Made by a program: the position numbers and the translations under genes. Below are positions 1 to 43,927 of a DNA stretch of 43,927 bases, one piece after another (positions within the stretch are counted from its first letter, which is position 1; every line of letters starts with the position of its first letter). The notes under the pieces are model-generated. The model saw only the letters and a list, made by a program, of their open reading frames with translations. It ran no database searches and was not told where the DNA came from. The stretch is taken from assembly GCA_013821425.1 (NCBI GenBank), contig JACDGV010000022.1, positions 1-43,927 on the forward strand, read 5' to 3'. Origin of the DNA: Nitrosospira sp. Its GTDB lineage: Bacteria > Pseudomonadota > Gammaproteobacteria > Burkholderiales > Nitrosomonadaceae.

Positions 1-201
1 ATGCAGACTCCTGACAAAAGTCAGAAGTTTGGCGCAAGTTGAAATCGGTTACAGCGAAATATGCCATTTAATGAAATATACTCAATGAGTTACTGTGCGT
101 TTAAACTCAAATCTCCAGACAGTAGTGTTGTAAAATTCTGTTTTATAGCGCAATATTGCCTATCCCGTCCCGTTTCCGCCCTGTCCCCCTGGCTCGCCAT
201 C

Positions 202-957
202 GTGATTTGTTACGAACATCCTCTTAATGAGCGCATCCGCACCCTGCTGCGGCTTGAGGACTTGTTTGACAAGGTTGCATTCTTTTCGGCAAAAGAGGAT
301 GCCTTCGAGCACCATGCCGCGCTCGTCACCTTATTTGAAATCCTTGATGTCACGGGCCGCGCCGATATGAAATCAGACCTGTTGCAGGAATTGGAGCGGC
401 AGAAGCAGGCGTTGGAAGTGCTGCGCAGAAGTCCCGATATCTCGGAGGACGTATTGAACCAGGTGTTAAGCAGCCTCCAGGCGGCATCCCAGAGCATGCT
501 GAGTATGTCAGGGAAAATCGGAGAACACATGCGGGACAATGAGTGGCTGATGAGCATCAAGCAGCGTGCAGGAATACCCGGGGGCGTGTGTGAATTCGAT
601 TTGCCGTCTTATCATCACTGGTTACATAAGGATCCCGTCGAGCGCCGGAACGATCTCAACGAGTGGGTAACCCCTTTGTTACCGCTGGAGAATGGTTTTA
701 GCATTGTTTTGCATCTATTGCGCAACAGCGGCAAAACGTTCCATCACGTTGCCCTGCGGGGCGTATTCCAGCAGATGGGGTCGGGACGCGTAGCGCACAT
801 GCTGTGCCTTAAGGTGGACGAGGGCCTGCCTTGCGTGCCCGAAATCAGCGCGAACAAATACGCCCTGAACATTCGCTTCGTCATCTCGGGTTTAAGGCAA
901 AAAACCAAGATATACGAAGAAGACGTGGAGTTCGATCTGACTTTCTGCAACCTGTAA
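202..957 (+). CDS. zapD: Cell division protein ZapD
   Basis: ZapD binds FtsZ in the cytoplasm and bundles its protofilaments at the division ring. The protein (about 251 aa from this start, close to the usual ~250) opens with the family signature YEHPLNERIRTLLRLE and carries the conserved stretches NEWLMSIKQRAGIPGG near residue 110 and PEISANKYALNIRF near the C-terminus. The reading frame is open back to an ATG at 61, but those 47 extra codons look unlike the family, and the family motif begins two residues after the GTG at 202, so GTG 202 is preferred. No strong ribosome binding site is visible before it. Its usual neighbours coaE and yacG are not seen here; ispD follows after 99 bases. Confidence 0.9.
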   Translation: MICYEHPLNERIRTLLRLEDLFDKVAFFSAKEDAFEHHAALVTLFEILDVTGRADMKSDLLQELERQKQALEVLRRSPDISEDVLNQVLSSLQAASQSMLSMSGKIGEHMRDNEWLMSIKQRAGIPGGVCEFDLPSYHHWLHKDPVERRNDLNEWVTPLLPLENGFSIVLHLLRNSGKTFHHVALRGVFQQMGSGRVAHMLCLKVDEGLPCVPEISANKYALNIRFVISGLRQKTKIYEEDVEFDLTFCNL

Positions 958-1056
958 CTCCAGTCAATGATCGCTGCCGATCTTAACGCTGTCCAGACTC
1001 GGAGATTTCCGATAATTGATTCCGTAGACTTCCGGGTTACTTATGGTTAAGCGAGG

Positions 1057-1749
1057 ATGAATTATTTCGCGCTGATCCCCGCGGCCGGTTTCGGCTCCCG
1101 CATCGGAGACGCGCTTCCTAAGCAGTATTTGCCGGTAGCCGGCAGGCCACTGATCTACCATGCATTGCGCACGATGTGGGCGTCGCCGCGGCTTTCGGCC
1201 ATATTCGTTGTGCTTGCCCCCGGCGATAGTGAATGGGCGCGGCATGACTGGTCGGAATTCTCGAACAAGCTGATCGTGCTGGAATGTGGCGGTGCGACCC
1301 GCGCCGAGAGCGTACTGAATGGCCTGAAGACGGCGCGTAAAGTCTCGTCCCTTGCAGATGATGACTGGATACTGGTTCATGATGCCGCCCGGCCCTGCTT
1401 GACAAAGGTGCAACTCGACAACCTGATGGATGAGCTGGCTGATGATGAGGTGGGAGGATTGCTCGCAGTTCCGGTAGCGGATACGTTGAAGCGCAGCGAT
1501 GGCAATAGCCGCGTTGAACGTACGGAATCGCGGGAAAAGCTATGGCAGGCGCAAACGCCACAGATGTTTCGTTACCGGTTGCTGGTGGAGGCCTTGAGTA
1601 CGACCGGCGGCGGCACCATGACCGACGATGCGGGCGCGATTGAAGCTCTGGGCCTCCATCCCAGGCTAGTCCCGAGCGATACGCGCAACCTGAAAGTGAC
1701 CTATCCACAGGATTTGGCTTTGGCGGAGCTGATATTGAGGAATTCATGA
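1057..1749 (+). CDS. ispD: 2-C-methyl-D-erythritol 4-phosphate cytidylyltransferase IspD
   Basis: This enzyme joins CTP and methylerythritol phosphate to give CDP-ME in the non-mevalonate (MEP) isoprenoid pathway. The 230-residue protein has the glycosyltransferase-A-like nucleotide-binding start [13 protein letters not shown], then [13 protein letters not shown], the mid-protein HDAARPC motif, and the [10 protein letters not shown] and TDDAGAIE stretches expected of IspD. Length and motifs are complete. ispF starts 59 bases downstream on the same strand, the common ispDF arrangement, so the two are probably cotranscribed. Confidence 0.96.
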
Positions 1750-1808
1750 GATATCAGCGCAGGACAGCGGCTCATATTGACCGATTGCGTGTGAGTTGAG
1801 AGGTGTTA

Positions 1809-2306
1809 GTGAACAAGTTCAGGATCGGACAAGGTTTCGACGTGCATCAACTGGTGGAAGGGCGCAAGCTGATTATCGGCGGCGTGACCATTCCCTGCGA
1901 GAAGGGTCTCCTTGGCCATTCGGACGCGGACGTATTACTGCATGCGATATGTGACGCGCTTCTGGGGGCGGCAGCCTTGGGTGACATCGGCAGGCATTTC
2001 TCGGATACCGACCCGCGTTTCAGGAATATCGACAGCCGCGTGCTGCTACAGAACGTTTTTGCCCTGCTACAGGTGAACGGCTACAAGGTGGCGAACATCG
2101 ATGCCACTATTATCGCCCAGGCGCCCAAAATGGCGCCCTTCATTGGAGATATGGTTGGTAACATCGCACAGGACCTCCAGATTCCGGTGGCCGATGTCAA
2201 CGTAAAGGCCAAGACTGCCGAGCGTCTTGGACCTGTTGGCAGGGGCGAGGGGATAGAGGCGGAGGCGGTGTGCCTGATCACCCGTAAGGACGATGCCGGC
2301 AACTGA
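1809..2306 (+). CDS. ispF: 2-C-methyl-D-erythritol 2,4-cyclodiphosphate synthase IspF
   Basis: IspF cyclises CDP-ME 2-phosphate to ME-cPP and releases CMP in the MEP isoprenoid pathway. The metal-binding motif GQGFDVHQL is at residues 7-15 (Asp11 and His13), followed by [21 protein letters not shown] and the C-terminal [19 protein letters not shown] substrate-binding stretch. An upstream in-frame GTG exists at 1803, but the purine-rich GAGAGG at 1798-1803 lies five bases before the GTG at 1809, which also fits the family start, so 1809 is preferred. The 3' end overlaps thpR by 14 bases. Confidence 0.95.
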
Positions 2307-2862
2307 AGAAGATATCGCAACCGGGCGGCGGATGGCCCGCGTTTTTTTCGCGATATGGCCGGATAACAAGGCGCAGAAGCAACTGGGGAGCCTGGTAAAC
2401 CGGTTGCGATTGGAATCACTCTGCAGCGGGCGAAAAACGAAAGCAGAAAACATTCATCTGACGCTGGTATTTATCGGCGAGGTGGACTCCAGTAAAATGG
2501 AAGCGCTATGTAAAGTGGCTGATGAAATAAGAGAATCCGGAGCGCGTGCGTTTGATTTTGCCATTGAAGAGATTCGCTACTGGAAGCATAACCACATTGT
2601 TTACCTGGCGCCCCGAGACGTTCCGGCGGAACTGATCGATCTGGTGAACGGTTTGCGAAATGGCCTTTCCACCGCCGGGTTTCCGCTGGAGCAGCGCGAT
2701 TACGCGCCACATCTGACATTGATTAGAAGCGCCTGCTGTCGAGTGCTGCCCGAACTGGCTGAGCCGATCGCCTGGCGGGTGAGCGAGTGGGTACTGATTC
2801 GATCGGAACAGACCAGCGACGGGTCGATTTACAGCCCTGTTGGCCGCTGGCCCTTGTCTTGA
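2293..2862 (+). CDS. thpR: RNA 2',3'-cyclic phosphodiesterase (ThpR/LigT family)
   Basis: This is a 2H-phosphoesterase-superfamily enzyme that opens 2',3'-cyclic phosphates on RNA ends and was first known as a tRNA half ligase. The 189-residue protein has the two HxTx catalytic motifs in IHLTLVFIG (about residue 56) and APHLTLIRS (about residue 137). The N-terminal RVFFAIWPD is typical of the family. The start at 2293 overlaps the ispF end and is preceded by AAGGA; an internal ATG at 2332 ([10 protein letters not shown]) matches the family start more tightly and could be the real one. The overlap suggests translational coupling with ispF. Confidence 0.92.
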
Positions 2863-3101
2863 ACGTCTTAAAGATAAATACTGCTCTGCAGATGTCTTCC
2901 AAGGTTTTTCACTGGCTCTGGTGTAATCATTTTCGAAAGTGTCGCTTACCAGATCGCGCACATGGCTTCCAAGGGTGCCGTTGACGAGTCCCATGAATGG
3001 GCTGACACAACCAGCGCCGCCTACGGTCTCGTGATTATCCCGACCTTACCCTCGGGTGCTTCAGGACACTCCTGAATTCTCAATATTTCCCCCCCCTTCC
3101 C

Positions 3102-3770
3102 GTGAAAGTTCTCGCCCTCGATACTTCCACCGAATACTGTTCAATTGCGCTGCTGCACGGCGAAACCCTCAGCCGGGAAGTTCTCGCGGAACAGCGGCAT
3201 TCGGAACTGATATTACCGATGGTGAAGCAAGCGCTGGAGGAAACCGGATTAACCCTGGCCAAATTGGACGGTATTGCTTTCGGCGCCGGTCCGGGCTCCT
3301 TCACGGGCTTGCGCATTGCTTGCGGAGTCGCTCAGGGACTGGCCTTTGGCGCAGGCCTGCCGGTTCTGGGCATATGTACCCTGGAGGCATTGGCGCAGGA
3401 AGCGGGGGGTGATAAAGTCATTACCGCGATCGATGCGCGAATGAGCGAGATCTATCATGCTGCATACATGAAGACGAAGGAGGGATGGAAAACGCTAAGC
3501 GAGCCGGCTCTTTGCCTGCCGGCTCACGCCCCGGTGCTTGCGGGAACCTGCTGGACAGGTTGCGGCAGCGGTTTTGACAGGTATGAGCAGGCGTTGCGCA
3601 TCCGTTACAATGGAAGTGTGAGCCGTGTTGTTTACGGGCTCCGGCCTCACGCGCGTGCAATCGTTCAATTGGCTGCACCCCGTTTTACACAGGGGTTAGG
3701 CATCGATCCAGCCGATGCCGCACCGCTCTATATCCGTAACAAGGTGGCTTTGAAGGAGAAGGAGCGGTGA
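3102..3770 (+). CDS. tsaB: tRNA t6A modification protein TsaB
   Basis: TsaB partners TsaD and TsaE in threonylcarbamoylation of A37 in tRNAs reading ANN codons. The protein (222 aa) has the ASKHA-fold N-terminus MKVLALDTSTEYCSIAL, the QRHSELILP stretch, and FGAGPGSFTGLRIACG near residue 60, all diagnostic. The start is a GTG with only pyrimidines just before it, so the ribosome binding site is poor. Its TGA stop overlaps the GTG start of rimI (GTGA), giving a tightly packed tsaB-rimI-udg operon. About 240 bases between thpR and tsaB hold no gene that I can support. Confidence 0.95.
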   Translation: MKVLALDTSTEYCSIALLHGETLSREVLAEQRHSELILPMVKQALEETGLTLAKLDGIAFGAGPGSFTGLRIACGVAQGLAFGAGLPVLGICTLEALAQEAGGDKVITAIDARMSEIYHAAYMKTKEGWKTLSEPALCLPAHAPVLAGTCWTGCGSGFDRYEQALRIRYNGSVSRVVYGLRPHARAIVQLAAPRFTQGLGIDPADAAPLYIRNKVALKEKER

Positions 3771-4228
3771 GCGCCCAATTAGACGATCTACCTCGGGTCC
3801 GGCGGATGGTTCCGGCGGATCTGGACGCGGTAGTTGCCATCGAGCGGGAAGTTTTTCTTTTTCCGTGGACATGCGGAAATTTCAGCGACTCAATTCGCGC
3901 CGGCTATCATTGCCTCACATTGGAACAGGGAGGAGAAGTCTGCGGGTATGGCGTGATGACAATCGGGGTGGAAGAAGCCCATCTGCTTACCCTTAGCATC
4001 GCCGCTTGTTGGCAACGGAAGGGTTGGGGCGAAAGATTGTTGCGGCATTTTATCCACATTGCAAAAGAACAAGGTGCTCGAACGATGTTCCTGGATGTAC
4101 GCGAGTCCAATTGTGGGGCTGCGCGCCTATACGAGCGGATCGGGTTCAGGCAGATTGCCAGACGCAGGGATTATTACCCTGCGATGGGAGGACGGGAGGA
4201 TTCATTAGTAATGGAACTGGCATTATGA
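3767..4228 (+). CDS. rimI: Ribosomal protein bS18 alanine N-acetyltransferase RimI
   Basis: RimI is a GNAT-fold enzyme that acetylates the N-terminal alanine of ribosomal protein S18 and may act on other proteins. The 153-residue sequence shows the N-terminal VRRMVPADLDAVVAIE strand-helix, the FPWT motif typical of RimI at about residue 32, an acetyl-CoA loop region (WQRKGWGERLLRHFI) and the C-terminal YERIGFRQIARRRDYYP block. The GTG start overlaps the tsaB stop and the TGA stop overlaps the udg start (ATGA), so the three genes are likely translationally coupled. Confidence 0.95.
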   Translation: MSAQLDDLPRVRRMVPADLDAVVAIEREVFLFPWTCGNFSDSIRAGYHCLTLEQGGEVCGYGVMTIGVEEAHLLTLSIAACWQRKGWGERLLRHFIHIAKEQGARTMFLDVRESNCGAARLYERIGFRQIARRRDYYPAMGGREDSLVMELAL

Positions 4229-5013
4229 GCGCTACGAGTAATGCCAGGCGCGCCAGGCGTAAGGAATTAATTTTGAGGGAACTGGGATTGATGCCGTTGT
4301 GGCGTGCAAGGGCGGGAGGGGTGCGCCGGTTAGCTCAGGCCCCTCAAATGCCCCATGAAATCCCTGCTATTCAGCCTGAGCCGGGGGTTCGCCACATGCA
4401 TGACGACAATCCAGCCGAAGACCGGCGTTCTGAGATGATCCTCCGAATGGACTGGGATCAACTCAGAACAAGCGTAGAAGGCTGCGTCGCGTGTCCGTTA
4501 TGCCGGTCACGCACGCGTACGGTACTTGGCGCCGGTGACCCGAATGGGGACTGGCTCTACGTGGGAGAAGGGCCAGGGGCGCAGGAGGACGCCACAGGGG
4601 AGCCCTTTGTCGGGCCGGCGGGCCAGTTGCTGGACAATATGCTGACGGCTATTGGCCTGAAGCGCGGCCGCAATGTTTACATCGCCAATATCGTAAAATG
4701 CCGCCCGCCGGGCAACCGGGAGCCCACGGCCGATGAGGCCGCATGTTGTGCCCCTTATCTTGTGCGGCAGATCAAGTTGATGCAGCCCAAACTTATCATC
4801 GCACTCGGCAAGGTGGCCGCTTATAATCTGCTGCATGGCGATGGAAGCCTCGCCAGCCTGCGCGGAAGACTGCACAAGTATGCCGGTATTCCTGTCATCG
4901 TCACGTATCATCCCGCCTATCTGCTGCGAAACATGCCTGCCAAGGCCAAAGCCTGGGAAGATTTGTGTTTTGCCAGAAGTACGATGCAGACGATATTGCA
5001 ATCCAGCAAATGA
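4225..5013 (+). CDS. Type 4/5 (Fe-S) uracil-DNA glycosylase
   Basis: This family removes uracil from DNA and carries a 4Fe-4S cluster. From the ATG at 4225 the protein is 262 aa. Residues 1-75 are a weakly conserved basic and proline-rich N-terminal extension, common in betaproteobacterial members. The core then gives cysteines 87, 90 and 93, the uracil-pocket motif GEGPGAQEDATGEPFVGPAG (about 114-133), Cys159 in VKCRPPGNREP, Cys174/175, and the C-terminal TYHPAYLLR motif. The open frame extends upstream through rimI, but ATG 4225 overlaps the rimI stop and is the natural start. The tsaB-rimI-udg order is a known betaproteobacterial arrangement. Confidence 0.93.
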   Translation: MSATSNARRARRKELILRELGLMPLWRARAGGVRRLAQAPQMPHEIPAIQPEPGVRHMHDDNPAEDRRSEMILRMDWDQLRTSVEGCVACPLCRSRTRTVLGAGDPNGDWLYVGEGPGAQEDATGEPFVGPAGQLLDNMLTAIGLKRGRNVYIANIVKCRPPGNREPTADEAACCAPYLVRQIKLMQPKLIIALGKVAAYNLLHGDGSLASLRGRLHKYAGIPVIVTYHPAYLLRNMPAKAKAWEDLCFARSTMQTILQSSK

Positions 5014-5065
5014 TCCCCATTTACATTTGGCATGTTCTCCTGAAGCGCTTTTATAGATAAAGTCG

Positions 5066-5659
5066 ATGAACTATTTACTGCGGATATTGCTGCTGTTTCT
5101 TGCTGTTGCCTTGAGCGGTTGTGGCTACAATACCTTGCAGTCCACCGATGAGCAGATTAAAGCGAGTTGGGCAGAAGTTCTGAATCAGTATCAGCGGCGT
5201 GCTGACCTGGTTCCCAATCTTGTAAGCGTAGTCAAGGGTTTCGCTGCGCAGGAAAAAGAGGTGCTGCTGGGCGTGACCAATGCGCGCTCCAGGGTCGGCA
5301 GTATCCAGGCCACGCCCGAACTGATTAATGATCCAGAGGCACTCGCGAAGTTTCAGAGCGCCCAGGGGGAGTTATCGAGCGCTCTCTCGCGTTTGCTTGT
5401 GGTGGCCGAAAATTACCCGCAGCTCAAATCCGATGCTAATTTCCGTGAATTACAGGCGCAACTGGAAGGCACGGAGAATCGGATTACGGTAGCGCGTAAC
5501 CGTTATATCAAGTCCGTCCAGGAGTATAACGTGGTGGTCCGCTCGTTTCCCAGCAATCTCACCGCAATGGCATTCGGTTTCCAGGTGAAGCCTAGTCTCT
5601 CCGTCGAAAACCAGAAAGAAATATCGACGGCTCCCAAGGTGGACTTCAGCACACCTTAG
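5066..5659 (+). CDS. lemA: LemA family lipoprotein
   Basis: LemA proteins are small envelope proteins of unclear function, often encoded with TPM-domain proteins as here. The 197-residue protein starts with a short hydrophobic signal ending in the lipobox LSGC (Cys19), so it is probably a lipoprotein. The LemA core (about 30-190) is clear: NQYQRRADLVPNLVSVVKGF, then LKSDANFRELQAQLEGTENR, then RSFPSNLTAMAFGF. The C-terminus (APKVDF) is where LemA proteins usually end, so the gene is complete. Its TAG stop is formed at the edge of a repeat element: TA from the target and G from the first base of the repeat. Confidence 0.95.
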   Translation: MNYLLRILLLFLAVALSGCGYNTLQSTDEQIKASWAEVLNQYQRRADLVPNLVSVVKGFAAQEKEVLLGVTNARSRVGSIQATPELINDPEALAKFQSAQGELSSALSRLLVVAENYPQLKSDANFRELQAQLEGTENRITVARNRYIKSVQEYNVVVRSFPSNLTAMAFGFQVKPSLSVENQKEISTAPKVDFSTP

Positions 5660-6068
5660 GGAAGCCCTGAACAAGTCCCACGCGGGCGCGACGGGGCTTT
5701 GCGGGATGAGATGCGCGAAAGGCGACAACGCGAATGGTTGATGCCCTTCGTCAGGAGCCTGACAAAGCAGACCGCCCGTAAAGCCCCGTCCCTTCGGGTT
5801 GTGGTAAAATCGGGCACGACCGCGAAGGGCGGAGCAGTGCCTTCCGCAGGAAGGTGCGACCCCAGAGCGGATGCAGGCGCCCCTCGCGGTCAGCATCCCC
5901 GCCGCTGCCCGATCCCCACGTGGCGGGGCCCCTCGGGCAACGCTTTGGGGCGCAACTGCGTTGCACTCCTTGGCATCGTAGACCAAGCTACGACCTGTGT
6001 CGTGCGCCTTGTGAGCATCCCGATTTTAACGGCAACGCGCTCCACGGAGGACTTGTTCAGGGCTTCCT
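5659..6068 (+). mobile_element. MITE-like repeat, copy 1 (complete, 410 bp)
   Basis: The left end reads GGGAAGCCCTGAACAAGTCC and the right end is its inverted copy with one mismatch at the outermost part. A TA dinucleotide flanks both sides (5657-5658 and 6069-6070), which fits a TA target duplication. No transposase is encoded. Compared with copy 2 it carries an extra block of about 76 bases at 5741-5816. Internal hairpins are at 5839-5855 and 5976-5993. The element lies between lemA and the ygcG-like gene and begins on the last base of the lemA stop codon. An open frame crossing it on the minus strand has no stop inside the element and runs into antisense lemA, so it is not called as a gene. 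Confidence 0.85.
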
Positions 6069-6111
6069 TAGCTGGAGAAACCCTCTGGAGCTCGACGAGA
6101 TTCCGCAGTTT

Positions 6112-6142
6112 AACGTTATACGGTTGTTTCAATTATAACGTT
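6112..6142. promoter_or_regulatory. Perfect 9-bp inverted repeat upstream of the ygcG-like gene
   Basis: AACGTTATA at 6112-6120 and TATAACGTT at 6134-6142 are perfect inverted arms with a 13-base spacer. The site lies between the right end of repeat copy 1 and the ygcG-like gene. It could be an operator or an RNA hairpin in the leader; the sequence alone does not decide. Confidence 0.4.
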
Positions 6143-6220
6143 GGCTAGTAGCAGAAAGGTACACCCCATATTCGTCTACGCCGACCCCTGCACTTGAAAC
6201 TGCACTTCAACTTTTCTGTG

Positions 6221-7111
6221 ATGATTCAAACCGGAGGGAAAACCCTCGCATTTATCGCTCTGCTTGTTTCCGTTTCCCTGTCCATGGCGGAAGTTGCGGT
6301 GCCGCCTCTCAAGGCCCGCATTACCGATCTGAGCGGAACACTTTCCGCAAAGGAGACGGCAAAACTTGAGCAAAAGCTCGCCGCGGTCGAGGCCGGAAAA
6401 GGCAGCCAGATTGCGGTGTTGATCGTTCCCACCACGATTCCCGAGGCCATTGAGCAATACGCCATTCGCGTTGCCGAGGTCTGGAAGCTGGGGCGAAAGG
6501 GTGTCGATGACGGAGTACTGCTGGTAGTTGCAAAGCAAGACAGGACATTGCGGATTGAAGTGGGCTATGGTTTGGAAGGCGCACTGCCGGACGCCATTGC
6601 AAAGCGAATCATTGAGGAAATAATGGTTCCACGACTCAGGCAAGGTAATTTTGCAGACGCCATCGAGGCGGGTATAGACCATATTGCCAGGGTGATTGGA
6701 GGAGAAACGCTGCCACCCCCTCAAGCCAGACCGCCGGGACGCAGCAATAGTTCAGCCGGCATGGATAATGCGATTTTCATTTTTATCGTACTCATCGTCG
6801 TCGCTAGAATATTACAGTCTTTCTTTGGTCGCTTTGTCGGCGCCAGCATCACGAGCGTGTCGGCCGGAGTCATAGGTTGGTTGCTCTTTTCTTCCGTCCT
6901 TTTTGCGATAGCCATCGCCGTTTCTGCTTTTGTCGTGAGCTTATTCGGAAACTCCGGCGGGGGAATTTCGAGAGGAGGGCGCGGTTGGCGAGATGGCGGT
7001 TTTGGCAGTGTGCACGGCAGGGGTGGTTTCGGACGGGGCGGCGGTTTTGGTGGTGGTTTTGGTGGCGGTGGCGGTGGTTTTGGCGGCGGCGGCGCGTCGG
7101 GGAGATGGTAA
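6221..7111 (+). CDS. TPM-domain (YgcG-like) membrane protein with Gly-rich C-terminus
   Basis: The TPM fold is a small periplasmic or lumenal domain; bacterial YgcG-type proteins are usually encoded beside LemA and their function is unclear. From ATG 6221 (296 aa) there is a signal peptide (about 1-24, MIQTGGKTLAFIALLVSVSL), a TPM domain at about 30-165 (ITDLSGTLSAKE, EIGYGLEG-like IEVGYGLEGALPD), a membrane segment near 185-205, another near 215-245, and a C-terminal tail of Gly-Phe-Gly repeats ending GASGRW. A TTG at 6194 and a GTG at 6218 are other possible starts. The next gene starts directly after its TAA. Confidence 0.88.
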   Translation: MIQTGGKTLAFIALLVSVSLSMAEVAVPPLKARITDLSGTLSAKETAKLEQKLAAVEAGKGSQIAVLIVPTTIPEAIEQYAIRVAEVWKLGRKGVDDGVLLVVAKQDRTLRIEVGYGLEGALPDAIAKRIIEEIMVPRLRQGNFADAIEAGIDHIARVIGGETLPPPQARPPGRSNSSAGMDNAIFIFIVLIVVARILQSFFGRFVGASITSVSAGVIGWLLFSSVLFAIAIAVSAFVVSLFGNSGGGISRGGRGWRDGGFGSVHGRGGFGRGGGFGGGFGGGGGGFGGGGASGRW

Positions 7112-7612
7112 GTGAGTTTCCCGCGTATATTGCGGCACCTTTTTATCGGTCGCATGGCACTGCGCCGCGTATTTCCGCAAACTGCGCTGACAGCGATTGA
7201 AGAAGCAATCCAGCAGTCCGAAATCGGCCATGACGGCGAAATTCGCTTTGCTGTAGAAGCTGCATTGAACATGCGCTCTCTGCTCAGCGGCCAGTCGGCG
7301 CGGGAGCGGGCTATAGAAGTCTTTTCCCAACTCCGCATTTGGGACACCGAGCATAACAACGGCGTGCTAATTTATCTGCTGCTGGCGGATCGTGACGTTG
7401 AAATCGTTGCCGACCGGGGGATCAGCGTTAAAGTCGGGGCTGGTAAGTGGGAAAGCATCTGCCATGAAATGGAGCTCGCTTTCCGCGAGGGAGAATTCGA
7501 ATCAGGGGTAATTGGAGGAATCCATGCCATCGGCCGGCATTTGCAGGAGCATTTTCCGGCGGAGCGGATGAGAAGAGAAAATGAACTCTCCGATAGCCCC
7601 ATTATCCTGTAG
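7112..7612 (+). CDS. TPM-domain protein, second in cluster
   Basis: This 166-residue protein has a TPM-type domain without signal peptide or membrane segment: FPQTALTAIEEAIQQSE near residue 22, then IRFAVEAAL, NGVLIYLLLADRDVEIVADRG (about residues 89-109, the most conserved TPM stretch), and a C-terminal helix with GVIGGIHAIGRHLQEHFP. It starts with GTG immediately after the stop of the preceding TPM gene, so the pair is almost certainly cotranscribed. LemA followed by two TPM proteins, one membrane-anchored and one soluble, is a recurrent bacterial cluster. Function is unknown. Confidence 0.88.
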   Translation: MSFPRILRHLFIGRMALRRVFPQTALTAIEEAIQQSEIGHDGEIRFAVEAALNMRSLLSGQSARERAIEVFSQLRIWDTEHNNGVLIYLLLADRDVEIVADRGISVKVGAGKWESICHEMELAFREGEFESGVIGGIHAIGRHLQEHFPAERMRRENELSDSPIIL

Positions 7613-7647
7613 CGTCTTTACTTTGTCAGTGTTGCTGAAGTGAAAGA

Positions 7648-8922
7648 CTAATGTATTTTATGAGCACCGATTAGATGGAGCGAATCTTCAATGCTTTGGT
7701 TGCGCAGGTGCCATTGCCGTATGAGGGTCATGATCACGGCTACGAACAGACCAAACAGGACTATAACGGTGTAAACATGAACGTCGAAGCTTATCAATAT
7801 CGCATATACTCCGAGCATGGCGAGAATGCTGAGGTTCTCATTGAAATTCTGGACCGCGATAGAGTGGCCGGCGCCCATCAGAATATACCCGCGGTGTTGC
7901 AGCAGGGCGTTCATCGGCACCACAAAGAATCCTGCCAGTCCGCCGATCAGAAGTAGAAGCACGATAGAAATCCACAGTTCGCGCGCGAATATCATTGCCA
8001 TCACCACGATACCCATTGCGATACCCAGAGGAATAACTTTTACGGATTGCCGCAGCGAAACCAGTCGCGCCGCAAGAATCGCCCCTACCGCAATCCCGAT
8101 CGCGACCACGCCCTGTAATTGTGCGGCAGTGCTTAGCGGATAGCCGAGCGCGGCATCGGCCCATTTCAGTACGATAAACTGCAAAGTTGCGCCCGCACCC
8201 CAGAACAATGTTGTGACGGCAAGCGAAATCTGCCCGAGCTTATCCGTCCACAACAGTCTCATGCAATGCGCGAACTCGTGGACCAGGAATGCGGGGTTTT
8301 TCTTGAGAATGCGATGGTCCACTCCGGTGTTGGGAATGTACAGATTAAAGATGGCGGCGGTACTGTAAAATACGGCGATAAGGATTATGCCGGCTTCCGA
8401 GATGGTGTCTACTCCAGTGTCTATAAAAGGAAAGTCGAAGTCTAGTAATATCGCAGAGATTGTAGGCGAGATCAGCAATCCGCCCAATACCGTGCCAAGG
8501 ACAATGGAGGCTACAGTCAAGCCTTCGATCCAGCCATTTGCGATAACCAGTTTTTCGGGAGGCAGCAGTTCCGTCAGTATGCCGTATTTCGCGGGAGAGT
8601 AGGCGGCAGCGCCCAATCCGACAACTGCGTAGGCCGTAAGCGCGAAATATTGGTGTGATGCGAGAAACAGCAGGCTGCAGCCTACAATCTTGACAGTATT
8701 GCTGATAAACATTACCCGCCCTTTTGCCATGGAGTCGGCGAAAGCCCCGACAAAAGGTGCGAGAATCACGTAGAACAGGACGAATACAAACTTGAGCATC
8801 GGGGTGAGATAAGCAGGAGCGTGAAGTTCCAGCAGAAGCGCTATTGCCACAACCAGCAGCGCGTTGTCCGCCAGTGAGGAGAAGAACTGCGCTGCCATGA
8901 TGGTATAAAAACCGCGTTTCAA
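7648..8922 (-). CDS. lplT: Lysophospholipid transporter LplT (MFS)
   Basis: LplT flips lysophospholipids across the inner membrane for re-acylation. This 424-residue protein has about twelve hydrophobic segments and family stretches FSSLADNALLVVAIALLLE (about 14-32), FVGAFADSMAKGRVMF (about 58-73) and YSPAKYGILTELLP (about 107-120). The start is a TTG preceded by a purine-rich GGAGAAGGGG; an ATG lies eight codons inside. In enterobacteria LplT is linked to Aas acyltransferase, which is absent here. It is divergent from alr with a 166-base spacer that holds both promoters. Confidence 0.93.
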   Translation of the reverse strand: MKRGFYTIMAAQFFSSLADNALLVVAIALLLELHAPAYLTPMLKFVFVLFYVILAPFVGAFADSMAKGRVMFISNTVKIVGCSLLFLASHQYFALTAYAVVGLGAAAYSPAKYGILTELLPPEKLVIANGWIEGLTVASIVLGTVLGGLLISPTISAILLDFDFPFIDTGVDTISEAGIILIAVFYSTAAIFNLYIPNTGVDHRILKKNPAFLVHEFAHCMRLLWTDKLGQISLAVTTLFWGAGATLQFIVLKWADAALGYPLSTAAQLQGVVAIGIAVGAILAARLVSLRQSVKVIPLGIAMGIVVMAMIFARELWISIVLLLLIGGLAGFFVVPMNALLQHRGYILMGAGHSIAVQNFNENLSILAMLGVYAILISFDVHVYTVIVLFGLFVAVIMTLIRQWHLRNQSIEDSLHLIGAHKIH

Positions 8923-9088
8923 CCCCTTCTCCCGAAAACTTTTTTAACTTTCCGGCGTGGATTATACAATGCTCATCCAGCCCTCTTTTGAAGAGAAAGT
9001 TTTTATATCACGAAACCGCGTACCTCATCAATTTTAAGCGTCAACCCCGGATAGAAATCCGAATTTCCATCACTAAGAGACCCCACTA

Positions 9089-10162
9089 ATGTCCCGCCCC
9101 CTCCAGGCGCTAATTGATCTCTCTGCGCTCGAACACAACTTGTCCGTAGTTCGCCGATACACGCCCCGCTCCCGCGTCATGGCCGTTATTAAAGCCGACG
9201 CTTATGGCCACGGTTTGCTGCGTGCCGCCGAAGCGCTGGCTCGCGCTGACGGTTTTGCCATGCTCGAACTGGATGCCGCCGTGCGGTTGCGGGAGGCGGG
9301 CTACCGGCAGACCATTTTGCTGCTCGAAGGTTTTTTTGACATGGACGAATTGGCGTGGATCGAGCAGTACCATCTAAGTGTCGTGATTCACAATCACGAG
9401 CAGCTCGCCATGCTGTCGGCGGCCAGGGTGAGGGGCAGACTGAACGTATTTCTAAAGCTCAACACCGGTATGAATCGTCTCGGGTTCCCGCTTGAGCAGT
9501 TTCCCGCTGCATTGGAAACCCTCCGGGCTAATCCGGCCGTGGATCAGATCACGCTCATGAGTCATCTCGCCCACGCCGATGAGCCGCGGGGAGACGCAAG
9601 CGTAGCCGTTCAGCTACAGCGCTTCCTTGCTGCTGCCGAAGGGCGGCATCTGCCACGCTCGTTGGCCAATTCCGCTGCCATCTTGCGTTATCCTGAAACA
9701 CATGCTGACTGGGTTCGTCCCGGCATTATGCTTTATGGCGCTTCTCCGCTGCCAGGCACGCCTGCCGCCGAGCTGGATCTGTTTCCGGCGATGACGGTAA
9801 CCACCAGAATTATTGCGATGCAGACGCTCAACCCGGGAGACGGCGTGGGGTACGGCCTCGCTTTTCGCCCCGGCCGGCACATGCGCGTGGGTATCGTGGC
9901 CGGAGGATACGCCGATGGCTATCCTCGCCATGCGCCTACCGGTACGCCGGTCCTGGTCAATGGCAAGCGCACTCAGGTCGTTGGCCGCGTTTCGATGGAC
10001 ATGCTGCATGTCGATCTGAGTGACATGGAGGACGCCGGGATCGGCAGTCCGGTCACGCTGTGGGGGAAGGGAATGCCTGTCGATGAGGTGGCACAGGCGG
10101 CGGGTACGGTAGCCTATGAGCTGCTTTGTGCGCTGGCACCGAGAATGCAAAAGGTAACGTGA
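9089..10162 (+). CDS. alr: Alanine racemase
   Basis: Alr is a PLP enzyme that makes D-alanine for peptidoglycan. The 357-residue protein shows the PLP-lysine motif [11 protein letters not shown] (Lys35), NTGMNRLGF near 128, the catalytic-tyrosine region GVGYGLAFR (Tyr255) and the C-terminal [13 protein letters not shown] motif. Length is as expected. The lplT-alr divergent arrangement recurs in betaproteobacteria. A strong hairpin follows the stop codon and separates it from the convergent parvulin gene. Confidence 0.97.
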
Positions 10163-10200
10163 TTCCGCTTAGAGGATTGAAAACAGTAATTACATCAGGC

Positions 10201-10229
10201 AAAAAAAGCAGCCGATGGCTGCTTTTTTT
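10201..10229. terminator. Bidirectional intrinsic terminator between alr and the parvulin gene
   Basis: Seven A, then GCAGCC, a three-base loop GAT, GGCTGC and seven T form a symmetric hairpin with an A-tract on one side and a T-tract on the other. It therefore reads as a terminator on both strands, fitting its position between the convergent alr and parvulin genes. Confidence 0.93.
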
Positions 10230-10248
10230 ATGGCGGCCCTTTCGGGGA

Positions 10249-11046
10249 TTATTCGACTTTCGCCTTGGCGCGAAGGTCATTGACCGACGCGGCAAACTGC
10301 CGTTGCAATACGCGTTGCGCGAGGTTTTGTTTTAGTTCCTCGAATGGGGGAACGGTCAGGGGCCGGACATCATCGAGACGGATTACGTGCCAGCCAAAGT
10401 TGGTTTGCACCGGTTGTTCAGTGAGCTGACCCTTCGACATTCTCGTCAAGGCTTCCGCAAAGGGCTGAACATAGCTTGCGGCCGGGCTCCACTCGAGTTC
10501 GCCACCCTTGGTTTTACTGCCTGCGTCCAGGGATTTTTCCTCGGCAATCTTCTCAAGGTTGCCGCCTTTCTTGATACGGGCGATGATGTCCTTGGCTTCT
10601 GCCTCCGAGGCCACGAGGATGTGATGCGCCTTGTATTCCTTATCGCCGACCTGGGACTTCAGCGCCTCGTATTCCTTGCGCAGTTCTTCATCGCTAACCG
10701 GGTGGTTCTTTATATAATCGACCTGATACGCCCTGACGAGCGCGGTCTGCCGCGCCATATCCAGTTGAGTCTTGAAATCAGGATCCTTGTCGAGGCCTTT
10801 TTTCAGAGCTTCCTGGGCTATTACTTCTTCAGTTATCAGGTCCTCACGCAGGGCCTTCCTCGCTTCCGGATTGTCCGGTTGACCCTGGAGGGTGCGCGCT
10901 TTCACGATGAACTCGAGGCGCGCCTGAGGAATCGCCACCCCGTTCACCTTCGCCAGGGTTGATCCGGCCTGAGCTTGGACTGTCGACGCGGCAACGAGGC
11001 CGCAGATACCCAGCGCCGTAAGTTGGGAAAATTTCGTAAAATGCAT
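10249..11046 (-). CDS. Periplasmic peptidyl-prolyl cis-trans isomerase, parvulin type
   Basis: This SurA/PrsA-like protein (265 aa) is predicted to speed proline isomerisation during folding of exported proteins. It has a signal peptide of about 27 residues ending in AQAGS, a helical N-terminal SurA-like region with ITEEVIAQEALKKGL, and a parvulin domain at about 137-230 (YKAHHILVASEAEAKDII, GGELEWSPA, GQLTEQPVQTNFGWHVIRL). The ATG has a good AAGGAAG ribosome binding site. It is followed by the shared terminator and preceded, 13 bases upstream, by bolA. Confidence 0.93.
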   Translation of the reverse strand: MHFTKFSQLTALGICGLVAASTVQAQAGSTLAKVNGVAIPQARLEFIVKARTLQGQPDNPEARKALREDLITEEVIAQEALKKGLDKDPDFKTQLDMARQTALVRAYQVDYIKNHPVSDEELRKEYEALKSQVGDKEYKAHHILVASEAEAKDIIARIKKGGNLEKIAEEKSLDAGSKTKGGELEWSPAASYVQPFAEALTRMSKGQLTEQPVQTNFGWHVIRLDDVRPLTVPPFEELKQNLAQRVLQRQFAASVNDLRAKAKVE

Positions 11047-11058
11047 GGGGCTTCCTTG

Positions 11059-11334
11059 TCAGTGGATCAAATTAAATTCTTCGGGAGTATACGCTTTTAC
11101 GCTCAAAGCGTGAATATCCTTAAACATCATTTCACCGAGAGCACCGTAGACCAGTCGGTGCCGCGTCAGGGTGGATTGATTGGCAAACTGCCGGGAAATA
11201 ATCGTGAGAAAATAGTGCCCGCCACCACCTTTGGCACCCTCGTGTCCCGCATGCCGCGCGCTTTCATCGACAATCTTGATCTCCTCGGGCTCGAATACCG
11301 AGAGCTTGTGCCTCATCAGATCGACAGTGTGCAT
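11059..11334 (-). CDS. BolA family protein
   Basis: BolA proteins work with monothiol glutaredoxins in Fe-S cluster handling and may act as regulators. The 91-residue protein contains ESARHAGHEGAKGGGGHYFL, RHRLVYGAL and IHALSVKAYTPEEF, the typical BolA core with the conserved histidine near the C-terminal region. It starts four bases after the yciI stop and ends 12 bases before the parvulin gene, so yciB-yciI-bolA-parvulin is one operon, as seen in many betaproteobacteria. Confidence 0.95.
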   Translation of the reverse strand: MHTVDLMRHKLSVFEPEEIKIVDESARHAGHEGAKGGGGHYFLTIISRQFANQSTLTRHRLVYGALGEMMFKDIHALSVKAYTPEEFNLIH

Positions 11335-11338
11335 CGGC

Positions 11339-11644
11339 TTATGACGGCATGACCTTTTTGAACGGCTTGACGGTCACCTTTGCATAGATCCCTGATGTGG
11401 CGTATGGGTCCGCCTCTGCCCAGGTCCGCGCCGCTTCAAGCGATTCAAATTCCGCTACGATGAGGCTGCCGGAGAATCCGGCGGGACCGGGATCGGGACT
11501 GTCAATTGCAGGGTATGGCCCCGCCAGGATGAGCCGTCCCTCGTCCCGCAACGCCGTGATGCGTTCCAGATGCGAGGTACGAACCGCAAGCCTTTTTTCC
11601 AGGCTATCAGGAACATCCTCGCCATTTATTGCGTACAGCATCAT
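11339..11644 (-). CDS. YciI family protein
   Basis: This 101-residue ferredoxin-like-fold protein belongs to the YCII family, whose cellular role is poorly known. The N-terminal [19 protein letters not shown], the [19 protein letters not shown] motif and the [20 protein letters not shown] stretch fit the family. The start overlaps the end of yciB by four bases, and bolA follows closely. Confidence 0.93.
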
Positions 11645-12186
11645 GTTTCCTTATCCTCATCGTCTTCCATGTATTTCCCCAGCATCAGACCTTGCAACAC
11701 GACAAAAGCCAGCATCAGGCCCATAAACCCGAACAGCTTGAAGTTAACCCAGGTTTCGGTGGAGTAATTGTAGGCCACGTAGAGATTGGCAGCACCCATT
11801 AACGCGAAAAACGCAGCCCAACTGGCATTGAGGCGCGTCCATATGGGTTCTGGCAGCCTGATCTGTTCTTTCATCATGATACGGATAAAATTCTTCCTGA
11901 AAATCGCATGGGCGAATACCAGGGCGGCGGCAAACAGCCAGTAGAGTACCGATGGCTTCCACTTGATGAAAGTTTCGTCTTGCAGGATAAGCGTGGCGCT
12001 GCCGAAAATGACGATGATCACGAGGCTTACCCACAGCATGGTATCGACCTTGCGGTGGTGGAGCCATACCCAGCCGATCTGGGCAAAAGTTGCGGCAATA
12101 GCTACTGCAGTGGCGATATAAATGCCATAAATCTTGAAAGCAACGAAGAACAGGATTACCGGAAAGAGATCAAAAAGAAATTTCAT
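11641..12186 (-). CDS. yciB: Inner-membrane septation protein YciB (IspZ)
   Basis: YciB is a small inner-membrane protein linked to cell septation and envelope synthesis. The 181-residue sequence begins [18 protein letters not shown] and has about five hydrophobic helices, with [14 protein letters not shown] and [12 protein letters not shown] as characteristic stretches. It is the first gene of the yciB-yciI-bolA-parvulin group and starts 15 bases after msrB ends, so msrB may be in the same transcript. Confidence 0.94.
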
Positions 12187-12201
12187 AAAATGAGGGGCTC
12201 G

Positions 12202-12609
12202 CTATGCCTGATCGGTATCCCGGTCGAGCTTGAGTGATGAGGAGTTAATGCAGTAGCGCAAACCGTCCGGCGGGGGGCCGTCGTCGAACACATGCCCTAG
12301 GTGTGCGTCGCAGCGAGAGCATAAAACCTCGGTTCGGCGCATGAGAATACTGTGGTCCGGCTTAGCCGTTATGCTGAGCGGGTCGGCAGGTTGCCGGAAA
12401 GAAGGCCAACCGGTGCCGGAATCAAATTTGCTGTCCGAATCAAATAATGCAGCCCAACAGCAGGCGCAGCGGTACACTCCACGGTCGTGGCAGTTCCAGT
12501 ACTCGCCCGTAAACGCGGGTTCCGTCCCTTTTTGCCGGCACACGTGATACTGCTGAGGCGTAAGCTGCATTCGCCATTCCTGTTCGGATTTTATGATTTT
12601 GTCCGTCAT
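12202..12609 (-). CDS. msrB: Peptide-methionine (R)-S-oxide reductase MsrB
   Basis: MsrB reduces the R-form of methionine sulfoxide in proteins. In this 135-residue protein the zinc cysteines are in CACC (Cys48, Cys51) and CSRC (Cys97, Cys100), with FDSGTGWPSF at about 62-71 and the catalytic Cys120 in RYCINSSSL. The last position is a cysteine, not selenocysteine. The start has a strong GAGGAAG ribosome binding site four bases upstream. Confidence 0.97.
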   Translation of the reverse strand: MTDKIIKSEQEWRMQLTPQQYHVCRQKGTEPAFTGEYWNCHDRGVYRCACCWAALFDSDSKFDSGTGWPSFRQPADPLSITAKPDHSILMRRTEVLCSRCDAHLGHVFDDGPPPDGLRYCINSSSLKLDRDTDQA

Positions 12610-12650
12610 TGTACTTCCTCAAAGATGATATGTCTAAACCGTGGCTCAAG

Positions 12651-12680
12651 GTGAAATCACGTGAAATCGGGTGAAATCAG
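12651..12680. repeat. Three tandem 10-bp repeats (GTGAAATCRS)
   Basis: Three perfectly adjacent units GTGAAATCAC, GTGAAATCGG and GTGAAATCAG fill the spacer between the DUF2863 gene and msrB. They share the first eight bases. One turn of helix between units would suit a protein-binding array upstream of msrB, but expansion by slippage explains it equally well. Confidence 0.7.
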
Positions 12681-12686
12681 GGGCGC

Positions 12687-13892
12687 CTAATGTAAATGTA
12701 TCGGCGCCACTTCGCCTTCTTCGGGAAACTCGGCATGTACTACCTCGCCTCCAGGATTGGGAAATAGCGGGGCGCCGCATTCTTCGCAATACTCCAGGAG
12801 GAAACGATTTTGCAGCAGCAGGGTATGAGCCACGCCGCATTCTCGTAACGTTGATTCGATCTGCGAAATGATGTCGCTGTTCTCATCCTCATCGCCGACC
12901 AATGCCCACACAATACCGTAGAGCACGTCGTCCCGATCCTTAAGCGTGAAACCTATCCGGTATTCCTCCAGCCACTGGTCATAAAACGGCGCGATCACGG
13001 CGCGCAGCATGTCCGGGGAAATGCTCAGTGTGGTATGGAGGAAATCAACCGTGGCATGCATGGAATAGGGGCGGGCCAGACGGTCCGCCATGCGCCATGC
13101 TGAAAAAAAACCGTCGGGCATAAGCAATTCGAAGGCGCAGCCCTGGAACAATGGCCGCAGGGCTTCAGCGCCGTGCTTCTGCCACGCATGCAGTATTTCC
13201 TCTTTGGAAAACCTCGAAGCAGGCGAACTCGCGCTTGCCGCCTCCGGCTGTTGCCAGCGGAACATCGGTTTTCCCTGTGGTACGGCGATCGCACCAAGAA
13301 GATAACGGGTGTCAGAGAGAAAACGGCCGGTTTCGGCCAGTTGGCGCGGATTTATGTGCAGATCGCGCTCTCCCGCCACCGCCGCGGTCCAGAGTTTGTT
13401 GGCCAGCTCATGTGTAAGGTGGTAGCCGCGTGGCAATTGATCGGGGCTGAACAGGCAATCGGCCAACACGAACTGCCCATTCGCTGCCAGCACATGCATC
13501 TGCAACTGAGTACGCAAGTTCTCGATCACGGTTTCAGCCACGGGCCCCGAGGGGATCGAGAAGCGCGACCAGGTCAGCACCGGTACGGCGAACATCAGGA
13601 CGTCATAGGTGCGATCGCCACGCGTCAATATGCTGCACTCGATTGCCGCCTCAATCGCATAGATGAACTCGCTATAACCCTCCGGATCCGCATCGTAAAG
13701 TTGGTCCAGCACCGCTTCGAGGTTCTGATCGTCACCGGTTCGCAACTGGGCATGGATCTTCGCCGCCAGCCGGCTTTCCCAAAACGCATCTTCTATGCGG
13801 CTCCCGGAGGCTGCCAGACCCGCAGCAAGGCGGGAAAGCTCCTGAACAATTCGCGGCGATTTGGTGCGGTGGGGGGCACGAGGTTTTTTCAT
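12687..13892 (-). CDS. DUF2863 family protein
   Basis: This 401-residue protein matches DUF2863, a family known mainly from betaproteobacteria with no assigned function. It has no signal peptide or membrane segment. Visible features are a basic N-terminus (MKKPRAPHRTK), a hydrophobic LMFAVPVLTWSRFSIP stretch near 100-120, and a C-terminal CEECGAPLFPNPGG motif whose two cysteines could hold a metal together with the His-rich final residues (PIHLH). The ATG at 13892 is preferred over an upstream TTG at 13913. It stands alone upstream of msrB on the same strand. Confidence 0.85.
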   Translation of the reverse strand: MKKPRAPHRTKSPRIVQELSRLAAGLAASGSRIEDAFWESRLAAKIHAQLRTGDDQNLEAVLDQLYDADPEGYSEFIYAIEAAIECSILTRGDRTYDVLMFAVPVLTWSRFSIPSGPVAETVIENLRTQLQMHVLAANGQFVLADCLFSPDQLPRGYHLTHELANKLWTAAVAGERDLHINPRQLAETGRFLSDTRYLLGAIAVPQGKPMFRWQQPEAASASSPASRFSKEEILHAWQKHGAEALRPLFQGCAFELLMPDGFFSAWRMADRLARPYSMHATVDFLHTTLSISPDMLRAVIAPFYDQWLEEYRIGFTLKDRDDVLYGIVWALVGDEDENSDIISQIESTLRECGVAHTLLLQNRFLLEYCEECGAPLFPNPGGEVVHAEFPEEGEVAPIHLH

Positions 13893-14041
13893 GAGGTGGT
13901 ATGTGACGAACAAATAATTATTCTAACCTAAATCCAGGGGTTGGAAGGACGGGGGGTTGGATAACCTGGTCCATGTTATAAATCAAACTTGTCGAATATA
14001 ATTAATTCCGCGTTTTATTCCTCCCTTTTATCCGTCTTCGG

Positions 14042-14233
14042 TTATCCCACATCGCACACAGCCAGCCGAATGTGGTCCTGCACTAGATGGGCTTTGGACA
14101 GCGGGCAGTGCATCTTCTTCGAGCAAGCAACGACAGGGCAGAGCTGATTGCGGCTCAGGCTGGATATGCGAACGGGGTAACGTTGCGCGTCCTTCTTCGC
14201 CGCAAAATCGGCCGGGGCGTGAACGAGTTGCAC
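14042..14233 (-). CDS. Possible small protein after czcA (uncertain)
   Basis: This 63-codon frame starts with GTG 18 bases after the czcA stop and lies in the same frame as czcA. I do not recognise the product. It contains four cysteines in a CPVVACSKKMHCPLSK-type arrangement and several histidines, which would suit a small metal-binding protein. By hand count 44 of 63 third codon positions are G or C, against about 42 percent in an overlapping 75-codon frame (14028-14255, minus strand) that starts with ATGA at the czcA stop. The base bias favours the GTG frame, but no ribosome binding site is visible. The rest of the 338-base stretch between czcA and the DUF2863 gene shows nothing I can support. 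Confidence 0.35.
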   Translation of the reverse strand: MQLVHAPADFAAKKDAQRYPVRISSLSRNQLCPVVACSKKMHCPLSKAHLVQDHIRLAVCDVG

Positions 14234-14251
14234 CGTTCTGTCGATGATTGC

Positions 14252-17431
<3,180 letters not shown>

Positions 17432-17448
17432 CTAAGTGAAGTGGCTAT

Positions 17449-18981
17449 TCAATGGTCGTGGCTGGCGCCTGATTTCCCGAGTTCAGCCTTGATGGCAAAG
17501 CTGTTACCCCCCGCGTACTGTTCCCCCGTCTGAATTCCCTCGAGTACTTCTATCATCTTGCCATCGCTGCGGCCCAGCTCTAGCGGACGCGCTTCAAAAT
17601 ATGGGCCATAGCGGCCGAATACCACCGTCCAATCACCTATTGTCTGAATGGCATCGGCAGAGACCGCCACCGGGACCGGAATCTCTTCGGCCACCAGTTC
17701 CGCATTTACAAACATTCCAGGACGCCACCTCCCGTCCTCGTTTTCGAGTTCCACCCGCGCTGTGGCGGTTCGGGTTTGTTCCCCTATAAGCGTGGTGATA
17801 TAGAACACAGTACCTTTACCCCGAATATCGGATGCGGTTGCGTTGATTGTCGCCTTTTGCCCGACTTTCACCATACTGAGGTCTTTTGGGTAAACCGTTA
17901 TCTCAGCCCATACTGTCGATACATCTGCGACTGTAAAAATATGCTCGTCCTCTTTTACGGTCTGACCCAGGGCTATGGATTTTTCGATTATGAGTCCTGA
18001 AACAGGCGAGCGAATTTCATACCGTGCCAGACTTTCTCCACGAGAGCCTGATTCTGCCGGCACGCCCAGCGATCGCAGCTTTACGGAAGCCAGATCCAGC
18101 GCGATCTCGGCTTCATTCCACAACTCCTGCGCGACGAGATAGTCCTGCTTGGCGGAAATTTTCTCTTCCCATAGTTGCTTTTCGCGTTCGAAAGTGGTTC
18201 GCGCCAAGGCCAGGCGTTTTCTTGCTACCCTATATTCGCTACGTAATTCAGCCAGTATTTGGCTTTCGATTACGGCGAGCACCTCTCCTTTCCGCAGTTG
18301 CTGGCCATGATGGCGATAGACAGCGGTTACTATTCCAGGCAGGCGCGGCACCACCTGGACGATAGTATGTTCATTGAAGATAATCTCTCCCGGCAGCTTC
18401 AGCGTCGGTTTGATCGTCGCGGGTCCAGCGGTCAATATTTCGACACCCATTTTTTTCAGCATTTCATCTCTTATTTCGACTCTCGCCTCGACCTGGCTAT
18501 ATTTCCAGCGAAAAGTCTTATCTTTTCGTTCAGCGACGATCACGGCATCGAAAGAATGAGGCTCCTCCACTATTTCGTTACTAGTAAGGTAATCCGCCTC
18601 GGGCTTGAATTCGTATACCTGTGCTGGCGCACCCAGCCGTACCAGCGTGATGGCGACGTCCGCGGCGGACGGCGGCAGTGGCTTGCCATTTTCGTACAGA
18701 TAAAGCCGGAACTGTGGCGGCATGCCTATTTCAAAGATGGTCACTTCAAGGCCGAAACCGCTTGCCGTAAAGAGTTTTCCGCCTCTGGGACCGGTTTCAA
18801 AAGGAGAACTGCTATCGCCGTGCGGCTTATCGCTCGCAGCACCTGTTTCCCTCGCGTCATCGGCCGCCGAATCAACTGAGGCAGGCGGCGCGGTTTTATC
18901 CAGATTAAGGATCATGCCGGCCAGCGCAATTCCTATCGCGATGACGGCAATGATCGGAATGAGCCGAGATTTCTTGTTCAC
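17449..18981 (-). CDS. czcB: Metal efflux periplasmic adaptor CzcB
   Basis: This membrane-fusion protein links CzcA to the outer-membrane channel. It has 510 residues: an N-terminal anchor helix (about 7-27), a Ser/Asp-rich linker, a GPRGGKLF N-terminal domain typical of long CzcB proteins, then barrel-sandwich and lipoyl-like halves (VPRLPGIVTAVYRHHGQQLRKGE near 210; IRSPVSGLI near 320) around a helical hairpin, and a C-terminal domain ending GASHDH. The GTG start uses GAGGAA, the last two Glu codons of czcC, as its ribosome binding site, so translation is coupled to czcC. Confidence 0.94.
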   Translation of the reverse strand: MNKKSRLIPIIAVIAIGIALAGMILNLDKTAPPASVDSAADDARETGAASDKPHGDSSSPFETGPRGGKLFTASGFGLEVTIFEIGMPPQFRLYLYENGKPLPPSAADVAITLVRLGAPAQVYEFKPEADYLTSNEIVEEPHSFDAVIVAERKDKTFRWKYSQVEARVEIRDEMLKKMGVEILTAGPATIKPTLKLPGEIIFNEHTIVQVVPRLPGIVTAVYRHHGQQLRKGEVLAVIESQILAELRSEYRVARKRLALARTTFEREKQLWEEKISAKQDYLVAQELWNEAEIALDLASVKLRSLGVPAESGSRGESLARYEIRSPVSGLIIEKSIALGQTVKEDEHIFTVADVSTVWAEITVYPKDLSMVKVGQKATINATASDIRGKGTVFYITTLIGEQTRTATARVELENEDGRWRPGMFVNAELVAEEIPVPVAVSADAIQTIGDWTVVFGRYGPYFEARPLELGRSDGKMIEVLEGIQTGEQYAGGNSFAIKAELGKSGASHDH

Positions 18982-18984
18982 TAT

Positions 18985-20409
18985 TTATTCCTCATAGCTA
19001 TTCAGGCCGCCGTCTATAATCGTTAACTCGCTCGAGATACTATCGATGGGCTTCGCTGCGAGACGCTCGATCTCGTTGACCAGTTGCCGGTAGCTGGCCA
19101 GCGCGCGGACATACAGTAACTGGTTCTGGAATAAGGTACGTTGCGCATCCAATACTTCCAGAAAACTGAATTTGCCCAGTTCGTAACCCTTGTTTGTCAC
19201 CTCGAAAGCACTTTTTGCGGCAGGCAATATCTCGGTTCGCAATATGTTGATCTCGTTCTGCCCCGCCGATAAAGCCTCGTATGCCTGCACGAGCTCGGTT
19301 TGAAGCTGCAGGTGGATCGCTGCCTGTTCATCAAGCGCCTTATCCACCCGTTGATGGGCTTCCCGCAGATTTCCCTGGTTCCGGTCGAACAACTGCAGTG
19401 GCATGGAAATACTGACTACACCTGTCGTTCCGCCCGATTCCCAATGCTTGATCATTCCGCCCCCAACTGTGAGATTTGGCACCCGGCGAGTCTGTTCCAC
19501 CTCCAGCAGCGCCTTGCGGTGTTCTATTCCTTTTTGTGCGCGATCCGCCATCGGGCTGGACAGGACCCGTTCCACGAGTACTCCAAGAGTCGGCAGCGCC
19601 ACAGACGATTCCAAGTCACCCAGCGCTTTTCCGAATTCGGGTGAAGAGTTGCCCCACAGCAGCGCCAATCGCTTACGAGCGGCCGCCAGCTCCCGCTGAG
19701 CTTGCCCAACCGCAATCCGGGTGGTGGAAAACGCCACCCCCACCTTGGTCTCCTCGATAGGCGGCACCTTGCCCGCCTGGACGCGTTTCCTGACAGTATC
19801 AACCACCCTCTGTGCCAGGTTCTGGCTTTCCTCCGCCAGCCGTAATTGTTCCTGGCCGGCGAGTACTTCCGTAAATACATGCGCCACCCCAGCGATAAGC
19901 TCAAGGCGTTTCGTTTCAAAATCCTTTCCCGCCAATTCCTCACCGAGCAATGCCGCGTTAACCCGGGCTGCACGTTTTCCGCCGAGCTCGATCAGTTGAT
20001 TGAGGCGAATAATCACATCCTGCTGCTCGACAGTCTCCTTAATGGTTGCGCCCGGGGGTGTGCTCGCTCTTTGAACGGCTCCCATATTCCCGACGTTTTC
20101 CACATTTACGGACAACTCGGGATTCCGAAGTAATCCGGCTTGCAACGTCGCCCCTTCCAGGGCCCGTATTTCCTTGTGGAAGGCTGCCAGTTCGGGGTTG
20201 CGCAGCAGCGCGAGGCGTACGGCGTCTTTCACTGTCAGGTCCTTTTTCTCGTCAAGGCCGGCTCCCGTGGAAGGGTTTCTGTTTCCCGCGGAAACAATTC
20301 CGGTGAAAGTGCTTCCGGCGAGTGCCGAAGATGCGCAACCGAGCGCAAGAATGAGCCAGGCGGCCAGCGCGAGGTAACGCGTCAGCGTGTGCAATGGATT
20401 AAAGTTCAT
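18985..20409 (-). CDS. czcC: Outer-membrane metal efflux channel CzcC
   Basis: CzcC is the TolC-like outer-membrane component of the CzcCBA pump. From the ATG at 20409, which has GGAGA eight bases upstream, the protein is 474 aa with a signal sequence ending ALGCASSALAG that might be a lipobox (LALGC). Two repeats of the outer-membrane efflux protein domain follow: one at about 60-250 (VKDAVRLALLRNPELAAFHKEI) and one at about 280-460. The frame is open back to 20556, but those 49 codons lack a signal-like pattern. The stop lies three bases before the czcB start. Confidence 0.93.
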   Translation of the reverse strand: MNFNPLHTLTRYLALAAWLILALGCASSALAGSTFTGIVSAGNRNPSTGAGLDEKKDLTVKDAVRLALLRNPELAAFHKEIRALEGATLQAGLLRNPELSVNVENVGNMGAVQRASTPPGATIKETVEQQDVIIRLNQLIELGGKRAARVNAALLGEELAGKDFETKRLELIAGVAHVFTEVLAGQEQLRLAEESQNLAQRVVDTVRKRVQAGKVPPIEETKVGVAFSTTRIAVGQAQRELAAARKRLALLWGNSSPEFGKALGDLESSVALPTLGVLVERVLSSPMADRAQKGIEHRKALLEVEQTRRVPNLTVGGGMIKHWESGGTTGVVSISMPLQLFDRNQGNLREAHQRVDKALDEQAAIHLQLQTELVQAYEALSAGQNEINILRTEILPAAKSAFEVTNKGYELGKFSFLEVLDAQRTLFQNQLLYVRALASYRQLVNEIERLAAKPIDSISSELTIIDGGLNSYEE

Positions 20410-20553
20410 TAGGGTCTCCGCAAGTACCATCCCAAACATGCATAGGCCTCTGGTACGCAACCCGAATCGATTGAGCAACTGATCCCGATATGCAAAACGA
20501 TAGAGCGAGTTGAGCGAACGGGGATTTCGGATTTCTGTTTTAGGTCCGCGGTT

Positions 20554-20579
20554 CACGGTGCTGCGTGCGGCACACCGTG
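20554..20579. promoter_or_regulatory. Hairpin between czcI and czcC
   Basis: CACGGTG at 20554-20560 pairs with CACCGTG at 20573-20579, and GTGC/GCAC can pair inside. It sits downstream of czcI and upstream of czcC on the transcribed strand, with no T-tract, so it may stabilise mRNA, weaken read-through or be a protein site. Confidence 0.4.
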
Positions 20580-20613
20580 GCGTGGCTCGACTACACTCCT
20601 CGCCGTAAAATTT

Positions 20614-20991
20614 CTAGATCGAAAAAATGCTTCGGGGAGGATGCAGAGGTAAGTCCAGAATGGAGTCCGGAAGGGTGGTGGAGACAAATATCGTCAAGCT
20701 TTCCACGGCAAGGGAAGGGGGCACGACCAGAGGAGACGTGAAGAAAAAAGGCTGATATTGGCCCGCCGCGTGAAGGCATAAATGCGTAGCGGCATCCAGA
20801 TGGCCATCATCGTTAAGAGCGGCATGGTGATGTGCCTCAAGATGCGCTGTTGGATCGAGAGAAAAGACATGGTGCTCATGATCCAACTCGTGAGCGAAAA
20901 CCTCGCCATTGAACGCCCAGCTAAATGCGTTTGCCAGCATGGCGACAAATAACATAAGCATGACCGGATAGATGTGGCGGCGCTTGTTCAT
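20614..20991 (-). CDS. czcI: CzcI-like histidine-rich periplasmic protein
   Basis: CzcI-type proteins are small periplasmic proteins encoded just before czcC and thought to tune metal-efflux expression. This 125-residue protein has a signal peptide (about 1-25), then a His/Asp-rich stretch with HELDHEHHVFS and HLEAHHHAAL, a THLCLHAAGQYQPFFF motif, and a C-terminal PLHPPRS typical of the family. The position first in the operon supports the call. The gap of 204 bases to czcC contains a hairpin. Confidence 0.75.
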   Translation of the reverse strand: MNKRRHIYPVMLMLFVAMLANAFSWAFNGEVFAHELDHEHHVFSLDPTAHLEAHHHAALNDDGHLDAATHLCLHAAGQYQPFFFTSPLVVPPSLAVESLTIFVSTTLPDSILDLPLHPPRSIFSI

Positions 20992-21093
20992 GGTTTCAGG
21001 GATTCTATACCACCGTAGCGACTGATGCCAGAAGCTCTGTTTTCCGAATATATTCCCGAAATGAGTATGGCGGGCAAGGAGTTTGCAGATAAC

Positions 21094-22932
21094 TTAGACG
21101 CTTCGCCAGACACGGCCGTAATTCGACGGAATAGTTAGCCAGCGCTCCTCTCTTTCTCCCGCGGCGAAGTTATCCTGATGGTGCAGTTGCTCAACATAGC
21201 TGCCCGCCCGCGCGAACACGAACGGCACGTTCTGGTCGGTATCCGTGAAGTTCACCGCGATCAAGCTTGCGGCGGCAGCGGTCTCCCGCCTGATAACCAG
21301 AATGCCTCGCGACAGGTAGCGTTCGTAATCATTATGGAAATAATAAATGCCGCGGCGCAACTCAACACAATTTTTACGCAGGCTCATCAATGCGCGGGTC
21401 AGCTTGACCAGGTTTTTGCCGGCTGTGTCATAAAAATAATCCCAACGTAGTGGCCGTAGCAGCAAAACCCGACCAAAGCCATCGTCGGGCAGAAAATAGT
21501 TTTCGCCGAATTCCTGGCCCTGCCAAAGCATAGGAATCCCTTTCGCGGCGAGCAGAGCGATCAGATAGGGCTGGAGCCGATACCATTTAGCCCGGTCGCC
21601 TTCGGCGAATAACGGGCTCCAGTCACGGTGGTGGAGGCCGAACTCGCAGAGGAAGCGGCTGTGGTCGTGGGTCTCTATATAGTTCAGTGGAAGCTTGGCA
21701 AGCGTTTCGCCGTTGTGGGTTGCATACTCAATATAGCCCAAGGCTCCGAGCCGATGGCCGAGATTCTCTATGGCACCATCGGCGCCGCGAGCGCAAGCCC
21801 TTGCCGCCCCGAAACTGGCATTCTGCCATGTGGCGTTGCTGTAGCTCTGTTCAAGAATCTGTTCCGGGGCTTCCAGTTGCTCAGCGATCTGGATTAGCCG
21901 TGACCCTTCCGGTGCGTCGAAACGGGTAAGGAGCGCAATTGTACTTTTCACATATTCGTACGTGTGGAAGACCAGGTTTGCATAACCAACGCCCAGTGGG
22001 CCATCCCAATAGTTCGGCACGCAGTCATAGCGGAAGCCGTCGATATGATAGGTATTCAGCCAGTGCAAATTGACGCTGTAGAAAAAGTCTCGAGTCAAAG
22101 CACGGCTGAAATCGGTACTGACACCGAAATAATCCTTGGCAAACGGCCCCATGAATGGATTATGATGGTATCGGAGGCGCCGGTAGAGATCGGCATAGGT
22201 AAAATCCTCCCCGGTATGTCCATAAACGGCATCCACGATTACCGCCAGCCCATGCTGATGCGCCACATCGACAAAGCGCTGGAAATCATCCCTGCGCCCA
22301 AAACGTTCATCAACGCCGAAATAACCGAGTGGCAGATATCCCCAATCGACCTCGAGCGAGACGTTGGTAACTGGCATGACCGCAATGGCGTTTACGCCGA
22401 GATCGGCGATGTAAGTCAGCCGGTCAATGGCCCCTTGGAGGGTTCCCCCGAACTCCGCAAGGTTGAGTTCATACAGGATCAGGTCTTGCAGCGCAGGGGT
22501 TTTCCAGCCGTCCTCGGCCGCGCTCCAAGTATAAGGAATATACCCCAGCGTAAAGGCCGACAGCTTCCCCACCGCATATTCCCGGGCAAAAGGATCGACG
22601 ATCCAGTCCAGTACGCCCACATTTGGATTGTGCAGTTCAAAGCGGTAGACATGCCGGCCCGGCAAGCCGAAATGGGAATTCGACTGCAAATCGCGGATCG
22701 TATTGAAATCCACCTTTACCGACCAGAGGTCGCCGTAATCGGCGTTGGTCTCGTGCCTCAACTCGAAGGCTAGCGGCTGGATTGACTGGATGAACTGGTC
22801 GCGCTCGTGGATGATTTTTATCAACAGGAGGTTACCGTCGGCAGCAGAGACCCATGGTAGTAATATGGCGAAATCCACTACCCCGGACGGCGATTCGTGA
22901 GGGCCGAGCTGATTCAGAGGAAGCTGTTGCAT
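21094..22932 (-). CDS. GH13 alpha-amylase family glycosidase (TreZ/GlgB-like)
   Basis: This 612-residue protein has an N-terminal beta-sandwich (about 1-120, CBM48-like), a GH13 barrel, and a C-terminal beta domain. The four GH13 regions are present: VIVDAVYGHTG, GFRYDCV with nucleophile Asp303, IQIAEQ with acid/base Glu351, and ETHDHSRF with Asp423. The organisation resembles maltooligosyl-trehalose trehalohydrolase or a branching enzyme. No treY, treS or glg gene is adjacent, so the substrate is not settled. No signal peptide is visible. A cupin gene lies 40 bases upstream on the same strand. Confidence 0.85.
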   Translation of the reverse strand: MQQLPLNQLGPHESPSGVVDFAILLPWVSAADGNLLLIKIIHERDQFIQSIQPLAFELRHETNADYGDLWSVKVDFNTIRDLQSNSHFGLPGRHVYRFELHNPNVGVLDWIVDPFAREYAVGKLSAFTLGYIPYTWSAAEDGWKTPALQDLILYELNLAEFGGTLQGAIDRLTYIADLGVNAIAVMPVTNVSLEVDWGYLPLGYFGVDERFGRRDDFQRFVDVAHQHGLAVIVDAVYGHTGEDFTYADLYRRLRYHHNPFMGPFAKDYFGVSTDFSRALTRDFFYSVNLHWLNTYHIDGFRYDCVPNYWDGPLGVGYANLVFHTYEYVKSTIALLTRFDAPEGSRLIQIAEQLEAPEQILEQSYSNATWQNASFGAARACARGADGAIENLGHRLGALGYIEYATHNGETLAKLPLNYIETHDHSRFLCEFGLHHRDWSPLFAEGDRAKWYRLQPYLIALLAAKGIPMLWQGQEFGENYFLPDDGFGRVLLLRPLRWDYFYDTAGKNLVKLTRALMSLRKNCVELRRGIYYFHNDYERYLSRGILVIRRETAAAASLIAVNFTDTDQNVPFVFARAGSYVEQLHHQDNFAAGEREERWLTIPSNYGRVWRSV

Positions 22933-22972
22933 GATTTGATACCTCGACGATGAAGCGTTCAGGCTTCCCTAG

Positions 22973-23341
22973 CTAATCTGCGTCCCTGGTTCCGGCGTCC
23001 TTTTCGCCCCCCTTGGGTCCCCAGAATATCACCCACGTTCCGAAATCGCTGGAGAAATTTTCGAACTGGTGTTCGACATTGGCCCCTACAAAAAGGCAAT
23101 CCCCTGCTTCGAACGAATGGCGATTACCGTCAATGACAAGCTCACCGCTTCCCCGATGGATGAAATAAACTTCATCCTGCTCATGCGGGGTTTGCGGATC
23201 ATGGCCGACGGGAGCGTAATATTCGACTGACATCGAGCCGTGAGTCAGTGCCAGCGCGAATGGCTCGCCCATTGGCCACTCAGCGGTGCTCGGTCCCGGT
23301 ATACGGGAAAGCACTTCTACATAAGTTGCCTTGGCTTTCAC
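22973..23341 (-). CDS. Cupin-domain protein
   Basis: This 122-residue single-domain cupin shows the two cupin motifs: PHEQDEVYFIHRGSGELVI (about 52-70) and DCLFVGANVEHQFENF (about 81-96), which supply the usual His/Glu/His metal ligands. The start is GTG. It probably forms a short operon with the GH13 gene 40 bases downstream. Cupins of this kind cover sugar isomerases, dioxygenases and sensors, so no function can be assigned. Confidence 0.8.
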   Translation of the reverse strand: MKAKATYVEVLSRIPGPSTAEWPMGEPFALALTHGSMSVEYYAPVGHDPQTPHEQDEVYFIHRGSGELVIDGNRHSFEAGDCLFVGANVEHQFENFSSDFGTWVIFWGPKGGEKDAGTRDAD

Positions 23342-23540
23342 GGAAAAATCAGCGCGAGTGGCACGCTGCCTGGTTTCGCGCTTCGGGATTGACTAATCAT
23401 AGCTGTTCCAGGGCACAGAGGTTTAAAAATCGTTAATTTTATTAGCCAGGAGGCTATATTTTTTATGCATGTAGCTGCCTTTTTTCTTCCCGCAGTCGAG
23501 TGGATTTATCCACCGCTATATAGGGTCCTTAAGGGTTGCT

Positions 23541-23562
23541 AACGGATCACAAACGGATCGCA
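23541..23562. repeat. Two adjacent 11-bp direct repeats upstream of lon
   Basis: AACGGATCACA and AACGGATCGCA lie head to tail and are followed by AACCGGTGG, giving two and a half near-copies. They could be a binding array or a chance repeat. The 659-base stretch from 23342 to 24000 otherwise holds two hairpins near lon and one weak small frame, both listed separately. Confidence 0.5.
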
Positions 23563-23684
23563 AACCGGTGGAAAAAACAGGGAAACCTGGATACGCGAAA
23601 AAACGAGAGTTCATGGCGGTCGGATATATCGTCCCACCTGGTGTGCGTTGCCGTACGGAAGCGGCTCATTCGAAGGATTATACT

Positions 23685-23843
23685 GTGACAAAAATCGCCA
23701 AGCCATTTTTCGCGGCGATCTTTGTCATGGCTGTTTTTACGCCGCTATTGATTTCTTTTCCGGAGGGGGAAAGATTTGCGTTTTGCTTCATGACAGGACC
23801 CAAGGCTATCATCTTCAAACGTGGTGCCATGCGGTGTCCGTGA
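23685..23843 (+). CDS. Possible small exported peptide (uncertain)
   Basis: A 52-codon frame starts at a GTG that has AAGGA six bases upstream. The product begins MTKIAKPFFAAIFVMAVF, which looks like a signal peptide or membrane helix, and then continues with no recognisable domain. It could be a real small protein, a remnant of a lost gene, or a chance frame in the lon leader. Nothing else is similar in this window. Confidence 0.25.
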   Translation: MTKIAKPFFAAIFVMAVFTPLLISFPEGERFAFCFMTGPKAIIFKRGAMRCP

Positions 23844-23852
23844 TCGTTAATA

Positions 23853-23929
23853 CCTGCTGGATTAGCAGGAGAGACGCGGCCTCTGCTATCGGTGTTTTTG
23901 ATTTTTACGAGATCTTGCGGCCGAGCAAG
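23853..23929. promoter_or_regulatory. Two hairpins in the lon leader
   Basis: CCTGCT (23853-23858) pairs with AGCAGG (23864-23869) across GGATT, and CTTGC (23914-23918) pairs with GCAAG (23925-23929). Both lie on the strand of lon within 150 bases of its start. No T-tract follows either, so terminators are unlikely; they may shape the lon leader mRNA. Confidence 0.3.
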
Positions 23930-24000
23930 AATTAAACCCGACTGGCCGCGAGGACCGAGCCCCAGCTCCAAGAACCCTTTTTCCATCGCGGAGAGCCAAT

Positions 24001-26376
24001 ATGGGCGAGCTTATTGTTGCCAAGTTCGAATTGCCTCAGGACGTCATCGCGCTGGTACCGATGCGCAACGTCGTGTTATTTCCGCATGTATTAATGCCTA
24101 TCATCGTGGGCCGCGCGAAGTCGGTCGCCGCGGTGGAGCATGTGTTGCGCTCAAACGCGCCCTTGGGGATCGTTCTGCAAAAAGATGCAGCCGTTGACGA
24201 CCCGGGACTCGATGCGCTGTTCAACATGGGCACGGTTGCTAACGTCGTCCGCCATCTTACCTCGGGCGAAGGATTGCGTCACGCCGTTTGCCAGGGCCTG
24301 GAGCGATTTTGCATTGAAGAACTGGTCGATGGCTACCCGTTTCTCGCCGCCCGTATCAGACGTATCGATGAACCCGAACAGGTGTCCACGGAGGCCGAGG
24401 CCCTCGCATTGCAGTTGCGCGAACGTGCAGTCGAAATCCTGTCGTTGCTGCCGGGAGTGCCAGCAGAACTTGCGCACGCGCTGCAGGCCACGCGTGCTCC
24501 GGCACATCTGGCTGACATTGTCGCGAGTCTGCTGGATACCGAGGTGAATGAAAAGCAGATGCTGCTTGAAACTGTCAGCACCGAGGAGCGACTGCGTAAA
24601 GTGCTTCAGATCCTGTCGCGCCGAATCGAGGTCCTCCGGTTGTCACAGGAAATCGGTGAACGAACGAAAGAGCAATTGGAGGACCGTGAACGCAAATTTC
24701 TCTTGCGCGAGCAACTAAAAACGATTCAGAAGGAGCTTGGTGAAACGGAAGGCGATGATCAGGAAATCACTCAACTGGAAGAGGCCATCGCCAAGGCGGG
24801 CATGCCGGACGAAATCGAGACTCAGGCGCGCAAGGAATTGCAGCGGTTACGGCGAATGCCGTCTGCTTCAAGCGAATACTCCATGCTCCACACCTATCTG
24901 GAGTGGATGACCGAATTGCCGTGGCGCCTGCCGGAAGGGCTGCCTATCGACCTGAATGCGGCGCGCCAGATACTCGAAGCCGATCACTTCGGACTTGAGC
25001 GAGTCAAGCAGCGAATCATTGAATTTCTCGCGGTGCAGAAATTGAAACCCCAGGGACGTGCGCCGATTCTGTGTTTCGTAGGCCCGCCAGGGGTGGGGAA
25101 GACTTCGCTGGGCCAGAGCATCGCTCGCGCGCTACAGCGGCCATTTGTTCGCGTATCTCTGGGCGGTGTACACGACGAAGCTGAAATGCGCGGCCACCGG
25201 CGCACCTATATCGGCGCGATGCCGGGAAACATCGTGCAGAGCCTGCGGAAGGCCGAGGCGCGTAATTGCGTGATGATGCTCGACGAGGTCGACAAAATGT
25301 CGGCCAGCTTTCACGGCGATCCCTCAGCCGCGTTGCTGGAAGTGCTGGATCCGGAGCAGAATTCAACCTTTCGCGATAATTACCTCGGGGTACCTTTTGA
25401 CCTGAGCCGCGTCGTTTTCATCGCCACCGCGAATGTGATCGATAATGTGGCGCCTCCGGTCCGCGACCGCATGGAGATTATCGACCTTCCGGGCTATACA
25501 CGGGAAGAAAAACTTCAGATAGGCCTTCGTTATCTGGTAGGCCGCCAACGCGAGGCCAATGGTGTGAGCGATGAGCAGTTCGAAATAACGGTCGAGGCAC
25601 TGGATGGCATTATCGCAAATTACACCCATGAAGCCGGTGTGCGCCAATTCGAACGCGAAATCGGGCGCGTGGCGCGCCACGCAGCCATGCGCATTGCCGT
25701 TGATTCGCAGCTCCAAGTGCGGGTCGATGCCCCAGATCTTGATGCTATCCTCGGCCCGGCGAAATTCGAGCATGAGATCGGGCTGCGCGTCAGCCTGCCG
25801 GGCGTGGCTACCGGTCTCGCATGGACACCCGTAGGCGGGGATATTCTCTTCATTGAAGCTACGCGGATAAACGGCGGAGGTCAGCTAATTCTGACCGGGC
25901 AGCTTGGCGGGGTAATGAAGGAGAGTGCCCAGGCTGCGCTTACTCTGGTAAAGTCTCGTGCCCGCGATCTCAATATCCCGGTTTCGGCATTCGACGGTAT
26001 CGATGTGCATGTGCACGTGCCTGCAGGCGCTATTCCAAAAGATGGCCCTAGTGCGGGCGTGGCCATGTTTATTGCGCTGGCCTCGCTTTTTACCGATCGG
26101 CCGGTAAACCATGATGTGGCAATGACGGGGGAAATCAGCCTGCGTGGACTGGTATTGCCCGTCGGCGGCATTAAGGAAAAGGTCCTTGCCGCACAACGCG
26201 CCGGTCTGCAGGTTGTAATGTTACCGGCGCGCAACCAGAAGGATCTCCGGGAGGTGCCCGAGGCAGCCCGCGCTGCATTGCAATTCGCTTTCCTTGAGAC
26301 AGTAGATGACGCCGTTCAGGCGTCGCTCGGTCAGCGGGCCGTCCACCGGGGCGGGTCGGATTTCAAGCTTGTCTAG
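24001..26376 (+). CDS. lon: ATP-dependent protease Lon
   Basis: Lon degrades misfolded and regulatory proteins in the cytoplasm. The 791-residue protein has an N-terminal substrate-binding domain (about 15-200), a helical linker, an AAA+ module with Walker A GPPGVGKT at 361-368 and Walker B-like MMLDEVDKM, and a Ser-Lys protease domain with Ser684 in PKDGPSAGV and the catalytic lysine in GGIKEKVLAA (Lys727, matching the usual 43-residue spacing). The ATG has GGAGAG five bases upstream. It is not next to clpX, so a second lon elsewhere in the genome is possible. It lies convergent to the intradiol dioxygenase. Confidence 0.97.
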   Translation: MGELIVAKFELPQDVIALVPMRNVVLFPHVLMPIIVGRAKSVAAVEHVLRSNAPLGIVLQKDAAVDDPGLDALFNMGTVANVVRHLTSGEGLRHAVCQGLERFCIEELVDGYPFLAARIRRIDEPEQVSTEAEALALQLRERAVEILSLLPGVPAELAHALQATRAPAHLADIVASLLDTEVNEKQMLLETVSTEERLRKVLQILSRRIEVLRLSQEIGERTKEQLEDRERKFLLREQLKTIQKELGETEGDDQEITQLEEAIAKAGMPDEIETQARKELQRLRRMPSASSEYSMLHTYLEWMTELPWRLPEGLPIDLNAARQILEADHFGLERVKQRIIEFLAVQKLKPQGRAPILCFVGPPGVGKTSLGQSIARALQRPFVRVSLGGVHDEAEMRGHRRTYIGAMPGNIVQSLRKAEARNCVMMLDEVDKMSASFHGDPSAALLEVLDPEQNSTFRDNYLGVPFDLSRVVFIATANVIDNVAPPVRDRMEIIDLPGYTREEKLQIGLRYLVGRQREANGVSDEQFEITVEALDGIIANYTHEAGVRQFEREIGRVARHAAMRIAVDSQLQVRVDAPDLDAILGPAKFEHEIGLRVSLPGVATGLAWTPVGGDILFIEATRINGGGQLILTGQLGGVMKESAQAALTLVKSRARDLNIPVSAFDGIDVHVHVPAGAIPKDGPSAGVAMFIALASLFTDRPVNHDVAMTGEISLRGLVLPVGGIKEKVLAAQRAGLQVVMLPARNQKDLREVPEAARAALQFAFLETVDDAVQASLGQRAVHRGGSDFKLV

Positions 26377-26432
26377 TCAAATTCCCGAATTCCCTCCGGC
26401 AAATTCAGTTTCCTCTTGCCACCGGAATAGGG

Positions 26433-27182
26433 CTATTCGGAGATTCCCTGAAGCCCTACATCAAACGTGGCGGCATAGCCTTGGCCTGTTTCGGCGAGGG
26501 CAAGCATCAACTTGTCGCCACCCTTGCGAAATATACCGTCTCCTTCATTTCTGGTTCGACGCACGCGGGACGGCGCTTTTCCCGCATAGGGCTGCTGTGC
26601 ATGCACCAGGTCAGTGATAGCGTCGTTGAAGTAGAACTGGGAGGTAAATTCATGGACCCGCGTGTATTTGGCTTTGGTTCGGATCTTGAAATGAATGTGA
26701 ACTGTTCTGCCCGGATACCAGCCCGGATAAATAGTGATAAATCGCACACTGCCGTTCGCATCGGTTACCTGATAGCCGCGCAGGAATTTCTGCCCGACCG
26801 TTTTGAAACTACTATCGATCACGTCGGAATACACGCCGCCGCCGTCGCAATGCCACACATCCACAAAGGCGTCCGAGACCGGTTTACACTCTGTTTTGCT
26901 GGCCGCGAAAACGCGAATTTCAAGTGCGAGTGGTAGTCCTTCCTTTATGGATCCATTGGAAGGGTCGGACCGTATATCTGATCGATTTAATCGCTCATCC
27001 ACGAAATAGGGCCCTTCGGTCTGCTCAGGGGTGATGATGCAGGATAGCGTTCGTTGCAGTCTTTCCCCGCCGCCGGAACTTGCGGACGAATATCCGCCAA
27101 CCATATGCATGCCGGTTGCCCCGAGCAGGGCAAGCATTTTCCGTCGATTCAGAAACCAGTCCTGGCGATTATTAGTACGCAT
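26433..27182 (-). CDS. Exported intradiol ring-cleavage dioxygenase family protein
   Basis: The family uses Fe(III) to cleave catechol-type rings; protocatechuate 3,4-dioxygenase is the best-known member. All four iron ligands are here: Tyr118 in DGGGVYSDV, Tyr156 in YPGWYPGRT, His162 and His164 in VHIHF. The N-terminus has twin arginines (RR at 13-14) before a hydrophobic segment, so folding before Tat export is likely; members of this kind sit in the periplasm or at the surface. No other aromatic degradation gene is near, so the true substrate is unknown. The start has a good GGGAGAG site. Confidence 0.87.
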   Translation of the reverse strand: MRTNNRQDWFLNRRKMLALLGATGMHMVGGYSSASSGGGERLQRTLSCIITPEQTEGPYFVDERLNRSDIRSDPSNGSIKEGLPLALEIRVFAASKTECKPVSDAFVDVWHCDGGGVYSDVIDSSFKTVGQKFLRGYQVTDANGSVRFITIYPGWYPGRTVHIHFKIRTKAKYTRVHEFTSQFYFNDAITDLVHAQQPYAGKAPSRVRRTRNEGDGIFRKGGDKLMLALAETGQGYAATFDVGLQGISE

Positions 27183-27308
27183 GCTGCTCTCTCCCTTTAG
27201 TCCGGCTTGTCGGGTGGCGAATGGGGTGCAGAAGCATTAGGCGGCTCCATTCCTTCGAAGTTCCTGCAATCCCGGCTGGATATCTATATCTGTTATAAGA
27301 CGAGCAAC

Positions 27309-27932
27309 TTACTCCGGATCGCCATCGTTTTCCTGGTTGTCCTGTTTATAGAGCGAGAGTTTGCTCAGCAGGCTGGTTTTTACCGCGGGCCATTCATGCC
27401 GAAGTATTGAATAAACCACCGTATCGCGAATTGAGCCGTCACGCATTATTTGATGACTGCGCAAAATTCCGTCCTGTCTAGCGCCCAATCGTTCGATCGC
27501 TATCCTCGAAGCCTGATTAAAATAGTGTGTCCTGAACTCCACCGCGATAGCGTTTTTATGCTCAAAGACATAGTGGAGCAGCAGCAGTTTGCATTCTGTA
27601 TTGACGCCTGTCCTGCACACGGTTTTTGCGTACCAGGTATACCCCAGCATTGGTCTCTTGTTAAGATCGTCCACATTATAGAAGCGGGTTGTGCCTACGA
27701 TGCGGTTGGTACTATTGAGCCTGACAGCAAAAGCGATATTTCCCGTTTCGGCTTTTTCGACAGCATGAGTGACGTAGCTTTGCATCTGTTCAGGGGAAGG
27801 CACGTTTGCAAACCAGAGCTTCCAGAGTTCTCCATCCGCTACTGCCGCCCTTAAAGGTTCGACATGGGTAATATCAAGAGGATCGAGGGTTACGATCTCC
27901 CCATTCAACTTTACCGGTTCTAGCCAGCTCAT
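27309..27932 (-). CDS. GNAT family N-acetyltransferase (RimJ/RimL-like)
   Basis: This 207-residue protein has the N-terminal strand LNGEIVTLDPLD, then IAFAVRLNSTNRIVGTTRF, GYTWYAKTVCRTGVNTECKLLLLHYVFE for the acetyl-CoA region, and a C-terminal HYFNQASRIAIERLGARQ block typical of RimJ/RimL-like enzymes that acetylate protein N-termini or small molecules. The substrate cannot be read from the sequence. It starts 39 bases downstream of ppa on the same strand and may be cotranscribed. Confidence 0.88.
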   Translation of the reverse strand: MSWLEPVKLNGEIVTLDPLDITHVEPLRAAVADGELWKLWFANVPSPEQMQSYVTHAVEKAETGNIAFAVRLNSTNRIVGTTRFYNVDDLNKRPMLGYTWYAKTVCRTGVNTECKLLLLHYVFEHKNAIAVEFRTHYFNQASRIAIERLGARQDGILRSHQIMRDGSIRDTVVYSILRHEWPAVKTSLLSKLSLYKQDNQENDGDPE

Positions 27933-27971
27933 CTTTTCGTGCTTTTACGCTGTTTACTTTGACGTCTCAAA

Positions 27972-28520
27972 TTAAAACATCGGCTTTTTCTTGGCCGATT
28001 TATAACGTTTTACGCCGCCTTGTATTTCCGCTTCCGCTTCCTTGACTCCGGCCCAGCCATTTATTCTGGTCCATTTCCCCGCTTCCAGATCCTTGTAGTG
28101 CTCGAAGAAGTGTGAGATTTGCGAACGGACCAGCTCAGGCAGATCGTCGTGGGATTTTTGCTTGCGGTAGAGGCTGCACAGCTTGTCGATCGGCACCGCC
28201 AATACCTTGGCGTCTTCACCTGCTTCATCGGTCATTCTTAACATTCCCAGCGGCCGGCAACGCACCACTACGCCCGAAATAAGCGGAACCGGTGAAATTA
28301 CCAACACATCCACAGGATCTCCATCTTCCGATAAAGTATGGGGAATATAACCATAGTTGCAAGGATAGTGCATTGATGTCGACATGAAACGGTCTACAAA
28401 CATGGCGCCCGTCTCCTTATCCACTTCATACTTGATGGGATCGGCATTCATAGGTATTTCTATTATGACGTTAAAATCGTTGGGTACGTCACGGCCAGAA
28501 TTTACCCGGTCGAGATTCAT
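27972..28520 (-). CDS. ppa: Inorganic pyrophosphatase
   Basis: This soluble family I enzyme hydrolyses pyrophosphate to two phosphates and pulls biosynthetic reactions forward. The 182-residue protein has the metal-binding signature [13 protein letters not shown] at about residue 65, [12 protein letters not shown] before it, and the [18 protein letters not shown] stretch. Length fits the bacterial family. The GNAT gene follows on the same strand. Confidence 0.97.
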
Positions 28521-28597
28521 TGGGATTCCCGTTCATATTGGTTGAAAACGGACTATTATAACCGTGAGTCCAGGCGATTACCGATTTCCCGCATGCC

Positions 28598-29422
28598 ATG
28601 CGTATGTTATTCAATTTCGCGATCATGATTGCAGTCGCTTACGTTGCACTGGCACTGGTTATATTCTTTGCCCAGCCAAACCTTATCTATTATCCTGAAA
28701 CCGGCCGCAACATTATTGCCGAGCCCGACGCTGTGGGGCTCGCCTACGAGCGCGTGGAGATTTCCACCGCCGATGGCGAAGCCCTGCATGGCTGGTTTGT
28801 CCCGGCTGCCGCAGCGAGTGGAACGGTACTATTCTTCCACGGTAACGCGGGCAACATTTCGCATCGCATGGAATATCTGCTGATGTTTCATCGCCTGGGT
28901 TACAACACGTTCATTTTTGATTATCGCGGCTACGGCCACAGTAGCGGCTCGCCCTCGGAGTCCGGTACTTATCTCGACGCCGAGGCAGCATGGCGTTATC
29001 TCGTGGAAGTAAAAGGCATACTCCCTTCCCGCATCACGCTATTTGGTGAATCTCTTGGCGGCGCGGTGGCCGCATGGCTTGCGACCAGTGTGGAGCCGGC
29101 AGGGTTGGTGCTGGCCTCGGTCTTTACCTCCGTCCCCGACATGGCGGCAAAAATATATCCTTTTTTGCCGGTGCGTCTGCTGTCCCGTTTCAACTACAAC
29201 ACGTTAGAGTATTTGCAGTCTGTTACCTGTCCGGTGTTTATCGCTCATAGTCCTCAGGATGAAATTGTGCCGTTCACCCATGGCCGCGCGCTGTATCAGG
29301 CAGCGCCGGAACCAAAGCAGTTCCTGGAGTTGCAGGGTGGACACAATAGCGGTTTCATTTTCATGCGGGAAGACTGGGTAGAGGCCCTGGACGGATTCTT
29401 GACGGCAACCCGTCATTCCTGA
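28598..29422 (+). CDS. Alpha/beta hydrolase with N-terminal membrane anchor
   Basis: The 274-residue protein has an N-terminal hydrophobic helix (about 3-25), then an alpha/beta-hydrolase domain of the BEM46-like group: oxyanion loop FFHGNAGN, nucleophile Ser152 in GESLGG, acid Asp in SPQDEIVP and His in GGHNSG. The natural substrate is unknown; members are esterase-like. It is divergent from ppa and is followed by a glycerophosphodiesterase gene after 76 bases. Confidence 0.88.
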   Translation: MRMLFNFAIMIAVAYVALALVIFFAQPNLIYYPETGRNIIAEPDAVGLAYERVEISTADGEALHGWFVPAAAASGTVLFFHGNAGNISHRMEYLLMFHRLGYNTFIFDYRGYGHSSGSPSESGTYLDAEAAWRYLVEVKGILPSRITLFGESLGGAVAAWLATSVEPAGLVLASVFTSVPDMAAKIYPFLPVRLLSRFNYNTLEYLQSVTCPVFIAHSPQDEIVPFTHGRALYQAAPEPKQFLELQGGHNSGFIFMREDWVEALDGFLTATRHS

Positions 29423-29498
29423 AGGAAGAAACCAGCCGAGGCCCACATTCGCTAGCGCTATGCGTTAAGCAAGTGTAAAAGCAGCGATATAATTAATC

Positions 29499-30188
29499 AT
29501 GTTGGTACTGGCTCATCGCGGCTATCACGCCGCCGTTCCTGAAAATACCCTGGCAGCCTTCGAAGCAGCGGTGACCGCGGGGGCCAATGGGATCGAAACC
29601 GATGTGCGCATCAGTCGGGATGGCTTGCCGGTACTGATCCATGATCGTATTCTCGCATCGGGCCAGGTGACAGCGGAACTTGCCCGAGGAGAAATCGAAC
29701 GCGTGACAGGTCACGAGGTGCCAACCCTGGATGAAGCACTCGAACATTTTCCCGGCATCCTGTGGAATGTCGAGATCAAGACCCTGCAGGCACTGTCAAC
29801 CGTGATAAAGGTTCTGGAAAAGCATCAGGCGGGCCGCCGCATTCTCGTAACTTCCTTTCGCCATGACCTTGTCGCGATCTGCGCTTCATCTCTCAAGGTG
29901 AACTGTGGCCTGGTATTGGCACATCGGCCGCAAACGCTGGGCTCGGTGCTGGCTGACTTTAACTGTAACGGCAACCCGAGGATTAATCATATTGTATGGG
30001 ATTACGATGTTCTGGACGGTGGCCTGTTGAGACAGGCGGCCATTGACGGGTTCCGCAATTTTGTTTACGGACCCGTAACAAAAGCCGAGCATGATAACTG
30101 CCTTGACCTTGGTTTGGACGGAGTGATTACCGATTACCCTCTGCTGGCACAGAACGCACAGGCTGTTATTGAGGGAGGCGTTACATGA
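29499..30188 (+). CDS. Glycerophosphodiester phosphodiesterase
   Basis: The enzyme splits glycerophosphodiesters into glycerol 3-phosphate and an alcohol. The 229-residue protein shows the signature LAHRGYHAAVPENTLAAF at 4-21, ETDVRISRDGLPVLIHD near 38-54 that carries metal ligands and catalytic residues, and the C-terminal DGVITDYP. No signal peptide is present, so it is cytoplasmic and UgpQ-like. A hairpin terminator follows. Confidence 0.93.
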   Translation: MLVLAHRGYHAAVPENTLAAFEAAVTAGANGIETDVRISRDGLPVLIHDRILASGQVTAELARGEIERVTGHEVPTLDEALEHFPGILWNVEIKTLQALSTVIKVLEKHQAGRRILVTSFRHDLVAICASSLKVNCGLVLAHRPQTLGSVLADFNCNGNPRINHIVWDYDVLDGGLLRQAAIDGFRNFVYGPVTKAEHDNCLDLGLDGVITDYPLLAQNAQAVIEGGVT

Positions 30189-30343
30189 CGTATCAACTCC
30201 CCTTTTTCCCCATGCGTTTCGCGCATTCCATCGGGCAAATTCGAGCCCAAGCCGGTGCTTTTGGACCTGTTCCGGTATTCCCCTCCCGGTAACGGAGGCG
30301 CTCCCCGTGGTATTTTTGACTCCCGAACAAAGCCGTGAAAATA

Positions 30344-30371
30344 ACAAAGGGCAGCTGTAGCTGCCCTTTGT
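30344..30371. terminator. Bidirectional hairpin between glycerophosphodiesterase and rpmE
   Basis: A perfect 13-bp stem, ACAAAGGGCAGCT paired with AGCTGCCCTTTGT around a GT loop, lies between two convergent genes. It has no strong T-tract, so it may act with Rho or block read-through weakly, but its position favours a shared terminator. Confidence 0.75.
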
Positions 30372-30405
30372 CGTTCGATCCGGAAATTTCTCTATTGAAT
30401 GGACT

Positions 30406-30630
30406 TCAAGCTGATGCCTGCTTTTCCACTTTTTTTCCATATTTCTGGCGAAACTTCTCCACGCGCCCCGCGGTATCCACGATTTTCTGTTTTCCGGTGT
30501 AAAACGGATGACACACAGAGCAGACCTCGATATGCAAGGGTTTGGCCATGGTAGAGCGGGTCTGGAATGTGTTGCCGCAACTACAGGTCACGGTAATTTC
30601 CTGATAGTCTGGATGAATGTCTGCTTTCAT
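30406..30630 (-). CDS. rpmE: 50S ribosomal protein bL31 (zinc type)
   Basis: This 74-residue L31 starts [10 protein letters not shown] and carries the zinc cysteines Cys16, Cys18, Cys37 and Cys40 in TCSCGN and [14 protein letters not shown]. It is therefore the zinc-binding form rather than the zinc-free L31B. An in-frame upstream start exists at 30660, but the family begins with MKADIHP. It follows rho by about 150 bases, keeping the common trxA-rho-rpmE order. Confidence 0.96.
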
Positions 30631-30779
30631 GGGATGAATCCTTGAACTGTACCCCGACACAGGGGCATCGGTGCGAAAAAGCCGGTATTATCCTTCAACG
30701 GAGAAGCAGTTGCAACAGCCCTTGCAAGGAAGCGGTGAATGAAGGCAGTGCCTTTTGTGGGCCAACTTCGCTGAAGAGT

Positions 30780-32039
30780 TTATACGCGGCGCATTGAATC
30801 GAAGAAGTCCGCATTGTTTTTTGTGGCCTTGATCTTATCGAGTAAAAATTCCATTGCTTCCAGTTCGTCCATCGGATAGAGCAACTTGCGCAGAACCCAG
30901 ATTTTCTGCAATACGTCAGGCTTAATCAGCAACTCTTCCTTGCGCGTGCCCGAGCGGTTGACATTGATGGCGGGGTAGATGCGTTTTTCCCCCATGCGCC
31001 GGTCAAGGTGGATTTCCATGTTGCCGGTACCCTTGAATTCCTCGTAGATCACATCATCCATGCGCGAGCCGGTATCGACAAGCGCGGTGGCAATAATCGT
31101 AAGGGATCCCCCCTCTTCGATGTTCCGCGCAGCGCCAAAAAAACGCTTTGGACGCTGCAATGCATTGGCATCGACGCCACCGGTCAATACCTTGCCGGAT
31201 GCGGGCACAACCGTGTTGTATGCGCGTGCGAGGCGGGTAATTGAGTCGAGCAGTATAACCACATCCTTCTTGTGTTCTACCAGGCGCTTGGCTTTCTCGA
31301 TCACCATGTCAGCCACTTGCACATGGCGCACCGCGGGCTCGTCAAATGTAGATGAAATTACCTCGCCTCTGACGGAACGGATCATCTCGGTGACTTCTTC
31401 GGGACGCTCGTCTATCAATAGCACCATCAGTATTACGTCAGGAAAATTGGCGGCTATCGCGTGAGCGATATGTTGAAGCATTACCGTTTTCCCCGATTTA
31501 GGGCTGGCGACCAACAATCCGCGCTGCCCCTTCCCTATAGGAGCAATCAGATCTATGATGCGGCTGGTTATATTTTCTTCAGCCTTGATGTCTCGTTCCA
31601 GCAGCAACCGTTCGGTAGGGAACAGCGGGGTGAGATTTTCAAAAAGTATCTTGTGCTTGGAATGTTCAGGCGGTTCATTGTTGACCTTGTCCACCTTGAC
31701 CAGCGCGAAGTAGCGTTCGCCTTCTTTCGGGGTGCGGATTTCTCCTTCTATCGAATCTCCTGTATGGAGGTTGAACCGTCTGATCTGGCTGGGTGAAACA
31801 TAAATGTCGTCAGGTCCGGCCAGATAAGAGGTGTCCGGAGAGCGCAGAAAACCGAAGCCATCCTGTAACACTTCCAGAGTACCTTCCCCGTAGATACTCT
31901 CACCCTTCCGCGCCTGGTTTTTCAGCAGTGCAAAAATAAGGTCCTGTTTTCGCAGGCGATTTGCGCCGTCAATCTCGTTGGCGATGGCCATCTCTACCAG
32001 TTCGGTGACGTGGAAATTCTTCAGGTCTGATAAGTGCAT
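30780..32039 (-). CDS. rho: Transcription termination factor Rho
   Basis: Rho is the hexameric RNA helicase that ends transcription at Rho-dependent sites. The 419-residue protein begins [18 protein letters not shown], has the RNA-binding cold-shock fold ([14 protein letters not shown], then [19 protein letters not shown]), and the ATPase with Walker [10 protein letters not shown] near 180 and the [12 protein letters not shown] stretch. The conserved VKVDKVN segment is intact. The 147-base leader between trxA and rho shows no gene. Confidence 0.98.
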
Positions 32040-32186
32040 GAGCGGAAACTCGCGGGTGAGAAAACGGAAGACGTAAAGCGTCGGGAAACGTTGGGAAAGT
32101 GCTGATGTGGGGAAAAACCAGAATTAGAAGCGGTGAATCTACTGGGATTCCGCTTTAGGAGGGCGACGGTAATCAGTTTAGCGCGT

Positions 32187-32513
32187 CTAGATATGGGTGT
32201 CAATAAAAGCAGTCAGTTGCGATTTGGAGAGGGCCCCCACTTTGGTTGCCTCAATGTTGCCGTTCTTGAATAGCATGAGCGTGGGAATACCGCGGATGCC
32301 GTATTTTGGCGGTGTGGCTTGATTCTCGTCAATATTAAGTTTTGCCACTTTCAGACGCTCTCCATATTCTTTAGCTACTTCGTCAAGTATCGGCGCGATC
32401 ATCTTGCACGGCCCGCACCACTCCGCCCAATAGTCGACTAGCACAGGGATGGGTGATTGCAATACTTCGGTTTCAAATGTTCCATCGGAAACATAATGGA
32501 CATGCTGGCTCAT
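32187..32513 (-). CDS. trxA: Thioredoxin
   Basis: The 108-residue protein has the active site WCGPCK (Cys33 and Cys36), FPVLVDYWA-like [12 protein letters not shown] before it, and the cis-proline [12 protein letters not shown] loop. It is a cytoplasmic disulfide reductase and lies directly upstream of rho, as in many proteobacteria. The 284-base stretch between trxA and glnS (32514-32797) shows no gene and probably contains the trxA promoter, though no clear boxes were found. Confidence 0.98.
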
Positions 32514-32797
32514 AGGAGTTCTCGCTAGAAGTTAACGTGCTGGGGTTAATGACTTCGGCAGGGCAGGGCTACACGGATACGAACTACGGAAACGGCAGGT
32601 AATATGACAAGTGTCAGGAATTAACCGTTTAGGCGCACATTCTTATCATGCCATATGCTAGCGAAGAATCGCTTGGAAGGGAAGCCCAACTTTAAAGAGA
32701 GAGGGTTCGTAATTTGCTGTGCGGAAAAGGCAGATTAAACCGCGTCATCGGGATGAAAAGACACGCACCCAGCCGATAGGTTTGCGCCGGGTTCAGG

Positions 32798-34528
32798 TTA
32801 TCCACTTGCCTTTATCCATGAGTCACGGAGTGTTACCGCCCGGTTGAAAACAGGTTTCTCGGGGGTTGTAACTCTGGCGTCAGCGATGAAATAACCGTGG
32901 CGCTCAAATTGGAAGCGGTCTTCCGGTTGAATCTGATAGAGCGAAGGTTCTACATAAGCAGTAATAACTTTCCTGGAATTCGGATTAAGGAAAGTCTTGT
33001 AGTCCTGCTCACCCGCGTCTGGATGAGCATGCGAAAAGAGCCGGTCATAAAGCCGTACTTCAGCTTGTCGCGCGTGTTTGGCCGAGAGCCAATGAATGTT
33101 GCCCTTTACTTTGCGCTGATCTGCCCCGGGTGTGCCGCTCTTGCTGCCGGGGTCGTAAGTGCAGTGGATTTGCACCACTTCGCCATCGGCATTCTTCACG
33201 ACATTGACGCATTTGACAATATAAGCGTAGCGCAAGCGGACTTCCATGCCCGGAGAAAGCCTGAAGTAGCCCTTGGATGGGGCTTCCATGAAATCGCTGC
33301 GCTCGATATAGATAATTTTTGACAGGTGAACCGTGCGGGTTCCCAGTTCGAGTTTTTGCGGGTGATTCGGCGCGAAGCATTCCTCCTCATGGTTTTCCGG
33401 GTAATTGTCGATAACCACTTTCAACGGCTCAAGGACGGCGAGGCGCCGGGTAGCGCGCTCATTCAGGTCGTGGCGAAGGCAATCTTCCAGCACGCTCATC
33501 TCAATCCAGGAATCGGCCTTGCTGACGCCGATGCGTTCTGCGAAAAGGCGGATGGACTCGGGGGTGTAGCCGCGGCGTCGTACCCCTGCCAGGGTATTCA
33601 TGCGCGGATCATCCCATCCATCGACTAAACCGTTCTCCACGAGTTCAATCAGCTTGCGCTTGCTCATTACGGAGTAGGTGAGATTCAACCGCGCAAATTC
33701 GATTTGCTGTGGATGGCATGGAACGACCTCCGCCAGTTCGTCCAATATCCAGTCATAAAGCGGACGGTGATCCTCGAATTCCAGCGTGCAGAGGGAGTGT
33801 GTGATTCTCTCCAGCGCATCGGAGATGCAGTGCGTGTAATCGTACATTGGGTAAATGCACCATTTGCTGGCAGTCCGGTGATGATAGGAGTGACGGATCC
33901 GGTATATCACCGGATCGCGCAGGTTTATGTTGGGTGATGACATGTCGATCCTGACACGCAAAACGTGAGCGCCATCGGGAAATTCTCCCGCTTTCATGCG
34001 CCGAAACAGATCCAGGTTTTCCGTCATGGAGCGTTCACGGTACGGACTATTCGTTCCGGCCTCGGACAGGGTTCCCCGCAAGGCGCGGATTTCATCGGCG
34101 GTAAGACTGTCTACATATGCTTTGCCCTGCTTGATGAGGTATTCGGCGAATTCATACAGCTTGTCGAAATAGTCGGAAGCATAGTGTTGGTGACTGCCCC
34201 AGTCGTAGCCAAGCCATCTGACCGAATCACGTATTGAATCGACATACTCCTGCTCTTCTTTTTCAGGATTTGTGTCATCAAAACGCAAATGGCAAATGCC
34301 ATTATAATCATGGGCAAGGCCGAAATTAAGGCAAATGCTTTTTGCATGGCCGATGTGCAGATAACCATTCGGTTCAGGCGGAAAACGGGTTTCCACGCGC
34401 CCATTCCATTTTCCCGCTCGATTGTCTTCTTCGATGATCGCGCGGATAAAATTGGAACCGGGCGGCGGGTGCGAGCCAGTTGCGGGATTATCTTTCAAGT
34501 TATCCTCTATGAGTGTCATTATTTGCAT
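32798..34528 (-). CDS. glnS: Glutamine--tRNA ligase
   Basis: GlnS charges tRNA-Gln directly, so the organism need not rely only on the amidotransferase route for glutaminyl-tRNA. The 576-residue class I synthetase has FPPEPNGYLHIGHAKS (HIGH motif) near residue 49-64 and the KMSKS-like VMSKRKL in the middle, followed by the C-terminal anticodon-binding beta-barrels. A second ATG lies three codons inside the chosen start. It is divergent from birA with about 120 bases between. Confidence 0.97.
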   Translation of the reverse strand: MQIMTLIEDNLKDNPATGSHPPPGSNFIRAIIEEDNRAGKWNGRVETRFPPEPNGYLHIGHAKSICLNFGLAHDYNGICHLRFDDTNPEKEEQEYVDSIRDSVRWLGYDWGSHQHYASDYFDKLYEFAEYLIKQGKAYVDSLTADEIRALRGTLSEAGTNSPYRERSMTENLDLFRRMKAGEFPDGAHVLRVRIDMSSPNINLRDPVIYRIRHSYHHRTASKWCIYPMYDYTHCISDALERITHSLCTLEFEDHRPLYDWILDELAEVVPCHPQQIEFARLNLTYSVMSKRKLIELVENGLVDGWDDPRMNTLAGVRRRGYTPESIRLFAERIGVSKADSWIEMSVLEDCLRHDLNERATRRLAVLEPLKVVIDNYPENHEEECFAPNHPQKLELGTRTVHLSKIIYIERSDFMEAPSKGYFRLSPGMEVRLRYAYIVKCVNVVKNADGEVVQIHCTYDPGSKSGTPGADQRKVKGNIHWLSAKHARQAEVRLYDRLFSHAHPDAGEQDYKTFLNPNSRKVITAYVEPSLYQIQPEDRFQFERHGYFIADARVTTPEKPVFNRAVTLRDSWIKASG

Positions 34529-34650
34529 CGCTTGTTCGCTGCTTATTATTATAGTGGGAATAGGGTACTCGCCAACTGTGATAATTCTTCAGATAAACCG
34601 ATACGGAAACGTTGTAGCTTACGCGAGGATATTTGCACTAAACTGATCAT

Positions 34651-35640
34651 ATGAAGCCGCTTACTTTTTCCATTTTGCGTCAGTTGAGCGATAACGAATT
34701 TCATTCGGGAACCATCATTGCCCAAGCGCGCGGAATCTCGCGCGCCAGCGTTTCTAATGCACTGCGCGGCCTGGATGATGTGGGCCTGGAAGTGCAAAAA
34801 GTCAACGGTCGTGGCTACCGTCTGCTTGGCCACATGCAGTGGCTGGACCCGGAGATCATTCTGAAATATCTTGGCGGCGAAGCAGGCAACTTTAAGATTG
34901 AAGTGCTGAATTCGGTCGATTCAACCAGCAGCTTCCTGCTCAAGGAGGCTGCAAGAGGTGCGGATGCCGGCAGCCCCGGTACCCATGTTGTTGCGGCGGA
35001 ACTGCAAAGCGGCGGGCGGGGACGCCGCGGCCGCCAGTGGCATTCCGGCTTGGGCGACGGTCTTGTTTTTTCACTGCTGTGGCGGTTTCAGCGAGGCGCG
35101 GGTTTTTTGTCGGGTCTAAGCCTGGCAGTCGGAGTTGCAATCATACGATCCCTGGAATCGTGTGGTATTAATGGCGCCATGCTCAAGTGGCCGAACGACG
35201 TGGTGCATAACATGTGCAAGCTGGCGGGCACACTTATCGAATTGCAGGGGGACATGCTTGGGCCTACCGTTGCTGTGATCGGCGTGGGAATGAACCTGAA
35301 GCTGTCGAATAACATCCGGACGCGCATAGATCAGGGTGTGACAGACGTGTATTCCATCAGCGGGGAAATTGCTGACCGTAATAAACTGCTGGCTGTTCTA
35401 TTGATAAATATCCTCGCGGTTTTAAGAGAGTTTGAAGACAAGGGCTTCGGCCCATTTCGGGAAGAGTGGAGCGATTATCATGCATGGAACAACAAAACCG
35501 TTAAACTTGGCCTCCCCAATGGTTCAAGACCGGAAGGCGTGATACATGGGGTGGCGGATGATGGCTCTTTGCTGCTGAGAACGTCCTCGGGAATACGGAG
35601 CTATGGTTGCGGCGAAATAACGTTTTGCAGGACGGGGTGA
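34651..35640 (+). CDS. birA: Bifunctional biotin ligase / biotin operon repressor BirA
   Basis: BirA attaches biotin to carrier proteins and, through its N-terminal helix-turn-helix, can repress biotin genes. In this 329-residue protein the helix-turn-helix covers about 1-60 (GTIIAQARGISRASVSNALR), and the ligase core has VLNSVDSTSS, SGGRGRRGRQWHS for the biotinyl-AMP loop, LKWPNDVVH, and an SH3-like C-terminal domain. coaX starts two bases after the stop, a typical birA-coaX pair. Confidence 0.96.
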   Translation: MKPLTFSILRQLSDNEFHSGTIIAQARGISRASVSNALRGLDDVGLEVQKVNGRGYRLLGHMQWLDPEIILKYLGGEAGNFKIEVLNSVDSTSSFLLKEAARGADAGSPGTHVVAAELQSGGRGRRGRQWHSGLGDGLVFSLLWRFQRGAGFLSGLSLAVGVAIIRSLESCGINGAMLKWPNDVVHNMCKLAGTLIELQGDMLGPTVAVIGVGMNLKLSNNIRTRIDQGVTDVYSISGEIADRNKLLAVLLINILAVLREFEDKGFGPFREEWSDYHAWNNKTVKLGLPNGSRPEGVIHGVADDGSLLLRTSSGIRSYGCGEITFCRTG

Positions 35641-35641
35641 C

Positions 35642-36391
35642 GTGGAGCCGCTTTTTTTGACGGTTGATTCAGGGAATACAAGCCTTAAATGGGGCCTCAA
35701 TGATGGGCATGACTGGCTGAGAGAAGGTGTTGTCGCGCAGGACAACAAGGCTTCGCTGGAGCCAGAATGGCGAAACCTGCCGGCACCCTCGCAAGTCATA
35801 GTAGCCAACGTGGCGGGTATGCAGGCGAAGGCTGATTTAGCCGAACTATTTTCGCTCTGGGCGGTGGAACCGCAATGGGTTAACTCGGCCGCGTATCAGT
35901 GCGGGGTGCGAAATTATTATGCCGATCCGGAGCAGTTGGGCTGCGACCGGTGGGCAGCGCTGATTGCCGCATGGCAATTGGAACGGCAGGGTTGCCTGGT
36001 GGTGGATGCGGGAACGGCGATGACCGTCGACGCCCTTTCCGACACCGGGGAGTTCCTGGGCGGCATCATTACCCCCGGTATCGATGTTATGCAGAAAATA
36101 CTGATCGGAAACGTCACATTTCCCGAACCGGGGGAGGGAAGGTTTCGTGCTTACCCGGACAGCACTGCGGACGCGCTGTATAGCGGCGCGTTGCATGCCA
36201 GCGCGGGAGCAGTACAGCGGATGGTTGCCGTGCTCTCCAATACCCTTGGCCATGTGCCTGTCTGTATCTTGAGCGGCGGTGCGGCAAAGCAGCTTCAACC
36301 CCAACTGAATTTAAACGCCAAAGTGATCGAAAACCTCGTATTGGAAGGCCTGCTGGCAATTGCACGGGAGAAGCTGGAATCGCCGCTGTAG
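35642..36391 (+). CDS. coaX: Type III pantothenate kinase
   Basis: CoaX phosphorylates pantothenate in the first step of coenzyme A synthesis. The 249-residue protein has the ASKHA-type P-loop [13 protein letters not shown] near the N-terminus, [13 protein letters not shown] in the centre, [13 protein letters not shown] (about residue 120), and [11 protein letters not shown]. The GTG start follows birA closely, so the genes are probably translated from one transcript. Confidence 0.95.
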
Positions 36392-36462
36392 TTTCCCTAT
36401 CGGAAAAATATAGAGCAGCCAGGAATTCGTTTTTTCCTCCATTGGCTCCCTGGGTTGAAAAT

Positions 36463-37122
36463 ATGTCCGTCTTGCAGCATACGACTTTTTATACCACCGT
36501 GAATCAGTTGCGCGACCTGCCGCACCCGGATGGGGTGGAAATTGCCTTTGCCGGGCGGTCGAATGCCGGTAAATCCAGTGCAATTAACTCGCTCACCAAC
36601 CGCAACCGACTGGCTTTTATAAGCAAAACGCCGGGGCGCACGCAGAACCTCAATTTTTTCCAGGTAGGGAGCGGACGGTTTCTGGTAGATTTGCCGGGAT
36701 ACGGTTACGCAAAAGTACCGTTTGAAGTTCGCCAGCATTGGGAACATCTGCTGGGCACCTATCTTCAAACACGGGAACCCCTCTATGGTATGGTCCTGAT
36801 CATGGACGTTCGGCACCCTTTGACGCCACTCGACCGGGAGATGCTGGGTTGGTTTGCGCCAACAGGGAAACGGGTGCACGTGCTGCTTACAAAATCAGAT
36901 AAGCTTTCCAGACAGCAGGCAGCGAAAACGCTGAAAAATATGCTGGGTGTTTTAGGCGAAACTTATCCGCAATGCAGCGTACAATTATTTTCCAGCGCAA
37001 CCAGGGAAGGTGTGGAGGAAGCTTCCGCCTTGATTGAGAAGTGGCTGGAAACGGCCGACTTGCCGCCCAAATTCATGCCACCTGAGAACGAAAATAAAAA
37101 ACCCCCGGTTAAAGGGGAATAA
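36463..37122 (+). CDS. engB: GTP-binding ribosome assembly protein EngB (YihA/YsxC)
   Basis: EngB is an essential GTPase that helps large-subunit assembly. The 219-residue protein has G1 GRSNAGKSS at about 31-39, the G2 threonine in [14 protein letters not shown]3 [12 protein letters not shown]4 TKSD and G5 SSATREG. ATG 36463 gives the usual family start; an in-frame TTG seven codons upstream is less likely. Two hairpins follow the gene. Confidence 0.96.
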
Positions 37123-37131
37123 AACCGGGGG
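37102..37131. terminator. Hairpin at the engB 3' end
   Basis: CCCCCGGTT (37102-37110) pairs with AACCGGGGG (37123-37131) around a 12-base loop that holds the engB stop codon. It lacks a T-tract, so termination is plausible but not certain. Confidence 0.55.
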
Positions 37132-37136
37132 CAAAC

Positions 37137-37158
37137 TACCTTAATAGGGATTAAGGTA
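37137..37158. promoter_or_regulatory. Perfect inverted repeat between engB and hemB
   Basis: TACCTTAAT (37137-37145), loop AGGG, then ATTAAGGTA (37150-37158) is a perfect 9-bp stem five bases after the engB hairpin. It is AT-rich and could be an operator for hemB rather than a terminator. Confidence 0.45.
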
Positions 37159-37191
37159 CCCGCTCAGGGAGGAAAAGCGGGAGACAATTAA

Positions 37192-38289
<1,098 letters not shown>

Positions 38290-38529
38290 GGTTAACGACA
38301 ACCGCACGATATTACCGAAGATCCCGGCTCACAAGAGTCATGAGGAAAGTCGTGGCCTCAGGGAGAGAAGGTCCTCCTCAGGAGTGAACGTCCAGGAGTG
38401 GAAAAATGTTATCGGCAGCCCGGTTTAGGGTTCCTGGCCGCAACCATAAACCATAATCATAATCAATAACCACCGATCAATAGCAATAACTCGCCGGGGG
38501 GATGCGGGGCAATTGCCTCGCGACCGTTA

Positions 38530-38876
38530 GGGAAGCCCTGAACAAGTTCCACGCGGGCGCGACGGGGCTTTGCGGGATGAGATGCGCGAAAGGCGACAAC
38601 GCGAATGGTTGCGGCCGCGCAGGCCGGAGCAGTATCTTCCGAAGGAAGATGCGACCCCGCAGCGGGATGCAGGCGCCCAAGGAGACGTAAACGCGGTCAA
38701 GCATCCCCGTCGCTGCCCGGTCCCCGCTACGCGGGGCCCCTCGGGCAACGCTTTGGGGCGCCACTGCGTTGCACTCCTTGGCATCGTAGACCAAGCTACG
38801 ACCTGTGTCGTGCGCCTTGCGAGCATCCCGATTTTACCGACAACGCGCTCCGCGGAGGACTTGTTCAGGGCTTCCC
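38530..38876 (+). mobile_element. MITE-like repeat, copy 2 (complete, 347 bp)
   Basis: It has the same orientation and the same 20-bp terminal inverted repeat as copy 1, with TA on both flanks (38528-38529 and 38877-38878). Its right end lies on the stop codon of mrcA: read on the minus strand, TA plus the first G of the element gives TAG. It lacks the 76-base block seen in copy 1 and differs by other small gaps. Internal hairpins are at 38634-38650 and 38784-38801. It carries no transposase. Confidence 0.87.
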
Positions 38877-41200
38877 TAGTGTGACAGAAACTCCCTTATT
38901 ATGTCTTCGACCGATCTCACGGTTTCATCCACGTGATCGTCCGCTTCGGGCGGTAGCTGCTCTTCCAGGAAATATTCCGTCATTGTACCGCTATCTCCCC
39001 TCAAACCGGTTTCGGGGTTTATTTTCGCTGTTGTAATGCCGGGTGGTGGCGTATACGCTGCAACCGGAGTGCCCTTCAATGCTTTCCCCATATAGCTCAT
39101 CCACATCGGCAGGGCCGCGCGGCTCCCGGTTTCGTTATTTCCCAAGGATCGGGGGTTGTCAAAGCCGATCCAGGCAATAGCGACCAGATCGGCCTGATAC
39201 CCACAAAACCATGCATCAACATAATTGCTCGTGGTGCCCGTTTTCCCCGCCAGATCAGTACGGCCCAATTGTCGTGCCTGGGTTGCGGTTCCTCTCTGCA
39301 CCACGTCCTGCATCATGCTGGTCATAAGAAAGGCGTTGCGAGGATCTATGATTTGTTTTGCGTTTTTTCCTGCTGCCACCGGTTGTATTTGCTCCAGTAT
39401 GTTGCCTTTCTCGTCTTCTATGCGCTCGATGAAATAGGGGGAAATTCGAAAACCCCCGTTAGCAAAAGCCGCGTAACCTACCGCCATCTGCAACGGTGTC
39501 ACAGACCCCGAGCCCAGCGCCATGGTCAGATAGGGGGGGTGCTGCTTGGGGTCGAAACCAAAGCGGGCGACGTAATCCTGCGCATATTGAACGTCTATCG
39601 ACTGCAAAATGCGGATGGATGCCAGATTCTTGGATTTAGCAAGTGCTTCGCGCAGGCGCAACGGTCCTTCATAATTGCCATCATAATTTCTGGGATCCCA
39701 CTGCTCTCCCCCGGTTTCTTCCGCAGTGAAAGATAGCGGCGCATCGTTGACGACGGTTGCCGGCGTAAAGCCCTTCTCAAGGGAAGCGGAATAGATGAAC
39801 GGTTTAAAACTGGAACCTGGCTGGCGCCATGCCTGGGTAACGTGGTTGAATTGACTGCGATTGAAATCGAATCCCCCCACCAAGGCCCGGATAGCCCCAT
39901 CTTGCGGATCTATCGCTACCAACGATGCCTCGACCTGCGGAAGCTGTACGATTTGCCACGCGCCCTTATCACTCTTCCGAACTCGTATTAACGAGCCCGG
40001 ACGAATATTCTGCTGGCTCGAAACAGCCTTGTCGTTCAAAAATTTTTGCGCGAATTTGAGGCCGTCCCCACTGATCTCGATGACTTCGCCACCCTTGCGA
40101 TAGGCTCTGACCAGCTTCGGATCTGCGGCCACTACCACGGCGGCATAAATATCACCGCTGTCGGTGACCTCCTGCAGCGCATCCTCGAGTATCTCCTCCC
40201 GGTCCAAACCATTCTTTTGCAAATTAATTACAGCTTCGGGGCCCCGATATCCATGGCGCCTGTCGTAATCCATCACGCTCTGCCTTACCGCTTTATTGGC
40301 GGCCTCCTGATCCAGTTGCCGGACCGTGGTATAAACTTTAAAACCTTTACTGTACGTATCTTCCTGGTAGCGGCGATATACTGTCTGGCGCGCCATTTCC
40401 GCCACGTAGTCCGCACGCACCGGGAATTCCTGCGATTCCCGCTTGACATGCAGCGTATGCTTTTCCGCTTCCTTGAACTCGGGGCTTGAGATATAGCCGA
40501 GTTCGTGCATGCGCCGGAGTACGTAAAGTTGCCGGGTTTTTGCGCGCTTGGGATTGACTACCGGGTTGAAGCGTGAAGGTGCTTTCGGTAGTCCTGCCAG
40601 CATTGCCGCTTCCGCGAGGTTAATATCATTCAGCGTTTTGCCAAAGTAAACCTGTGCGGCGGCGGCAAAGCCATAAGCACGCTGCCCGAGATATATCTGA
40701 TTGAAGTAGAGCTCGAGGATTTCATCCTTGCTGAGGCTGTGTTCAATCTTGAACGCAAGCAAAGCTTCGCTGAATTTTCGAGTCAGTGTTTTTTCCTTGG
40801 TTAGAAAAAAATTACGCGCGACTTGCATAGTGATAGTACTGCCGCCCTGTCGTACCCCGCCGGAAGTAAAATTGGAATAGGCTGCACGCAATACACCCGT
40901 GTAATCGACCCCGCCATGCTGGTAAAACCGGTCGTCCTCGGCAGCCAGAATAGCCTGCTTGAGGCGCTCGGGAACGTTACTGATCTTAACCACTTTCCGG
41001 CGCTCTTCGCCAAACTCTCCGATAAGGATTCCTTCGGCGCTGTAAACCCGCAAAGGGACTTTTGGGCGGTAGTCGGTCAACGCTTCAAGGGAAGGCAGCG
41101 TGGGGATTGTAACCAGGGCCGCAAAGCCAATCAGCAAAACTCCCAGAAGGCCCAATGCAAAAACGCCGGCGAGCAGGTAAACCCACCAACGCGTCAGCAT
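38876..41200 (-). CDS. mrcA: Penicillin-binding protein 1A
   Basis: This bifunctional enzyme polymerises and cross-links peptidoglycan. The 774-residue protein has an N-terminal membrane anchor (about 8-30), a GT51 transglycosylase domain (about 60-230, with EDDRFYQHGGVD and QGGSTITMQVARN), an OB-like insert, and a transpeptidase with SSFK near residue 463, SKN in the KSKNLASIRI stretch and KTGTT near 650. Its TAG stop is built from the edge of repeat copy 2, but the C-terminus looks complete. The 272 bases upstream to the SirB2 gene show no supported gene and no pilM, which often lies divergent to mrcA. Confidence 0.96.
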   Translation of the reverse strand: MLTRWWVYLLAGVFALGLLGVLLIGFAALVTIPTLPSLEALTDYRPKVPLRVYSAEGILIGEFGEERRKVVKISNVPERLKQAILAAEDDRFYQHGGVDYTGVLRAAYSNFTSGGVRQGGSTITMQVARNFFLTKEKTLTRKFSEALLAFKIEHSLSKDEILELYFNQIYLGQRAYGFAAAAQVYFGKTLNDINLAEAAMLAGLPKAPSRFNPVVNPKRAKTRQLYVLRRMHELGYISSPEFKEAEKHTLHVKRESQEFPVRADYVAEMARQTVYRRYQEDTYSKGFKVYTTVRQLDQEAANKAVRQSVMDYDRRHGYRGPEAVINLQKNGLDREEILEDALQEVTDSGDIYAAVVVAADPKLVRAYRKGGEVIEISGDGLKFAQKFLNDKAVSSQQNIRPGSLIRVRKSDKGAWQIVQLPQVEASLVAIDPQDGAIRALVGGFDFNRSQFNHVTQAWRQPGSSFKPFIYSASLEKGFTPATVVNDAPLSFTAEETGGEQWDPRNYDGNYEGPLRLREALAKSKNLASIRILQSIDVQYAQDYVARFGFDPKQHPPYLTMALGSGSVTPLQMAVGYAAFANGGFRISPYFIERIEDEKGNILEQIQPVAAGKNAKQIIDPRNAFLMTSMMQDVVQRGTATQARQLGRTDLAGKTGTTSNYVDAWFCGYQADLVAIAWIGFDNPRSLGNNETGSRAALPMWMSYMGKALKGTPVAAYTPPPGITTAKINPETGLRGDSGTMTEYFLEEQLPPEADDHVDETVRSVEDIIREFLSH

Positions 41201-41472
41201 GTCGGTGAAGTGTTGGAAAAGAGAGTCAAGTTGAGCATGTCCAATTATAAGAAACCGATATTAATCGCGATACGGGAAATGAGCCTGGATGATGTAAAAA
41301 GTCAAGTGTCATTCCACACATTAGGCCACCCGTGGAAAAAGGCGGAGTTTGATTCAATGTCGCGTTGAGCGGGTGCAATGAACTGGCTGATCGGCTGCCG
41401 GAACGGCGCCTGCTCGAGTACATTTGCACGTTCGATATATTTTTTCAGGAATGAGGAAGCCAGAGCTTATAT

Positions 41473-41868
41473 TTATTGTTGTGCAAGGAATAGTGCGGGG
41501 TTTTTAGTCACTGCGACCAGTACGATATACAGAAAAACGGCCTGAGCCGCTATCCATGCGGAGATTCTCGCCCTACGGGTCTTGCCGAATCTCAAAGAGA
41601 TCATGCCCAGCCCGATATAAAGCAGGAGTCCGAGCACTTTGGCGCTGAGCCATGAATCATGCAACGGGTCCTGATCAATCATGACAGCCAATGCAACCGC
41701 GCTCGTGAGCAGCACGGTGTCCACTACATGCGGTGTAATTTTCACCCATCGCTGCTTCAGCATGGGAGATTCGTGCATCATCCATATTCCTCTCACGGAA
41801 AATAGCAGATAGCTGATCGCCACGCTCGCGACATGAAGCGCTTTCAGGGCTGCATAGCTCATGCTCAT
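41473..41868 (-). CDS. SirB2 family membrane protein
   Basis: This 131-residue protein has four hydrophobic segments and the family start YAALKALHVASVAISYLLF followed by RGIWMM and TPHVVDTVLLTSAVAL. SirB2 proteins have no settled function. It overlaps the stop of the upstream membrane gene by four bases (ATGA), so the two are one operon. Confidence 0.87.
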   Translation of the reverse strand: MSMSYAALKALHVASVAISYLLFSVRGIWMMHESPMLKQRWVKITPHVVDTVLLTSAVALAVMIDQDPLHDSWLSAKVLGLLLYIGLGMISLRFGKTRRARISAWIAAQAVFLYIVLVAVTKNPALFLAQQ

Positions 41869-42347
41869 TCTCCGGATGAAATCCAGCCGTGACTACCGGC
41901 TACCGCCCCGGCAATGGCGATAAGGCTCAGGCTTAGCAACACCCAATGCATGCGCCGCATTCGCGCGAAATTTTTTTCAGGATCACGCTGCACGGCATTC
42001 CTGATCCGCGGCCGCAGTACCAGTGGTTCCACCACAAACAGCATCAAGGTAAAGACCAGCCAAACCAGAACCATGGCGTGCATCCACCAGAAGCGCAACT
42101 CAGCAAAGCGGCTCCAGGCGTTGAGCAAATGCACCATGTAGAATCCGCTCAAGCCTACCAGCACCGTGGTGAAACGTGCCTGAGGAGCGAAGCGGTTCTC
42201 GATACGCCCGAAAAAATCCATTCGCTCGGATGCCGATCTCATTTGTGCCATGGCCGGAATCAGCACGGTGGTAACCATCGCCACTCCGCCAATCCAGAAT
42301 ACAACGCCCAACACGTGGAGGACTCTCGCCAGTGCAAGTTCATTCAT
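41865..42347 (-). CDS. CopD-like integral membrane protein
   Basis: The 160-residue protein has four hydrophobic segments and starts MNELALARVLHVLGVVFWIG, a motif seen in CopD-like and related small haem- or copper-linked membrane proteins; histidines lie in or beside the helices (HVLGVVFW, MVHLL, WWMHAMVL, MHWVLL). The exact family is uncertain. It is translated just before the SirB2 gene. Confidence 0.7.
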   Translation of the reverse strand: MNELALARVLHVLGVVFWIGGVAMVTTVLIPAMAQMRSASERMDFFGRIENRFAPQARFTTVLVGLSGFYMVHLLNAWSRFAELRFWWMHAMVLVWLVFTLMLFVVEPLVLRPRIRNAVQRDPEKNFARMRRMHWVLLSLSLIAIAGAVAGSHGWISSGE

Positions 42348-42698
42348 GAAAGTATTCTCCCCCTGGTATCCGCAGAGACACGGTTCTGCTCAGAATGTGA
42401 CGCTCAAAACGCGGTCTCCTGGCCGTCTTTATCCATCTAGCGGCCTTGCCTGGAATCCTTGCAATACTGAATCTGATGGAATGCCCTCGGAATGGTTATT
42501 GGAGAGGCTGAGGCAAGGAAACTACGGCGACGGATATTCGGTCACGGCAAGTTCGTGGCAGAGTAGGCGCCCGGTTCGCCAGGCAGCGAATGTGGTTTAA
42601 AAAATCTGATACTCAGGAGATGGCTAGCGATGCATTGCGCGCGTACGTCCCGCCTGCTCGCAAACGAGCGGCATGCCTGATGAGGTATGCCTGCTTGG

Positions 42699-42720
42699 CT
42701 ACTTGCGGACTACTTGCGGA
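42699..42720. repeat. Perfect tandem 11-bp repeat
   Basis: CTACTTGCGGA occurs twice with no gap. It lies in the 702-base stretch 42348-43049, where I see no convincing gene: short frames on both strands lack ribosome binding sites and known domains. The repeat may be a slippage product or a regulator site for the upstream-reading membrane operon. Confidence 0.7.
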
Positions 42721-43049
42721 ATTCTAAAAAAACATCACGCGATTATAGGCCGTTGCCAGACTATTTTCTATAGCGAAAAGCGGGGAGATCGCCGGGCGTC
42801 GGTACTAGTGTGGTGTGCCGATTGGCGGTGAAGTGGCGTTATGCGGCGGTTAGCCGATTACCAGGGGGCTTGATGAAACCCTTCGCTGGCTCGGGGCCGA
42901 GGATGGACGGGGTCATATTCGTCGTCTCTGAAGATCCGGCGGATGACGCAGGCAAAATCAGCAGGGTGACCCTCTTCGCTTCGCATCCTGACCTATCGCA
43001 AGCGCAGCCGCCATTCTTCTCCCCCTGCCCCGCGTTCTGTTTCTGTTTT

Positions 43050-43649
43050 CTATCCGGTTGATGAACCACCGTGGTGAAGATCGCCAGCGCGAAACTCGTC
43101 CGGGGCTCTGCTGTTGTTTTTCCAGCGACGCGCACGCCAGGCGAGGGCGAGCAGCAGAATTCCCGAGAAAACGGCGTAAGCGCTAACCAGCCAAACCAGC
43201 GCAAGCGCTCCCTCACCGGGGAAGGCGAATATTGCGACGCCGAAAGCGACGGAAACGATGCCGTTGAGTATGAGCAACCCCTCGCCGCGAATTGCCTTGC
43301 GCAAGCGGATGCCCATGGCGATGTCAAATATACCTGTTCCGAAGGCCGTTGCCCCGATGACAAGCACCAGCATGACGGCGGTCAGCGCGGGACCCAGTAG
43401 AGCCAGCACGCCGGCTGCAAGCCCCACGACTCCCAGCAGGAGTAGCAGCCACCAGTCTGCGTCGGCATTTCGATTTTGCACCGCGCTGATGATGCATATC
43501 GTGCCGCCGATCAGTGCATAGGCCGCGAAGATAATAATCAGCCACATGAGCGTAAGGCCTGGCCACAGCGCGGCCAAAATACCGAATAGCAGCGCTATGG
43601 CTCCGCGCCACGCCAAGGTCTTCCAGGATTCCAGATATAGTGGATTCAT
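43050..43649 (-). CDS. HdeD family membrane protein
   Basis: HdeD-type proteins are six-helix membrane proteins tied to acid stress in enterobacteria; their biochemical role is unknown. From the ATG at 43649, which has GAGGAG six bases upstream, the protein is 199 aa. It begins MNPLYLESWKTLAWRGAIAL and alternates short loops with hydrophobic helices (LFGILAALWPGLTLMWLIII, LLLLLGVVGLAAGVLALLGP). The tail (about 180-199) is hydrophilic and unlike other HdeD proteins. An earlier start at 43709 is less likely. Confidence 0.88.
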   Translation of the reverse strand: MNPLYLESWKTLAWRGAIALLFGILAALWPGLTLMWLIIIFAAYALIGGTICIISAVQNRNADADWWLLLLLGVVGLAAGVLALLGPALTAVMLVLVIGATAFGTGIFDIAMGIRLRKAIRGEGLLILNGIVSVAFGVAIFAFPGEGALALVWLVSAYAVFSGILLLALAWRARRWKNNSRAPDEFRAGDLHHGGSSTG

Positions 43650-43751
43650 GATGTCTCCTCGTTTCAAGAAGTGCGTGTGTAGATAGTAGAAAAAAAGGGC
43701 ATTTTTCACAGTGCGGTAGCCAACGTAGGGGGCAGGCCGATGGAGGGTTTA

Positions 43752-43927
43752 AGAAAGCCCTGAACAAGTCCCGCGCGGAGCGCGTTGAGGTAAATCGGGA
43801 TGATCACAAGGCGCACGACACAGGTCGGAGCTTGGTCTAGATGCCAGGGAGTGCAACGCGGTGCGCCCTAAAGCGTTGCCCGAGGGGCTCCGCCAGGGCG
43901 GATCGGGCAGTGGCCGGGATGCCGGAC
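43752..43927 (-). mobile_element. MITE-like repeat, copy 3 (inverted, cut by window end)
   Basis: The sequence from 43752 matches the reverse complement of the right part of copies 1 and 2: the end reads AGAAAGCCCTGAACAAGTCC, followed by the conserved ACAAGGCGCACGACACAGGT and AAAGCGTTGCCCGAGGGGC stretches. TA (43750-43751) precedes it. It is more diverged than the other two and the hairpin seen at 5976-5993 is broken here. It lies about 100 bases upstream of the HdeD gene. The far end is beyond the window. Confidence 0.8.

Follow-up and report, generated by a model that had tools for sequence, protein, structure and literature searches.

Two MITE copies abut the stop codons of lemA and mrcA

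The window, by which we mean the whole 43,927-bp stretch of Nitrosospira sp. DNA analyzed here, carries two complete copies of a short inverted-repeat element together with the beginning of a third, and its relevant features are as follows.

5066-5659, plus strand: lemA open reading frame, with its TAG stop (5657-5659) inside the left target duplicate
5656-5659: left target duplicate TTAG, the same as 6068-6071
5660-6067: complete MITE copy, 408 bp, inverted ends GGAAGCCCTGAACAAGTCC
6068-6071: right target duplicate TTAG
38527-38530: distal target duplicate TTAG of the mrcA copy
38531-38875: complete MITE copy, 345 bp, inverted ends
38876-38879: mrcA-side target duplicate CTAG, 1 base different from the distal TTAG
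38876-41200, minus strand: mrcA open reading frame, with its TAG stop (38876-38878) inside the target duplicate
43749-43927: third copy, with TTAA at 43749-43752 and the element from 43753, ended by the contig end; not on a stop

The lemA gene ends in CCT TAG followed by GGAAGCCC, and mrcA, on the minus strand, ends in CAC TAG followed by GGAAGCCC, so that GGAAGCCCTGAACAAGTCC stands directly after both TAG codons. The sequence thus bears out the first-pass annotation, which had placed complete copies against both stops; its count of two out of two holds for the complete copies, while the contig-cut third one lies off any stop. Within the window, nine stops have the form YTAR, including both struck ones, alongside 77 other YTAR sites in spacers.

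Both genes had been called full length, their stops struck rather than their reading frames truncated, and this was upheld by the open reading frames, by family matches and by comparison with relatives. LemA (PF04011, Pfam) was matched at 3.1e-55 up to the last model position, and the Pfam families Transgly, PCB_OB and Transpeptidase were matched in mrcA. When the gene ends of relatives were aligned by eye, the last mrcA residue coincided in 21 of 21, of which 8 have YTAR at the stop; for lemA the agreement with relatives was partial, the end residue being shared by 13 of 22 (YTAR at the stop in 4) and the remaining 9 running 4-5 residues further. In no relative compared was the element seen within 42 bases 3' of the lemA or mrcA stop, and a plasmid search returned nothing beyond two lemA matches.

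The 345- and 408-bp copies hold only short open reading frames, and no transposase-type match was found on the window's contig with PF01609 or with the transposase of an autonomous relative (L326, described below) as query. For the lemA copy, folding predicts a hairpin of very high stability (-231.9 kcal/mol, z -10.3), and no terminator-like site was found between 5500 and 6300. A 137-bp internal module of this copy (5817-5953) is also present, at ~80% identity, in the complete genome G006, at all 12 of the 12 loci retrieved (L411-L422), in a repeat whose ends are quite unlike those of the lemA copy; one core is thus common to two element families. Elsewhere, the loci L100, L089 and L239 are very short palindromes of ~30 to 57 bp with little beyond the two element ends. 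A separate feature of the window, at 37094-37184 on the minus strand, matches the Rfam anti-hemB RNA (RF02837) at 80 bits, above the gathering score of 49.5.

An IS5-type relative and the spread of the element

The ends recur in L326, an element of 1167 bp from a gammaproteobacterial MAG: its 18-base ends are those of the MITE, 1 mismatch in one of them aside, CTAG flanks it on both sides, and it encodes an IS5 transposase (NF033581, 6.7e-95, 285 of 285 positions, above its cut-off). The own genome holds two short remnants of such a transposase, ~150 bp inside element ends, and no intact one was found there or in a second Nitrosospira genome, G005. A search with the L326-type transposase gave no match in G005, G041 or G043 and one remnant in G042, behind a stop-hit end (L400, L423). 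Judged by their ends and this relative, the window copies are classed as non-autonomous IS5-group MITEs of 345-408 bp, an ordinary kind of element.

A search of the own genome (66 contigs, 3.14 Mb in total) for AAGCCCTGAACAAGT with at most 2 mismatches gave 96 sites, of which 36 match exactly; the reversed control gave 18. Of 22 other genomes from the genus, 21 gave a match to the element, as did 2 of 18 more distantly related genomes, and the four bases outside its ends are frequently YTAR. Nine further Nitrosospira genomes gave 46 end matches (0 to 15 per genome); the 30 loci taken from them yielded 26 distinct ends, 7 of which had YTAR, and the count of 1 in these 7 on a stop covers eight genomes with few copies each. 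One more of these ends stood at a TGA stop without YTAR.

The target is YTAR and is duplicated as 4 bp

The first-pass annotation had taken TA as the target and G as the first base of the element. In TA-target elements of the IS630/Tc1 type the duplicate is TA alone and the next base is the element's own. Five genomes together supplied 64 intact pairs. In these, the fourth base on the left was G 36 times, A 27 times and T once; YTAR stood on both sides in 40 of the 64, and the two 4-mers were identical in 33. On the fourth base and this 4-mer agreement the TA-only target was rejected. The target is instead the duplicated YTAR, of which the G is a part, and the stop is native to the gene. The lemA copy has TTAG on each side, and the mrcA duplicate is imperfect, as TTAG stands on one side and CTAG on the other.

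Since insertion duplicates the four target bases, the stop is preserved, and with all four YTAR bases supplied by the target, any TAR in frame must already have been a stop before insertion. The prediction that insertion at a TAA or TAG would always leave a TAG is consequently contradicted: the 4-bp duplication retains either codon unchanged, and TAA stops remain TAA at L069 and L099.

Gene calls and scope of the counts

Genes were called with our own codon-score caller rather than a published one, and its threshold shifts the stop share of neutral sites (for CTAG in the own genome, from 0.123 to 0.162). The background was taken from the flanks of copies. The counts exclude ends with more than 2 mismatches (for example L264, on a stop in G005), cases with an open reading frame without a called gene (L070, L092, L232, L283), shifted ends (L095, L120, L106), insertions inside genes (3 each in the own genome and G005) and the numerous Nitrosospira insertions without YTAR (18 in the own genome, 22 in G005). 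The stratified test additionally excludes 8 locus-edge insertions.

Stop hits exceed the background unevenly between genomes

The own genome had 6 stop hits among 34 non-coding YTAR insertions, whereas the stop share of neutral YTAR sites is 7.5% (P = 0.04). The corresponding count in G005 was 20 of 59 (21 of 60 in a variant run) against 6.8% of neutral sites (P = 1e-9), the hits comprising 12 among 22 solo ends and 8 among 37 pairs. In three other proteobacterial MAGs, possibly related to each other, 8 of 16 insertions struck stops against 11 of 80 neutral sites, a background that includes 13 added loci and is 2 of 25 without them. When only 3' flanks of up to 100 bp were considered, the excess was absent from the own genome (6:11 versus 46:114, P = 0.58) and present in G005 (20:10 versus 20:42, P = 0.003). 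At seven G005 loci (L219, L221, L250, L253, L268, L275 and L288), only 22-50 bp of one element end lie immediately behind a stop and are followed by unique DNA.

For several other stop-hit genes, too, family models fit a native stop: PrpD, PheT and mannose-1-phosphate guanylyltransferase were matched above cut-offs to the last model position, and RsmG, IspB and PurF to the last-but-one. In G005, 24 stop-hit proteins were scanned and 6 had no family match, and so no statement is possible on the ends of these 6. Three MAG copies (L383, L389, L409) have a stop at both ends; here two convergent stops overlapped by 4 bp, this overlap was the target, and each of the duplicates retains the stop of one gene. 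The genes at these copies include LolD, a FabF-like and an ArnD-like protein.

Spacer type and reading frame

Pooled over genomes, 36 insertions were observed in convergent spacers, where 17.7 would be expected (odds ratio 3.5, P = 1e-7). The convergent share was 16 of 36 insertions against 24 of 325 background sites in the own genome and 6 of 14 against 9 of 69 in the MAGs, and it was not significantly raised in G005 (14 of 58 against 21 of 123, P = 0.31). Once the data were stratified by genome and spacer type, the own genome lost its stop excess (odds ratio 1.1, P about 1), as its insertions concentrate in convergent spacers. The excess persisted in G005 (odds ratio 5.0, P = 7e-4) and was of similar size in the three MAGs without reaching significance (4.8, P = 0.07); the pooled value was 3.0 (P = 6e-4), or 2.6 with intact pairs alone (P = 0.03). 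The genome-wide mapping of copies that had been proposed as a check thus gave a raw excess in the own genome that stratification removed. AT-rich flanks were rejected as a cause: G+C at non-stop paired insertions was not below that of YTAR sites in background spacers (G005, 0.474 versus 0.470; own genome, 0.544 versus 0.505; MAGs, 0.538 versus 0.434, the last from only 4 insertions).

The element end offers TGA at bases 9-11 in one frame (RGG AAG CCC TGA). Tail insertions fell in this frame in 11 of 12 cases against 47% expected (P = 0.002), a count from which L116 (3 mismatches) was dropped, in which L308, in a relative, was not included, and to which L257 is the sole opposing case. Five of the 11 come from the own genome, 4 from G005 and 2 from the MAGs; some, namely L091 and L266, are without YTAR or without a family match. 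At serS in the own genome (L101, 1073-2434), the last residues, R-K-P, are encoded by the element and followed by its TGA, a small change to the tail of a seryl-tRNA synthetase.

Targeting, survival and the remaining excess

The two hits in the window are as expected from YTAR targeting, a 4-bp duplicate and the survival of harmless insertions. IS5-group MITEs would insert at YTAR and duplicate its four bases. Read on either strand, YTAR contains TAR; a TAA or TAG stop would therefore be a legal target wherever C or T precedes it, and duplication would leave the stop whole beside its gene and the protein unchanged, as the anatomy indicates and, for lemA and mrcA, the relatives as well. Site statistics and frame bias suggest that insertions elsewhere in genes are mostly purged and that survivors lie at the 3' ends of genes, chiefly where two genes converge; such survival would make exact stop hits common. 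Motif and purifying selection would be sufficient for the own genome, and stops appear to exceed that expectation in G005 and perhaps in the three MAGs. We regard as probable this reading, in which the extra stop hits of G005, and perhaps of the MAGs, have another cause. The pattern is thus mainly one of target motif and purifying selection, and the stop excess elsewhere is unexplained. Of the two suggestions in the first-pass annotation, selection for harmless insertion gained support from the convergent and tail-frame biases; target preference, with spacer type accounted for, found none in the own genome, support in G005 and a suggestive value in the three MAGs.

Counting against the preferred reading is the fivefold stratified stop excess of G005, which comes without a significant convergent bias, as does the pooled excess among intact pairs. 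The many insertions without YTAR, the imperfect mrcA duplicate, the longer lemA of 9 relatives and the failure to find an intact transposase of this kind in the own genome or G005 also weigh on that side. The IS5-type machinery might instead prefer stops or gene ends beyond YTAR, for example through DNA structure or translation or transcription ends. The G005 and MAG hits and the pooled stratified odds ratio favor such a preference, as does the fact that flank G+C does not account for the G005 excess, but the own genome lacks an excess, the MAG set alone falls short of significance, only 1 of 7 YTAR ends in the eight other Nitrosospira genomes lies on a YTAR stop, and solo ends make up 12 of the 20 G005 hits. 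Surviving copies cannot tell a preference from selection. We consider such a preference unlikely. The G005 stop excess, solo ends included, goes beyond the effects tested.

That copies behind stops were retained for use, with the long hairpin terminating transcription or shielding mRNA 3' ends, is very improbable: the predicted stability of the lemA hairpin, the frequency of stop hits between convergent genes and the persistence of short solo ends directly behind stops in G005 would fit it, but no terminator-like site was found at the lemA copy and solo ends of 20-50 bp have no long hairpin. Hardly any probability attaches to the element having created the stops by truncating longer genes. The longer lemA of 9 of 22 relatives could be read that way, and the 11 tail insertions form a separate class that does end genes at a TGA within the element; against this stand the shared end residue of mrcA in every relative and of lemA in 13, and, given the 4-bp duplicate, an in-frame TAR that was a stop before insertion.

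Taking targeting and survival as the preferred reading, a target motif this short and its duplication as 4 bp would turn stop codons into scar-free landing sites, and an element in a gene tail seems to be tolerated chiefly when the reading frame meets the stop that its end provides. A further-reaching view, which we hold to be doubtful, is that stops serve as safe harbors for an IS5-derived family, combining a palindromic YTAR that reads as a stop on both strands, a duplication that gives each of two convergent genes its stop, a TGA in a second frame and a machinery that favors gene ends. If the extra excess is real, it would be a simple means for mobile elements to spare their host, and the G005 stop excess, including the short solo ends behind stops, is the part that deserves follow-up.

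Comparison with known systems

The duplicate at the window element is not the TA alone of the IS630/Tc1 type. IS5 of Escherichia coli, of the IS5 group in the IS5 family, shares the 4-bp YTAR duplicate with the window copies, and the autonomous relative with its IS5 transposase ties them to this group, although at 345-408 bp and without a transposase they differ from IS5 itself. The IS5 end begins with GGAA and has a GAACAAGT-like stretch, as the ends of the window element do. Duplication of YTAR on insertion is described for IS5 in one paper (PMC10359306), and the 4-bp YTAR duplicate of the IS5 group in another (PMC11677980). One search of a limited collection of papers found none on miniature inverted-repeat elements in Nitrosospira, and we do not claim that stop-codon insertion is absent from print. 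Like bacterial MITEs, the window element is short and non-coding, with inverted ends, target duplicates and tens of copies; unlike them, it has a 137-bp internal module that recurs in a repeat family with other ends, and it often lies exactly on stop codons.
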